Of a stretch of DNA of 51,522 nucleotides, positions 1-51,522 are shown piece after piece; within the stretch, counting starts at the first letter, position 1, and every line of letters starts with the position of its first letter. The DNA is taken from assembly GCA_020848515.1 (NCBI GenBank), contig JADLIA010000136.1, forward strand, positions 1-51,522. Reading direction: 5' to 3'. The stretch comes from Rubrivivax sp. (GTDB lineage Bacteria; Pseudomonadota; Gammaproteobacteria; Burkholderiales; Burkholderiaceae_C). The translations under genes were made by a program, and so were the position numbers. A model generated the notes under the pieces. It searched no databases, had not been told where the DNA came from, and saw nothing but the letters and a program-made list of their open reading frames with translations.

Positions 1-1384
1 TCAGCGCCGCCATGCGGATGGCGTTGCGGCTGTAGTCGCTGAAGGTCAGGAAGGTGCCGCCGTAGGGGATGAAGCCGCCATGCAGCGCCACCCCGTTCAT
101 GATGGCGGCCATGCCGAACTCGCGCACCCCGTAGTTGATGTGGCGGCCGATGCGGCCCTGGGCGTCGTGCACCACATCGCCGGCCGCGTCGACGCGCAGC
201 GCCGGCGTGTGGCTGGTGTTGGTGAGGTTGGAGCCGGTCAGGTCGGCGCTGCCACCCAGCAGCTCGGGCAGCGCGGCGGTGAAGGCCTCCAGCGCGATCT
301 GGCTGGCCTTGCGGCTGGCCACGGTCTCGGCTTTCTGGTGCGCCGCCACGGCGGCGTCCACCGCCACCTGATGGAAGTTCGGCGGCAGCTCGCCGCGCAG
401 GCGGCGCAGCAGCTCGGCCGCCAGCTCCGGGTGCGCGGCCTGGTAGGCCGCCAGGCGCTGCGTCCACTCGGCTTCGCGGGCCTGGCCGGCAGCGCGCGCA
501 TCCCAGGCGGCGCCGACGTCGGCCGGGATCTCGAACGGTGCGGCGTCCCAGCCCAGCGCGGCGCGGGTGAGGGCGATTTCCTCGGTCCCCAGCGGCTCGC
601 CATGCGCCTTGGCGCTGTCCTGGCGGTTCGGGCTGCCCTTGCCGATGTGGGTCTTGCAGACGATCAGCGTCGGCCGGTCGCTGCTGCGGCGCGCCTGCGC
701 GATGGCGCGATCGACGGCGTCGACGTCGTGGCCGTCGATCGGCCCGATCACATTCCACCGATAGGCGGCAAAGCGCGCCGGCACGTCATCGACGAACCAG
801 GGTGCGACCTGACCGTCGATGCTGATGCCGTTGTCGTCGTACAGCGCAATCAGCTTGTTCAGTTTCCAGGCCCCGGCCAGCGCGCAGGCCTCGTGGCTGA
901 CGCCCTCCATCAGGCAGCCGTCGCCCAGGAACACGTAGGTGTGGTGATCGACGATGGCGTGGCCGGGGCGGTTGAACTCGGCCGCCAGCAGCTTCTCGGC
1001 CAGCGCCATGCCGACCGCGTTGGTCACGCCCTGGCCCAGCGGGCCGGTGGTGGTTTCCACGCCGGGGGTCAGACCGACCTCGGGGTGGCCGGCGGTCTTG
1101 CTGTGCAACTGGCGGAAGTCCTTCAGTTCCTGCAGCGGCAGCTCGTAGCCCGACAGATGCAGCAGGGCGTACAGCAGCATCGACGCATGGCCGTTGGACA
1201 GCACGAAGCGGTCGCGGTCGGCCCACTGCGGGTTGGCCGGGTTGTGCCTGAGGTGCCGCGTCCACAACGCCACGGCCATGTCGGCCATGCCCATGGGGGC
1301 GCCCGGGTGGCCCGACTTGGCTTGTTGTACGGCGTCCATGGCCAGGGCGCGGATCGCGTTGGCCATGCGGGAAGGATTTGCCAT
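1..1384 (-). CDS. tkt: Transketolase, N-terminal 461 residues (gene cut by left window edge)
   Basis: Transketolase moves two-carbon ketol units between sugar phosphates in the non-oxidative pentose phosphate and Calvin pathways, in the cytoplasm. The protein begins [17 protein letters not shown] and carries the family landmarks in order: [12 protein letters not shown] near residue 30, the thiamine-diphosphate segment [13 protein letters not shown] near 155, [14 protein letters not shown] near 185, and the start of the pyrimidine-binding domain with [16 protein letters not shown] near 430. About 200 C-terminal residues lie beyond position 1. The start ATG at 1384 has a GGAG about nine bases upstream. 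No frameshift is seen. Identification rests on continuous family motifs; the paralogue class (glycolytic or cbb-type) cannot be decided because no neighbour is visible on the left. Confidence 0.95.
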
Positions 1385-1549
1385 GGAGCGGCTCCGGAAG
1401 GCGGTGCAGGAGGGGGGAAACCGGCGATTTTACCGGGCCCCCCAGGGCCGGCGCGGCGACGCCGCGCATGGCCCCGCAAGCCGGGCGGCTGTCGCCTGCG
1501 GCACGCGCGCCGCACCGCCGCCACGTGGCGCGGGCTTATCCTGCGCCCC

Positions 1550-1999
1550 ATGGACCCTTGCACTTCACCGGACATCCCGGCCGGCTTTCATCCGCTGCAG
1601 GCGGGCGGCGGCTTCATGGCCTTCAACGGCCCGCTCTATCTGCGGCACCAGGGCGACGACGTGCGCTTCGGCCTGCGGGTGGAGCCGCGCCACTGCAATC
1701 CCATGGGCAACCTGCACGGCGGCATGATGGCCAGCTTCTGCGACATGCTGCTGCCGCTGTCGGTGCACCGCAAGGGCGCCGGGCTCGGCCAGCGTTTTCT
1801 GCCCACCATCAGCCTGCAGATCGACTACCTGGCGCCGGCCCCGCTGGGCTGCTGGATCGAGGGCACGGCCGAGCTGCTGCGCGCCACCCGCACGCTGGTG
1901 TTCGCGCAGGGCCTGGTGACCGCCGATGGCGAACCCTGCGCGCGCGCCAGCGGGGTGTTCAAGATCGGGCCCGAGATGCCGACCGAGCTGGCCGGCTGA
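1550..1999 (+). CDS. PaaI-type hotdog-fold acyl-CoA thioesterase
   Basis: A 149-residue protein of the PaaI/YbgC hotdog thioesterase class, expected to hydrolyse acyl- or aryl-CoA thioesters in the cytoplasm. The diagnostic active-site stretch NPMGNLHGGMMASFCDML (about residues 48-65) fits the N-x-x-G-x-x-HGG-x6-D pattern in which the Asn/Gly loop binds the thioester and Asp is the catalytic acid. Length is typical for a single hotdog domain. The start at 1550 was chosen because it gives the normal domain length; a longer in-frame extension upstream would overlap the divergent transketolase gene. It faces away from transketolase and is convergent with the next gene. The physiological substrate cannot be read from the sequence. 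Confidence 0.85.
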   Translation: MDPCTSPDIPAGFHPLQAGGGFMAFNGPLYLRHQGDDVRFGLRVEPRHCNPMGNLHGGMMASFCDMLLPLSVHRKGAGLGQRFLPTISLQIDYLAPAPLGCWIEGTAELLRATRTLVFAQGLVTADGEPCARASGVFKIGPEMPTELAG

Positions 2000-2025
2000 G
2001 CCGCCGCGCTGGGGCTGGCGGAGCG

Positions 2026-2517
2026 TCAGAGCGCGCAGGCGCGCAGAAAGCGCGCGCACAGCGCCTGCATGCCGACGCGGTCGACCTCGTCGAAGCGCGC
2101 CGGCCGCGGGCTGTCCACGTCCCACACGCCCAGCAGGCTGCCGTCACGGCGCAGCAGCGGCACCACGATTTCCGAGCGCGAGGCGCTGTCGCAGGCGATG
2201 TGGCCGGCAAAGGCATGCACGTCCGGCACCACCTGGGTCTGGCGCGTGGCCGCCGCCGTGCCGCACACCCCGCGACCGAAGGCGATGCGCACGCAGGCCG
2301 GTTTGCCCTGAAACGGCCCGACCACCAGCTCCTGGCCTTCGGCAAAGTAGAAGCCGCACCAGTTCAGCTCGGGCAGGGCGTGAAACACCAGTGCGGCAAA
2401 GTTGGCGGCGTTGGCGATCAGCTGCGTTTCGCCGTGCAGCAGCCCGTCGACCTGGCGCGCCAGCTCGGCGTATTGCTCGGATCGGTCGGTGGCGGACAGG
2501 GGGGTGACGTCGAACAT
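2026..2517 (-). CDS. msrC: Free methionine-(R)-sulfoxide reductase (GAF domain)
   Basis: This 163-residue single-GAF-domain protein matches the fRMsr family, which reduces free methionine-R-sulfoxide with thioredoxin-type reductant and so repairs oxidised methionine. The core NWCGFYF (52-58) is the usual family opening. All three redox cysteines are present: Cys75 in GKPACVRIAFG, Cys85 in GVCGTA and Cys109 in HIACDSASRSEIVVPL, corresponding to the resolving and catalytic cysteines of the E. coli enzyme. LGVWDVDSP near 130 completes the fold. The gene precedes nothing on its strand in the downstream direction, and lies 25 bases after the phospholipase-like gene on the same strand, so the two could be co-transcribed. 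Confidence 0.92.
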   Translation of the reverse strand: MFDVTPLSATDRSEQYAELARQVDGLLHGETQLIANAANFAALVFHALPELNWCGFYFAEGQELVVGPFQGKPACVRIAFGRGVCGTAAATRQTQVVPDVHAFAGHIACDSASRSEIVVPLLRRDGSLLGVWDVDSPRPARFDEVDRVGMQALCARFLRACAL

Positions 2518-2542
2518 GGGTCAGGGTGGATCGGTGCTTGTG

Positions 2543-3892
2543 TCAGGGTGCGGCGCCTTGCAGGATGGCGCGCACCAGCCGCCGGCTGTGGACGCCGAAA
2601 TGGCGCATCAGCGTGGCCAGGGTCTGTTCCAGCGCCTGCTTGGCGGGCGCGCCGCGCTGCGCCACCTCGGCCATCAGGTCGATGCCGCCGGCGTGCACGC
2701 CGAAGTCGAACGTCGGGTCATCGACGTAGCCGGCGGGCACGGTGGCCAGCAGCTGCGCCGTCACCGTTTCGCCGGCGGCGTGCGCCTGGCGCGCCACTTC
2801 GTCGCGCAGCGTGGTATCGCTCCACGGGCCGTAGCTGGCGTCGGCCGCGGTGTCGCGCAGCGCCTGCTCCAGCGGGCCGGCCTTGCGGGCCTGGGCGCTG
2901 GCCTGGATCATCTGGCTTTCGTAACGCTCCAGCACCAGGTGGCGGTTGGACAGGCGCACCACCATGTCGTTCTTGGCGCCGGGCCGTCCCAGCAGGGCCA
3001 GCAGCTGGATGCCGATCAGGCGCGCGCTCGAGTAGCCCGGCGCCAGGCTGGCGTGGTAGGGCTGGGTCAGGTCCTGCAGGTAGTGCAGCGCCAGCCCGGC
3101 AAAGCGCCAGCCCCAGTACGGGTGGCCGCGGCGAAAGGCCAGCTGCGCCAGTCCCTGGTACTGGTGGGCGCGCAGCAGCGGGTAGGTGCGTTTCAGAAAC
3201 CCGGCCGCCGCGTAGATCAGGCCCGACTCGTGGTAGTAGCCCATGTGAAACGGCGCCTGGGTGGCGAAGTCCAGGCTGGGGTTGCCGAACGGGATGTGGC
3301 CGAAGCCGTAGCCCGGGCCCCAGCTGGAGGGGCTGTCCTGCCACAGGTTCAGGTCCATGCCGTAGTCGGGTTCATCGCTGGCCGACGCCAGCACGGCGAT
3401 CGGGGCCACGGCCTGGCCGGCGTGCAGGCGCACGAAGCGGTGCTTTTCGCCGTCCTTGTCGCGCAGCGGCAGCGCGCTGACGGCGTCGTGCGGCAGGCGC
3501 TCGGCCTGCGGCTCGGGGCCCCAGGGGTCGGGCTGCACGTACAACGCCAGCCGGCTGTCGGGCGACACGCGCAGCGCCGTCAGGAACGCCCGCCGCAGCG
3601 CCTGCGGACCCTGGCTGGCCACCGCCGGGTCAAAGCGCAGGGCTGCCGGCAGCGGCGGGTAGTGCGGCAGATGCGCCTGCGCCCAGGCGTCCTGCGCCTG
3701 CAGCAGGTCGGCGATCGGCTGGGCCTGCGCGGCCAGGAACTGCTCCAGCGGCTCGGCCAGCACGGCCGGGGCCTGGGCCACCTCGGGCATGGGCTCGAAG
3801 GCGCGGTAGCTGGCCAGCGCGTGGTTGCTCCAGGCCTGGGCGGAAAGATGGGCGCCGAAGCTCAGCGCGACGGTGATCAGCAGACGTTTCAT
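2543..3892 (-). CDS. Secreted zinc-dependent phospholipase C / S1-P1 nuclease-like protein
   Basis: A 449-residue exported protein. The N-terminus MKRLLITVALSFGAHLSAQA is a Sec signal peptide; cleavage after AQA would expose Trp21 as the new N-terminus. In the bacterial zinc phospholipase C / S1-P1 nuclease fold the mature N-terminal Trp chelates a zinc ion, so this fits. The other zinc-site motif is clear: HYLQDLTQPYH (His270, Asp274, His280), the H-x3-D-x5-H signature of that fold. Further acidic/His candidates are around DEPDYGMD (173-180) and GYYHES (218-223). The protein is longer than the classic 245-residue phospholipase C. Whether it cleaves phospholipid or nucleic acid is not decidable. 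It lies 12 bases downstream of the FGGY kinase gene on the same strand. Confidence 0.7.
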   Translation of the reverse strand: MKRLLITVALSFGAHLSAQAWSNHALASYRAFEPMPEVAQAPAVLAEPLEQFLAAQAQPIADLLQAQDAWAQAHLPHYPPLPAALRFDPAVASQGPQALRRAFLTALRVSPDSRLALYVQPDPWGPEPQAERLPHDAVSALPLRDKDGEKHRFVRLHAGQAVAPIAVLASASDEPDYGMDLNLWQDSPSSWGPGYGFGHIPFGNPSLDFATQAPFHMGYYHESGLIYAAAGFLKRTYPLLRAHQYQGLAQLAFRRGHPYWGWRFAGLALHYLQDLTQPYHASLAPGYSSARLIGIQLLALLGRPGAKNDMVVRLSNRHLVLERYESQMIQASAQARKAGPLEQALRDTAADASYGPWSDTTLRDEVARQAHAAGETVTAQLLATVPAGYVDDPTFDFGVHAGGIDLMAEVAQRGAPAKQALEQTLATLMRHFGVHSRRLVRAILQGAAP

Positions 3893-3904
3893 GGGCAGGG
3901 CGGT

Positions 3905-5467
3905 TCAGTCGCGTGAAGGGTAACCCGTGATGTCGCGGATGTCGCGGTACAGCGGCGCCAGCTGGCGGTACATGCGCAGGTACACGCGCCGGTACAAGCG
4001 CTCGTAAGTGTGCGCATGCTCGGGCTGGGGCGCAAACACCTGGCCCACGCGCGTCATGGCGCGCACCGCGCTGGCGAAGTCGGGCTGCAGCCCCAGCCCC
4101 ACGCTGGCGATGATGGCCGCGCCCAGGCCGCTGGTCTCGTACAGGTGCGGGCGTTCGGCCGGCCGGTTGAACACGTTGGCGGTGATCTGCAGCGCGGCGT
4201 CGCTCTGCGAGCCGCCGCCGGCCACGCGCACCCGTTCGATGGCGATGCCGCTGCGCCGCTCGACGCGCTCGGCCGCCTCGCGCAGCGCGTAGGCCAGTCC
4301 TTCCAGGATGGCGCGGTACAGGTGGGCGCGCGTGTGCACGTCGCCAAAGCCGATGATGGCGCCCTTGGCTTCGGGGCCGGGTTGCTTGATGCCCGGGTTC
4401 CAGAACGGCTGCAGCGTCAGGCCCTGGGCGCCCGGCGGCACGGTGCCCACCAGTTCGTCGAACAGGGTCTCGGGCGCCACCCCGCGCTCGCGCGCCAGGC
4501 GCTCTTCGTGCTGACCGAACTGCTCCCGGAACCAGCGCACCATCCAGAAGCCGCGCGTGATCTGCACCTCGGGGTTGAAGTGGCCCGGCACGGCGGCCGG
4601 GTAGGGCGGGATGAAGCGCGTGGCTTCCAGGTAGCGTGCGGTGGTGATGTTGACCGTGGCCGCCGTGCCGTAGGACAGGCAGGCCACCTCGGGCGACAGG
4701 CAGCCCGCGCCCAGCACCTCGCAGGCCTTGTCGGCGGCGCCGGCGATCAGCGGCAGGCCGGCCGGAATGCCGCTGGCCTGCGCCGCCTCGGCGCTCACGG
4801 TGCCCAGCCGCGCGCCGGGCGGCAGCAGCTCGGGCAGCATGGCGCGGCGCACCGGCAGCGCGTGCCATTTCCAGTCCCAGGGCGCGGCCCAGCGCCCGCG
4901 CCGGTAGTCGAACGGCACATAGCCCACCTGCGCCGCCACCGAGTCGGCCAGCCGCCCGCACAGGCGCCAGTTCAGGTAGCCCGACAGCAGCAGAAAGTGC
5001 CTGGTGCGCGCCCACAGCTCGGGCTGGTGCTGGGCGATCCAGCAGGCCTCGGCCTCGTGCTGGAAGTGGCGCACCGCCGCGCGCATGCCAACCGCCGTCA
5101 GCGCCGCCTCCCACCACCAGGGCAGGCGCGGCGCCCGGGCGGCGCGGCGCTGGTCGAGCCAGATCATCGACGGGCGCGTCGGCTGGCCGTCGGCGTCCAG
5201 CGTCACCGGCACCGCGCGCTGGGCGGTCAGCACCACGCCGGCGATCGCCTCGCGCGGCACCGTGCCGGTGGCCCACAGCCGATGGCAGGCGGCGCACAGG
5301 TGCTGCCAGAAGGCCTCGGGCGCGCCTTCCATCCAGCCTGGCTCGGGCGCGCGGTAGCTGTCGATGGCCACCTGCGCCCTGGCCAGCAGCTGGCCCTGCA
5401 GGTCGAACAGCAGCGCGCGCACGCTCTGCGTGCCGCAGTCGATGGCCAGCAGGCAGGGCGCGGTCAT
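3905..5467 (-). CDS. FGGY-family carbohydrate (pentulose/hexulose-type) kinase
   Basis: A 520-residue sugar kinase of the FGGY family, phosphorylating a sugar or polyol with ATP in the cytoplasm. The N-terminal phosphate-binding strand LLAIDCGTQSVRALLFD (about 5-21) is followed by the linker SMIWLDQR near 110, the substrate pocket/catalytic base motif AGAADKACEVLGAG near 240 and the C-terminal ATP-domain signature ILEGLAYALREAAE with VRVAGGGSQSD near 405. GTAATVN near 262 is the second phosphate loop. The start ATG at 5467 gives the normal family N-terminus. No transporter or isomerase lies beside it, so the substrate is unknown; xylulose-type and polyol kinases are both possible. The 193 bases upstream hold a hairpin described separately. 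Confidence 0.85.
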   Translation of the reverse strand: MTAPCLLAIDCGTQSVRALLFDLQGQLLARAQVAIDSYRAPEPGWMEGAPEAFWQHLCAACHRLWATGTVPREAIAGVVLTAQRAVPVTLDADGQPTRPSMIWLDQRRAARAPRLPWWWEAALTAVGMRAAVRHFQHEAEACWIAQHQPELWARTRHFLLLSGYLNWRLCGRLADSVAAQVGYVPFDYRRGRWAAPWDWKWHALPVRRAMLPELLPPGARLGTVSAEAAQASGIPAGLPLIAGAADKACEVLGAGCLSPEVACLSYGTAATVNITTARYLEATRFIPPYPAAVPGHFNPEVQITRGFWMVRWFREQFGQHEERLARERGVAPETLFDELVGTVPPGAQGLTLQPFWNPGIKQPGPEAKGAIIGFGDVHTRAHLYRAILEGLAYALREAAERVERRSGIAIERVRVAGGGSQSDAALQITANVFNRPAERPHLYETSGLGAAIIASVGLGLQPDFASAVRAMTRVGQVFAPQPEHAHTYERLYRRVYLRMYRQLAPLYRDIRDITGYPSRD

Positions 5468-5486
5468 GGGGTGGTGGGGTGGCGGC

Positions 5487-5517
5487 GCAGGCGATGTAGT
5501 CGCACCGCCTCGCCTGC
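5487..5517 (-). other. Hairpin in the leader of the FGGY kinase gene
   Basis: Perfect 8-bp arms GCAGGCGA (5,487-5,494) and TCGCCTGC (5,510-5,517) with a 15-base loop, 20 bases before the kinase start on the minus strand. It may affect translation or be incidental in GC-rich DNA. Nearby, GCGGCAGCCGGG occurs twice in tandem (about 5,549-5,576). Nothing else is recognised between 5,468 and 5,660. Confidence 0.3.
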
Positions 5518-5660
5518 AGGCGCGTGTGCCATCGTAACCCGAGCAAGCGCGGCAGCCGGGGCACGCGGCAGCCGGGTGCGGGTGGTGGTGAACATGTTCG
5601 CCGCCGGATGAATCTGATCTGCCAGCGCCGTCGCGACGCCGACAGGTCGGGCGAGAGTCA

Positions 5661-6578
5661 TCAGGCTCGGGTGGCGCTGTCGGCGAACAGGCTCGATACC
5701 TGCCGCCGAAGCCATTCGTGGCCGCTGTCGCGATGTGAACGCTGGTGCCAGAACTGGCGAATGACACCGGAGGCAATGCGCACGGGCAGGGGATGCGTGC
5801 GCAGCGCCAGCGCGGCGCAGACCCGTTCGGCGAAGCGCTCCGGCACTGTGGCAATCAGGTCGGTGCTGGCCAGCACGTGGCCCAACGCCACGTAATTCGG
5901 CACCGACAGCCGAATCCGCCGCCTGATGCCTCGGCGCTCGAACTCGCTGTCAACGCGGCCGTGACCGGTGCCCGGAGCCTCCACGCGCACGTGCTCGCAG
6001 GCCAGGAACGCAGCGCGCGTCAGCGGGCCCTCAGCCATCGGGTGCCCATTGCGCATCAGGCAAAGATAGCCTTGGCGAAACAGCGATTGCTGGTAGAAGC
6101 CTCCTTGCAGGCGAGGCAGCGAACCCAGCGCCAGGTCTATCTCGCCGGTGGACAGCGATGGCCCCAGCCCGGGGCTGTCCAGCGCTGTGGTGCGCAAGGT
6201 GACTCCGGGCGCCAGCTGGGCCAGAGCTCGCATGAGCACGGGCAAGAAATAGAGCTCTCCCACATCGGACATGGCCAGCGTGAACTGGCGCACGCTGTCG
6301 GCTGGGTCGAATGGCGCCTGCGCACGCAGCGCATCGTCGAGCAGTTCCAGCGCTTGTGCGATGGGGCCAGCCAAGCGTTGGGCCAGGGGCGTGGGCTGCA
6401 TGCCAGCCGCGCTGCGCACCAGCAGATCGTCCCCCAGCTGCACGCGCAGTCTGCGCAGCGCATTGCTCACCGCCGGCTGCGACAGACCTAGGTCTTGCGC
6501 GGCGCGTGAAACGTGGCGCTCCTGTAGCAGGCGATGCAGGATACGCAGCAGGTTGAGGTCAATGGAGGACAAATCCAT
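5661..6578 (-). CDS. LysR-family transcriptional regulator, NahR/LinR type
   Basis: A 305-residue LysR regulator. The N-terminal winged helix-turn-helix runs from DLNLLRILHRLLQERHVSRA to about residue 65, with LSQPAVSNALRRLR as the recognition helix. This NLL-x3-L-L-x-ERHVSRAA form is typical of the NahR/LinR/DntR subgroup, which controls salicylate and nitroaromatic pathways and uses salicylate-like effectors. The rest is a periplasmic-binding-protein-like effector domain. The ATG at 6578 was preferred over upstream in-frame starts because it begins exactly at the conserved MDLSSIDLNLLR. It is divergent from the Rieske oxygenase genes with 117 bases between the starts, the usual arrangement for a LysR activator and its target. 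Confidence 0.88.
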   Translation of the reverse strand: MDLSSIDLNLLRILHRLLQERHVSRAAQDLGLSQPAVSNALRRLRVQLGDDLLVRSAAGMQPTPLAQRLAGPIAQALELLDDALRAQAPFDPADSVRQFTLAMSDVGELYFLPVLMRALAQLAPGVTLRTTALDSPGLGPSLSTGEIDLALGSLPRLQGGFYQQSLFRQGYLCLMRNGHPMAEGPLTRAAFLACEHVRVEAPGTGHGRVDSEFERRGIRRRIRLSVPNYVALGHVLASTDLIATVPERFAERVCAALALRTHPLPVRIASGVIRQFWHQRSHRDSGHEWLRRQVSSLFADSATRA

Positions 6579-6695
6579 CTCGACATTATTCTCAAACGAA
6601 ATATCACACATTCCAGATGCGAGCTTGAGGCAGGGACTCATGCTCGGCATCATGTCAGGCAAGGCGCGTGCCTGCATCACTTACGGAGACTTGGC
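6579..6695. promoter_or_regulatory. Divergent promoter region of the LysR gene and the Rieske oxygenase operon
   Basis: A 117-base AT-richer spacer between divergent starts. It contains the stretch ATTCTCAAACGAAAT (about 6,589-6,603), loosely symmetric as expected of a LysR site, but no unambiguous T-N11-A box. The ribosome-binding site GGAG at 6,685-6,688 decides the TTG start at 6,696. Promoter function is inferred from position. Confidence 0.45.
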
Positions 6696-7991
6696 TTGAT
6701 CCCGTCCACATCGCTTGATTGGCCCGCTGGCGACACCAGCCGCGTGCCATTCGCCATCTACACCAACGAGCAAATCCACCGCAAGGAGTTGCAGCGCTTC
6801 TTCTACCGTGGCCACTGGTGCTACGTCGGTCTGGAGGCTGAAGTGCCCCGTCCTGGCGATTTCAAGCGCACCGTGGTGGGTGAGCGCTCAGTGATCCTCA
6901 GTCGTGCCGCAGATGGCCAGCTGCATTGTTTCGAGAACGTGTGCGCACACCGCGGCATGCAGTTCTGTCGCAAGCGGCATGGCAGCGGCATGAAGGAGTT
7001 CGTCTGCCCCTACCACCAGTGGAGCTATACGCTCAGTGGCGAACTGCAGGGGGTGCCGCTGCGTCGTGGCGTGCGCCAGGATGGGCGGGTGTTGGGCGGC
7101 ATGCCCGCGGATTTCGACACCAAGGCGCATGGTTTGACACGGCTCAAAGTCGCCACCCGGGGTGGTGTCGTTTTCGCCAGCTTCGACCATGATGTGGAAC
7201 CGCTGGAGGATTACCTGGGCCCTACGATCCTGCCCTACTTCGATCGATTGTTCAACGGACGTCAATTGAAGATCCTTGGCTACAACCGCCAGCGCATCCC
7301 AGGCAACTGGAAGCTGATGCAGGAAAACATCAAGGACCCCTATCACCCGGGTTTGCTGCATACCTGGTTCGTCACTTTCGGTCTTTGGCGCGCCGACAAC
7401 AAGGCAGCGCTCAGGATGGATGCGCACCATCGCCACGCGGCCATGATCTCGACGCGCGGCAATGCCGGCAAGCAGTCCGATGTGTCGCAAGTGTCGAGCT
7501 TCAAGGCCGCCATGGAACTGGAGGACAAGCGCTTCCTGGATATCGTGCACGAGGACTGGTGGGGTGAGCCGACGGTGGTCATGACCACCGTGTTCCCCAG
7601 CGTGATCTTCCAGCAGCAGGTCAACAGCGTGTCGACGCGGCACATCCAGCCGGACGGCCATGGCCATTTCGACTTCGTCTGGACGCACTTCGGCTTTGCC
7701 GACGATACGGCCGAGATGACGGCGCGCCGTCTGCGCCAGGCCAACCTGTTCGGTCCGGCCGGTTTCGTGTCGGCCGACGACGGCGAAGCGATCGAGCTGT
7801 CGCAATGCGGCTTCACCCAGAAGCCGGGGCACCACGCGCTGGTCGAGATGGGCGGGCGCGGCGTCGAGGAGACCGACTACATGGCCACCGAGACGCTGAT
7901 CCGTGGCATGTACGACTACTGGCGCAAGGTCATGGAGCGCCCTGACCAGGCGTCCGATGCGGTCGCGCCGCAAGAGGGGGCGCAGGCATGA
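6696..7991 (+). CDS. Rieske non-heme iron oxygenase large subunit, salicylate 5-hydroxylase (NagG)-like
   Basis: Catalytic alpha subunit, 431 residues, of an aromatic ring-hydroxylating oxygenase. The Rieske [2Fe-2S] ligands are Cys83-x-His85 and Cys104-x2-His107 ([18 protein letters not shown]). The mononuclear iron motif is [19 protein letters not shown], with Asp214 as the inter-subunit bridge and His217 and His222 as ligands. Long stretches such as [30 protein letters not shown] and [15 protein letters not shown] agree with my memory of NagG from Ralstonia U2, which hydroxylates salicylate to gentisate; related enzymes hydroxylate anthranilate-like acids. The start is TTG at 6,696, seven bases after GGAG; upstream in-frame starts would lie inside the LysR gene. 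The stop overlaps the small-subunit start by four bases (ATGA). No reductase gene is present in the window. Confidence 0.9.
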
Positions 7992-8464
7992 GGCTCGATT
8001 TCGACACCTGGCAGGCGCTGGTGCAGTTGCAGGCCGACTATGCCGCCGTCGTCGATGGTGGCGACTGGGACCGCTGGCCCCGGTTTTTCACCGAGGACGG
8101 TGTGTACAAGCTGCAACCACGCGAAAACCATGAGCGCGGCTTTCCGCTGTGCACCCTGGCCTTTGACTGCCAGGCGGCCATGCGCGATCGCGTCTACGGC
8201 ATCAAGGAGACGCTGTTCCATGACCCGTACTACCAGCGCCACGTGGTCGGCGCGCCGCTGGTGCACGCCGCAGACAGCGACGGCATCCGCTGCGAAAGCC
8301 ACTACGCGGTGTTCCGCACCAAGCTCGACGGACTGTCCAGCGTGTTCAACGTGGGCCGCTACCTGGACCGCGTGGTGCGCACGCCGCTCGGGTTGAAGCT
8401 GGCCGAGCGCCTTGTGGTGTACGACAGCGAGATGATTCCGAACTCCATCATCTACCCGATCTGA
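7988..8464 (+). CDS. Rieske oxygenase small (beta) subunit, NagH-like
   Basis: A 158-residue beta subunit of the ring-hydroxylating oxygenase family, with the cystatin/SnoaL-like fold that packs the alpha subunits into a hexamer. The opening [33 protein letters not shown] (described here only by its start and end) and the C-terminal [17 protein letters not shown] are characteristic of small subunits of salicylate hydroxylase-like oxygenases. It starts by a four-base overlap with the large-subunit gene, so translation is coupled. It has no cofactor ligands, as expected. Assignment follows from both sequence and position. Confidence 0.88.
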
Positions 8465-8479
8465 GCAGGAAATCCGAAC

Positions 8480-8791
8480 ATGAGCCAATGGATCGACGTC
8501 GCCGCCGAGGACGGCATCTTCGAGGGCGCGGCCATCGCCGTCACGCCGATAGGGCACGACATCGCGCTCTACAAGACCGAGGCGGGCGAAGTCTTCGCCA
8601 CTCACAACATCTGCTCGCATGGCCATGCGCGGCTGTGCGAGGGTTTCCTCGAAGGTCACGAGATCGAGTGCCCGTTCCACCAGGGGCGGTTCGACGTGCG
8701 CACCGGCCAAGCCACGCTGGCCCCATGTGTCGACCCGATCCGCAGCTACCCTGTCAAGATTGAGGCTGGGCGCGTCTGGGTCCAGCTCTGA
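8480..8791 (+). CDS. Rieske [2Fe-2S] ferredoxin of the ring-hydroxylating oxygenase
   Basis: A 103-residue Rieske ferredoxin that would deliver electrons from a reductase to the oxygenase. The cluster ligands are in NICSHGHARLC (Cys-x-His) and ECPFHQGRFD (Cys-x2-His), the spacing expected of a naphthalene-dioxygenase-type ferredoxin (NagAb/NahAb). It lies 15 bases after the small-subunit gene with AGGAAA as ribosome-binding site and ends the operon. In the Ralstonia U2 nag system the same ferredoxin type serves salicylate hydroxylase and a separately encoded reductase (NagAa) completes the chain; that reductase is not seen here. Confidence 0.9.
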   Translation: MSQWIDVAAEDGIFEGAAIAVTPIGHDIALYKTEAGEVFATHNICSHGHARLCEGFLEGHEIECPFHQGRFDVRTGQATLAPCVDPIRSYPVKIEAGRVWVQL

Positions 8792-8801
8792 CCCCAGCCT
8801 A

Positions 8802-8849
8802 AGACGCGGGCGGCCAGGGTCGGAGGCCTCGCCTCCTTTGCCCGCGTCT
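8802..8849. terminator. Nested hairpin between convergent operons, probable bidirectional terminator
   Basis: Outer 10-bp perfect arms AGACGCGGGC (8,802-8,811) and GCCCGCGTCT (8,840-8,849) enclose a second perfect 6-bp hairpin GGAGGC / GCCTCC (8,822-8,827 and 8,831-8,836). It lies exactly between the stop of the ferredoxin gene and the stop of the convergent activator gene. There is no long T-run, so classical intrinsic termination is uncertain; the position argues for termination. Confidence 0.55.
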
Positions 8850-8857
8850 ACGCGACG

Positions 8858-10708
8858 TCATCCCGGCGCGCTTTGCTGCTTCCTGTACCGGTATTCGGTT
8901 TGTGCCCGCGACAGACCCAGCAGTGCGGCGGCGCGAGTGATGTTGCCCCCCGCCTGCCGCACGGCGCTGCGCACCAGGGCGCGCTCCATGGCGGCCAGCT
9001 GACCGGGGCCCTGGCGCAGCAAGTCATCGGCCAACCGGTTCATGTCCAGTGCCGCAGGACTGGCCGCACTCGTCGATGCCGGTGATTGGCTTGCGCCGAA
9101 GTCGTAATCGGTGTTGATCATTAACTGCCCCGTGTCGTCCAGGCCGAAGTAGCTCGGGGTGCTCAGGGTGTCATCGGCGTAGGACAGGTGCTGCAAGTCC
9201 AGCATTTCGCCTTCATGCAGCATGATGACGGCGCGTTCGATGACGTTTTCCAGCTCTCGGATATTGCCCGGCCAGTCGTGGTGGATCAGTGCTTGCAGTG
9301 CCCGCGACGTGATCCCAACGTGGCCACGCCCGTGTAGCGGGGCAAAGCGCTGCAGCAGCGCCTGCACCAGCAGTGGAATGTCGTCGCGCCGCTCGCGCAG
9401 TGGCGGCACCACCACCGGAAAGACATTGAGGCGAAAGTAAAGGTCTTCTCGAAAGCGTCCCTGTCGGACGGCCTGCTTAAGGTCTTCGTTGGTGGCGGCA
9501 ATCACGCGTACGTCGGTCACGCGGGTCTGATTGCTGCCCAGACGCTCCAGCGCACCGCTTTGCAGCACGCGCAGCAACTTGCCCTGGGTGGTCGGGCTGA
9601 GCGTTGCGACCTCGTCCAGAAACAGCGTGCCTCCATGCGCGGCCTCAAAGCGCCCGGCCCGGGCCTGACTGGCGCCCGAGAAGGCCCCGCGCTCGACCCC
9701 AAACAGCTCCGACTCCACCAGCGCCTCTGGGATGGCGGCGCAGTTGACTTCAATCAGTTGCGCCTGGGCGCGCTGGCTGCGTCGGTGCACCTGGCGTGCG
9801 ATCAGGCTTTTTCCCACCCCGCTTTCGCCCAGCAGCAGCACCGTGGCCTGGGTGGGGGCGACGCGGTCGATCTTGTGCCGCAGCACGGAAAAGGCGGTCG
9901 AGGCGCCAACAAAGGCGGTTTCTGCCAGCGACCGCGGCGCCGCGCGGTCATCGTCTCTGCTGTCGGTGACGGCGCTCTGGGCAAGGGCAGTGGTGGGCCC
10001 GCCATCGGCGACGGGGGCGACGATTCTGGCGCGCCGGCCCACGGGCTGCGGCAGCAGAAAACGCAGATCCTCCTCCACGTTGTCCCATTGGGCGGCAGGC
10101 TGAGCGACGATCTTGCAGTGGTTGCCACCGCTGGCGCGGCACTCGACCTCGCGCACCACAATGGTGCGTTGCGCGCAGTAGCTCAGGTAGCCTGAGCAGT
10201 AGCCCACGGCATTCCAGCAGACGGCGTGCTGACCCACGCCATGGCGGGCAACATGTGCTTCGTCTTCGAGCGAGTCCTTCCACAAGGCCTCGCCGTAATA
10301 GTCGTCGCTGCGCAAGTCGCCGGCGGCCAACCCACGGCCGACATGCTCAGGCAGCAGATAGCCTTGTAGGGCGTGCATGCGTCCACCGGTGTTGAGCACC
10401 TCTTTCAGACTCGCGCCCGGACCCAGCCTCTTCAGCACGCTGGCGGCATCGCGCTGGCCGGCAGCGAAGTAGATGCGCGTGAGCAGCCCGCGCGTCATTT
10501 CATAGCCCAGGCTGGCCAGCAGCTCCTCGCGCAGGTCGGCAAAGGTGTCGCTGTGCACCAGAACCATACGCCGCTCATCCATCCAGATGCGCCCTTCCTC
10601 GGGCGCAAATCGCAACTGCGTCGCCAGCTCGCGGATTTGCGGCAGCTTCATGTCCACCACCACTTGCGGCATTTGCAGGACGGGGGCGCGGGGTGTGCTA
10701 TCGGGCAT
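8858..10708 (-). CDS. Sigma-54-dependent activator of the XylR/DmpR class, HbpR-like
   Basis: A 616-residue one-component activator of aromatic catabolism. Residues about 15-115 are the XylR_N effector domain ([14 protein letters not shown]). Residues 140-205 are the V4R part, with Cys164, Glu187, Cys190 and Cys198 in exactly the spacing of the four zinc ligands of the phenol sensor MopR; His112 and Trp143 are candidates for the phenol-contacting pair. The AAA+ domain has Walker A GESGVGKS (294-301), the sigma-54 contact loop as GAFSGA (341-346) rather than the usual GAFTGA, and Walker B GTLFLDE. The C-terminus carries a Fis-type helix-turn-helix ([20 protein letters not shown]). It is divergent from the dioxygenase-hydrolase-monooxygenase genes, matching hbpR and hbpCAD of Pseudomonas azelaica. 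Confidence 0.9.
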
Positions 10709-10732
10709 GGCGGGCCGCGGCTGCTGCGCAAT

Positions 10733-10754
10733 GATTCACAAGAATCTTCATGAA
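10733..10754. promoter_or_regulatory. Candidate upstream activator site: adjacent palindromes
   Basis: Two symmetric elements abut: GATTC-ACAA-GAATC (10,733-10,746) and TTCATGAA (10,747-10,754), followed by TTATGAA. They sit about 140-160 bases upstream of the sigma-54 promoter, the distance normal for XylR/DmpR-class activators, and just before the activator's own start. Binding is inference. Confidence 0.45.
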
Positions 10755-10890
10755 ATTATGAAATCCATCAATTTTCGAACCTGGGTCGCCTCAGATATGC
10801 GAGGGATAACCCGGGGCGAGCGAGGAAAACCCACAAAAGCGCAGCGGCAAACAGAGGGTTTTCCCCTGGATTTGGGTCAATCCTTCCTGG

Positions 10891-10907
10891 CCGGCACGGT
10901 TCTCGCA
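10891..10907 (+). promoter_or_regulatory. Sigma-54 (RpoN) promoter of the dioxygenase operon
   Basis: CCGGCACGGTTCTCGCA has the invariant GG (10,893-10,894) and GC (10,905-10,906) separated by exactly ten bases, and GGCACG matches the -24 consensus fully. The -12 side reads CTCGCA against TTGCA. It lies 53 bases before the dioxygenase start codon and downstream of the divergent sigma-54 activator gene. Confidence 0.75.
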
Positions 10908-10959
10908 GAGCTCTGATATCCCTGACCGCGTGGGCGGGGTCGTTTATAGGAGACAGACG

Positions 10960-12853
<1,894 letters not shown>

Positions 12854-12872
12854 CACACAAGGGGATGCTGCT

Positions 12873-14639
12873 ATGAACACCGTAGTGACCGACGTACTCG
12901 TCATCGGCACTGGCCCCGCCGGTGCCGCCACCGCCCTGTGCCTGGCGCGCGCGGGCGTGAAGGTGCTGGCCGTCAGCAAATACCACGCCACCTCACCCGA
13001 CCCGCGCGCCCACATCACCAACCAGCGCACCATGGAGTTCCTGCGCGACTTCGGTCTCGAAGAGGCGGCCAAGAAAATCGCCATGCCCTGGGAGGACATG
13101 GGCGAACATGTGTTTGGCCGGTCGCTGGTGGGCGAGGAGTGGGGGCGTATTCCGGCCTGGGCCAGCTCGGCCATCGCCCAGGGCGAGCACATGGCCGCCA
13201 GCCCCAGCCGCTATTGCGACCTGCCCCAGCTGTACCTGGAGCCGCTGCTGGTCAACGACGCCGGTCTGCGCGGTGCCGACATCCGTTTCAAGACCGAATA
13301 CCTGTCGCACACTCAGGACGCCGAGGGCGTGACCGCCACCTTGCTGGACCGTGTCAGCGGCAGCGAGTACCAGGTGCGCGCCAAATACCTGGTGGGCGCC
13401 GACGGCGGCCGCTCCAAGGTGGCGGCCGATATCGGGCTGGAGTTCGACGGAGCCATGGGCCTGGGCGAGACCGGCAACATCAACATCGAAATCCAGGCCG
13501 ATTTGTCGCAGTTCTGCGCCCACCGCCGCAGTGACATGTACTGGATGCTGCAAACCGGCGAGAACCTGATGGGTCTGCCCCAGGGCCCCGGCATCGCGGT
13601 GCTGCGCATGGTGCGCCCCATGGACCGCTGGGTCTGCGTGGTGGGCTATGCGCTGGCCAAGGGCCTGCCCTCGCTCAAGCACGAAGACCTGTTGCCCTTC
13701 GTGCACCGCACCATCGGCAGCGACCAGGTGCCGGTAAAGATCCTGTCGGTCTCCACCTGGACCACCAACCGTCAATACGCGCTGACCAATACCCAGGGAC
13801 GGGTGTTCTGCATCGGCGACGCCGTGCACCGCCACACCCCGTTTGGCGGTCTGGGCTCCAACACCTGCATTCAGGATGCCTACAACCTGAGCTGGAAGCT
13901 GGCCATGGTCATCCAAGGCCAGGCCGGCGCCAGCCTGCTGAACACCTACCAGGACGAGCGCGCGCCGATTGCCAAGCAAATCACCGAGCACGCCTTCAAC
14001 GGCGGTGCCAGCATGGGCCCGCTGCTGATGGCGCTGGGCGTGCCCCCGGGCAGCGGCCCCGAGGCCATGGAGCAGGCTGTGGCGCGGCTGAAGGAGCCCA
14101 GCGCCGAAGGGGCCGAGCGCCGCGCCAAGCTGCGCCAGGCCATGGACGGCACCCTGAACGGCTTTGGCCGTGCCCACGGCATAGAGCTCAATCAGCGCTA
14201 CCGCTCCAGCGCCATCGTCAGCGACGGCACGCCCGACCCTGGCTTTGCACGCGACCCGGTGCAGTACCACCAAGCCAGCAGCCGCCCCGGCGCGCACCTG
14301 CCGCACGCCTGGGTGACGCGCGGGCAGCGCAAGATCTCCACCTTCGACCTGTGCGGCCAAGGGCGCTTCACCCTGCTGACGGGCCTGTCTGGCATGGCCT
14401 GGAAGGCCACCGCCGAACAGGCCGCAGCCGCCCTAGGCATCGAGCTGGTGGTGCACGTCATTGGCTTTGGCCAGGAGGTGGTGGACAGCCACGGCGACTA
14501 TTTGCGCATCAGCGAAGTCGAGGAAAGCGGCGCACTGCTGGTGCGCCCCGACCTCATGGTTGCCTGGCGCGCGGCCAATGCCGATTCCACCCAGCTGGCT
14601 CAGCTGCCGAGCGTGCTGCGGCAGATTCTTGGGCGCTGA
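12873..14639 (+). CDS. FAD-dependent phenol monooxygenase, 2-hydroxybiphenyl 3-monooxygenase (HbpA)-like
   Basis: A 588-residue class A flavoprotein hydroxylase using NAD(P)H, FAD and O2 to place a hydroxyl ortho to a phenolic OH. The FAD-binding GTGPAG (12-17), the NAD(P)H/FAD DG motif in VGADGGRSKVA and the GD motif in CIGDAVHRHTPFGGLGSN are intact. Segments such as GRIPAWAS, ASPSRYCDLPQLY, RVFC-x-GDAVHRHTP and SRPGAHLPH agree with my memory of HbpA from Pseudomonas azelaica HBP1; the TfdB chlorophenol hydroxylases are the next nearest group. Length also fits HbpA. It lies 19 bases after the hydrolase gene and closes the operon. Its substrate is therefore most likely an ortho-substituted phenol. 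Confidence 0.87.
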   Translation: MNTVVTDVLVIGTGPAGAATALCLARAGVKVLAVSKYHATSPDPRAHITNQRTMEFLRDFGLEEAAKKIAMPWEDMGEHVFGRSLVGEEWGRIPAWASSAIAQGEHMAASPSRYCDLPQLYLEPLLVNDAGLRGADIRFKTEYLSHTQDAEGVTATLLDRVSGSEYQVRAKYLVGADGGRSKVAADIGLEFDGAMGLGETGNINIEIQADLSQFCAHRRSDMYWMLQTGENLMGLPQGPGIAVLRMVRPMDRWVCVVGYALAKGLPSLKHEDLLPFVHRTIGSDQVPVKILSVSTWTTNRQYALTNTQGRVFCIGDAVHRHTPFGGLGSNTCIQDAYNLSWKLAMVIQGQAGASLLNTYQDERAPIAKQITEHAFNGGASMGPLLMALGVPPGSGPEAMEQAVARLKEPSAEGAERRAKLRQAMDGTLNGFGRAHGIELNQRYRSSAIVSDGTPDPGFARDPVQYHQASSRPGAHLPHAWVTRGQRKISTFDLCGQGRFTLLTGLSGMAWKATAEQAAAALGIELVVHVIGFGQEVVDSHGDYLRISEVEESGALLVRPDLMVAWRAANADSTQLAQLPSVLRQILGR

Positions 14640-14791
14640 CCCGCCGCTCCCTTTCCGGCTGCGTGCGACCTTTCAGGCCGGGTGGTTGACCGGCATCGGT
14701 GCCTGCGCCTGCAGGGTGTAAGGTGAACCCTTGCCGAAGGTGTTCGACCTTTGGGGCGGGAGGCCGTCTGCTGATCCACTACAGTCGCCCG

Positions 14792-15568
14792 ATGCCCCAT
14801 CCCGCCCCCCGCGCCCTGATCCTGGCCGCCGGCCGCGGCGAGCGCATGCGTCCGCTCACCGACCGCTGTCCCAAACCGCTGCTGCCGCTGCGCGGCAAGC
14901 CGCTGATGCAGTGGGCGCTGGAGGCGCTGCTGCGCGCGGGCGTGCGGGAGCTGGTGGTCAATACCGCCTGGCTGGGTCAGCAGATTGAAGATCATTTTGC
15001 GGCCCAGCGCTTGTCCGACGTGCGCCAACAGCTATCGATTTCAGAGCACATCGGGTTGCATTTCTCGTCCGAAGGGCGCGATTTCGGCGGCGCGCTGGAG
15101 ACCGCGGGGGGCATCGTGCGCGCCCTGCCGCTGCTGGCGCCGGGCGCTCGCGACGTGTTCTGGGTCGCTGCCGGCGACGTGTTCGCGCCCGACTTCGACT
15201 TTGCCGCCGACGCGGTGCGGCGCTTCGTCGCCAGCGACCGCCTGGCCCACCTGTGGCTGGTGCCCAACCCGGCGCACCATCCGGCGGGCGACTTCGCCAT
15301 CGGCGCCGACGGGCTGGCGCAAAACGACGCCCCGGCGGGCGGGCGGCGCCACACCTTCAGCACCATCGCGCTGTACCGGCGCGCGCTGTTCGAGCCGCCC
15401 TGGTGCGACATCCCGGCCGGCAACCCGCAGGGCGTGGCGGCGCCGCTGGCGCCGCTGTTGCGCCGCGCCATCGCCGCCGGTCGGGTGGGCGCCGAGCTGT
15501 ACCAAGGCCCCTGGACCGACGTCGGCACGCCCGAGCGGCTGGCGGCGCTGAACGCCGGCGTGTCATGA
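14792..15568 (+). CDS. murU: N-acetylmuramate-1-phosphate uridylyltransferase-type nucleotidyltransferase
   Basis: A 258-residue sugar-phosphate nucleotidyltransferase. The N-terminus RALILAAGRGERMRPLTDRCPKPLL (its signature is LAAGRGERMRPLT with PKPLL) is the nucleotide-binding loop shared with MurU and glucose-1-phosphate thymidylyltransferases; AAGDVFAPDFDF near 128 is the metal-binding strand and WTDVGTPERL near 243 the usual C-terminal motif. MurU makes UDP-MurNAc in the cell-wall recycling bypass common in pseudomonads and betaproteobacteria. Residues about 77-86 (VRQQLSISEH) are encoded by a copy of the dispersed repeat described elsewhere, just before the conserved GALETAGG. The stop overlaps the pepP start (ATGA), so the two genes are coupled. 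Confidence 0.82.
   Translation: MPHPAPRALILAAGRGERMRPLTDRCPKPLLPLRGKPLMQWALEALLRAGVRELVVNTAWLGQQIEDHFAAQRLSDVRQQLSISEHIGLHFSSEGRDFGGALETAGGIVRALPLLAPGARDVFWVAAGDVFAPDFDFAADAVRRFVASDRLAHLWLVPNPAHHPAGDFAIGADGLAQNDAPAGGRRHTFSTIALYRRALFEPPWCDIPAGNPQGVAAPLAPLLRRAIAAGRVGAELYQGPWTDVGTPERLAALNAGVS
15021..15046 (-). repeat. Dispersed AGCTAT-type repeat inside murU
   Basis: TGCGCCAACAGCTATCGATT and following bases match the short repeat family GCGCC-n3-AGCTAT-n2-AT seen at seven or more other places in the window. Here it is within the reading frame and keeps it open. Confidence 0.6.
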
Positions 15569-16965
15569 TCGACGCCATGAGCCACCCCACGCCTTACGCC
15601 GCCCGCCGCGCCCGCGTCGCCGCCCAGCTGGGCCCCGACGCCATCGCCCTCATCCCCACCGCGCCCGCGCGCCCGCGCAACCGCGACAGCGACCACCCGT
15701 ACCGCCACGACAGCTACTTCTATTACCTGACGGGGTTCACCGAGCCGGACGCCTGGCTGGTGCTGACCGGCGACGGCCGCAGCACGCTGTTTTGTCCACC
15801 CAAGGACCTGGAGCGCGAAATCTGGGACGGCATCCGTCTGGGCCCCGAGGCGGCGCCGGCCGCGCTGGGCGTGGACGAGGCCTATTCGGTCCACGAGCTG
15901 AACGCGCGCCTGCCCGGCCTGCTGGAAAACCGCCGCAGCCTGTGGTTTCCGTTCGCCATCCATGAGGGGCTGTCGGCGCGCGTCGACGGCTGGCTGCAGC
16001 AGGTGCGCGCGCGCGTGCGCTACGGGGCGCTGTGCCCGGGCGAGCAGCACGACCTGTGCCGCGTGCTGGACGAGCTGCGCCTGATCAAGGACGCCGGCGA
16101 GCTGGCCACCATGCGCCGCGCCGGCCAGATCAGCGCCGCCGCCCACGTGCGCGCCATGCAGCGCAGCGCCGCCATGCTGCGCGCCGGCCAGGACGTGCGC
16201 GAATACCACCTGGAAGCCGAGCTGCTGCACGAATTCCGCCAGCACGGCGCGCAGTCGCCGGCCTACCCCAGCATCGTGGCTGCCGGCGCCAACGCCTGTG
16301 TGCTGCACTACCGCGCCGGCGACGCCGCCATCCGCGCCGGCGAGCTGGTGCTGATCGACGCCGGCTGCGAGCTCGACGGCTACGCCAGTGACATCACGCG
16401 CACCTTTCCGGCCGACGGCCGCTTTGCCGGCCCGCAGCGCGCGCTGTACGAACTGGTGCTGGCCAGCCAGCAGGCTGCCATCGCCGCCACCCGGCCGGGC
16501 GCGCGCTTCACCGACCCGCACGAGGCGGCGGTGCGGGTGCTGACGCAGGGCATGCTGGATCTGGGCCTGATCGACAAGGGCCAGCACGGCACGCTGGAAG
16601 ACGCCATCGCCCACCGCGCCTACTTTGCGCACTACATGCACCGCACCGGCCACTGGCTGGGCATGGACGTGCACGACTGCGGCAGCTACGTGGAGCCGGG
16701 CGAGGTCGGCCAACCGAGCCCGCGGCGCGACCCGCTGTCGGGCGAGCTGATCCAGGACCGCCCCAGCCGCATCCTGCGCCCCGGCATGGTGCTGACCATC
16801 GAGCCCGGCCTGTACGTGCGCCCGAGCGAGAAGGTGCCCAGCGCGTTCTGGAACATCGGCATCCGCATCGAGGACAACGCCGTCGTCACCGCCGACGGCT
16901 GCGAGCTGCTGTCGCGCGGCGTGCCGGTCGAGCCGGACGCCATCGAGGCGTTGATGCGGCCCTGA
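15565..16965 (+). CDS. pepP: Xaa-Pro aminopeptidase (aminopeptidase P, M24B)
   Basis: A 466-residue M24B metallopeptidase that removes N-terminal residues preceding proline, in the cytoplasm. The N-terminal creatinase-like domain has DSYFYYLTGF near 50. The C-terminal pita-bread domain keeps all five metal ligands: Asp265 (LIDAGCE), Asp276 (SDITRTFP), His363 (TGHWLGMDVHD), Glu413 (IEPGLYV) and Glu436 (RIEDN), with the 11-residue Asp spacing of the E. coli enzyme. The ATG at 15,565 overlaps the murU stop by four bases; a second in-frame ATG four codons later is also possible. The gene is convergent with the rhombosortase gene. Confidence 0.95.
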   Translation: MIDAMSHPTPYAARRARVAAQLGPDAIALIPTAPARPRNRDSDHPYRHDSYFYYLTGFTEPDAWLVLTGDGRSTLFCPPKDLEREIWDGIRLGPEAAPAALGVDEAYSVHELNARLPGLLENRRSLWFPFAIHEGLSARVDGWLQQVRARVRYGALCPGEQHDLCRVLDELRLIKDAGELATMRRAGQISAAAHVRAMQRSAAMLRAGQDVREYHLEAELLHEFRQHGAQSPAYPSIVAAGANACVLHYRAGDAAIRAGELVLIDAGCELDGYASDITRTFPADGRFAGPQRALYELVLASQQAAIAATRPGARFTDPHEAAVRVLTQGMLDLGLIDKGQHGTLEDAIAHRAYFAHYMHRTGHWLGMDVHDCGSYVEPGEVGQPSPRRDPLSGELIQDRPSRILRPGMVLTIEPGLYVRPSEKVPSAFWNIGIRIEDNAVVTADGCELLSRGVPVEPDAIEALMRP

Positions 16966-16989
16966 TGCGGGGGCGCGTTCCGATCACCA

Positions 16990-17038
16990 ATGACGAATGA
17001 CCTTGCTGCGCTTCGATGACCGAAGGGTCACGCGTCAT
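16990..17038. repeat. Palindromic dispersed repeat, copy 1 (between convergent pepP and rhombosortase gene)
   Basis: ATGACG (16,990-16,995) pairs with CGTCAT (17,033-17,038), with an inner TGACC-GAAG-GGTCA hairpin. The sequence between, including CTTGCTGCGCTTCGATGACC, is nearly identical to the element at 30,270-30,325. It overlaps the rhombosortase stop codon. Position between convergent genes suggests a terminator-like or REP-like role. Confidence 0.6.
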
Positions 17039-17670
17039 TTGCCATGGCTTGAGCGCTGATCCGTGGCGCTGGCACTCGCCAGTCGCAGCCAGCCCGCCAC
17101 GTTCAGCGCCACGGCCAGCAGCGCCCCCGCGATGGCGCCGCTCAGGTGGGCGGCGAACACCACGTTGAAGCCCCAGCCGGCGTCGAAGGCGATGGGCGAC
17201 TCCCAGCCGTGCTCCAGCGCCAGCTTGACGCTCAGCCCGCCGCCCAGCAGCAGACCGAGCCAGCGCGTGTCCGCGGCCGTCAGCGCGCGCAGCGCCAGCA
17301 CTGCGGCGGCGGCGTGGATCGGGCCCGACAGGCCCCAGTAGGCGGCCACCTGCGGCCAGCAGCGCAGGCCCAGCGTGCCCAGCGGCCAGGCCACCAGCAG
17401 CGCCAGCGCGTCGCGCGGCCGCGCCCCCAGCGCCGCGCCCAGCACCGCCAGCGCCGCCAGCGCCAGCATGTTGGCCAGGGCGTGCGGCGCCAGCCGGTGC
17501 AGCAGGGCGCCGCTCCACAGCGTCCAGGGCGCGTGCGGCCAGTCGCCACGCCGCCAGCTCAGCAGCTCGGGCGGCAGCCGGCCGCTGGCCACCGCCAGCC
17601 CGGCCAGCGCGCTGGCGACGATCAGCAGCAGGCAGGCCAGCGGCCAGGCGCTGCGCTGCCAGCGGTTCAT
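17035..17670 (-). CDS. rrtA: Rhombosortase (rhomboid-family intramembrane serine protease)
   Basis: A 211-residue polytopic membrane protein with about six hydrophobic segments. The catalytic serine motif GLSGPIHA (near 114-121) and the distal histidine in AAHLSGAIAG (near 176-185) match the rhombosortase branch of rhomboid proteases, which cleave the C-terminal GlyGly-CTERM anchor of secreted proteins. No protein with a GlyGly-CTERM tail is visible in this window. It is convergent with pepP. The family label is from the short length and the GLSG-x2-H form; a generic rhomboid protease is the alternative. Confidence 0.75.
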   Translation of the reverse strand: MNRWQRSAWPLACLLLIVASALAGLAVASGRLPPELLSWRRGDWPHAPWTLWSGALLHRLAPHALANMLALAALAVLGAALGARPRDALALLVAWPLGTLGLRCWPQVAAYWGLSGPIHAAAAVLALRALTAADTRWLGLLLGGGLSVKLALEHGWESPIAFDAGWGFNVVFAAHLSGAIAGALLAVALNVAGWLRLASASATDQRSSHGK

Positions 17671-17706
17671 GGGGCGCCCACCCGGCCCATCGGCGGCCGC
17701 TGCATG

Positions 17707-17766
17707 CTATGAATAAATGAGCTGCTGGCGCGCACCAGTCGGGCGCCAGAGGCCAAAACCATTCGG
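17707..17766 (+). repeat. Dispersed repeat (GGGCGCCAGAGGCCAA type) between the rhombosortase gene and glnE
   Basis: Within the 200-base gap 17,671-17,870. GGGCGCCAGAGGCCAA followed by CATTCGG is shared with the copy at 34,510-34,570, differing only in three bases between. No gene is seen in this gap. Confidence 0.6.
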
Positions 17767-17870
17767 AAATCGGTGGGGTGGTGCGGCCGCGGCACGCGGA
17801 CGCCCGAGCGGTGGTCCTGAGCGAAGCCGCGACCTGCCATGCCCATGGGTGGTGCGTGCCGTGCGCCTTG

Positions 17871-20696
17871 TCACGCCCGGCTGGCGGGCGTGAACACCGC
17901 CTGCCACAGCCGCTGGATGGCGGCGCGCTGCTCGGTCACGGTGGCCGGGTCGATCTGGGTGCTCTGTTCGTCCAGCCGCGCCAGGTGCTGCAGGTGGCGC
18001 AGGTGGCGGTAGGCGTCGGCGGCGCCCTGGCCGACGCCGGCGGGCAGCAGCCCGACCTGCTCGGCGCGGATCAGCAGCGCGATGTTGCCCAGGTTGGGCT
18101 CCAGTTCCGGATGCTCGCGCGTGTGGGCCAGCACCAGGTACTGGGTGGCGAACTCGGCCTCGATCATGCCGCCGGGGCTGTGCTTGAGGTCGAACAGGCC
18201 GGCGCGCACCGGGTGCGCCGCCTGCAGGCGCTCGCGCATGGCGATGATTTCGGCGCGCAGCGCGGCGTGGTCGCGCGGCGCGGTCAGCACGGCATGGCGC
18301 ACGGCTTGAAAGCGTGCGCTCAGGTCGAACGCCGGCTCGGCCGCGGCGCCGCCAGGCGCGGCGGCATCCGCCGCCAGGCGCGGCGCCAGCAGGCGGGCGC
18401 GCGTCATGGCCTGGTGTTCCCAGGTCCAGGCGGTGTTGCTGCCGCGGTTTTGCTGGTAGTCGGCGTAGGCGTCGAAGCTGGTCACCAGCAGGCCCGAGTT
18501 GCCGTTCGGGCGCAGCGCGGTGTCGATCTCGTACAGGTCGCCCTCGCGCGTCTGCGCGGTCAGCCAGTTGATCAGCTTGCGCGCCAGCGCGGCATAGATG
18601 TCGGGCGCGTCCTCGTGCTCGTCGTCGAACACGAACACCAGGTCCAGGTCGCTGCCGTAGCCCAGCTCCAGCCCGCCCAGCTTGCCGTAGGCGATGATGG
18701 CAAAGCGCGGCTGCTCGCGGTGGCGCTGGCGCAGGCGCGGCCAGCACCAGCGGGTGGTCAGGCGCAGGATCGCGTCGGCCAGCGCCGACAGATCGTCGGC
18801 CACCTGCTCGACGGTGATGCGGCGCTCGACGTCGCGCACCAGGGTGCGAAAGGTCTCGGCGTGGTGGGCGCGGCGCAGCAGGTTCAGCAGGCTTTCGTCG
18901 TCGTCTTCGCCGGTGCTGGCCAGGGCCTGACGGCGGCGCTCCAGTTCCTGCTCGAACGCCAGCGCGTCAAAGCGCCCCGACAGCAGGCCGGGGCCGGCCA
19001 GCTCGTCGATCACGCCGGGGTGCTGCATGACGTAGCGCGCCGGCCAGCGCGCCGTGCCCAGCACGCGCAGCAGGCGTTCGTGCACCGCCGGGCGCTCCAG
19101 CAGCAGGGCCAGGTAGCTTTCGCGCCGCAGCAGCGGCTCGACCCAGTCGGCCAGGCGCAGCACGCCGTCGTCGCTGACGCGGCCCTCGTCCAGCCAGGCG
19201 GCGGTGCGCTGCAGCAGGCGCAGCAGGCGGCCCAGGGCCTCCTCGCGCAGCGCGCGCACGCGCGGGTGATCCTGCCACGGGGCCAGGCGTTCGCGCACGC
19301 GCTCGGGAAAGGCGTCGAGCACCGCGGGCAGATCGTGCGGCGCCGGCGCGGGGGCGTCGGCGCTTTTCTTGCCGCAGGACTTGCAGGGGGCGTCGCCGCC
19401 CAGCAGACCGTCGAACTCGTGCGCCACGCGCTCGCGGTGGGCGCACAGATCGGCCAGAAAGGGGCAGGCGCTGGGGTAGCCCAGGGTGCGGGCGATCCAG
19501 TCCAGGTCTTCGTCCTGGGTGGGCAGCACATGGGTCTGCTGGTCGTCCAGGTACTGGATGCGGTGCTCGACGCGGCGCAGGAACACGTAGGCGCGCGCCA
19601 GCGCGTCGGCGGTGTCGGGCGGCATCAGGCCGGCGTGCGCCACGCGCTCCAGCGCCGCCAGGGTGGGGCGGGTGCGCAGTTCGGGGAACTGGCCGCCGCG
19701 CACCACCTGCAGCAACTGCACCGTGAATTCGATTTCGCGGATGCCGCCGCGCGAGAGCTTGACGTCGTTGGCGCGCTCGGGCCGGCCGGCGCTGCGCTTG
19801 CTGGCGTGCTCGCGGATCTGGCGGTGCAGCGTGCGCAGCGACTCGAACACGTTGTAGTCGAGGTACTTGCGGAACACGAAGGGCAGCACCACGGCGCGCA
19901 GCGCCCGCGCGGCGTCGCCGTCGAGGTCGGCGCGCGGCGCCAGCGCACGGCTCTTGAGCCAGGCCAGGCGTTCCCACTCGCGGCCCTGCGCCAGCATGTA
20001 TTCCTCCAGCGCGTCGAGCGAGCAGACAATGGGGCCGGACTCGCCATTGGGGCGCAGCGCCAGATCGACGCGGAACACGAACCCGTGCTCGGTGGTGTCG
20101 CCGATCAGCGTCTGGGCCAGGCGGGCGGCGCGGCCAAAGTATTCGTGCACCGAGATCTGGCCGCGACCGTCGGCGCGGCCGCGGGTCTGGCCGTCTTCCT
20201 CGTACAGGTAGATCAGGTCGATGTCGCTGGAGACGTTGAGTTCGCGCGCGCCCAGCTTGCCCATGCCGATGACCCAGAAGCGCGGGCGCTGGCCGGCCTC
20301 GGTCAGCGGCTCGCCGTGGCGCTCGTCGAGCTGGGCGAAGGCGTCGGTGAAAGCGGCGTCCAGCGCCAGCTCGGCCAGCTCGGTGACGGCGCCGGTGATG
20401 TCGTGCAGGGGCGCACCCTGTTCGCAGTCCAGCACCACCAGGCGCTCCATCACCAGCTGGCGCAGGATGCGCAGGCGCGGGCCCAGCGCGTGGCCGCGTG
20501 CGGCCAGCGCCGTCAGGCAGTCTTGCATCGACGCCCGCGTGGGGGTGCCCGCAGGCAGCAGCGGCAGCTCGTCGGCGTAGCGGCGGCGCAGCCGCTGCAC
20601 CAGGCGCGAATGGGCGGCGCTGCCCGGCAGACCGCGAAAGTCGCTTAACAAAGATTCACCGTCGCCGTGAGAACCTTGCACATCGGCAGGGGTCAT
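17871..20696 (-). CDS. glnE: Glutamine synthetase adenylyltransferase/adenylyl-removing bifunctional enzyme
   Basis: A 941-residue bifunctional nucleotidyltransferase that adenylylates and deadenylylates glutamine synthetase in response to PII and glutamine. Both catalytic halves are present: the N-terminal removing domain with GMGKLGARELNVSSDIDLIY (near 160) and the C-terminal adenylylating domain with YGKLGGLELGYGSDLDLVF (near 660). Conserved RGGIREIEF and SPGGMIEAEF stretches mark the regulatory helices. Length agrees with the E. coli enzyme (946). A short Cys-rich insert CKSCGKK near 440 is not part of the family core as I remember it. The ATG at 20,696 was chosen for the length; it is divergent from yhdP with 56 bases between. 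Confidence 0.96.
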   Translation of the reverse strand: MTPADVQGSHGDGESLLSDFRGLPGSAAHSRLVQRLRRRYADELPLLPAGTPTRASMQDCLTALAARGHALGPRLRILRQLVMERLVVLDCEQGAPLHDITGAVTELAELALDAAFTDAFAQLDERHGEPLTEAGQRPRFWVIGMGKLGARELNVSSDIDLIYLYEEDGQTRGRADGRGQISVHEYFGRAARLAQTLIGDTTEHGFVFRVDLALRPNGESGPIVCSLDALEEYMLAQGREWERLAWLKSRALAPRADLDGDAARALRAVVLPFVFRKYLDYNVFESLRTLHRQIREHASKRSAGRPERANDVKLSRGGIREIEFTVQLLQVVRGGQFPELRTRPTLAALERVAHAGLMPPDTADALARAYVFLRRVEHRIQYLDDQQTHVLPTQDEDLDWIARTLGYPSACPFLADLCAHRERVAHEFDGLLGGDAPCKSCGKKSADAPAPAPHDLPAVLDAFPERVRERLAPWQDHPRVRALREEALGRLLRLLQRTAAWLDEGRVSDDGVLRLADWVEPLLRRESYLALLLERPAVHERLLRVLGTARWPARYVMQHPGVIDELAGPGLLSGRFDALAFEQELERRRQALASTGEDDDESLLNLLRRAHHAETFRTLVRDVERRITVEQVADDLSALADAILRLTTRWCWPRLRQRHREQPRFAIIAYGKLGGLELGYGSDLDLVFVFDDEHEDAPDIYAALARKLINWLTAQTREGDLYEIDTALRPNGNSGLLVTSFDAYADYQQNRGSNTAWTWEHQAMTRARLLAPRLAADAAAPGGAAAEPAFDLSARFQAVRHAVLTAPRDHAALRAEIIAMRERLQAAHPVRAGLFDLKHSPGGMIEAEFATQYLVLAHTREHPELEPNLGNIALLIRAEQVGLLPAGVGQGAADAYRHLRHLQHLARLDEQSTQIDPATVTEQRAAIQRLWQAVFTPASRA

Positions 20697-20752
20697 AATT
20701 TCTGTCGTTTCTCCGAGGCGCCAGCCGGCGCGCGCCGCGCCTGCGCTGGGCC

Positions 20753-23700
20753 TTGCTCCTGTCTTCGTTAGCAAGCCGCTTGGTCCAATCGTTCTTCCAC
20801 CTTGCCGCCGTCCTGATGCGCTGGGTCGTCCGCGGTGTGGGCGTGTTGCTGGCGCTTGTGCTGCTGGCCGCGGCGATCCTGCACTGGGTCATTGTGCCGC
20901 GTGTCGACGAATGGCGCCCGCGGCTGGAGCGGCTGGCCTCGCAGGCCATCGCGGCGCCGGTGCAGATCGGCGCCATCGAAGCGCAGTCGAACGGCCTGGT
21001 GCCCTCGGTGGCGCTGCGCGACGTGCGCGTGCTCGACCCGGATGGCCGCCCGGCGCTGCAGGTGCCGCGCGTGCTGGCGGCGTTCTCGGTGCTGTCGCTG
21101 GGCACCCTGGGGCTGGAGCAGCTGGTGATCGACGCCCCCGAGCTGGAGCTGCGCCGCACCCGTGACGGCCGGCTGCTGGCCGGTGGCATCGACCTGTCGG
21201 GTGACGCCACCGGCGACACCCGCGCGGCCGACTGGTTCTTCTCGCAGGACGAAATCATCGTGCGCGATGGCCGCGTGCGCTGGGTGGACGAGCAGCGCGC
21301 CGCGCCGCCGGTGCAACTGAGCGCGGTGCTGTTCGTTTCTCGCAACGGCTACGGCCGCCACCAGTTGCGGCTGGACGCCACGCCCGAGCCGGCCTGGGGC
21401 GAGCGCTTCACCCTGATCGGTCAATTCCGCCAGCGCGTGTTCTCGCGCCACCCGGGCTACTGGCGCGAGTGGGACGGCCAGGCCTTCGCCAGCGCGCCGC
21501 GCATCGACGTTTCGCGGCTGCGCCAGTACGTCGATCTGACGGCCGACTGGGGCGTCGACGTGCAGGCCGGCCACGGCGCGCTGCGCCTGTGGCTGGAGCA
21601 GAAGCAGGGCCGCCCGGTGGCCGCCACGGCCGATCTGGCGCTGGGCGCGGTGTCGGTCACGCTGGGGCCGCGCCTGGCGCCGCTGGCCTTCAGCGAACTC
21701 ACCGGGCGCCTGGCCTGGCGCGATCCCGGCGACGGCATGACGCTGGGCACGCGCGATCTGCGCTTCGTCGACGCCGATGGCCTGACCTGGCCGGGCGGCA
21801 ACCTGCGGCTGGCGCTGCACGACGCCGCCGGCCGCCACCCGGGCGGGGGCGAGTTCAGCGGCGACCGGCTCGACCTGGCGGCGCTGGCCAAGATCGCGCA
21901 GCGCCTGCCGCTGCCGCCGGCGGTGCACGAACGGCTGCAGGCGCACCCGGTGCAGGGCCTGGTCGAGCGCATCGAGGCGCGCTGGCAGGGCCCGCTGGAG
22001 GCTCCGACCGACTGGCGCGTGCAGACCCGGGTCAGCGGCCTGGCGCTGGCCGCGCCGGCGCAGGCGACACCCGCCACCGGCGAGCCGGTGGCCGGCATCC
22101 CCGGCATCGAGGGTGCGGCGCTGGAGCTGGAGGCCACGCCCGCCGGCGGCCGCGCCAGCCTGGCCATCGCCGACGGCGCGCTGACCTTTCCCGGTGTGTT
22201 CGAAGAGCCGCGCATCCCGCTGGCGCGGCTCGACCTGCGCGGACGCTGGCGCGTGCAGGGCGAGCAGCTCGCGGTGGAGGTCGAGCAGCTCGATCTGCGC
22301 AACGCCGACGCCACCGGCAGCTTCAAGGCGCGCTGGCAGACGCTGGCCGGCGCCCAGGGCGCGGCGCGCTTTCCGGGCCTGCTGGACCTGTCGGGCAGCT
22401 TCAGCCGTGCCAACGGCGCGCGCGTGCACCGCTACCTGCCGCTGGTGATCCCGGCCGAGGCGCGCCACTACGTGCGCGACGCCATCGTGCGCGGTGACGC
22501 GCGCGACGTGGCGGTGCGCGTGCGTGGCGACCTGCGCCAGCTGCCGTTCGACCAGCACCCGGAGGCGGGCGAATTCCGCTTCGCCGGGCCGGTGCAGGGC
22601 GTCACCATGGCCTACGTGCCGCGCGCCCTGCAGCCGGCCGGGCAGCCACCCTGGCCGGCGCTGGAGGGGCTGGCCGGCGAGCTGATCTTCGAGCGCAACA
22701 GCATGCGGGTGCGCCAGGCCAGTGCCCGCGTGCAGGGCCACCCCGGCTGGCGCTTCACGCGCGTGCAGGCCGACATCGACGACCTGCAGCACGCCCGCGT
22801 GCGGGTCGAAGCCGAAGGGCGCGGCGTGCTGGCCTCGGCGCTCGACATCGTGCGCGGCTCGCCGGTGGCCGGCTTCATCGAGCACGCGCTGGACCGTGCC
22901 AGCGCCAGCGGCGACGCCAGCCTGCAGCTCGGGCTCGACCTGCCGATCGACGCCATCGACCGATCCAGGGTGAACGGCCGCGTCGCGCTGGCCGGCAACG
23001 AGCTGCGCATCGCCCCCGAGGCGCCGCTGCTGACGCAGGCGCAGGGCGTGGTGACCTTCAGCGAAACCGGCTTTGCCGTCGCCGACGCCCGCGTGCAGCT
23101 GCTGGGCGGGCAGGCGCGGCTGAGCGGCGGCAGCACCGCGGCGGCGCCGGGTGGCCCCACGGTGCTGCTGCGCGCCAGCGGCAGCGCCAGCGCCGAGGGC
23201 CTGCGCGAGATGGCCGACTGGGCCCCGCTGCCGGCACTGGCGCGCCAGGCCACCGGCAGCGCCAGCTACGAGGCGCAGATCGGCTTTCGCGGTGGCGAGC
23301 CCGAGGTGCGCGTGACCAGCGACCTGCGCGGCCTGGCCTTCGATCTGCCGGCGCCGCTCGACAAACCGGCCGACGCCGCCTGGCCGCTGCGCTACGACAG
23401 CGGCCCGGTGGCCGGCAGCGCCGGGCGCCAGCGCCTGCGTGTGGAAGTGGCGCAGCGGCTGGCGATCGAATACGAGCATGCCGCCGACAGCGACCGCGTG
23501 CTGCGCGGCCTGATCGGGCTGGGCCCGCGGGCCACGGCGCTGGCCTTGCCGGCCAGCGGCGTGCAGGCCGGCATCGAGCTGCCGCACCTGGACGTCGAAC
23601 GCTGGCGCGACGCCCTGCAGCGGGTGCTGGGCGGCGGCGCCACGCTGTCGGCCGAAGGCGGCCGGCTGCCCAGCCAGTGGACGCTGCGCACCGCCGAGCT

Positions 23701-24886
23701 GGTGGTCGACGGGCGCAGCCTGAACGACGTCGTTGCCAGCGGCACCCAGCAGGGCGGCCAGTGGCGCGGCGAGGTGCAGGCGCGCGAGCTGGCCGGCCGC
23801 ATCGACTTTCGCGAAGGCGCCGACGGCCGTGCCGGCAAGCTGTCGGCGCGGCTGGCGCGCCTGAGCATTCCGGCCGGCGGCAGCGACGACCGCACCCTGC
23901 TGGCGCAGCCGCCGGCCCAGATCCCGGCGCTGGACGTGGTGGTGGAGCAGTTCGAGCTGCGCGGCAAGGCGCTTGGGCGGCTGGAAATCCAGGCCGTCAA
24001 CCATGACGTGGCGGGCCCCGCAGCCGCCGGTGAAACGCTGCAGAATTGGGAGCTTTCGCGGCTGTCCCTGCAAGCGCCAGAGGCCCATCTGACCGCCCAT
24101 GGCCGCTGGGCGGCGCTGGCCCGCGGCCCCGGCCTGCCGCTGGATCCGCGCGGCCCGCGCGCGCCCGAGGACCGGCGCCGCACGCAGCTGGAGTTCAAGC
24201 TCGACATCCGCGACGCCGGCAAGCTGCTGGCGCGGCTGGACATGCCCGACGTGCTGGCGCGCGGGCGCGGCGAGCTGCGCGGCGGTCTGGGCTGGCGCGG
24301 CACGCCGTTTTCGCCGCACTACCCCAGCATGGCCGGCCAGCTGCACCTGGACGTCGACGCCGGCCAGTTCCTCAAGGCCGACCCCGGGGTGGCCAAGCTG
24401 CTGGGCGTGCTCAGCCTGCAGGCGCTGCCGCGGCGGCTGACGCTGGACTTCCGCGACCTGTTTTCGACCGGCTTCGCGTTCGACTTCATCCGCGGCGACG
24501 TCGAGGTGCAGGCCGGCATCGCCCGCACCAACAACCTGCAGATGAAAGGCCCCAGCGCGGCGGTGCTGATGGACGGCGAGGCCGACCTCGACCACGAGAC
24601 GCAGCGTCTGCGCGTGCTGGTGGTGCCCGAGATCGACGCCGGCACGGCGGCCCTGGTGGCCACCGCCATCAACCCGGCCATCGGCATTGGCGCCTTCGTG
24701 GCGCAACTGGTGCTCAAGCGCCCGCTCATCAAGGCGGCCACGCGCGAGTTTCAGATCAGCGGGCGTTGGGACGACCCGCAGGTGACGCCGCTTGGCGCGC
24801 CGGCCGCCGACGCCCAGACCCCCGCGCCGGCGACGCCGCCGACGCCGCGCTCGGCGACCGACACCCCCGAGGAGGAACGCTCATGA
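20753..24886 (+). CDS. yhdP: YhdP-family AsmA-like envelope protein
   Basis: A giant 1,377-residue protein anchored by one N-terminal transmembrane helix (WVVRGVGVLLALVLLAAAIL) with the rest in the periplasm. YhdP belongs to the AsmA/TamB group of beta-groove proteins that bridge inner and outer membrane and carry phospholipids. The C-terminal AsmA-like part is clear: FKLDIRDAGKLLARLDMPD, LDFRDLFSTGFAFDFIRGD and PAIGIGAFVAQLVLKRPL. The start is uncertain: TTG at 20,753 includes an amphipathic leader; ATG at 20,816 begins at MRWVVRGVG. The stop overlaps the next start (ATGA). The last 30 residues are Pro/Ala/Thr-rich. Confidence 0.9.
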   Translation: MLLSSLASRLVQSFFHLAAVLMRWVVRGVGVLLALVLLAAAILHWVIVPRVDEWRPRLERLASQAIAAPVQIGAIEAQSNGLVPSVALRDVRVLDPDGRPALQVPRVLAAFSVLSLGTLGLEQLVIDAPELELRRTRDGRLLAGGIDLSGDATGDTRAADWFFSQDEIIVRDGRVRWVDEQRAAPPVQLSAVLFVSRNGYGRHQLRLDATPEPAWGERFTLIGQFRQRVFSRHPGYWREWDGQAFASAPRIDVSRLRQYVDLTADWGVDVQAGHGALRLWLEQKQGRPVAATADLALGAVSVTLGPRLAPLAFSELTGRLAWRDPGDGMTLGTRDLRFVDADGLTWPGGNLRLALHDAAGRHPGGGEFSGDRLDLAALAKIAQRLPLPPAVHERLQAHPVQGLVERIEARWQGPLEAPTDWRVQTRVSGLALAAPAQATPATGEPVAGIPGIEGAALELEATPAGGRASLAIADGALTFPGVFEEPRIPLARLDLRGRWRVQGEQLAVEVEQLDLRNADATGSFKARWQTLAGAQGAARFPGLLDLSGSFSRANGARVHRYLPLVIPAEARHYVRDAIVRGDARDVAVRVRGDLRQLPFDQHPEAGEFRFAGPVQGVTMAYVPRALQPAGQPPWPALEGLAGELIFERNSMRVRQASARVQGHPGWRFTRVQADIDDLQHARVRVEAEGRGVLASALDIVRGSPVAGFIEHALDRASASGDASLQLGLDLPIDAIDRSRVNGRVALAGNELRIAPEAPLLTQAQGVVTFSETGFAVADARVQLLGGQARLSGGSTAAAPGGPTVLLRASGSASAEGLREMADWAPLPALARQATGSASYEAQIGFRGGEPEVRVTSDLRGLAFDLPAPLDKPADAAWPLRYDSGPVAGSAGRQRLRVEVAQRLAIEYEHAADSDRVLRGLIGLGPRATALALPASGVQAGIELPHLDVERWRDALQRVLGGGATLSAEGGRLPSQWTLRTAELVVDGRSLNDVVASGTQQGGQWRGEVQARELAGRIDFREGADGRAGKLSARLARLSIPAGGSDDRTLLAQPPAQIPALDVVVEQFELRGKALGRLEIQAVNHDVAGPAAAGETLQNWELSRLSLQAPEAHLTAHGRWAALARGPGLPLDPRGPRAPEDRRRTQLEFKLDIRDAGKLLARLDMPDVLARGRGELRGGLGWRGTPFSPHYPSMAGQLHLDVDAGQFLKADPGVAKLLGVLSLQALPRRLTLDFRDLFSTGFAFDFIRGDVEVQAGIARTNNLQMKGPSAAVLMDGEADLDHETQRLRVLVVPEIDAGTAALVATAINPAIGIGAFVAQLVLKRPLIKAATREFQISGRWDDPQVTPLGAPAADAQTPAPATPPTPRSATDTPEEERS

Positions 24887-25713
24887 AAGTCGCCGCCATC
24901 CAGATGGTCTCGGGCTCGCGGGTCGAAGACAACCTGCACCGCGCCCAGGCCCTGCTGGCGCAGGCCGCGCAGGCCGGCGCCGAGCTGGCGGTGCTGCCGG
25001 AATACTTCTGCCTCATGGGTCAGCGCGACACCGACAAGCTGGCCCTGGCCGAGCCGCTGGGCGACGGCCCGATCCAGCGCTGGCTGGCCGACAGCGCGCG
25101 CGCGCTCGGCCTGTGGCTCGTGGGCGGCACGCTGCCGCTGGCACCGGACGGCGCGGCGCCGCCGCTCACCCACTGCCGCAACGCCACGCTGGTGTTTTCG
25201 CCCGCCGGCGAGCGGGTGGCGGTGTACGACAAGATCCACCTGTTCCAGTTCGACGACGGCACGCGCCGCTACGACGAGGCGGCGGTGCTGCGGCCCGGGC
25301 GTCAGCCGGTGCGCTTCGACCTGCCGTCGCGCGACGGCCACCGCTGGCGCGTCGGTCTGAGCATCTGCTACGACCTGCGCTTTCCCGAGCTGTACCGCCA
25401 GCACGCCGCCGACGGCGCCGAGCTGCTGCTGGTGCCCAGCGCCTTCACCCACGTCACCGGTCAGGCGCACTGGGAGGTGCTGCTGCGCGCACGCGCCATC
25501 GAGAACCTGTGCGGCGTGGTCGCCGCCGCCCAGGGCGGCACGCACGACAACGGCCGCCGCACCTGGGGCCACAGCATGGTGGTCGACCCCTGGGGCCAGG
25601 TGCTGGCGGTGCAGGACGAAGGCGCGGCGGTGGTGCTGGCCGAGCTGGAGCCGGCCCGGCTGGCGGCCTGCCGCGCCCGCCTGCCGGCGCTGCGGCATCG
25701 GGTGCTGGGGTGA
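24883..25713 (+). CDS. Carbon-nitrogen hydrolase (nitrilase superfamily, NIT2/deaminated-glutathione amidase type)
   Basis: A 276-residue amidase of the nitrilase superfamily. The Glu-Lys-Cys triad is in LAVLPEYFCL (Glu near 41), VYDKIHLFQFDD (Lys near 115) and GLSICYDLRFPELYR (Cys near 160). The DKIHLFD-like and CYDLRFPELYR signatures match the Nit1/Nit2 branch, whose members hydrolyse deaminated glutathione or omega-amidated 2-oxo acids. A strong GGAGGA lies six bases before ATG. The gene overlaps both neighbours: ATGA with yhdP and GTGA with the kinase gene. Confidence 0.9.
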   Translation: MKVAAIQMVSGSRVEDNLHRAQALLAQAAQAGAELAVLPEYFCLMGQRDTDKLALAEPLGDGPIQRWLADSARALGLWLVGGTLPLAPDGAAPPLTHCRNATLVFSPAGERVAVYDKIHLFQFDDGTRRYDEAAVLRPGRQPVRFDLPSRDGHRWRVGLSICYDLRFPELYRQHAADGAELLLVPSAFTHVTGQAHWEVLLRARAIENLCGVVAAAQGGTHDNGRRTWGHSMVVDPWGQVLAVQDEGAAVVLAELEPARLAACRARLPALRHRVLG

Positions 25714-27764
25714 GCGCCACGGCGCCGGTGCGCGCGGCCGCCAGCCCCGACCCCGGCAGCGCCGCCGCGCTGCGCCGGCTGCGCGCCGGCGCCGGGCGGC
25801 GCTGGCTGCTGTGGGGCGTGCTCAGTCTGACGGTGGTCGGTCTGCTGGCGATCGCCGTGTGGCTGGCGCGCGGGCACGAGATCGAACAGGTGCAGCGGGC
25901 GCTGGAGCGCGACAGCCTGGAAGCGGTGCAGGTGCTGCGCGAGCGCCTGGGGCGCAACCTGCAGGACCTGCACGGGCTGGGCGCAGCGCCCGCCGACCCC
26001 GAGGCCTGGAGCGCCGGCGCCGCCCGCCTGCTGGAGACGCACCGCGAGTGGCTGCGGCTGGAGTGGCGCGGCGCGGCGCTGGAGCCGCGCGCGGCGCGCG
26101 ACAGCCCGTTCCACACCCCGCTGCCGGCCGAAGTGCGCGAGGCCATGGCGCCCGAGCTGCAGCGCCTGTGCCAGCAGGCCAGCGTGCAGGGCGAGGCGAT
26201 CTACGCGCCGCCCAGCTTCGTGCTGCGCGCCGGCGGGCTGGGGCGCGAGGTGATGACGCTGTGTCTGCCGCTGCAGGATGGCGCACGGACCCAGGGCTTC
26301 GTGCTGGCCAGCTACACGCTGGACGAGCTGCTGCGCCTGCTGCCGACCAGCCTGACGCGCGGCCAGGCCGTGGCCTTCACCGAGCTGGACGGCACCCGGC
26401 TGGCCCTGCACGGCGCGGCGCGGCGCGGCGCGCGCCTGTTCGTGGCGCAGCAGACGCTGGACCTGCCCGGCGCGCCCATGCTGCTGCGGCTGGAGGGCGG
26501 GCGGCCGCTGCCGGACGTGTTCCCCAACGTGCTCACGGCGCTGGTGACCCTGCTGTCGATGGCGCTGTTGACGGCGCTGGGCCTGCTGGCGCGCGATATC
26601 CGCCGGCGCCAGCAGGCCGAGGCCGAGCTGGCCGAGGCGCTGGCCTTTCGCAAGGCGATGGAAGACTCGCTCATCACCGGCCTGCGCGCGCGCGACCTGC
26701 AGGGCCGCATCACCTACGTCAACCCGGCGTTCTGCGCCATGGTCGGCTACACGCCGCAGGAGCTGATCGGCCAGTCCACGCCCGCGCCCTACTGGCCACC
26801 CGAACGCGCCCACGAATACGGCGCGCGCCAGGCGCTGCGCCTGTCCGGCCAGGCGGCGGCGCCGCGCGAGGGCGTGGAAACCGAGTTCATGCGCAAGGAC
26901 GGCACGCACTTTCCGGTGCTGATCTTCGAGACCCCGCTGATCACCGCCCAGGGCCAGCACAGCGGCTGGATGGGCGCCGTGGTGGACATGACGGCGCAGC
27001 GCCGGGCCGAAGAATCCTCGCGCGCCAGCCTGGAGCGCCTGCAGGCCAGCGCGCGCCTGGCCACGGTGGGCGAAATGGCCTCGCTCATGAGCCACGAGCT
27101 GAACCAGCCGCTGGCGGCCATTGCCAGCTACGCCAGCGGCTCGCTCAACCTGTTGCCCGCCGGTGCGGGCGGCGACGCTGCCACCGCACGCGAGCTGCGC
27201 ACCGCGCTGGAGCGCATCGCCGAGCAGGCCGGGCGTGCCGGGCGGGTGATCCACAGCGTGCGCGAGCTGGTGCGCCAGCGCAGCACCGCGCCGCAGGCGG
27301 TGGCGCCGCGCGCCCTGGTCGATGCCGTGCTGCCGCTGGTGCAGCTGCAGGCGCGCAAGCTGGGCGCCAGCGTGCGGGTGCAGGTGGCGCCCGAGCTGCC
27401 CGCCGTCTGGTGCGAGCCGACCATGATCGAGCAGGTGCTGCTGAACCTGGCGCGCAACGGCCTGCAGGCCATGGCCGAGGTGCCGGGCGAGCGCCTGCTG
27501 ACCCTGCAGGCGCGCCTGCCGACCGCGCCCGCCGGCCCCGCACTGCTGGAGTTCGGCGTCGCCGACACCGGCACCGGCATGGATGCGCCGGTGGTCGAAC
27601 GCCTGTTCACCCCCTTCTTCACCACCAAACCCGAGGGCATGGGCCTGGGTCTGTCGCTGTGCCGCACCGTGATCGAGCAGCATGGCGGCACGCTGGTGCA
27701 TGCGCCCAACCTGCCGCGCGGCACGCTGTTCCGCTTCACGCTGGCGGTGGCTGATGCGCCATGA
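25710..27764 (+). CDS. Membrane PAS sensor histidine kinase
   Basis: A 684-residue sensor kinase. Two membrane helices (about 32-52, LLWGVLSLTVVGLLAIAVWL; and about 272-292) flank a roughly 220-residue periplasmic domain. A coiled linker leads to a PAS domain (about 315-430; GRITYVNPAFCAMVGYTPQELIG) and a HisKA domain with phospho-acceptor His462 in MSHELNQPLAAIASY. The ATPase domain has NLARNGLQAM (N box), DTGTGM (G1), FTPFFTTKPEGMGLGLSL (F and G2). This DctB/FixL-like architecture normally pairs with a FixJ-type regulator. The start is GTG at 25,710, overlapping the amidase stop (GTGA). No response regulator follows directly; the nearest is at 33,905. Confidence 0.9.
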   Translation: MSATAPVRAAASPDPGSAAALRRLRAGAGRRWLLWGVLSLTVVGLLAIAVWLARGHEIEQVQRALERDSLEAVQVLRERLGRNLQDLHGLGAAPADPEAWSAGAARLLETHREWLRLEWRGAALEPRAARDSPFHTPLPAEVREAMAPELQRLCQQASVQGEAIYAPPSFVLRAGGLGREVMTLCLPLQDGARTQGFVLASYTLDELLRLLPTSLTRGQAVAFTELDGTRLALHGAARRGARLFVAQQTLDLPGAPMLLRLEGGRPLPDVFPNVLTALVTLLSMALLTALGLLARDIRRRQQAEAELAEALAFRKAMEDSLITGLRARDLQGRITYVNPAFCAMVGYTPQELIGQSTPAPYWPPERAHEYGARQALRLSGQAAAPREGVETEFMRKDGTHFPVLIFETPLITAQGQHSGWMGAVVDMTAQRRAEESSRASLERLQASARLATVGEMASLMSHELNQPLAAIASYASGSLNLLPAGAGGDAATARELRTALERIAEQAGRAGRVIHSVRELVRQRSTAPQAVAPRALVDAVLPLVQLQARKLGASVRVQVAPELPAVWCEPTMIEQVLLNLARNGLQAMAEVPGERLLTLQARLPTAPAGPALLEFGVADTGTGMDAPVVERLFTPFFTTKPEGMGLGLSLCRTVIEQHGGTLVHAPNLPRGTLFRFTLAVADAP

Positions 27765-27813
27765 CCAGACGCCCGGCCGTGGCTTCGTGCGCCGCTGCCC
27801 AAGCGCTGCAGGG

Positions 27814-28776
27814 TCAGGCGTCGTGCGTCATGGCGTCGGCGTGCGCCGCCAGCAGCGCCCGGTGGAACGCCAGCGCCGCGCGCGCCGGCTGCGGCGAGCG
27901 GCGCAGCACGCTGACGAAGTCGCAGTCGTAGTGCAGCCGCTCGGGCGCCACGGCGCGCAGCTGGCCGCGCTGCACGAAGGCGGCGGCGTAGTGGTCGGGC
28001 AGAAAACCGATGAAGCGGCCCGACAGGATCAGCGTGGCGATCGCCTCCTGGTCGTAGGCGGTGGCGCCGCGCCGCAGCCGCTGGCCGTGCGCCAGCTCCA
28101 TGTTGGGTGAGTGGTAGCCCAGGCCGGCAAAGTCCTGGCGCGCCCGCAGGGCAGGCCAGTCCAGCGCCGAATGCTCTGAATCGAAGAGCGCATGGGGCCG
28201 GGCGCAGTACAGGTGCATGGTCTCGCCGAACAGCCGCTGGTAGCGCAGGCTGGCCGAGGCGCGGTGCGCCGGAATCACGCCGACGGCGAAGCTGCCGTCC
28301 ATCACCCCGCGTTCGATGGTCTGGATGCTGCCCACGTGCAGGTGCAGCGCCACGTCCGGCGCCTGCTGCGTGAAGTCGGCGATGGCCGCGTGGATGCGCG
28401 CCTGCGGGTTGCTGACGGTCTTGTCGAACAGCGCCACCGCCAGCGTGCCGCCCATGCGCTGGTGGATGTCGTCGACGCTGGCGCGAAAGCCGTCCACCGC
28501 CGCCAGCAGGCGCCGCGTCTCGTCGTACACGCGCTGGCCCTCGGGCGTGACGGCAAAGCCGCCGCGCCCGCGCCGGCACAGCGTCAGGCCCAGGCGGGTT
28601 TCCAGGTCCTTGACGTGGCGGCTGACGGTGCTGGTGCCGATGTTGAGCTCCAGCTCGGCCGCCGACAGGCCGCCGCATTCGACCACCGCCTTGAACACCT
28701 GCAGCAGGCGCAGGTCCATGTCGCTCACCTGACCCAGCACGGCGCGGCTGCGGGCAGGGGTGGGGTTGACTTGCAT
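27814..28776 (-). CDS. LysR-family transcriptional regulator of the divergent transaminase gene
   Basis: A 320-residue LysR regulator with the helix-turn-helix MDLRLLQVFKAVVECGGLSA to about residue 80 (TSTVSRHVKDLETRLG) and an effector domain in the rest. It is divergent from the omega-transaminase gene with 111 bases between the starts, the standard arrangement for regulating that gene. An alternative start is the internal Met20 (MDLRLL). The spacer is AT-rich around 28,795-28,815 (TTCGATATTTGCGTATTTAAA), where both promoters probably lie. Effector unknown. Confidence 0.85.
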   Translation of the reverse strand: MQVNPTPARSRAVLGQVSDMDLRLLQVFKAVVECGGLSAAELELNIGTSTVSRHVKDLETRLGLTLCRRGRGGFAVTPEGQRVYDETRRLLAAVDGFRASVDDIHQRMGGTLAVALFDKTVSNPQARIHAAIADFTQQAPDVALHLHVGSIQTIERGVMDGSFAVGVIPAHRASASLRYQRLFGETMHLYCARPHALFDSEHSALDWPALRARQDFAGLGYHSPNMELAHGQRLRRGATAYDQEAIATLILSGRFIGFLPDHYAAAFVQRGQLRAVAPERLHYDCDFVSVLRRSPQPARAALAFHRALLAAHADAMTHDA

Positions 28777-28887
28777 GATCCGGCAACTGAACTTCGATAT
28801 TTGCGTATTTAAACGGCTAACGACGGCGCCGACAATGGCGTTGTTCCGCCCGTCCGGGCCCAAGCTGCCGATCCGAGGAGACCCCCC

Positions 28888-30243
28888 ATGAGCGTCACTG
28901 CCACCGTTCCTGCCCCCGCCGCCACCCGCCGCGACGCCGCCTGGCTCGAGGCGCACTGGATGCCCTTTACCGGCAACCGCCAGTTCAAGCGCGACCCGCG
29001 CCTGATCGTGGCGGCCCAGGGGGCCTATTTCACCGACGCCGACGGCCGCCAGGTGTTCGACGGCCTGTCCGGACTGTGGTGCAGTGGCCTGGGCCATGGC
29101 CGGCGCGAGATCGCCGAGGCCGTGGGCCGCCAGGCCGCGCAGCTGGACTACGCGCCGGCGTTCCAGTTCGGCCACCCGCTGTCGTTCGAGCTGGCCAACG
29201 CCATCAAGCAGCGCACGCCCCAGGGGCTGGATCACGTGTTCTTCACCGCCAGCGGCTCGGAAGCCGCCGACACCGCGCTGAAGATGGCGCGCGCCTACTG
29301 GCGCGCCCGGGGCCAGGGCGGCAAGACGCGCCTGATCGGGCGCGAAAAGGGCTACCACGGGGTCAACTTCGGCGGCATCTCGGTCGGCGGCATGGTGGGC
29401 AACCGCAAGCTGTTCGGTCAGGGCATCGAGGCCGATCACCTGCCGCACACCCAGCCGCCGGCCGGCACCTTCGCCAAGGGCCAGCCGGCCGAGGGTGGGG
29501 TGGCGCTGGCCGATCGCCTGCTGGAGCTGATCGCCCTGCACGACGCCAGCAACATCGCCGCCGTCATCGTCGAGCCGTTTTCCGGCTCGGCCGGGGTGGT
29601 GATTCCGCCGGTCGGCTACCTGCAGCGCCTGCGCGAGATCTGCACCCAGCACGACATCCTGCTGATCTTCGACGAGGTCATCACCGGCTTCGGCCGCTGC
29701 GGCGCCATGACCGGCAGCGACGCCTTTGGCGTGGTGCCCGACCTCATGACCTTTGCCAAACAGGTCACCAACGGCGTGCAGCCGCTGGGTGGCGTGGTGG
29801 CCAGCCGGGCGATCTACGACACCTTCATGGCCGCCGGCGGCCCCGACTACATGCTGGAGTTCGCCCACGGCTACACCTACAGCGCGCACCCGGTGGCCTG
29901 CGCCGCCGGTCTGGCGGCGCTGGAGCTGCTCGAGCGCGAAGACGGCCCCGGCCGCGTGAAGGCCCTGAGCGCGCATTTCGAAGCCGCCGTGCACAGCCTC
30001 CGGGGCGCCCGCCATGTGCTGGACATCCGCAACTACGGCCTGGCCGCCGGCTTCACCATCGCCCCGGTGGCGGGCGAGCCGGCGCGACGCCCGTACGACA
30101 TCGCCATGGCCTGCTGGAAGAAGGGCTTTTACGTGCGCTACGGCGGCGACACCATCCAGCTGGCGCCGCCCTTCATCAGCGAAAAGGCCGAGATCGAGCG
30201 CCTGGTGAACGCGCTGGGCGACGCCCTGGCCGAAGTGGCCTAA
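28888..30243 (+). CDS. Class III omega-amino acid:pyruvate transaminase
   Basis: A 451-residue PLP-dependent class III aminotransferase. Lys291 in FAKQVTNGVQPLGG is the Schiff-base lysine; LLIFDEVITGFGRCG carries the PLP-pyridine Asp and SGSEAADTALKMARAYWR the phosphate-binding loop. HWMPFTGNRQFKRDPRL and the LWCSGLGHGR stretch match beta-alanine/omega-amino acid:pyruvate transaminases, which move the amino group of beta-alanine or other omega-amines to pyruvate, making alanine. GAGGAG lies seven to eight bases before ATG. No malonate-semialdehyde dehydrogenase is adjacent. Product alanine could feed the nearby dadA system only if racemised; that link is inference. Confidence 0.9.
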   Translation: MSVTATVPAPAATRRDAAWLEAHWMPFTGNRQFKRDPRLIVAAQGAYFTDADGRQVFDGLSGLWCSGLGHGRREIAEAVGRQAAQLDYAPAFQFGHPLSFELANAIKQRTPQGLDHVFFTASGSEAADTALKMARAYWRARGQGGKTRLIGREKGYHGVNFGGISVGGMVGNRKLFGQGIEADHLPHTQPPAGTFAKGQPAEGGVALADRLLELIALHDASNIAAVIVEPFSGSAGVVIPPVGYLQRLREICTQHDILLIFDEVITGFGRCGAMTGSDAFGVVPDLMTFAKQVTNGVQPLGGVVASRAIYDTFMAAGGPDYMLEFAHGYTYSAHPVACAAGLAALELLEREDGPGRVKALSAHFEAAVHSLRGARHVLDIRNYGLAAGFTIAPVAGEPARRPYDIAMACWKKGFYVRYGGDTIQLAPPFISEKAEIERLVNALGDALAEVA

Positions 30244-30269
30244 GCGGGCGGGTGGTTCCAGGCCTGACG

Positions 30270-30325
30270 GATGACGAAATGACCTCGCTGCGCGTCGATG
30301 ACCCATGGGTCATGGGTCGTTGGCG
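30270..30325. repeat. Palindromic dispersed repeat, copy 2
   Basis: Contains the perfect 16-bp palindrome ATGACCCATGGGTCAT (30,298-30,313), preceded by GATGACGAAATGACCTCGCT. It aligns base for base, with a few changes, to the element at 16,990-17,038. Both copies lie between convergent genes. Confidence 0.65.
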
Positions 30326-30361
30326 GGGATGGCTCCTGGCGTTCGAGGTCCGAAGACTCCT

Positions 30362-30419
30362 GTTTTGATAGCTGCCAGCGCTTGCCAGTAAAGCGCCAGA
30401 GCCTGATTTGCCATCAAAC
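30362..30419 (+). repeat. Dispersed repeat (GATAGCTGCCAGCGCTTG type)
   Basis: GATAGCTGCCAGCGCTTGCC with a downstream AAGCGCCAGAG resembles the copy at 34,510-34,570 (ATAGCTATCGGCGCTTGCC ... GGGCGCCAGAGGCC). It has two-fold character around the AGCGCTTG/AAGCGC arms. Confidence 0.55.
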
Positions 30420-30565
30420 CCGGGGCCAACCACGGAGGCCGGCCGCGCCTTGGCGTGCTGGCCGACACGCGCGCGATGGTCGATGCGCCGCAGGGGCGTG
30501 CGACGCTCCGGATGGTTGCGTCCAGCCCCGCCCGCGGATGGCGCGGGACGCGGCAGCCCGTGCCG

Positions 30566-31864
30566 TCAGGCCGGCACGTGCCGCGGCAGCGAGCGCGGGC
30601 CGGCCTGGCTGCGGCCGTAGCGCTCCAGGCCCAGCCCGGCGGTCGAGATGTCGCTCTGACGCCCCAGCGTCAGGTCGGCCACCAGCTTGCCCGAGCCGGC
30701 CGCCATGGTCCAGCCCAGGGTGCCGTGGCCGGTGTTGAGCAGCAGGTTGGCGTAGCGCGTGGCGCCGACCACCGGCGTGCTGTCGGGCGTCATGGGGCGC
30801 AGGCCGGTCCAGAACTCGGCGCGCGGGATGTCGCCGCCGGTGAACAGGTTGCCCAGCACCAGCTCCAGCGTTTCGCGCCGGCGCGGGTTCAGGCGCAGGT
30901 CGAAGCCGCCCAGCTCGGCCATGCCGCCGACGCGGATGCGCTGGTCGAAGCGGGTGATGGCGACCTTGTAGGTTTCGTCCATCACGGTGGAGCGCGGCGC
31001 GTTGGCCGGGTCGAGCAGCGGCACGGTGAGCGAATAGCCCTTGACCGGGTACACCGGCAGATCGAGCCCCAGCGGCGCCAGCAGCGCCCGCGAGCAGCTG
31101 CCCAGGGCCAGCACGTAGCGGTCGGCGCTCAGCACCTCGCCGCTGGCCAGCCGCACGCCGCCGATCTGGCCGCCGCGCGGCAGCAGCTCGGCGATCTGCA
31201 CGCCCAGGCGGAACCGCACGCCCAGGGCGCGCGCCTGTTCGGCCAGCGCGGTGGTGAAGCGCCGGCAGTCGCCGGTTTCGTCGCCCGGCAGCTGCAGGCC
31301 GCCGACCAGGCCGCGCGCGCGCGCCAGCGCCGGTTCGTATTCGGCCAGCTCGGCTACGTCGGTCATCAGGCGGTAGGGCACGCCACACTCCTGCAGCACG
31401 GCGGTGTCGCGCCGGGCCGCCTGCAACTGCGCCGCGGTGCGGAACACCTGCAGCGTGCCCAGGCTGCGCTGCTCGTACTCGATGCCGGTGTCGGCGCGCA
31501 GCTGGCGCAGGCAGTCGCGGCTGTATTCGGCCAGGCGCGTCATGCGCTCCTTGTTGACGGCGTAGCGCGCGCTGGTGCAGTGGCGCAGCATGTGGGCCAT
31601 CCAGCGCAGCTGGAACAGCGTGCCGTCCGGGCGGATCGACAGCGGCGCGTGCTTCTGGAACAGCCACTTGACGGCCTTGAGCGGAATGCCGGGCGCGGCC
31701 CAGGGCGTGGAATAGCCGGGCGACACCTGACCGGCGTTGGCAAAACTGGTTTCCAGCGCCACGTCGTCCTGGCGCTCCAGCAGGGTGACTTCGGCGCCGG
31801 CGCGCGCCAGGTAGTACGCCGTGCTGACGCCGATCACGCCGCCGCCCAGAACGATGACCTTCAT
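30566..31864 (-). CDS. dadA: D-amino acid dehydrogenase small subunit
   Basis: A 432-residue FAD enzyme, the exact length of E. coli DadA, that oxidises D-alanine and other D-amino acids to 2-oxo acids at the membrane and passes electrons to quinone. The N-terminal dinucleotide-binding [40 protein letters not shown] near 40-60, YPVKGYSLT near 265 and the FAD-closing [20 protein letters not shown] near 390 are all typical. It is divergent from an Lrp-family gene across a 129-base spacer rich in symmetric sites. No alanine racemase gene (dadX) follows. Confidence 0.94.
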
Positions 31865-31920
31865 GCCTGTCTCCATGATCCTGTGGGAATGCCGGAAGTC
31901 TAGGGCGGGGAGGGGCACAA

Positions 31921-31991
31921 AAGTCACTGAAATGACTTGCTCGCGGCTACTGAGTCAGTGAAAATCACTGAATCAACATCGTTTGGCAGTG
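31921..31991. promoter_or_regulatory. Lrp-type operator array between dadA and its regulator
   Basis: Two inverted repeats: AAGTCA-CTGAAA-TGACTT (31,921-31,938) and TCAGTGA-AAA-TCACTGA (31,955-31,971). The half-site TCACTGA/TCAGTG(A) recurs at about 31,924, 31,955, 31,965 and, as GCAGTGA, 31,986. The array occupies most of the divergent spacer and reaches the regulator's start, as expected for activation of dadA and self-control by an Lrp protein. Confidence 0.65.
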
Positions 31992-31993
31992 AA

Positions 31994-32476
31994 ATGAGCT
32001 CCATCGATCGCATCGACCGCAAAATCCTCGACCAGCTGCAGCGCGATGGCCGCATCTCGATGACCGAGCTGGCGCAGCAGGTGGGGCTGTCCACCTCGCC
32101 CTGTGCCGAGCGGGTGCGGCGGCTGGAGCGCAGCGGCGTGATCCAGGGCTACCACGCGCGCGTCAACCCCGAGGCGCTGGGGCGCGGGCTGCTGGTGTTC
32201 GTGGAGCTGACGCTGTCGTCCAAGTCGGCCGAGGTGTTCCGCCAGGTGCGCGACGAGTTGCTGCTGGAGCCGCGCGTGCTGGAATGCCATCTGGTGTCGG
32301 GCACCTTCGACTACCTGGTCAAGGCGCGCCTGTCGGCGATGCGCGAGTACCGCGACCTGCTGGGCCAGATCCTGCGCAAGATGCCGGTGCCGGCGCAGAG
32401 CAACAGCTACGTGGTGATGGAGGAGATCAAGGAGGGGCTGGCGCTGCCGGTCGACCCGGTGCCGGTGGGCGCCTAG
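31994..32476 (+). CDS. Lrp/AsnC-family regulator, probable DadR-like activator of dadA
   Basis: A 160-residue Lrp-family protein: AsnC-type helix-turn-helix (IDRKILDQLQRDGRISMTEL, then LSTSPCAERVRRLE) followed by the RAM ligand/oligomerisation domain (VSGTFDYLVKARL). Lrp proteins divergent from dadA control D/L-alanine catabolism in many proteobacteria. The ATG at 31,994 begins at the conserved domain; an upstream in-frame start would run through the operator array. It is convergent with the lipase gene, 35 bases apart, where no terminator is obvious. Confidence 0.92.
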   Translation: MSSIDRIDRKILDQLQRDGRISMTELAQQVGLSTSPCAERVRRLERSGVIQGYHARVNPEALGRGLLVFVELTLSSKSAEVFRQVRDELLLEPRVLECHLVSGTFDYLVKARLSAMREYRDLLGQILRKMPVPAQSNSYVVMEEIKEGLALPVDPVPVGA

Positions 32477-32511
32477 CGTGCTCACCCAAGAATCCATAGG
32501 TTCAAGGGTCG

Positions 32512-33705
32512 TCACAGGTCGCGCGCCAGCCGCCCCATGCGCTCGACCGCGAAGCGGAAGTATTCCGGCACGCATTTCAGGTGGCCGTAGTCCGGTGTGG
32601 TGCAGTCGGTCAGGCTGATGTCGCGCGCACCGGCGGCGCGCAGGGTGTTGAGCGCCGAAGTGGCCGCCGCGTAGGGCACGGTCCGGTCGTCGCGGCCGTG
32701 GAACAGGTACACCGGCACGGCGGGCGCCCAGCCCAGGTGCACGCTGTGCTCGGCGGCGATGGCGGCCTGGTCGTCGGCCATGTAGCGGTCGAGGAACAGC
32801 GTCTGGTAGCGCACGTCGGCGTCGTCCGGCACCATCTGGCGCAGCAGCAGGCGGCGCAGTTCGTTGCGCACCCATTCGGGCGCCTGCGACAGGCGATGCG
32901 GCTCGAACAGCTTGCCCAGCGTGCTGTTGTAGGCGCGCACGGCCTCGACCTGCGCGTCCAGCGTCGCCTGCACGTCGTAAGGGCCGGCGCCCGGCACGCT
33001 GGCCTGCAGCTGCTGGCGCAGCGCGTCGCCCGTGGTTTCGATGGCCCGCTGCGCCGCCAGGGTGACGTAGCCGCCTTCCGAATAGCCGGCCAGGAACAGC
33101 TGGCCGTTGTCGGCCACGGCCTGCTGCTGGCGCCAGGTCTGGCCGGCGTGCAGCAGGTCCAGCACCACCGCGGCGCTCGGCGCGGCCGTCAGGTAGGGGT
33201 GCTCCAGGCCCTTGGCGGCACCGAAACCCACGTAATCGGCCGACAGCACGATGTAGCCCAGCGAGGCCAGCACGATCGGCGGCTCCACCGCCTCCACCTT
33301 GTTGCTGGGCGCCTGGTCGTCGTGGAAGGTGGTGGCGTGCTGGTAGCTCAGCACCGGGCTGCGGGCGCCGGGCGGCTTGAGGGGCACGCTGATCAGCCCC
33401 GACGCCGTGACCGGCTGGCCGTGCTTGTCGCTGCTGACGTAGGTCACACGGTGCGAGCGCACCGCGTAGCGCGGCGTGACGCCGCTCTGCACCTTGCTGT
33501 CGGGGTCGGACAGCGCCTGCGCGATCTGCTCGGCCGACCAGGTGTTGACCGGCGCGCTCGACAGCAGGCTGCCGCTGGCCTGACCCGGGGGCGCAGGCGG
33601 CGGCGGGGTGGCGTCGTCGTCGCCGCCGCCGCCGCAGGCGCTCAGGGCCGCGGCCAGGCACAAGGTGGCCGGCATGACGAGACGGCGCAGGAACGGGGTG
33701 GACAT
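32512..33705 (-). CDS. Lipoprotein alpha/beta-hydrolase, secretory lipase/esterase type
   Basis: A 397-residue hydrolase with a lipoprotein signal: basic start, hydrophobic core and lipobox LSAC at Cys24, followed by a flexible GGGGDDD/Pro-rich linker. The nucleophile elbow is AGYSEGGYV (Ser near 195), with acid candidate in HGRDDRTVPY and His in DYGHLKC. The order resembles fungal/bacterial secretory lipases (LIP family), which cleave esters or triglycerides. The Asp after the lipobox is not at +2, so outer-membrane sorting is plausible. The ATG at 33,705 has GGGAGAG upstream; longer in-frame starts lack a signal peptide at the N-terminus. Confidence 0.82.
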   Translation of the reverse strand: MSTPFLRRLVMPATLCLAAALSACGGGGDDDATPPPPAPPGQASGSLLSSAPVNTWSAEQIAQALSDPDSKVQSGVTPRYAVRSHRVTYVSSDKHGQPVTASGLISVPLKPPGARSPVLSYQHATTFHDDQAPSNKVEAVEPPIVLASLGYIVLSADYVGFGAAKGLEHPYLTAAPSAAVVLDLLHAGQTWRQQQAVADNGQLFLAGYSEGGYVTLAAQRAIETTGDALRQQLQASVPGAGPYDVQATLDAQVEAVRAYNSTLGKLFEPHRLSQAPEWVRNELRRLLLRQMVPDDADVRYQTLFLDRYMADDQAAIAAEHSVHLGWAPAVPVYLFHGRDDRTVPYAAATSALNTLRAAGARDISLTDCTTPDYGHLKCVPEYFRFAVERMGRLARDL

Positions 33706-33816
33706 GCAGAACTCTCCCAGATGAACGAGGCCGGATGTTACGGCCAGCCGGCCAGGCCCAGCCAAGCCGAGCTCCGACAGCCGCCTGTGGATTCGGCCTC
33801 CGGGATGTCTTGAGCA

Positions 33817-33866
33817 CCGTTCGGGCCGAGCCTGTCGCAGCCCTTGGACAGGCTCAGAGCGAACGG
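33817..33866. repeat. Imperfect palindromic repeat between lipase and response regulator genes
   Basis: CCGTTCG ... CGAACGG (33,817-33,823 and 33,860-33,866) encloses AGCCTGTC ... GACAGGCT (33,829-33,836 and 33,848-33,855). This form (CGTTCGGGC...GACAGGCTC...CGAACGG) is a dispersed repeat I recognise from many proteobacterial genomes. It fills part of the 199-base divergent spacer 33,706-33,904. Confidence 0.65.
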
Positions 33867-33904
33867 CGCGATGGTCACGATTCCGAATCCATAGAATCCG
33901 CCGC

Positions 33905-34525
33905 ATGTCCGCTGCCGATGCCATGGTCTACATCGTCGACGACGATGCCGAGGTGCGCGCGGCGCTGGCCTGGCTGCTGCGCTCGCGCCGGCTGTGCTCG
34001 GAAGGCTTCGACAGCGCACAGGCCTTCGAGCAGGCGCTGGGCGAGGCGCCGCCGCAGACGCCGGCCTGCCTGTTGCTCGACGTGCGCATGCCCGGCACCA
34101 GCGGGCTGGCGCTGTTCGATCGCCTGCTGGAGCGCGGCATCGCCACCGCCTGGCCGGTGATCTTTCTGACCGGTCACGCCAGCGTGGCGACGGCGGTGGA
34201 GGCGGTCAAGCGCGGCGCCTTCGACTTCTGCGAGAAGCCGTTTTCCGACAACGCGCTGGTCGATCGCGTCGAGCGCGCGCTGGCGGTGTCGCGCGAGCGC
34301 GTGGCGCAGCTCGGTGCGCAGCGTGCGCTGCGCGCGCGCCTGGACGAGCTGACCGAGCGCGAGCGCGAGGTGCTGCAGCGGGTGGCCAGCGGGCGCCCCA
34401 ACAAGCTGATCGCCGACGAGCTGGGCATCAGCGTGCGCACGGTGGAGGTGCACCGCGCCCGGGTGTTCGAGAAGATGGACGTCAAATCGGCCGTCGAGCT
34501 GGCCCAGTTGCTACAACAAATATAG
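33905..34525 (+). CDS. FixJ-type response regulator (receiver + LuxR helix-turn-helix)
   Basis: A 206-residue response regulator. The receiver domain (8-120) has the acidic pair Asp12/Asp13, phospho-acceptor Asp59 (LLLDVRMPG), Thr in FLTGHAS and Lys in CEKPFSD. The output domain (about 135-200; LTEREREVLQRVASGRPNK, then ISVRTVEVHRARVFEKM) is a LuxR-type helix-turn-helix. FixJ/TodT-type regulators usually sit beside a PAS kinase; the nearest kinase here is 6 kb upstream (25,710-27,764). The last codons and the TAG stop lie inside a dispersed repeat copy, so the natural C-terminus may have been altered. Confidence 0.92.
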   Translation: MSAADAMVYIVDDDAEVRAALAWLLRSRRLCSEGFDSAQAFEQALGEAPPQTPACLLLDVRMPGTSGLALFDRLLERGIATAWPVIFLTGHASVATAVEAVKRGAFDFCEKPFSDNALVDRVERALAVSRERVAQLGAQRALRARLDELTEREREVLQRVASGRPNKLIADELGISVRTVEVHRARVFEKMDVKSAVELAQLLQQI

Positions 34526-34570
34526 CTATCGGCGCTTGCCAGGCGGGCGCCAGAGGCCAATTTCATTCGG
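34510..34570 (+). repeat. Dispersed repeat forming the 3' end of the response regulator gene
   Basis: ATAGCTATCGGCGCTTGCC, then GGGCGCCAGAGGCCAA and CATTCGG. It supplies the stop codon of the response regulator at 34,523-34,525 and reaches the end of the small convergent gene (34,563). Confidence 0.65.
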
Positions 34571-34688
34571 CATCGTCGTCGGCCGGCTCGGGCAGCTCGC
34601 CCTTCTTGCGGCCGGCGAACATGGTCCACCACACCAGCAGCACGAACAGCAACAGGGCGCCCAGCGCTTCCAGCAGAATCAGGGTCAT
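34563..34688 (-). CDS. Small single-pass membrane protein, 41 residues
   Basis: A 41-residue protein: a single hydrophobic helix (LILLEALGALLLFVLLVWWT) followed by a charged tail FAGRKKGELPEPADDDAE. The positive residues after the helix and acidic tail suggest the C-terminus is cytoplasmic. I recall similar tiny proteins beside mltA in Comamonadaceae but know no function. Its start codon overlaps the divergent mltA start (bases 34,686-34,689 spell CATG), so each gene's promoter would have to lie within or beyond the other. The ribosome-binding site is weak. Confidence 0.6.
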   Translation of the reverse strand: MTLILLEALGALLLFVLLVWWTMFAGRKKGELPEPADDDAE

Positions 34689-35844
34689 GCAACGAGTATC
34701 ACGGATTCTGGCGGTGGCGGCCATGGCCGCTCTGCTGGCCGCCTGCGCGCTGCGCCCGCCGCCGGCGCCCGCCCCGCTGCCGCCGGCCGAGCCCGGTCTG
34801 CCCCCCGCCGGCCCGGTGGCCGACACGGCGCCGCTGGGCCCGCCCATCGAGCGCGCGCGCAGCCGCTGGGTGCCGGTGCGCTGGGCCGAGCTGCCCGGCT
34901 TCGAGCAGGACGACACCGCCGCCGCCTGGAACGCCTGGCTCAAGAGCTGCGAGCGCCCCGGCCCCACCTTTGCCCGTCTGTGCAGCGAGGTGCGGCGCCT
35001 GGCGCTGGGCAGCACGCAGCAGCAGCGCGACTGGATGCGCGCGCGCCTGCAGCCCTACCGCGTCGAGCCCCTGGCCGGCGCGCCGGCCGGCGACGGCCTG
35101 CTGACCAGCTACTTCGAGCCGGTGTACGAAGCCTCGCGCGTGGCGCGCCCGGGCTTTGGCGCGCCGGTGTACCGCGCCCCGCCCGGCGCCAGCCAGCGCA
35201 AGCCCTGGTACACGCGCCAGGAGCTCGACACCCTGCCCGAGGCGCGCGCCCAGCTGGCCGGCCACGAGCTGGTCTGGCTGGCCGATCCGCTGGACGCGCT
35301 GATCCTGCAGATCCAGGGCTCGGGCCGGGTGCGCGTGCAGGAGGCCGACGGCAGCCAGCGCCTGCTGCGGCTGGCCTTTGCCGGCACCAACGAACACCCT
35401 TACCGCAGCCCCGGCAAGTGGCTGATCGAGCAGGGGCTGCTGCGCGGCGACGCCACCTGGCCCGGCATCCGCGCCGCGCTGGCGGCGCAGCCGCAGCACC
35501 TGCAGGGCTTTCTGTGGAGCAACCCGCGCGTGGTGTTCTTCCGCGAGGAGCCGCTGTCGGCGCTGGAGGCGCAGTTCGGCCCGCGCGGCGCGCAGGGTGT
35601 GGCGCTGACGCCGGGGCGCTCGATCGCCGTCGACCCGCAGAGCATTCCCTACGGCACGCCGGTGTGGCTGTCCTCGCAGGGGCCGGTGGCGCAGCTGCAG
35701 CGCCTGGTGCTGGCGCAGGACACCGGCAGCGCCATCGTCGGCGCCGTGCGCGCCGACTACTTTGCCGGCTGGGGCGCCGAGGCGGGCGAATTGGCCGGCC
35801 GCATGAAGCAGCCGCTGCGCCTGTGGGTGCTGTGGCCCCGGTGA
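34687..35844 (+). CDS. mltA: Membrane-bound lytic murein transglycosylase A
   Basis: A 385-residue lipoprotein that cleaves peptidoglycan glycan strands, leaving 1,6-anhydroMurNAc ends, at the inner face of the outer membrane. The signal ends in lipobox LLAAC (Cys20), followed by a Pro-rich linker. The MltA barrel carries LTSYFEPVYEAS, LVWLADPLDALILQIQGSGRV and the 3D domain with the catalytic aspartate segment VLAQDTGSAIVGAVRADYF near 345. These match the family well. Products of this enzyme are the substrates recycled through MurU. The start ATG shares bases with the divergent small gene. Confidence 0.94.
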   Translation: MQRVSRILAVAAMAALLAACALRPPPAPAPLPPAEPGLPPAGPVADTAPLGPPIERARSRWVPVRWAELPGFEQDDTAAAWNAWLKSCERPGPTFARLCSEVRRLALGSTQQQRDWMRARLQPYRVEPLAGAPAGDGLLTSYFEPVYEASRVARPGFGAPVYRAPPGASQRKPWYTRQELDTLPEARAQLAGHELVWLADPLDALILQIQGSGRVRVQEADGSQRLLRLAFAGTNEHPYRSPGKWLIEQGLLRGDATWPGIRAALAAQPQHLQGFLWSNPRVVFFREEPLSALEAQFGPRGAQGVALTPGRSIAVDPQSIPYGTPVWLSSQGPVAQLQRLVLAQDTGSAIVGAVRADYFAGWGAEAGELAGRMKQPLRLWVLWPR

Positions 35845-35909
35845 GCCGCGCCCGCGCGCCCGAAGCGGGCCGCCGCGCCGCCTGGGCGGGTGCCGCGCGC
35901 CCCGCCTCG

Positions 35910-36419
35910 ATGTTCAAAGCAAAAATGGCTGCGCCGCCCGCCCGATCTGCGCCAGAAGCTACGTTATTTATAGCATTCAGGCGGCTCGCCGGCGGCCTGG
36001 CACTGGCCGCGCTGGGCGGCTGCGCGAGCTGGCAGGATGCGCCACGCCTGGCCTACCAGTGCCCGCACGAGCTGCGCTTCGAGGCCCGGCTGTACCAGGA
36101 CATGGCCCTGCTCGAAGGCCTGCGCGGCCACGCCGTGCTCGAGCGCGTGCCCGGCGCCGAAGGCGACGCGCTGCACTATGCCGACCCCACGGTGCGGGCG
36201 CGCTTCGGCCTCGGTCTGGACGCGCGCCTGGTGCGGCTGGACTACACCGGCATCCCCGAGCCGGTGTACTGCCAGCACCTGCCCGGCGCCGACGCCCCGG
36301 CGGCGGCCGTGCGCGCCAGCCCGCGCCTCGGCCCGCGCCCGCCGCCGCCGCGACCCGACCCCGACGCCCCGGTGCAGACCAACATCCGGCAGGGCGACGG
36401 TCGCAACGGGCCGGGTTGA
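35910..36419 (+). CDS. Small lipoprotein, weakly MliC-like, with repeat-derived leader
   Basis: A 169-residue predicted lipoprotein. The lipobox is LGGC (Cys38) in ALAALGGCASW. The mature part (LAYQCPHELRFEARLYQDMALL ... PVYCQ, described by its ends) has two cysteines and a layout loosely like MliC lysozyme inhibitors, but the match is weak. The C-terminus is Pro/Arg-rich. The first 22 residues are encoded by a copy of the dispersed repeat (35,915-35,975), giving an unusually long n-region before the hydrophobic core. No other start codon of the common types lies between the repeat and the core, so either this start is used or a rare codon is. Confidence 0.6.
   Translation: MFKAKMAAPPARSAPEATLFIAFRRLAGGLALAALGGCASWQDAPRLAYQCPHELRFEARLYQDMALLEGLRGHAVLERVPGAEGDALHYADPTVRARFGLGLDARLVRLDYTGIPEPVYCQHLPGADAPAAAVRASPRLGPRPPPPRPDPDAPVQTNIRQGDGRNGPG
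35915..35975 (-). repeat. Dispersed repeat inside the lipoprotein leader
   Basis: TGCGCCAGAAGCTACGTTAT and TTTATAGC match the family seen at 15,021, 40,686, 46,985 and 50,561 (GCGCC-n3-AGCTA-n5-T-n3-TAG). It is on the minus orientation. Confidence 0.6.
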
Positions 36420-36429
36420 GGGCGGGCAA

Positions 36430-36924
36430 CTAACCGCCGCGGCGCGGCTTGGCCCTGAGGTGCTCCAGCGGCAGCGCGCCGGCCGCCTTGACCTCGCCCA
36501 GCGAGAAGCTGGTGTGCATGTCCTTCACGTTGGGCAGGTTCAGCAGCACCTCGCGCGCGAAGCGGCTGAAGCCTTCCAGGTCGGTGCTCACCACCTGCAG
36601 CTCGAAGGTGCCGGTGCCGCTGATGTAGTGGCAGCTGACGATTTCGGGGCGGGTGCGGATCGCCGCCTCCAGCGCCCGCAGCGCCGCGCCGCTGACCTGG
36701 GCCGCATCCAGCCGCACGAAGGCCAGCACGCCCAGGCCGAGCTTGTGGCGATCGATTTCGGCGCGGTAACCGCGGATGAAGCCAGCCTGCTCCAGCGCGC
36801 GCACGCGCCGCCAGCAGGGTGCGGCCGACAGGCCGACGCGCTGCGCAAGTTCGGCGTTGGTGAGCCGGCCGTCGGCCTGCAGTTGTTCCAGGATGGCCAG
36901 ATCGTGGGCGTCAAGTGTTTCCAT
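36430..36924 (-). CDS. Lrp/AsnC-family regulator divergent from indolepyruvate oxidoreductase
   Basis: A 164-residue Lrp-family regulator: helix-turn-helix METLDAHDLAILEQLQADGR to about residue 55 (LSAAPCWRRVRALEQAG) and a RAM domain (ISGTGTFELQVVSTDLEGF). It is divergent from the indolepyruvate ferredoxin oxidoreductase gene with 155 bases between, so an amino- or oxo-acid-responsive control of that gene is likely. A symmetric site lies just upstream of its start. The end is ten bases from the convergent lipoprotein stop. Confidence 0.92.
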   Translation of the reverse strand: METLDAHDLAILEQLQADGRLTNAELAQRVGLSAAPCWRRVRALEQAGFIRGYRAEIDRHKLGLGVLAFVRLDAAQVSGAALRALEAAIRTRPEIVSCHYISGTGTFELQVVSTDLEGFSRFAREVLLNLPNVKDMHTSFSLGEVKAAGALPLEHLRAKPRRGG

Positions 36925-36933
36925 GATGGGTGT

Positions 36934-36952
36934 ATTCTAGAAAGAATCTTTC
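36934..36952. promoter_or_regulatory. Overlapping palindromes, probable Lrp operator
   Basis: ATTCT-AGAA-AGAAT (36,934-36,947) overlaps GAAAGA-A-TCTTTC (36,940-36,952). They lie 10-28 bases upstream of the Lrp start codon in the divergent spacer with the oxidoreductase gene. Confidence 0.55.
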
Positions 36953-37079
36953 CTGACCACCGTGGATCGCGGCACATAAAGAAAGCACCTGTCGCGTCAG
37001 CCGACCTACACTTTGCCGACCCGACACACAGGCGGCTGCCGGCCATCGGCCAGGCGGCCCGACACAGGAGACCACCCCG

Positions 37080-40000
37080 ATGAACGCCCCGCTGCCCGAA
37101 CACATCCGCAAGGCGCTGGAAACCGTCACGCTGGACGACAAATACAGCCTGGAGCACGGCCGCGCCTTCATGAGCGGCATCCAGGCGCTGGTCAAGCTGC
37201 CGATGCTGCAGCGCCAGCGCGATGCGCTCGCCGGCAAGAACACCGCCGGCTTCATCAGCGGCTACCGCGGCTCGCCCCTGGGCGGCTACGACCAGGCGCT
37301 GTGGGCCGCCCGCAAGCATCTGCAGGGCCAGCACATCGTGTTCCAGCCCGGCGTCAACGAAGAGCTGGCCGCCACCGCCGTCTGGGGCACGCAGCAGCTG
37401 GGCTTTGCGCCGCCCGGCAGCCAGCGCTTCGACGGCGTGTTCGGCATCTGGTACGGCAAGGGGCCGGGGGTGGACCGCAGCGTCGACGTGTTCAAGCACG
37501 CCAACATGGCCGGCACCACGCCCTGGGGCGGCGTGATTGCCGTCGCCGGCGACGATCACCTGGCCAAGAGCAGCACCGCCGCGCACCAGAGCGACCACAT
37601 CTTCAAGGCCTGCGGCTTTCCGGTGTTCTTCCCGGCCAGCGTGCAGGACATCCTGGATCTGGGCGTGCACGCCTTCGCCATGAGCCGCTACGCCGGCGTG
37701 TGGGCCGGCATGAAGACGATCCAGGAGATCGTCGAATCCAGCGCCAGCGCGCTGATCGACCCCGAACGGGTGCAGATCGCGCTGCCGACCGACTTCGACA
37801 TGCCGCCCGGCGGCGTGCACATCCGCTGGCCCGACGCCGCGCTGCCGCAGGAGGAGCGCCTGTTCAACACCAAGTGGTACGCGGCCCTGGCCTATGTGCG
37901 CGCCAACCGCCTGAACCGCAACGTCATCGAAGGGCCGAACGACCGCCTGGGCCTGATCGCCAGCGGCAAGGCCTACAACGACACCCGCCAGGCGCTGCTG
38001 GACCTGGGGCTGGACGACGCCGCCTGCCGCCAGCTCGGCATCCGCCTGCACAAGGTGGCGGTGGTGTGGCCGCTGGAGGCGCAGATCACGCGCCAGTTCG
38101 CCGCCGGCCTGCGCGAGATCCTGGTGATCGAGGAAAAGCGCCAGGTCATCGAATACCAGCTCAAGGAGCAGCTCTACAACTGGCGCGCCGACGTGCGGCC
38201 CAACGTGCTGGGCAAGTACCGCGAGGGCGCCGCGGGCGACTACAGCGGCGGCGAATGGTCGCTCGACAACCCCACGGCCAACGTGCTGCTGCGCGCCACC
38301 GCCGACCTGTCGCCGGCGCTGATCGCGCGCGCCATCGCCGAGCGCCTGAAAAAGCTCGGCATCGACGCCGACACCACCGCCCGCATCGACCGTCAGCTGG
38401 CCATCCTGGACGCCGGCGAGCGCAACCTGCAGGTGCTGCAGGCCAGCAGCAGCGGCGCCGACCGTCAGCCCTGGTTCTGCTCGGGCTGCCCGCACAACAC
38501 CAGCACCCGCGTGCCCGAGGGCTCGCGCGCCATGGCCGGCATCGGCTGCCACTTCATGTCGATCTGGATGGACCGCGCCACCGTCGGCTTCACGCAGATG
38601 GGCGGCGAGGGCGTGCCCTGGGTCGGCCAGCAGCCGTTCAGCAACGAACAGCACGTGTTCGCCAACCTGGGCGACGGCACCTACTACCACAGCGGCTCGC
38701 TGGCGGTGCGCCAGTCGGTGGCCGCGGGCGTCAACATCACCTACAAGATCCTCTACAACGACGCCGTCGCCATGACCGGCGGCCAGCCGATCGGCGAGCG
38801 CCCCGAGGGTCTGTCGGTGATCCAGATCGCGCAGAACATGCGTGCCGAGGGCGCGGTGAAGATCACCGTCGTCACCGACGAGCCCGAAAAATACGCCCAG
38901 GCGCGCCAGCACGGCCTGCCCGAGGGCATCGACGTGCAGCACCGCGACCGGCTGGACGCCATCCAGCGCGAGTTCCGCGAGATCGCCGGCACCACCGTCA
39001 TCATCTACGACCAGACCTGCGCCACCGAAAAGCGCCGCCGCCGCAAGCGCGGCACCATGGTGGACCCGGCGGTGCGCGTGCTCATCAACGAGGCGGTGTG
39101 CGAAGGCTGCGGCGACTGCAGCGTGCAGAGCAACTGTCTGTCGGTGGAGCCGCTGGACACCGAATTCGGCCGCAAGCGCACCATCAACCAGAGCACCTGC
39201 AACAAGGACATCTCCTGCGTCAAGGGCTTTTGCCCCAGCTTCGTCACGGTGGAAGGCGGGCAGCTGCGCAAGAAGGCCAAGGCGCGCGCCAGCGTGTCGC
39301 CGTTCGAGCTCGGTGCGCTGCCCGAGCCGCCGTTGCCCCAGCCCGAGGCCGGCGGCGCCTGGGGCATCGTGGTGGCCGGCGTGGGCGGCACCGGCGTCAT
39401 CACCATCGGTCAGTTGCTGGGCATGGCGGCGCACCTGGAAGGCAAGGGCATCGTCACCCAGGACGCCGCCGGCCTGGCGCAAAAGGGCGGCGCCACCTGG
39501 AGCCATGTGCTGATCGGCGCCACGCAGGACGATATCCGCACCACGCGGGTGAGCGCGGCGGCGGCCGACCTCATCATCGGCTGCGACCCGATCGTCACCG
39601 CCAACAAGGAAACCGTGGCCCGCATGCGCGAGGGGCGCACGCACGTGGCGCTGAACGCCCACGCCACGCCCACGGCGGCCTTCGTCAAGGACGGCGGCTG
39701 GCAGAACCCGCAGGCGCGCTGCGCCGCCGACATCGCCCGCGCCGTGGGCGAACAGGGCCTGGCCAGCTTCGACGCCGACCGCCTGGCCGGCCGGCTGCTG
39801 GGCGACACCATCTACGTCAACCCCATGATCCTGGGCTACGCCTGGCAGCGCGGCTGGGTGCCGCTCAGGCGTGAGTCGCTGCTGCGCGCCATCGAGCTCA
39901 ACAACGTGCAGGTCGAGCACAACAAGGCGGCCTTCGAGTGGGGTCGACAGGCGGCGCACGACGGCGCGCGCGTCGAGCAGGCGCTGGCCGGCGCCGGCGG

Positions 40001-40685
40001 CGAGCAGGTGGTGGCGTTCAAGCCGCGCGAGACGCTGGAATCCATCGTCGCCCGGCGCGTCGAATTCCTCACCGGCTACCAGAACGCCGCCTATGCCGAG
40101 CGCTACCGCGCCTTCGTGGCCCGGGTGCAGCAACAGGAGGCGGCGCTGGGCAGGACCCAGTTGACCGAGGCGGTGGCGCAGGGCCTGTTCAAGCTGATGG
40201 CCTACAAGGACGAGTACGAGGTGGCGCGCCTGCACAGCGACCCGGCCTTCCTGGCGCGCATCGACGCCATGTTCGAAGGCGACTACAAGCTGCACTACCA
40301 CCTGGCGCCGCCCATGACGGCCCAGCGCAACGAGCGCGGCGAGCTGGTCAAGAAGAAATACGGCTCCGGCATGGGGCGGGTGTTTCGGCTGCTGGCGCGC
40401 CTCAAGGGCCTGCGCGGCGGCGCGCTGGATCTGTTCGGCAAGACCGAGGAGCGCCAGACCGAGCGCGCGCTGATCGAGCAGTACCGCGCCAGCATCGACG
40501 AGCTGCTGGCCACGCTGAACGCCGACAACCACGCCATCGCGGTCGAGATCGCGCGCATTCCGCAGGCCATCAAGGGCTTCGGCCACGTCAAGGAGCGCCA
40601 CCTGAAGGCGGCGCGTGCGCGCTGGGACGAGCTGCGGGCGCAGTACCGCCAGCCGCCCGTCGCGCCGGCGCGGCAGATCGCCTGA
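37080..40685 (+). CDS. Indolepyruvate ferredoxin oxidoreductase, fused single-chain form
   Basis: A 1,201-residue fusion of the IorA and IorB functions. It oxidatively decarboxylates aryl- or branched-chain 2-oxo acids (transaminated Trp, Phe, Tyr or Leu) with CoA and a ferredoxin-like acceptor. The N-terminal part holds the pyruvate-ferredoxin-oxidoreductase fold (GFISGYRGSPLGGYDQALW), then a thiamine-diphosphate region (WFCSGCPHNTSTRVPEGS, GIGCHFMSIWMDR, GDGTYYHSG). Iron-sulfur cysteines follow from Cys674 (VCEGCGDCS, SNC, then STCNKDISCVKGFC). The gamma domain begins GIVVAGVGGTGVITIGQLL near 760. AGGAG lies ten bases before ATG. Aerobic betaproteobacteria typically have this long form. Divergent Lrp gene suggests substrate control. 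Confidence 0.95.
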   Translation: MNAPLPEHIRKALETVTLDDKYSLEHGRAFMSGIQALVKLPMLQRQRDALAGKNTAGFISGYRGSPLGGYDQALWAARKHLQGQHIVFQPGVNEELAATAVWGTQQLGFAPPGSQRFDGVFGIWYGKGPGVDRSVDVFKHANMAGTTPWGGVIAVAGDDHLAKSSTAAHQSDHIFKACGFPVFFPASVQDILDLGVHAFAMSRYAGVWAGMKTIQEIVESSASALIDPERVQIALPTDFDMPPGGVHIRWPDAALPQEERLFNTKWYAALAYVRANRLNRNVIEGPNDRLGLIASGKAYNDTRQALLDLGLDDAACRQLGIRLHKVAVVWPLEAQITRQFAAGLREILVIEEKRQVIEYQLKEQLYNWRADVRPNVLGKYREGAAGDYSGGEWSLDNPTANVLLRATADLSPALIARAIAERLKKLGIDADTTARIDRQLAILDAGERNLQVLQASSSGADRQPWFCSGCPHNTSTRVPEGSRAMAGIGCHFMSIWMDRATVGFTQMGGEGVPWVGQQPFSNEQHVFANLGDGTYYHSGSLAVRQSVAAGVNITYKILYNDAVAMTGGQPIGERPEGLSVIQIAQNMRAEGAVKITVVTDEPEKYAQARQHGLPEGIDVQHRDRLDAIQREFREIAGTTVIIYDQTCATEKRRRRKRGTMVDPAVRVLINEAVCEGCGDCSVQSNCLSVEPLDTEFGRKRTINQSTCNKDISCVKGFCPSFVTVEGGQLRKKAKARASVSPFELGALPEPPLPQPEAGGAWGIVVAGVGGTGVITIGQLLGMAAHLEGKGIVTQDAAGLAQKGGATWSHVLIGATQDDIRTTRVSAAAADLIIGCDPIVTANKETVARMREGRTHVALNAHATPTAAFVKDGGWQNPQARCAADIARAVGEQGLASFDADRLAGRLLGDTIYVNPMILGYAWQRGWVPLRRESLLRAIELNNVQVEHNKAAFEWGRQAAHDGARVEQALAGAGGEQVVAFKPRETLESIVARRVEFLTGYQNAAYAERYRAFVARVQQQEAALGRTQLTEAVAQGLFKLMAYKDEYEVARLHSDPAFLARIDAMFEGDYKLHYHLAPPMTAQRNERGELVKKKYGSGMGRVFRLLARLKGLRGGALDLFGKTEERQTERALIEQYRASIDELLATLNADNHAIAVEIARIPQAIKGFGHVKERHLKAARARWDELRAQYRQPPVAPARQIA

Positions 40686-40755
40686 AATTCGGGCGAAATA
40701 TGGGTTTCGCGACCGCCCAGTCTGCGCCGGCAGCTATGATATTGATAGTAATCGA
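40686..40755 (-). repeat. Dispersed repeat downstream of the oxidoreductase gene
   Basis: TGCGCCGGCAGCTATGATAT and TTGATAGTAAT follow GGGCG and GACCGCCCAG, matching the family in minus orientation. It begins directly after the stop codon, in the 224-base gap 40,686-40,909 that must also carry the yajC promoter; no gene is seen there. Confidence 0.6.
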
Positions 40756-40909
40756 TCCATGATTCGATGGCTGCGCGTTGGGCCCCCAGCGCGGCCCCGC
40801 GCGCCAGCGCGCCTTACAATGCACGGTTGCCTGCGCGCGCCCCGCCGGGCGCGCAGCTGCGCGCCACGCGCGCGATCCATCCATCACCGCCCATTTCAGG
40901 AGCCTGCCG

Positions 40910-41239
40910 GTGTTCATCTCCAACGCCTACGCCCAAGCCGCCCCCGCCGCCCCCGGGGCCGACCTCGCCTCCACCTTCACCAGCATGCTGCCGCTGGTGC
41001 TGATGTTCGTGGTGCTGTACTTCATCATGATCCGCCCGCAGATGAAGAAGCAGAAGGAACACCGCGCCATGATCGACGCGCTGGCCAAGGGCGACGAGGT
41101 GGTGACCGCCGGCGGCCTGATGGGGCGCGTCACGGCGCTGTCGGAAGGCCAGATCGGCCTGCAGATCGCCAGCGGCGTCGAGGTGCAGATGCAGCGCAGC
41201 GCCATCGTGCAGGTGCTGCCCAAGGGAACCCTGAAGTAA
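40910..41239 (+). CDS. yajC: Sec translocon accessory subunit YajC
   Basis: A 109-residue single-pass inner-membrane protein that binds SecD-SecF. It has a short Ala/Pro-rich N-terminus, one helix (MLPLVLMFVVLYFIMIRPQ) ending in the family signature IRPQMKKQKEHRAM, and a cytoplasmic domain with GDEVVTAGGLMGRVT. The start is GTG at 40,910, chosen because CAGGAG lies seven bases before it and because it gives the usual length (E. coli 110); an upstream ATG at 40,778 would add a non-homologous basic extension. It heads yajC-secD-secF. Confidence 0.93.
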   Translation: MFISNAYAQAAPAAPGADLASTFTSMLPLVLMFVVLYFIMIRPQMKKQKEHRAMIDALAKGDEVVTAGGLMGRVTALSEGQIGLQIASGVEVQMQRSAIVQVLPKGTLK

Positions 41240-41247
41240 GCCCGGAC

Positions 41248-41271
41248 GCCGGCGCCGGCCCTCGCGCCGGC
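41248..41271 (+). other. GC-rich stem-loop between yajC and secD
   Basis: Perfect 8-bp arms GCCGGCGC (41,248-41,255) and GCGCCGGC (41,264-41,271) with an 8-base loop in the 64-base yajC-secD spacer. It lacks a T-run. It may reduce secD expression or protect upstream mRNA; unproven. Confidence 0.4.
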
Positions 41272-41303
41272 GCGCATCTGGCCGCCCCTATCCTGCCGTC
41301 GCC

Positions 41304-43163
41304 ATGAACCGCTACCCCCTCTGGAAATACATCGTCATCCTGATCACCCTGGTGGTGGCGGCGCTCTACACCCTGCCCAACTTCTTCGGCGAGGCGCCGG
41401 CGGTGCAGGTGTCGGCCGGCAAGGCCACCACCCGGATCGATGGCGGCACGCTGTCGCGTGTGGAAGGCGCGCTGCAGGCGGCCGGCCTGACGCCCCAGCG
41501 CCTGACGCTGGAAGGCAGCTCGGTGTGGGCGCGCTTTGACACGCCCGACACCCAGCTCAAGGCCAAGGACGTCATCGAGCGCGCACTCAACCCCGACGCG
41601 GCCGACCCGGCCCACATCATTGCGCTCAACCTGGTGTCGCGTTCGCCGGCCTGGCTGGCGGCCATCAATGCCCAGCCCATGTACCTGGGGCTGGATCTGC
41701 GCGGTGGCGTGCACTTCATGCTGCAGGTGGACATGCGCACGGCCATCACCAAGCGCCTGGACACGCTGGCCAACGACATCCGGGTGGCGCTGCGCGAGAA
41801 GGACGTGCGCCACGGCGGCATCAGCCGCGAAGGCAACCAGATCGAGATCCGCGCGCGCGATGCCGACACGCTGGAGGCGGCGCGCCGCGTCATCGTCGAC
41901 ACCCAGCCCGACCTGCAGGTGGAGCCGACCCAGGGCACCGAGCCGCGGCTGGTGGCCAGCTTCAAGCCGCAGGCGCTGCAGCGCGTGCAGGCCGATGCGG
42001 TCAAGCAGAACATCACCACGCTGCACAACCGCGTCAACGAGCTGGGCGTGGCCGAACCGGTGATCGCCCAGCAAGGGGTGGACCGCGTGGTGGTGCAGCT
42101 GCCCGGCGTGCAGGACACGGCCAAGGCCAAGGACATCCTGGGGCGCACCGCCACGCTGGAGATGCGGCTGGTCGACGAAAGCGCCGAAGGCCGTGCCGCC
42201 GAAACCGGCGGCCCGGTGCCGTTCGGCTCCGAAAAATTCCTCGAGCGCGACGGCCGCCCGGTGATCGTCAAGCGCCAGGTGATCCTGACCGGCGACAGCC
42301 TGACCGACGCCCAGCCCGGCTTCGATCAGCAGACCCAGCAGCCCAAGGTCGACCTGACGGTGGACGCCAAGGGCGGGCGTGTGATGCGCGACGTCAGCCG
42401 CGAGAACCTGAAGAAGCGCATGGCCATCGTGCTGTTCGAGAAGGGCAAGGGCGAGGTGCTGACGGCGCCGGTGATCCAGGCCGAGCTGGGTACGCGTTTT
42501 CAGATTTCGGGCTCCATGTCGGTCGTCGAGGCCAACGACCTGGCGCTGCTGCTGCGCGCCGGTTCGCTGGCCGCGCCGATGGAGATCATCGAGGAGCGCA
42601 CCATCGGCCCCAGCCTGGGCGCCGACAACATCAGCAAGGGTTTCCACAGCGTGATGTGGGGCTTTCTGGCCATCGTGGTGTTCATGATCGCCTACTACAT
42701 GCTGTTCGGCGTGTTTTCGGCCATTGCGCTGAGCGTCAACCTGCTGCTGCTGGTGGCCATTCTGTCGATGCTGCAGGCCACGCTGACGCTGCCGGGCATG
42801 GCGGCGGTGGCGCTGACGCTGGGCATGGCGATCGACGCCAACGTGCTGATCAACGAACGCGTGCGCGAGGAGCTGCGCGGTGGCGCCTCGCCGCAGGCGG
42901 CCATCCATGCCGGCTACGACCGCGCCTGGGCCACCATCCTGGACTCCAACGTCACCTCGCTGATCGCCGGCCTGGCGCTGCTGGCGTTCGGCACCGGCCC
43001 GGTGCGCGGCTTTGCCGTGGTGCACTGCATCGGCATCCTGACCTCGATGTACTCGGCGGTGTTTTTCTCGCGCGGCCTGGTCAACCTGTGGTATGGGCGG
43101 CAGAAGAAGCTCAAGTCGGTGTCGATCGGCACCGTGTGGCGACCCGCCCCCGAGAAGGTGTGA
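41304..43163 (+). CDS. secD: Protein translocase subunit SecD
   Basis: A 619-residue RND-type membrane protein with six helices; with SecF it uses the proton gradient to pull proteins through SecYEG on the periplasmic side. Landmarks in order: N-terminal helix (IVILITLVVAALYTLPNFFG), the D1 signature LGLDLRGGVHFMLQVDM near 130, the P1 head domain to about 430, then the C-terminal membrane block with AIDANVLINERVREELRGG near 510 and GTGPVRGFAV near 565. Length agrees with the 615-residue E. coli protein. It lies 41 bases before secF. Confidence 0.97.
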   Translation: MNRYPLWKYIVILITLVVAALYTLPNFFGEAPAVQVSAGKATTRIDGGTLSRVEGALQAAGLTPQRLTLEGSSVWARFDTPDTQLKAKDVIERALNPDAADPAHIIALNLVSRSPAWLAAINAQPMYLGLDLRGGVHFMLQVDMRTAITKRLDTLANDIRVALREKDVRHGGISREGNQIEIRARDADTLEAARRVIVDTQPDLQVEPTQGTEPRLVASFKPQALQRVQADAVKQNITTLHNRVNELGVAEPVIAQQGVDRVVVQLPGVQDTAKAKDILGRTATLEMRLVDESAEGRAAETGGPVPFGSEKFLERDGRPVIVKRQVILTGDSLTDAQPGFDQQTQQPKVDLTVDAKGGRVMRDVSRENLKKRMAIVLFEKGKGEVLTAPVIQAELGTRFQISGSMSVVEANDLALLLRAGSLAAPMEIIEERTIGPSLGADNISKGFHSVMWGFLAIVVFMIAYYMLFGVFSAIALSVNLLLLVAILSMLQATLTLPGMAAVALTLGMAIDANVLINERVREELRGGASPQAAIHAGYDRAWATILDSNVTSLIAGLALLAFGTGPVRGFAVVHCIGILTSMYSAVFFSRGLVNLWYGRQKKLKSVSIGTVWRPAPEKV

Positions 43164-43203
43164 GCGCGCCGCAACCGCCGTCAGACAAGCAAGGAACAGG
43201 CAG

Positions 43204-44154
43204 ATGGAATTCTTCAGGATCGGACGGGACATCCCGTTCATGCGCTATGCGCGGCTTTTCAACGCCATATCGATCGTCACCTTCCTGCTGGCGGTGGTGT
43301 TTCTGTTCACGCGTGGCCTGCACCTGTCGGTCGAGTTCACCGGCGGCACGGTGATGGAGGTGGCCTACAGCCAGCCGGCCGATCTGGCGCAGGTGCGTGG
43401 CACGGTGGCGGCGCTGGGTTACGGCGACGTGCAGGTACAGAACTTCGGCACCGCGCGCGACGTCATCATCCGGCTGCCGGTGCAGCAGGGCAAGAGCTCG
43501 GCCCAGCAGAGCGAGCAGGTGCTGGCCGCGCTGCGCAGCGCCAGCCCCGACGTGCAGTTGCGCCGCACCGAATTCGTCGGCCCGCAGGTCGGCGACGAGC
43601 TGGCGCGCGACGGCCTGTACGCGCTGGCCTTCGTGGTGGTCGGCATCATGATCTACCTGTCGATGCGCTTCGAATGGAAGTACGCCGTGGCCGGCATCAT
43701 CGCCAACCTGCACGACGTGGTGATCATTCTGGGCTTCTTCGCCCTGTTCCAGTGGGAGTTCTCGCTCTCGGTGCTGGCGGCGATCCTGGCCGTGCTGGGC
43801 TATTCGGTCAACGAATCGGTGGTGATCTTCGACCGCATCCGCGAGAACTTCCGCCGCTACCGCAAGATGAGCACGGTGGAGATCATCAACAACTCCATCA
43901 CCGCCAACATCAGCCGCACCATCATCACCCACGGCTCGACGCAGATCATGGTGCTGTCGATGTTGCTGTTCGGCGGCGAGACGCTGCATTACTTCGCCGT
44001 GGCACTGACCATCGGCATCCTGTTCGGCATCTATTCCTCGGTGTTCGTGGCCGCCGCCATCGCCATGTGGCTGGGCATCCGGCGCGAGGACCTGGTCAAG
44101 ACCGGCCGCAAGGATGGCGACCCCGGTGACCCGAACGCCGGCGCGGTGGTGTAA
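43204..44154 (+). CDS. secF: Protein translocase subunit SecF
   Basis: A 316-residue partner of SecD. The family motifs are SVEFTGGTVMEVAY near 42-55 after the first helix, the YLSMRFEWKYAVAGIIANLHDVV block (starting YLSMRFEWKY near 155), SVNESVVIFDRIRENFRRYR near 200 and NISRTIITHGST near 240. Helices four to six follow as expected. AAGGAACAGG lies before the ATG at 43,204. It ends the yajC-secD-secF unit. Confidence 0.97.
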   Translation: MEFFRIGRDIPFMRYARLFNAISIVTFLLAVVFLFTRGLHLSVEFTGGTVMEVAYSQPADLAQVRGTVAALGYGDVQVQNFGTARDVIIRLPVQQGKSSAQQSEQVLAALRSASPDVQLRRTEFVGPQVGDELARDGLYALAFVVVGIMIYLSMRFEWKYAVAGIIANLHDVVIILGFFALFQWEFSLSVLAAILAVLGYSVNESVVIFDRIRENFRRYRKMSTVEIINNSITANISRTIITHGSTQIMVLSMLLFGGETLHYFAVALTIGILFGIYSSVFVAAAIAMWLGIRREDLVKTGRKDGDPGDPNAGAVV

Positions 44155-44212
44155 GACAGCGGCCCTGGATTCCACGCCGGGCGTGCCATACTGAGGGGCC
44201 ACAACCGCTCCC

Positions 44213-46654
44213 ATGGTTTCGACGCCACCACCACCGTCGCCTCATCGCCTCGCGCAGCAGGTGCGCGAGCGCTTCCTGCAGGTGCTCGACGCAGCCGTCA
44301 TCGAGCTGGGTGAGCGAATCCAGACTCATCTGACGGGCCAGGCGCAAGGCGGGATCCGCGGCGCGACGCTGGCCGACATGCAGCGTGCCATGGAGGCCGA
44401 GGCAGCGTTTCGGCGTGCGCGCACCGCCTGGGTGACGGCGGCACGGCGCCACTGGCGCGATGCACTGACGCAGATGACGGACAGCCGCGCCGCGCGTCGC
44501 AGTCTGCCGGGTGATCTGGGTCTGGTGGACGACGACAGTGTCGAGCGCAAGATCGCCGCCTCGCGACTGGGGGCGGCCGTGCAGGACGCTGCTGGCGCCG
44601 AATTCAACGATCTGCGGCTGCGCATGCAGGCGCTCGAGCGCAGCACCGACCTGCCGGCGCGCGACGTGCTGCGGCCCGACACCTTTGCACAGCAGTTGCT
44701 CAAGGCCTGGCGGGACGCCGGCCTGGATCGTCCGATGTGGGTACTGGTTCACCCGGAGATCCAGGCGGCAATGATCGAACGCTTGGTGCCACTCTACGGG
44801 CAGGCCAATGCTTTCCTGATCGAGCGCGGGGTGCTGGCCGAAATCGACCTGAAGGCGCTGGTGCGGCGTGGTGATGGCGATGCCGGGCCTGTCGCAGGTG
44901 CTCGAGCGTCGGCGGTTGCGGGTGCGCGCGATCGCGCAGCGCCCGGACCCGCGGAAGATGCCGCTTCCCGGGAATCGGGCGCGCGCTCAGGCGGTGCCGG
45001 ACTGTTCGGCGATGGCCGGTCGGCCCGTGGCGACGCGTTTACCACCCATGGCCGGGCCAATGCCGCGGATGACACCCAGACACCCGACGTGCGGCACTCC
45101 GCGCTGGCGCGCGCAGCCCAGGAAACCCGCATGATGACGGCCATCTCGCCCATGACGCGCGTACGGCAACGAGCGCAGGGCGTGCTGGGGCAGCTGCGGC
45201 GGCTGCTGACCGATCAGTTGGCGAACTTCGACCTGGCGGCGCCGGCAGAGCCACCTTCGCCGCCGTTGGCTCGCGCCATGGCCGAGGCGGCGCCTTTCGC
45301 AGTCACCGAGTTGCTGGACCGCAGCGACGCCGACGTCACCATCGTGCAACCCGTGGCCAGTGTCGACGCGGTGGCGACGCGTCTGCGCCAGCGAGCCACC
45401 GAGCTGAAGGCCAAGGCGGAGCGACCGAGCGAGAAGGCCACCATCGAGATCGTGGCCCTGATGTTCCAGGCCATCCTGGCCGAAGAGCGCATCGCGGCGG
45501 CGATCCGCGTCTGGTTCGCGCGCCTGCAGATTCCGGTGTTGCGGCTGGCGTTGGCCGAGCCGGACTTCTTCGCCTCCATCCAGCACCCGGCGCGCCAGTT
45601 GATCGACCGCATGGGTGCCTGCGCGCTGGGCTTCGACGCCGCGCAGGTCGGCGGCAGCCGCCTGGAGCGCGAGATCAAGCGCATCGTGCAGGTGATCGAG
45701 CAATACCCTGAAACCGGCCGCCGCGTCTACCAGCTGGTGCTGGAAGAGTTCAAGAAGTTTCTCGGTCGCTCACTGACCGAAGGCGGCTCCGCACAGCAGA
45801 TGGCGACGCTGGCGCAGCAGATCGAGCAGAAGGAAGCGCTGACCGTGCAGTACACCATCGAGCTGCGGCGCATGCTGGAGCCGGTGCCCGTGCCCGAGCC
45901 GGTGCGCGAGTTCCTGTTCCGCGTCTGGTGCGAGGTGCTGGCCATGGCCGCGGTGCGGCGCGGGCCGCAGGCGCCCGACACGCTGCGCTTCAAGCAGGCG
46001 GCGGCCGATCTGCTGTGGGCGGTCAGCCCCAAGGCCGACCGCAGCGAACGCGGCCGCGTGGTGCAGCAGCTGCCGACGCTGTTGCACGCCCTGCGCGAGG
46101 GCATGGAAGGCCTGGCGCTGTCGACCTCGGACCAGGATGCCCACATCAAGGTGCTGAACGACGCGGTGGTGCAGGCCTTCGTCTCGCGCGGCGAGGGCCT
46201 GTCGGCGGAGCGGCTGGCCGAGCTGTCGCGCAACCTGGCCGGTCTGGAAGACGTGGTCAGCGACGACGCCCAGGGCGACGTGCTGCTCGACCCGGGCGTG
46301 ATCGAGCTGATGTTCGGCGCCGAAGGCGACGCGCTGGAGGTGATTGCCAGCGGCGGCTCACAGCCCGGCGAGGGCATGCTGCACTGGGCCGGCGAGCTGG
46401 AGCTCGGGGCCTGGTTCACGCTCGACTACCTGGGCAGCGTGACCCAGGTGCAGTACGTGTGGCGCAGCAAGCGTGGCCAGCTGCACCTGTTCGGCGACGG
46501 CTCGGGCAAGAGCTACCTGGTGCAGACCTGGCGCCTGGCCTCGTACCTGCAGGCCGGCCTGCTGGTGCCGGTGGAGGACGAAACCCTGACCGTGCGCGCC
46601 ACGCGCGAAGCCCTGGCGCGGCTCAACGCCGAGCCCGATCGGCTGCTCAACTGA
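44213..46654 (+). CDS. DUF1631-family protein of unknown function
   Basis: An 813-residue cytoplasmic protein, largely helical, matching the DUF1631 family common in beta- and gammaproteobacteria. Recognisable parts are the N-terminal helical region (about 1-220), RVRQRAQGVLGQLRRLLTDQL near 320, the central ARLQIPVLRLALAEPDFF with HPARQLIDRMG near 445-475, and a C-terminal PilZ-like beta part (GELELGAWFTLDYLG ... QYVWRSKRGQLHLFGDGSGKSY, given by its ends) near 725-770. Residues about 225-300 are an Ala/Gly/Arg-rich low-complexity linker. No catalytic motif is visible. Any role in c-di-GMP binding through the C-terminus is speculation. Confidence 0.8.
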   Translation: MVSTPPPPSPHRLAQQVRERFLQVLDAAVIELGERIQTHLTGQAQGGIRGATLADMQRAMEAEAAFRRARTAWVTAARRHWRDALTQMTDSRAARRSLPGDLGLVDDDSVERKIAASRLGAAVQDAAGAEFNDLRLRMQALERSTDLPARDVLRPDTFAQQLLKAWRDAGLDRPMWVLVHPEIQAAMIERLVPLYGQANAFLIERGVLAEIDLKALVRRGDGDAGPVAGARASAVAGARDRAAPGPAEDAASRESGARSGGAGLFGDGRSARGDAFTTHGRANAADDTQTPDVRHSALARAAQETRMMTAISPMTRVRQRAQGVLGQLRRLLTDQLANFDLAAPAEPPSPPLARAMAEAAPFAVTELLDRSDADVTIVQPVASVDAVATRLRQRATELKAKAERPSEKATIEIVALMFQAILAEERIAAAIRVWFARLQIPVLRLALAEPDFFASIQHPARQLIDRMGACALGFDAAQVGGSRLEREIKRIVQVIEQYPETGRRVYQLVLEEFKKFLGRSLTEGGSAQQMATLAQQIEQKEALTVQYTIELRRMLEPVPVPEPVREFLFRVWCEVLAMAAVRRGPQAPDTLRFKQAAADLLWAVSPKADRSERGRVVQQLPTLLHALREGMEGLALSTSDQDAHIKVLNDAVVQAFVSRGEGLSAERLAELSRNLAGLEDVVSDDAQGDVLLDPGVIELMFGAEGDALEVIASGGSQPGEGMLHWAGELELGAWFTLDYLGSVTQVQYVWRSKRGQLHLFGDGSGKSYLVQTWRLASYLQAGLLVPVEDETLTVRATREALARLNAEPDRLLN

Positions 46655-46655
46655 C

Positions 46656-46762
46656 CCTGGTGCAGTGTTTCGCGCCGTCAGGCACTTATTGCGAGCCGCG
46701 CCTTGCCGCAAGCTTTTTTCTGGTTTTTGTAAGTGCCTGACGGCGCGAAACACTGCACCAGG
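46656..46762. repeat. Perfect 33-bp inverted repeat with 41-base spacer
   Basis: The left arm (46,656-46,688, starting CCTGGTGCAGTGTTTCGCGC) is the exact reverse complement of the right arm (46,730-46,762, ending GAAACACTGCACCAGG). The spacer contains a smaller TTGCG/CGCAA hairpin and two T-runs. It starts one base after the DUF1631 stop and ends 17 bases before the convergent dprA stop. It could terminate both transcripts, or be a small non-coding mobile element. Confidence 0.9.
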
Positions 46763-46779
46763 TTGTAAGCGGGTTCGCG

Positions 46780-48003
46780 TCAGCCCCGCCCCAGACGCTG
46801 GAACAGCCCGCCGGGCAGGCGGCCGAGCTGGCCGGCCAGCTCAAGCTCCAGCAACCGCGCCTGCAGGGTGGCGGTGTCCAGCCCGGTGCGGGCCTGCAGG
46901 GCGTCCAGGCTCACCGGGTCGGCGCCGAGTGCCCGCAGCAGCTCCGGATAAGGGTCATGCTGGCCTTCAGGCGCCGCCGTTGCAGCGCCAGCAGCTTCGG
47001 TTTCGATAGCGCCTGTGGGCCATGGCCAGCGCAGCTCCTCCAGCACGTCCTGTGCGGTTTCGACCAGCTTGGCGCCCTGGCGGATCAGCGCGTGGCAGCC
47101 GCGCGACTGCGGGCTGTGGATGGAGCCCGGAATGGCGAACACCTCCTTGCCCTGTTCGCTGGCCAGGCGGGCGGTGATCAGCGAGCCGGACTGCAAGGCC
47201 GCCTCCACCACCAGCGTGCCCTGGCTCAGTCCCGAAATCAGCCGGTTGCGCCGGGGAAAGTTGGGCGGCAGCGGCGGTGTGCCGAGCGGGTATTCGCTCA
47301 GGATCAGTCCCTGGCGCACGATGCGGTGCGCCAGCTCGCGGTGCCGGCGCGGGTAGACGCGATCGATGCCGGTGCCCACCACCGCGATGGTGGCCGGGCC
47401 CTGCGCGGGCGGTGGCGCGCCCTCCAGCGCCCCTTCGTGCGCCGCGCCGTCGATGCCCAGCGCCAACCCCGACACCACGCACACGCCCTGGGCTGCCAGC
47501 GCGCGCGCGAACTGGCGCGCGTTGGTCGCGCCCTGAGGCGTGGGGTTGCGGCTGCCGACCACCGCCAGGGCCCGCGTCGGCCAGCCATCAGCTACAACAT
47601 CAATAGCTGTCGGCGCAGACGGAGTGGGCGTGGAAGCCGTATGGGCTGCCCCGTTCGGCGGGTGCAGCCGGCCCATGAGGTAGAGCAGGCAGGGCGGATC
47701 TTCGATGGTCAGCAGGGCGGCCGGGTAGGCGGGGTCGCCGAGGGTGACGATGCGGCGCGGCACACCGTCTTCGGCCGCGTCCAGCCAGTCCAGCGTGGCC
47801 TGCAACTGGGCTGCCAGGTTGTCGGGCGGCTGCGCCAGCGCGCTGGCCTGGGCCGGGCTCAGCAACTGGCGCCAGGCGGCGGGGGACTGGGCGAAGATCA
47901 GCGGGGGCAGGCCAAAGGCCGCCAGCAGGCGCCGGGCGCCGTCGTTGCCGATGCCGGGCGTCAGGCTCAGTCGCAGCCAGGCCTCGAGTTCCTGCCGGTC
48001 CAT
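46780..48003 (-). CDS. dprA: DNA-processing protein DprA
   Basis: A 407-residue protein that loads RecA on incoming single-stranded DNA during transformation. The extended Rossmann fold is intact: VVGSRNPTPQG (148-158), VVSGLALGIDGAAHEGAL near 178-195, NFPRRNRLISGLS near 245 and GSLITARLASEQGKEVFAIPG near 268. The C-terminal winged-helix (DML1-like) domain starts about 350. Two segments look inserted: residues about 118-140 (TPTPSAPTAIDVVADG) and about 332-346 (AIETEAAGAATAAPE), each encoded by a copy of the dispersed repeat. Both fall in linkers outside the core, so function is probably kept. Confidence 0.94.
   Translation of the reverse strand: MDRQELEAWLRLSLTPGIGNDGARRLLAAFGLPPLIFAQSPAAWRQLLSPAQASALAQPPDNLAAQLQATLDWLDAAEDGVPRRIVTLGDPAYPAALLTIEDPPCLLYLMGRLHPPNGAAHTASTPTPSAPTAIDVVADGWPTRALAVVGSRNPTPQGATNARQFARALAAQGVCVVSGLALGIDGAAHEGALEGAPPPAQGPATIAVVGTGIDRVYPRRHRELAHRIVRQGLILSEYPLGTPPLPPNFPRRNRLISGLSQGTLVVEAALQSGSLITARLASEQGKEVFAIPGSIHSPQSRGCHALIRQGAKLVETAQDVLEELRWPWPTGAIETEAAGAATAAPEGQHDPYPELLRALGADPVSLDALQARTGLDTATLQARLLELELAGQLGRLPGGLFQRLGRG
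46985..47010 (-). repeat. Dispersed repeat inside dprA, linker before the C-terminal domain
   Basis: GCGCCAGCAGCTTCGGTTTC followed by GATAGC fits the family consensus GCGCC-n3-AGCT with a later ATAG. In frame in dprA. Confidence 0.5.
47590..47632 (+). repeat. Dispersed repeat inside dprA, before the Rossmann core
   Basis: AGCTACAACATCAATAGCTG followed by TCGGCGCAGAC and GTGGGCG is the plus-orientation family form. It encodes residues about 124-137, which have no counterpart that I know of in other DprA proteins. Confidence 0.6.
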
Positions 48004-48031
48004 GGCGGGGCGGGCGTGGCCGCCGCTCCGG

Positions 48032-49330
48032 TCAGTTCGGGTTGACCAGCTTGTCGCCGACCTGCACCGGGTTGGTGATTTCCATCACCAGCACGTAGGA
48101 GACGCGCTCGAACGGACGGAACACCATGGCGATGCCGTTGCGCTCGTCGGGCAGCTTCATCAGGCCGCGCGCCTCGTCGGTCTTGTCCACCAGCTTCGGT
48201 CCGGTGCTCAGCAGCGCCAGCACATGACCGCTTTCGATGCCGTCCTGCAGGCCCTTGTTGATCACCACCACCTGGTTCTGGCCGGCGTAGCGCACCGCGC
48301 TGCCCGGCACGGCGACCACGCGCGCGTCCACCGGCACCTCGGGCACGCGCGGCACGTAGTTGCGGTACTCGCGCGGCGGCTCGGGCAGCAGGCGGTCGCC
48401 GGCGCGCATTTCTTCCTTGCTGCTGATCACGTCGACCGTGGCGGGCACGGGCAGGGCGCGCGGCTGCGGGGCGGCGGCGCGGCGCGGTTCGGTCTGCACT
48501 TCGCCGTTGGCGGGCCAGCGCGTGGGGCGCACGGCGGGCGCCGCGCCGGCGTCTTCTTCGGCTTCGGATTCGCCCCGCACCAGGGTGGCCTGACCGACGT
48601 AGTGGCCTTCGTAGCCCAGGGTTTCGTCGGTCACCGGGTCTTTCAGCGGCTTGGCATTGCGGAACACGCGGAATTCGGTGGGGTCGCCCGCCTGTTTCAG
48701 CAGGGGGGCATCGGCGGGCCCGCGCACGTAGGCGCGGTCGCCCTTGGCCACCAGCACGCGGCTCTGGTTGGCCAGCGCGACGATGCGGGGTGCGCGCTGG
48801 AAGCTGTCGTCGTCGACCACCAGCGGCTCGGTCAGGAAGGGCTCGATCAGGTGCGGCTCCAGCGTGGGCAGCGGGCCGGTGCCCAGCATCTCGATGCGGT
48901 TGCGCGGCGACACCCGCACGGTGTCACCGACTTCGCCGTCGGCGCCGCGGCGCGCGCGCAGGAAGGCGCGGTCGCCCAGGCGCTCCAGGTACAGCTGCTG
49001 GCCTGGGTAGATCAGGTGCGGGTTGCGGATGTCCTGCAGGTTCATGCCCCACAGCTCGGGCCAGCGCCAGGGCGACTTCAGGAACAGGCTGGAGATGCGC
49101 CACAAGGTGTCGCCGCGGCGCACCGTGTACTGGTCGGGCGCGTCGGGCGCCAGCGCCGACAGCGGCACGCCCTGCGCCGCCACCTGCTGGGCGGTGGCGC
49201 GCTGCGCCGGCGTCACCGGCAGGCGTGAGGCCGACTGCGCGGCGGCGGGCGGGACGCTGAGCACGGCCGCCGTCAGCAGGCCGAGGGGCGCGATCAGTGC
49301 GCGCGTGGCACCAGGAAAAGTGTGTTTCAT
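48032..49330 (-). CDS. Exported LysM-domain protein
   Basis: A 432-residue secreted protein. MKHTFPGATRALIAPLGLL starts a signal peptide ending about AAAQ (residue 32). A single LysM domain follows (about 67-118: YTVRRGDTLWRISSLFLKSP to HLIYPGQQLYL), which binds peptidoglycan glycan chains. The remaining 300 residues are beta-rich without a catalytic motif that I recognise, and include an acidic/Pro-rich stretch near 260-300. The gene between dprA and def is conserved in betaproteobacteria in my memory; the products are annotated only as LysM proteins. The ATG at 49,330 was chosen because it begins a normal signal peptide. Confidence 0.88.
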   Translation of the reverse strand: MKHTFPGATRALIAPLGLLTAAVLSVPPAAAQSASRLPVTPAQRATAQQVAAQGVPLSALAPDAPDQYTVRRGDTLWRISSLFLKSPWRWPELWGMNLQDIRNPHLIYPGQQLYLERLGDRAFLRARRGADGEVGDTVRVSPRNRIEMLGTGPLPTLEPHLIEPFLTEPLVVDDDSFQRAPRIVALANQSRVLVAKGDRAYVRGPADAPLLKQAGDPTEFRVFRNAKPLKDPVTDETLGYEGHYVGQATLVRGESEAEEDAGAAPAVRPTRWPANGEVQTEPRRAAAPQPRALPVPATVDVISSKEEMRAGDRLLPEPPREYRNYVPRVPEVPVDARVVAVPGSAVRYAGQNQVVVINKGLQDGIESGHVLALLSTGPKLVDKTDEARGLMKLPDERNGIAMVFRPFERVSYVLVMEITNPVQVGDKLVNPN

Positions 49331-49473
49331 TGTTTTGCCGGGGGCAGCTGCCAACTTGACAAGTCACCGGACATTCTGCATTCAAGCCCTTGATCCGGCA
49401 ACGAAATCACTCACCCGAGGCAGCGCGAACTGCGAAAAGTAGCGAAAATCGCCACATCCGAGGCAAGAATTCC
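49331..49473. promoter_or_regulatory. Divergent promoter region of the LysM gene and def
   Basis: 143 bases between divergent starts. It contains the 11-bp palindrome ACTTG-A-CAAGT (49,354-49,364), which includes TTGACA as a possible -35 hexamer; no convincing -10 is paired with it. GAGG before the ATG at 49,474 is the def ribosome-binding site. Confidence 0.4.
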
Positions 49474-50004
49474 ATGGCCCAGCTTCCCATTCTCCGTTAC
49501 CCCGACCCGCGCCTGCACAAGGTGGCTCGCCCGGTGCAGGTGGTCGATGCGCGCGTGCAGGCGCTGATCGACGACATGTTCGAGACCATGTACGCCGCCA
49601 AGGGCATCGGCCTGGCGGCCACCCAGGTCGACGTGCACGAGCGGCTGATCGTGATCGACGTGTCGGAAGAGCGCAACCAGCGCCTGGTGCTGATCAACCC
49701 CGAGTTGCTGTGGGCCAGCGAGCAGCGCGTGCGCGGCGAGGAGGGCTGCCTGTCGGTGCCCGGCATCTACGACGGCGTCGAGCGCGCCGAGCGCGTGCGT
49801 GTGCGCGCGCTGGACGCGGCCGGCGAGGCGCGCGAGATCGAGGCCGAGGGCCTGCTGGCGGTGTGCATCCAGCATGAGATGGACCACCTGCTCGGCAAGG
49901 TGTTCGTCGAATACCTGTCGCCGCTCAAGCGCGGCCGCATCAAGACCAAACTGCTGAAAGCCGAGCGACAGGAAAAAGCCGACCAGGCGCGGGTGCCGGC
50001 GTGA
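49474..50004 (+). CDS. def: Peptide deformylase
   Basis: A 176-residue metalloenzyme that removes the formyl group from nascent proteins. All three motifs are present: GIGLAATQ (44-51), EGCLS with metal ligand Cys92, and QHEMDHL with His134 and His138 as ligands and Glu135 as catalytic base. The length is normal for class I enzymes. The ATG at 49,474 starts the conserved [14 protein letters not shown]; an in-frame upstream start lacks support. Its partner function, formylation by Fmt, is encoded just downstream, as in most bacteria; a small lipoprotein gene lies between them. Confidence 0.97.
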
Positions 50005-50546
50005 GCGCCCACTGCGCGGCAAAGGCTGATGCATTCGTCATCCGGCGTGTCCTGAAGGCCTTGCCGGCGGCGCTTGGGGCGCTGCTGCTGGGGGCTTGTG
50101 CGGCGCTGCTCAACCCGGATCGGGTGGCGCCCGGCACCCCGGCGGCGCAGGTGCTGCAGCGCCTGGGTCCGCCCACGGCGCGCTACCCGGCCACGGCCCA
50201 GGCGGGCGAGCGCTGGCAGTATTCGCAGCAACCGGCCGGCCGCCAGGTGTTCAATCTGGACCTGGACGCCCAGGGCCGCGTGGTGCGCGTCGAGCAGGCG
50301 CTCAGCGAAGCGCGGTTTGGCCAGCGCATCCAGCCCGACCGCTGGACGCGCGAGGACGTGCTGCGCGAATACGGCCGGCCGGCCCAGGTGACGGCGGTGC
50401 ACCGGTTCGACGGCGACATCTGGGTCTGGCGCTACCTGGACGGGCCGACCTGGCGCCTGCTGTTCATCGACATCGACCGCGCCGGCGTGGTGCGCGGCTG
50501 GTCCGCCGGCGACGAAAACCTGCCCGACCCGCCCGAGCCGCGCTGA
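50001..50546 (+). CDS. Small lipoprotein, BamE/OmlA-like layout
   Basis: A 181-residue predicted lipoprotein. The hydrophobic core [14 protein letters not shown] gives a lipobox LGAC (Cys33). The mature part is a tandem of short segments of the kind seen in BamE/OmlA proteins: [19 protein letters not shown], then RWQYSQQ and [13 protein letters not shown], and again [14 protein letters not shown] with [10 protein letters not shown]. This suggests two related repeats and a role at the outer membrane, but the match to BamE proper is weak. It starts with GTG at 50,001, overlapping the def stop (GTGA), so it is translated with def. Confidence 0.72.
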
Positions 50547-50560
50547 CCGTTCCGTGCCAT

Positions 50561-50612
50561 TGAATCGCCACCAAAGCGCCAACCCGCCAGCGCCAAAAGC
50601 TATCGAAACATG
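50561..50612 (-). repeat. Dispersed repeat abutting the fmt start codon
   Basis: AGCGCCAAAAGCTATCGAAA and ATGAG with upstream CCAAAGCGCCAACCCGCC match the family in minus orientation. It occupies the whole leader of fmt up to and including the start ATG. Confidence 0.6.
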
Positions 50613-51522
50613 AGCATGCGCGTGATCTTTGCCGGCACCCCCGAGTTTGCCCGCGTGGCCCTGCAGGCGCTGCTGGCGGCCGGGTTCGAGGTGCCGCTGG
50701 TGCTGACCCAGCCCGACCGCCCGGCCGGCCGCGGCATGAAGCTGCAGGCCTCGCCGGTCAAGCAGCTGGCGCTGCAGCACGGCATCGCCGTCGCCCAGCC
50801 GCGCAGCCTGCGCCTGGACGGCAAGTACCCCGAAGACGCCGCCGCCGCCCGCGCGGCCCTGCGCGCCGCCCGCGCCGACGCGATGGTGGTGGCCGCCTAC
50901 GGGCTGATCCTGCCGCAGTGGGTGCTGGATGACATGAGCACCGCCGGGCCGCCCCAAGGTGCGAGCGCCCCCTCGGGGGGCAGCGCAACAGGCGCAGCCG
51001 TGGAGCGTGGGGGCCGTGACCCGAGCACCGCCGGGCCGCCCCAAGGTGCGAGCGCCCCCTCGGCGGGCAGCGCCACCGGCCAGGCCTTCGGTTGCCTCAA
51101 CATCCATGCCTCGCTGCTGCCGCGCTGGCGCGGCGCGGCGCCGATCCATCGCGCCATCGAGGCCGGCGACGCGCAGACCGGCGTCACCATCATGCAGATG
51201 GACGCCGGCCTGGACACCGGCGACATGCTGCTGGCGCAGGCGCTGCCGATCGGCCCGCGCACCACCACCGCCAGCCTGCACGACGAACTGGCGGCGCTGG
51301 GCGGGCAGCTGATCGTGCAGGCGCTGCAGCAGGCCGCGCAGGGTCGCCTGCGGCCGACGCCGCAGCCGGCCGAGGGCGTTTGCTACGCCCACAAGATCGA
51401 CAAGCACGAGGCCGCCATCGACTGGCACCAGCCGGCGGCACAGATCGAGCGGCGCATCCGCGCCTTCGACCCCTTCCCCGGCGCCAGCAGCCAGCTGGGC
51501 GACACCGTGGTCAAGCTGTGGA
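50610..51522 (+). CDS. fmt: Methionyl-tRNA formyltransferase with in-frame repeat insertion (cut by right edge)
   Basis: Fmt transfers a formyl group from 10-formyltetrahydrofolate to Met-tRNA(fMet). The N-terminus [28 protein letters not shown] near 37, and the catalytic loop [20 protein letters not shown] (Asn164, His166) with [14 protein letters not shown] are normal; about 304 residues are visible, to within the linker to the C-terminal domain. Unusual is residues about 109-157, where two 19-residue copies ([19 protein letters not shown] and a one-residue variant) joined by a ten-residue spacer lie between the [10 protein letters not shown] strand and the catalytic CLNIH loop. Other Fmt proteins have only a few residues there. 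The frame stays open, so the enzyme is probably functional with an extra surface loop. Confidence 0.93.
50936..51073 (+). repeat. Two direct repeat copies inside fmt
   Basis: Copy 1 spans 50,936-50,986 and copy 2 51,023-51,073, 87 bases (29 codons) apart. The 51-base copies differ at one position (G at 50,977, C at 51,064). Each starts GAGCACCGCCGGGCCGCCCC and contains GCGCCCCCTCGG. I recognise the GCCGGGCCGCCCCAAGG...CCCCCTCGG form as a dispersed intergenic repeat of Comamonadaceae. Confidence 0.85.

Follow-up and report, generated by a model that had tools for sequence, protein, structure and literature searches.

We propose that a 9.3-kb segment of the window, the whole 51,522-nucleotide stretch of Rubrivivax sp. 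DNA analysed here, is an acquired island of two transcription units, each with its own regulator, of which one would convert ortho-aryl phenols into hydroxypentadienoate and salicylate (or benzoate) and the other would turn salicylate into gentisate; we put the probability of this reading at roughly 0.6. Treating the two units as a single pathway is favoured by the HbpA clade of the monooxygenase and the rejection of a TfdB grouping, a hydrolase passing the BphD cut-off, the NagG evidence for the oxygenase, candidate sinks in the host, the pairing known from strain HBP-1 and a sister locus free of the island, and is weakened by the lack of a reductase in the cluster, by gentisate genes and an extradiol enzyme scoring below their cut-offs, by the neighbourhood of the nearest HbpA relative, by the silence of the Sphingomonas ortho-phenylphenol paper on salicylate, and by the chance that the missing benzoate genes are assembly gaps. 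The features are as follows.

5475..14772, strand not applicable: segment without counterpart at the sister locus, probable acquired island (blastn and GC)
5661..6578, minus: LysR-type regulator, NagR/NahR-like (Pfam HTH_1 and LysR_substrate)
6696..7991, plus: oxygenase alpha subunit, nagG-like, salicylate 5-hydroxylase-type (NagG identity, tree, residues)
7988..8464, plus: oxygenase beta subunit, nagH-like (neighbours of nagG-like genes)
8480..8791, plus: Rieske ferredoxin, nagAb-like (Rieske domain)
8858..10708, minus: XylR/DmpR-type sigma-54 activator, hbpR-like (Pfam XylR_N, V4R, Sigma54_activat)
10824..10864, strand not applicable: 9-nt perfect inverted repeat, possible activator site (weak)
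10892..10906, plus: possible -24/-12 promoter, GG-N10-GC (match to TGGCACGN4TTGC)
10960..11859, plus: two-domain extradiol dioxygenase, candidate hbpC-like (Pfam BphC_D1)
11975..12853, plus: meta-cleavage product C-C hydrolase, hbpD/bphD-like (TIGR03343)
12873..14639, plus: FAD monooxygenase of the HbpA clade, hbpA-like (identity, residues, tree)

In the proposed scheme, the hbpR-like activator of unit 1, divergent from hbpC-D-A, would sense an aryl phenol and switch on the operon with sigma-54. The HbpA-like enzyme would add a hydroxyl beside the phenol's own, yielding a 3-aryl catechol, the extradiol dioxygenase would open its ring, and the BphD-like hydrolase would release 2-hydroxypenta-2,4-dienoate, destined for the host's dmpEFG-type meta-pathway, together with an aryl acid, expected to be benzoate from 2-hydroxybiphenyl and salicylate from 2,2'-dihydroxybiphenyl. 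A good candidate substrate is 2,2'-dihydroxybiphenyl. Salicylate would induce unit 2, in which a NagR-like regulator is divergent from nagGHAb, and its Rieske salicylate 5-hydroxylase would form gentisate for cleavage by host genes, drawing electrons from a reductase encoded elsewhere.

The borders were defined by blastn against locus L058 of the sister genome G768, the nearest genome of the genus: homology ends at 5474 and restarts at 14773, and G768 carries 1.9 kb of other sequence in between, the stretch fetched containing 135 N and the comparison with G768 covering this one locus. The GC content is 0.647 in 5475..14772 versus 0.725 and 0.737 in the flanks. Being GC-poor and absent from the sister locus, the segment was probably acquired horizontally. 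No integrase or transposase was identified among its eight genes and the two flanking genes, and no convincing direct repeat at the borders is among the 20 of 50 repeat families listed. All genes named in the first-pass annotation are open frames at their positions, with the starts of the LysR and hydrolase frames selected among several candidates; similarities to PDB entries are far beyond chance, the best being HbpA 4CY6 (802 bits), 7C8Z (690 bits) and BphD 2OG1 (409 bits). The range first proposed, 6696-14639, does reach from the first codon of the oxygenase to the stop of the monooxygenase, but it leaves the NahR/NagR-type regulator just outside.

That a NahR-type regulator lies beside NagG/NagH/ferredoxin-like genes was confirmed (5661-8791). 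The alpha-subunit gene has a TTG start behind GGAG, and its product is 74.2% identical over 388 aa to NagG of salicylate 5-hydroxylase (7C8Z), its best PDB match. In the family tree it joins NagG and nine relatives in a single group (88/96, not starred; the order within the group is not resolved), apart from terephthalate and halobenzoate-type enzymes, which were thereby rejected as identities, in agreement with the earlier placement among salicylate enzymes. This tree has no named anthranilate dioxygenase among its rows, and its L055 row holds one stop, shown as X, where the slice ran past the gene end. Anthranilate dioxygenase was also rejected: AndAc is the best NCBIfam match but scores 381.6 against a cut-off of 750, and the tree leads to NagG. 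The subunit keeps M257, Q316 and R323, of which Q316 is presumably an active-site residue of NagGH. These residues are supportive rather than diagnostic, since most other rows share R323, two rows outside the NagG group have M257, and L054 has Ser in place of Q316. M257 and R323 are active-site residues of NagGH (PMC9060491).

The beta subunit and ferredoxin appear to share an operon with the alpha subunit, as expected for NagGH. The beta subunit is 59-69% identical to those beside nagG-like genes in L052, L053, L054, L055 and L056, 67% to an interrupted one in L051 and 41% to that in L057; the ferredoxin shares 54-63% identity with those encoded close to nagG-like genes at six loci (L051 to L056). 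The LysR protein is 44-50% identical to LysR proteins near such genes in another set of six (L051, L052, L054, L055, L098, L099), including 49.8% to a gene annotated nagR in L052. The NagGH system needs a reductase. No gene for NagAa or an equivalent was found in the cluster, and NagAa-like matches elsewhere in the genome are weak, the three best being 30-32% identical.

Compared with the nagAaGHAb arrangement of the Ralstonia U2 type, the unit has the same order, with LysR divergent from G-H-Ab, but lacks the NagAa reductase and adjacent naphthalene or gentisate genes. It also resembles nagGHAb units of Variovorax and Acidovorax (L055, L099, L053), which have the same alpha-beta-ferredoxin order and alpha subunits 73-77% identical, the Variovorax loci (L055, L099) also having LysR directly before nagG; unlike the cluster here, all three have a ferredoxin reductase gene directly after the ferredoxin. 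The reductases in L053 and L099 are of the glutathione-reductase type. Seven annotated plasmid loci encode an alpha subunit of 55% identity or more; gentisate-type genes adjoin it in four of them and are absent beside it in three.

Candidate sinks for the products lie elsewhere in the draft genome, which is 77% complete. A catechol meta-pathway suited to hydroxypentadienoate is indicated by DmpE, DmpF and DmpG above cut-off on contig C60. On C69, a 3-hydroxybenzoate 6-hydroxylase above cut-off is accompanied by a gentisate-dioxygenase-like gene (277 bits, cut-off 442) and a fumarylacetoacetate-hydrolase-like gene (148 bits, cut-off 201), both of these sub-cut-off genes sitting in a 3-hydroxybenzoate cluster; MaiA is on C161. 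Two limited searches of the draft found no benzoate route, and the missing genes may be assembly gaps. BoxB gave no match in the draft, in a search not proven sensitive, since no control genome passed its cut-off. A second oxygenase alpha subunit was likewise sought in the draft, yielding nothing beyond one match of 27.6 bits.

The two units could instead be independent modules that are merely adjacent, unit 1 yielding benzoate or short acids from 2-hydroxybiphenyl or from ortho-alkyl phenols, and unit 2 degrading salicylate from plants or other sources, a reading that we consider unlikely yet deserving of weight. Separate regulators and separate operons agree with it, as do the plasmid loci L055 and L099, where nagGHAb occurs with its own LysR and nothing in the flanks read matches hbpA, hbpC or hbpD of the window (nor in those of L053). 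HbpA also reportedly accepts many different 2-substituted phenols (PMC7466150). Against independence, both units lie inside the same GC-poor segment, bounded by one pair of borders relative to the sister locus, and the draft shows gentisate-type genes where the limited searches found no benzoate route. Moreover, Pseudomonas nitroreducens (azelaica) HBP-1 carries a salicylate hydroxylase gene close to hbp: on ICEPni2, hbpRCAD and this gene are a few locus tags apart (07355-07370 and 07395), and its product is described as leading to catechol (PMC7466150).

This precedent also bears on novelty, as the joint arrangement had been thought undescribed. The pairing of hbp with a salicylate hydroxylase is already known from ICEPni2, so that only this particular enzyme combination is new; in the literature consulted in part, including PMC12728593, PMC11052242 and PMC4250580, no description of hbp with a salicylate 5-hydroxylase was found, which is weak evidence of absence. 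Like hbpRCAD, unit 1 combines a XylR/DmpR-type activator, HbpA, an extradiol dioxygenase and a C-C hydrolase on acquired (here probably acquired) DNA, but the order is C-D-A rather than C-A-D, HbpA is 59% identical, no integrase or transposase was identified in the segment, and the Rieske-type salicylate enzyme is expected to yield gentisate instead of the catechol reported for HBP-1. Both halves are of known types, and the pairing looks like a new variant with a different type of salicylate enzyme and a different exit. A comparable set for 2-hydroxybiphenyl, oppA1/oppC/oppD of Sphingomonas haloaromaticamans, likewise comprises an FAD monooxygenase, an extradiol dioxygenase and hydrolases; its products are 32-45% identical to HbpCAD and a lower biphenyl pathway adjoins the cluster, the word salicylate being absent from the part of that ortho-phenylphenol paper that was available (PMC5527002).

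The first-pass description of an activator, extradiol dioxygenase, C-C hydrolase and phenol monooxygenase in a divergent unit stands: the frames are open at 8858-14639. The three enzyme genes lie on one strand (10960-14639) and form a putative operon, adjoined divergently by the XylR/DmpR-subclass activator. The extradiol dioxygenase scores 293 bits with TIGR03213, below the cut-off of 366 (2,3-dihydroxybiphenyl type), and in the PDB 366 bits with 23AL, a dioxygenase of unstated substrate, versus 205 bits with BphC 1HAN. The hydrolase scores 470.4 bits with the curated BphD equivalog TIGR03343, above the cut-off of 462.15, and 409 bits with BphD 2OG1 versus 303 bits with MhpC, which points to an aryl ketone substrate.

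It is rather improbable that unit 1 serves another ortho-substituted phenol, for example a natural plant phenol, giving an acid that is neither benzoate nor salicylate. The extradiol enzyme, closer to 23AL than to BphC, would fit such a role, and so would the pocket residue M321 of HbpA, which is F in the window monooxygenase and in its relative at L011, as well as a similar regulator-hydrolase-extradiol set with a different kind of oxygenase in Diaphorobacter; the hydrolase, which passes the BphD cut-off and whose BphD score exceeds its MhpC score by 106 bits, argues against it.

The strong resemblance of the monooxygenase to HbpA was upheld, with 59.2% identity over 583 aa to HbpA of Pseudomonas HBP-1. 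In a 17-row tree, which has no named resorcinol hydroxylase, it groups with characterised HbpA (100/99), apart from TfdB, and forcing it together with the TfdB/CadAB-plasmid enzymes was rejected (p-AU 4e-8). L072 (18% identity, wrong frame) was left out of both HbpA trees, and the long branches L025, L012, L013 and L015 were omitted from the second; with these four included, the first tree gave 87/90 for the group of the window enzyme, L011 (a partial protein of 435 aa) and HbpA. The rows pJP4, pIJB1 and pDB1 were labelled tfdB on the basis of their chlorocatechol neighbours, and pEMT1 is annotated tfdB. The enzyme keeps the HbpA residues H48, D117, D222, M223, W225, R242 and P320; H48, D117 and R242 are active-site residues tested by mutation (PMC4515095), but are not diagnostic alone since TfdB rows keep them too. 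TfdB 2,4-dichlorophenol hydroxylases belong to the same flavoprotein family (51-53% identity) and differ in clade and in residues 222-223. Chlorophenol degradation by a TfdB-like monooxygenase, with the salicylate module serving chlorosalicylate, is therefore extremely improbable even though the closest plasmid relatives include TfdB-type proteins (50-53% identity), since the tree and residues 222-223 (D-M as in HbpA, not V-L) speak against a chlorophenol hydroxylase and extradiol and C-C hydrolase genes occupy the place of chlorocatechol ortho-cleavage genes.

Within the proposed two-unit pathway, a more specific version is put forward tentatively, at somewhat less than even odds: a mobile route devoted to compounds of the 2,2'-dihydroxybiphenyl type, via salicylate and gentisate, run as a two-sensor cascade (aryl phenol, then released salicylate) and assembled independently of HBP-1. 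If true, joining an HbpA route to a Rieske salicylate 5-hydroxylase would solve HBP-1's problem in a second way and provide a compact, ready set turning hydroxylated biphenyls into gentisate, raising the question whether HbpA-type pathways have a dihydroxylated biaryl, rather than the fungicide 2-hydroxybiphenyl, as a natural substrate.

HBP-1 has been described as belonging to the few bacteria that can mineralise 2-hydroxybiphenyl (PMC3715732). HbpA-clade enzymes are rare in the genomes searched. Counting the host genome itself, HbpA-type matches occur in 2 of 369 class genomes (E 1e-150), 1 of 399 family genomes (1e-170) and 7 of 398 phylum genomes (1e-165), these samples overlapping; the six other phylum genomes hold seven matches of 47-49% identity, which is the TfdB level. 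A conserved joint cluster of hbp and nagG-type genes was not found elsewhere in these samples. The nearest HbpA relative, at L011 (69%), adjoins a gene resembling tropone 2-monooxygenase (285 bits). A salicylate link there was rejected, as this neighbour scores 184 bits against the salicylate 1-monooxygenase cut-off of 446 and is closest to tropone 2-monooxygenase; a search of the L011 genome that had no positive control found no HbpC-like match.

Between the divergent genes, a 9-nt inverted repeat also arises in 89 of 2000 shuffled versions of this intergenic stretch. The candidate promoter before the hbpC-like gene has two mismatches to TGGCACGN4TTGC, a score reached by 31 of 2000 intergenic shuffles, and matches of this type are not enriched over the whole window (22 versus 37 expected). 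The activator has GAFSGA at the GAFTGA position.

Two gene units share one segment of the window: the first pairs a sigma-54 activator gene with hbpC-, hbpD- and hbpA-like genes, the second a LysR regulator gene with nagGHAb-like genes. The genes read here agree in position with the first-pass annotation, and its observation of a hydroxybiphenyl-type (hbp) module beside a salicylate hydroxylase-type module is confirmed.

Genes of the two units (coordinates, strand, description)
5661-6578, minus: LysR regulator, unit 2, divergent from the oxygenase alpha gene
6696-7991, plus: oxygenase alpha subunit, unit 2, TTG start seven bases after GGAG
7988-8464, plus: oxygenase beta subunit, unit 2
8480-8791, plus: ferredoxin, unit 2
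8858-10708, minus: sigma-54 activator, unit 1, XylR_N and V4R domains, divergent from the extradiol dioxygenase gene
10960-11859, plus: extradiol dioxygenase, unit 1
11975-12853, plus: C-C hydrolase, unit 1
12873-14639, plus: FAD monooxygenase, unit 1

Among solved structures, HbpA from Pseudomonas azelaica HBP1 matches the monooxygenase best (4CY6, 802 bits), followed, HbpA mutants excepted, by 2,4-dichlorophenol monooxygenase (453 bits); identity is 59.2% with HbpA (583 residues) versus 50.7-52.5% with four TfdB-type proteins. A 17-row tree unites the window protein with its counterpart from comparison locus L011 and with HbpA (support 100/99, or 87/90 once four distant rows are included). 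Forcing the window and L011 proteins into a group with the four TfdB-type proteins and that of the CadAB plasmid loses 99 log-likelihood units (p-AU 4e-8). Positions 222-223 read Asp-Met in HbpA and in the proteins of the window, L011 and genome G017, but Val-Leu in each of the five TfdB/CadAB-plasmid rows. His48 and Asp117, required for hydroxylation by HbpA according to PMC4515095, which also discusses Arg242, are kept, as is Arg242, in the window protein and in the TfdB rows too; where HbpA has Met321 in its pocket, the window and L011 proteins have Phe. L011 (2-3585) holds the nearest HbpA relative (69%), truncated by the contig end, with another FAD monooxygenase directly behind it, whose closest match is tropone 2-monooxygenase (285 bits); a LysR-like gene follows on the opposite strand. 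Locus L028 of G017 (9395-17281) encodes an HbpA-like monooxygenase (52%, D222-M223 kept). The same strand carries a further FAD monooxygenase, a hydrolase resembling HsaD (149 bits, cut-off 400) and a gene without NCBIfam match that resembles, by eye, a LigB-type extradiol enzyme; the locus may be a further aryl phenol cluster, one whose ring-cleavage enzyme is of class III.

The hydrolase scores above the cut-off for the biphenyl-pathway family TIGR03343 (470.4 versus 462.15), and its match to BphD (409 bits) rather than MhpC (303 bits) favours an aryl ketone substrate over one with a propionate side chain. The extradiol dioxygenase is a BphC family member that scores below the equivalog cut-off (293 versus 366); the solved structure closest to it, 23AL (366 bits), bears only the name of a dioxygenase. 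A Diaphorobacter plasmid locus (L075, 6022-13130) has a similar layout, with a sigma-54 regulator divergent from a hydrolase and an extradiol dioxygenase (51% identical to that of the window), but its oxygenase is of another kind; its downstream genes are annotated as acyl-CoA dehydrogenase, fumarylacetoacetate hydrolase family and flavin reductase.

The alpha subunit of unit 2 is 74.2% identical to NagG and falls in one group with it and nine relatives (88/96, without the tool's mark for supported groups), apart from the terephthalate, pA81 halobenzoate-type (a label assigned here, absent from the pA81 record) and other rows. The distinctive Q316 is kept, and so are M257 and R323, residues discussed for the NagG pocket in PMC9060491. 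According to the AromaDeg paper (PMC4250580), all salicylate 5-hydroxylases characterised by that date fall in one cluster. Seven annotated plasmid loci encode an alpha subunit of at least 55% identity. In four of them (L053, L054, L057, L095) a gentisate 1,2-dioxygenase gene, or a cupin plus a fumarylacetoacetate-hydrolase-family gene, lies near the alpha gene; the other three (L051, L052, L098) have no such genes near it. The regulator, called NahR-type in the first pass, shares 44-50% identity with LysR proteins near six related, nagG-like alpha genes and 49.8% with one annotated nagR. Variovorax and Acidovorax relatives carry a reductase gene directly after the ferredoxin gene, whereas the cluster here lacks one; the best three NagAa-like matches genome-wide reach 30-32% identity, and one of these is the reductase-like gene on contig C60.

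The gene identities proposed earlier are well supported; the joint route, in which the hbp unit would feed the salicylate unit, is a plausible proposal. According to PMC7466150, hbpRCAD turns 2-hydroxy- or 2,2'-dihydroxybiphenyl into hydroxypentadienoate and, with it, benzoate or salicylate; the HBP-1 integrative element carrying hbp (locus tags 07355-07370) also encodes a salicylate hydroxylase (07395) that may give catechol, so the functional pairing is already known. The upper pathway is the same in both, but the window's hydroxylase would have another specificity, with a predicted gentisate exit. That two hbp clusters each lie near a salicylate hydroxylase of different product is the best available argument that salicylate would be a real product and a 2,2'-dihydroxylated biaryl a real substrate, an argument from two cases; we infer that the two pairings arose independently. 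L011 and a Sphingomonas cluster lend this link no added support.

Elsewhere in the draft, C60 carries a gene read as phenol hydroxylase reductase and genes for catechol 2,3-dioxygenase, semialdehyde dehydrogenase, DmpE, DmpF, DmpG and DmpH (6/6 above cut-off), which would take up 2-hydroxypenta-2,4-dienoate. Contig C69 encodes 3-hydroxybenzoate 6-monooxygenase (688.6 bits, cut-off 459), a gentisate-dioxygenase-like protein (277, below 442) and a fumarylacetoacetate-hydrolase-family protein (148, below 201), and contig C161 MaiA (286, cut-off 171). BoxB was found neither in the draft nor above cut-off in control genomes, and no benzoate dioxygenase was seen, since an alpha-subunit search of the draft gave one other match (27.6 bits); with the draft 77% complete, such absences are weak evidence.

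The hbpR-hbpC intergenic stretch contains two suggestive candidate regulatory elements: a GG-N10-GC element (10892-10906), 53 bases ahead of the start codon and matched in 31/2000 dinucleotide shuffles, and a 9-nt inverted repeat (10824-10864; 89/2000). Across the window, GG-N10-GC-type matches are rarer than expected (22 versus 37). The usual sigma-54 contact loop in this activator family is GAFTGA; here it is GAFSGA.

The segment is probably an acquired island, judged against one sister locus. The sister genome, G768, is the nearest among the genus genomes compared by PepP (92%; PepP matched in 27/29 genus genomes). Its kinase and murU genes, left and right flanks respectively, lie 1.9 kb apart; blastn homology stops at window position 5474 and restarts at 14773, with no common sequence between kinase and murU. 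The G768 stretch compared contains 135 N. GC is 0.647 inside the segment versus 0.725 and 0.737 outside, and third-position GC 0.79-0.88 versus 0.90-0.95. An HbpA-type match at E 1e-170 occurs in 1/399 family genomes, namely this one, and a class sample added one further genome (53%). Because the sister interval from murU to kinase holds different, unrelated short open frames, one of them Doc/Fic-like by eye, this could be a variable site.
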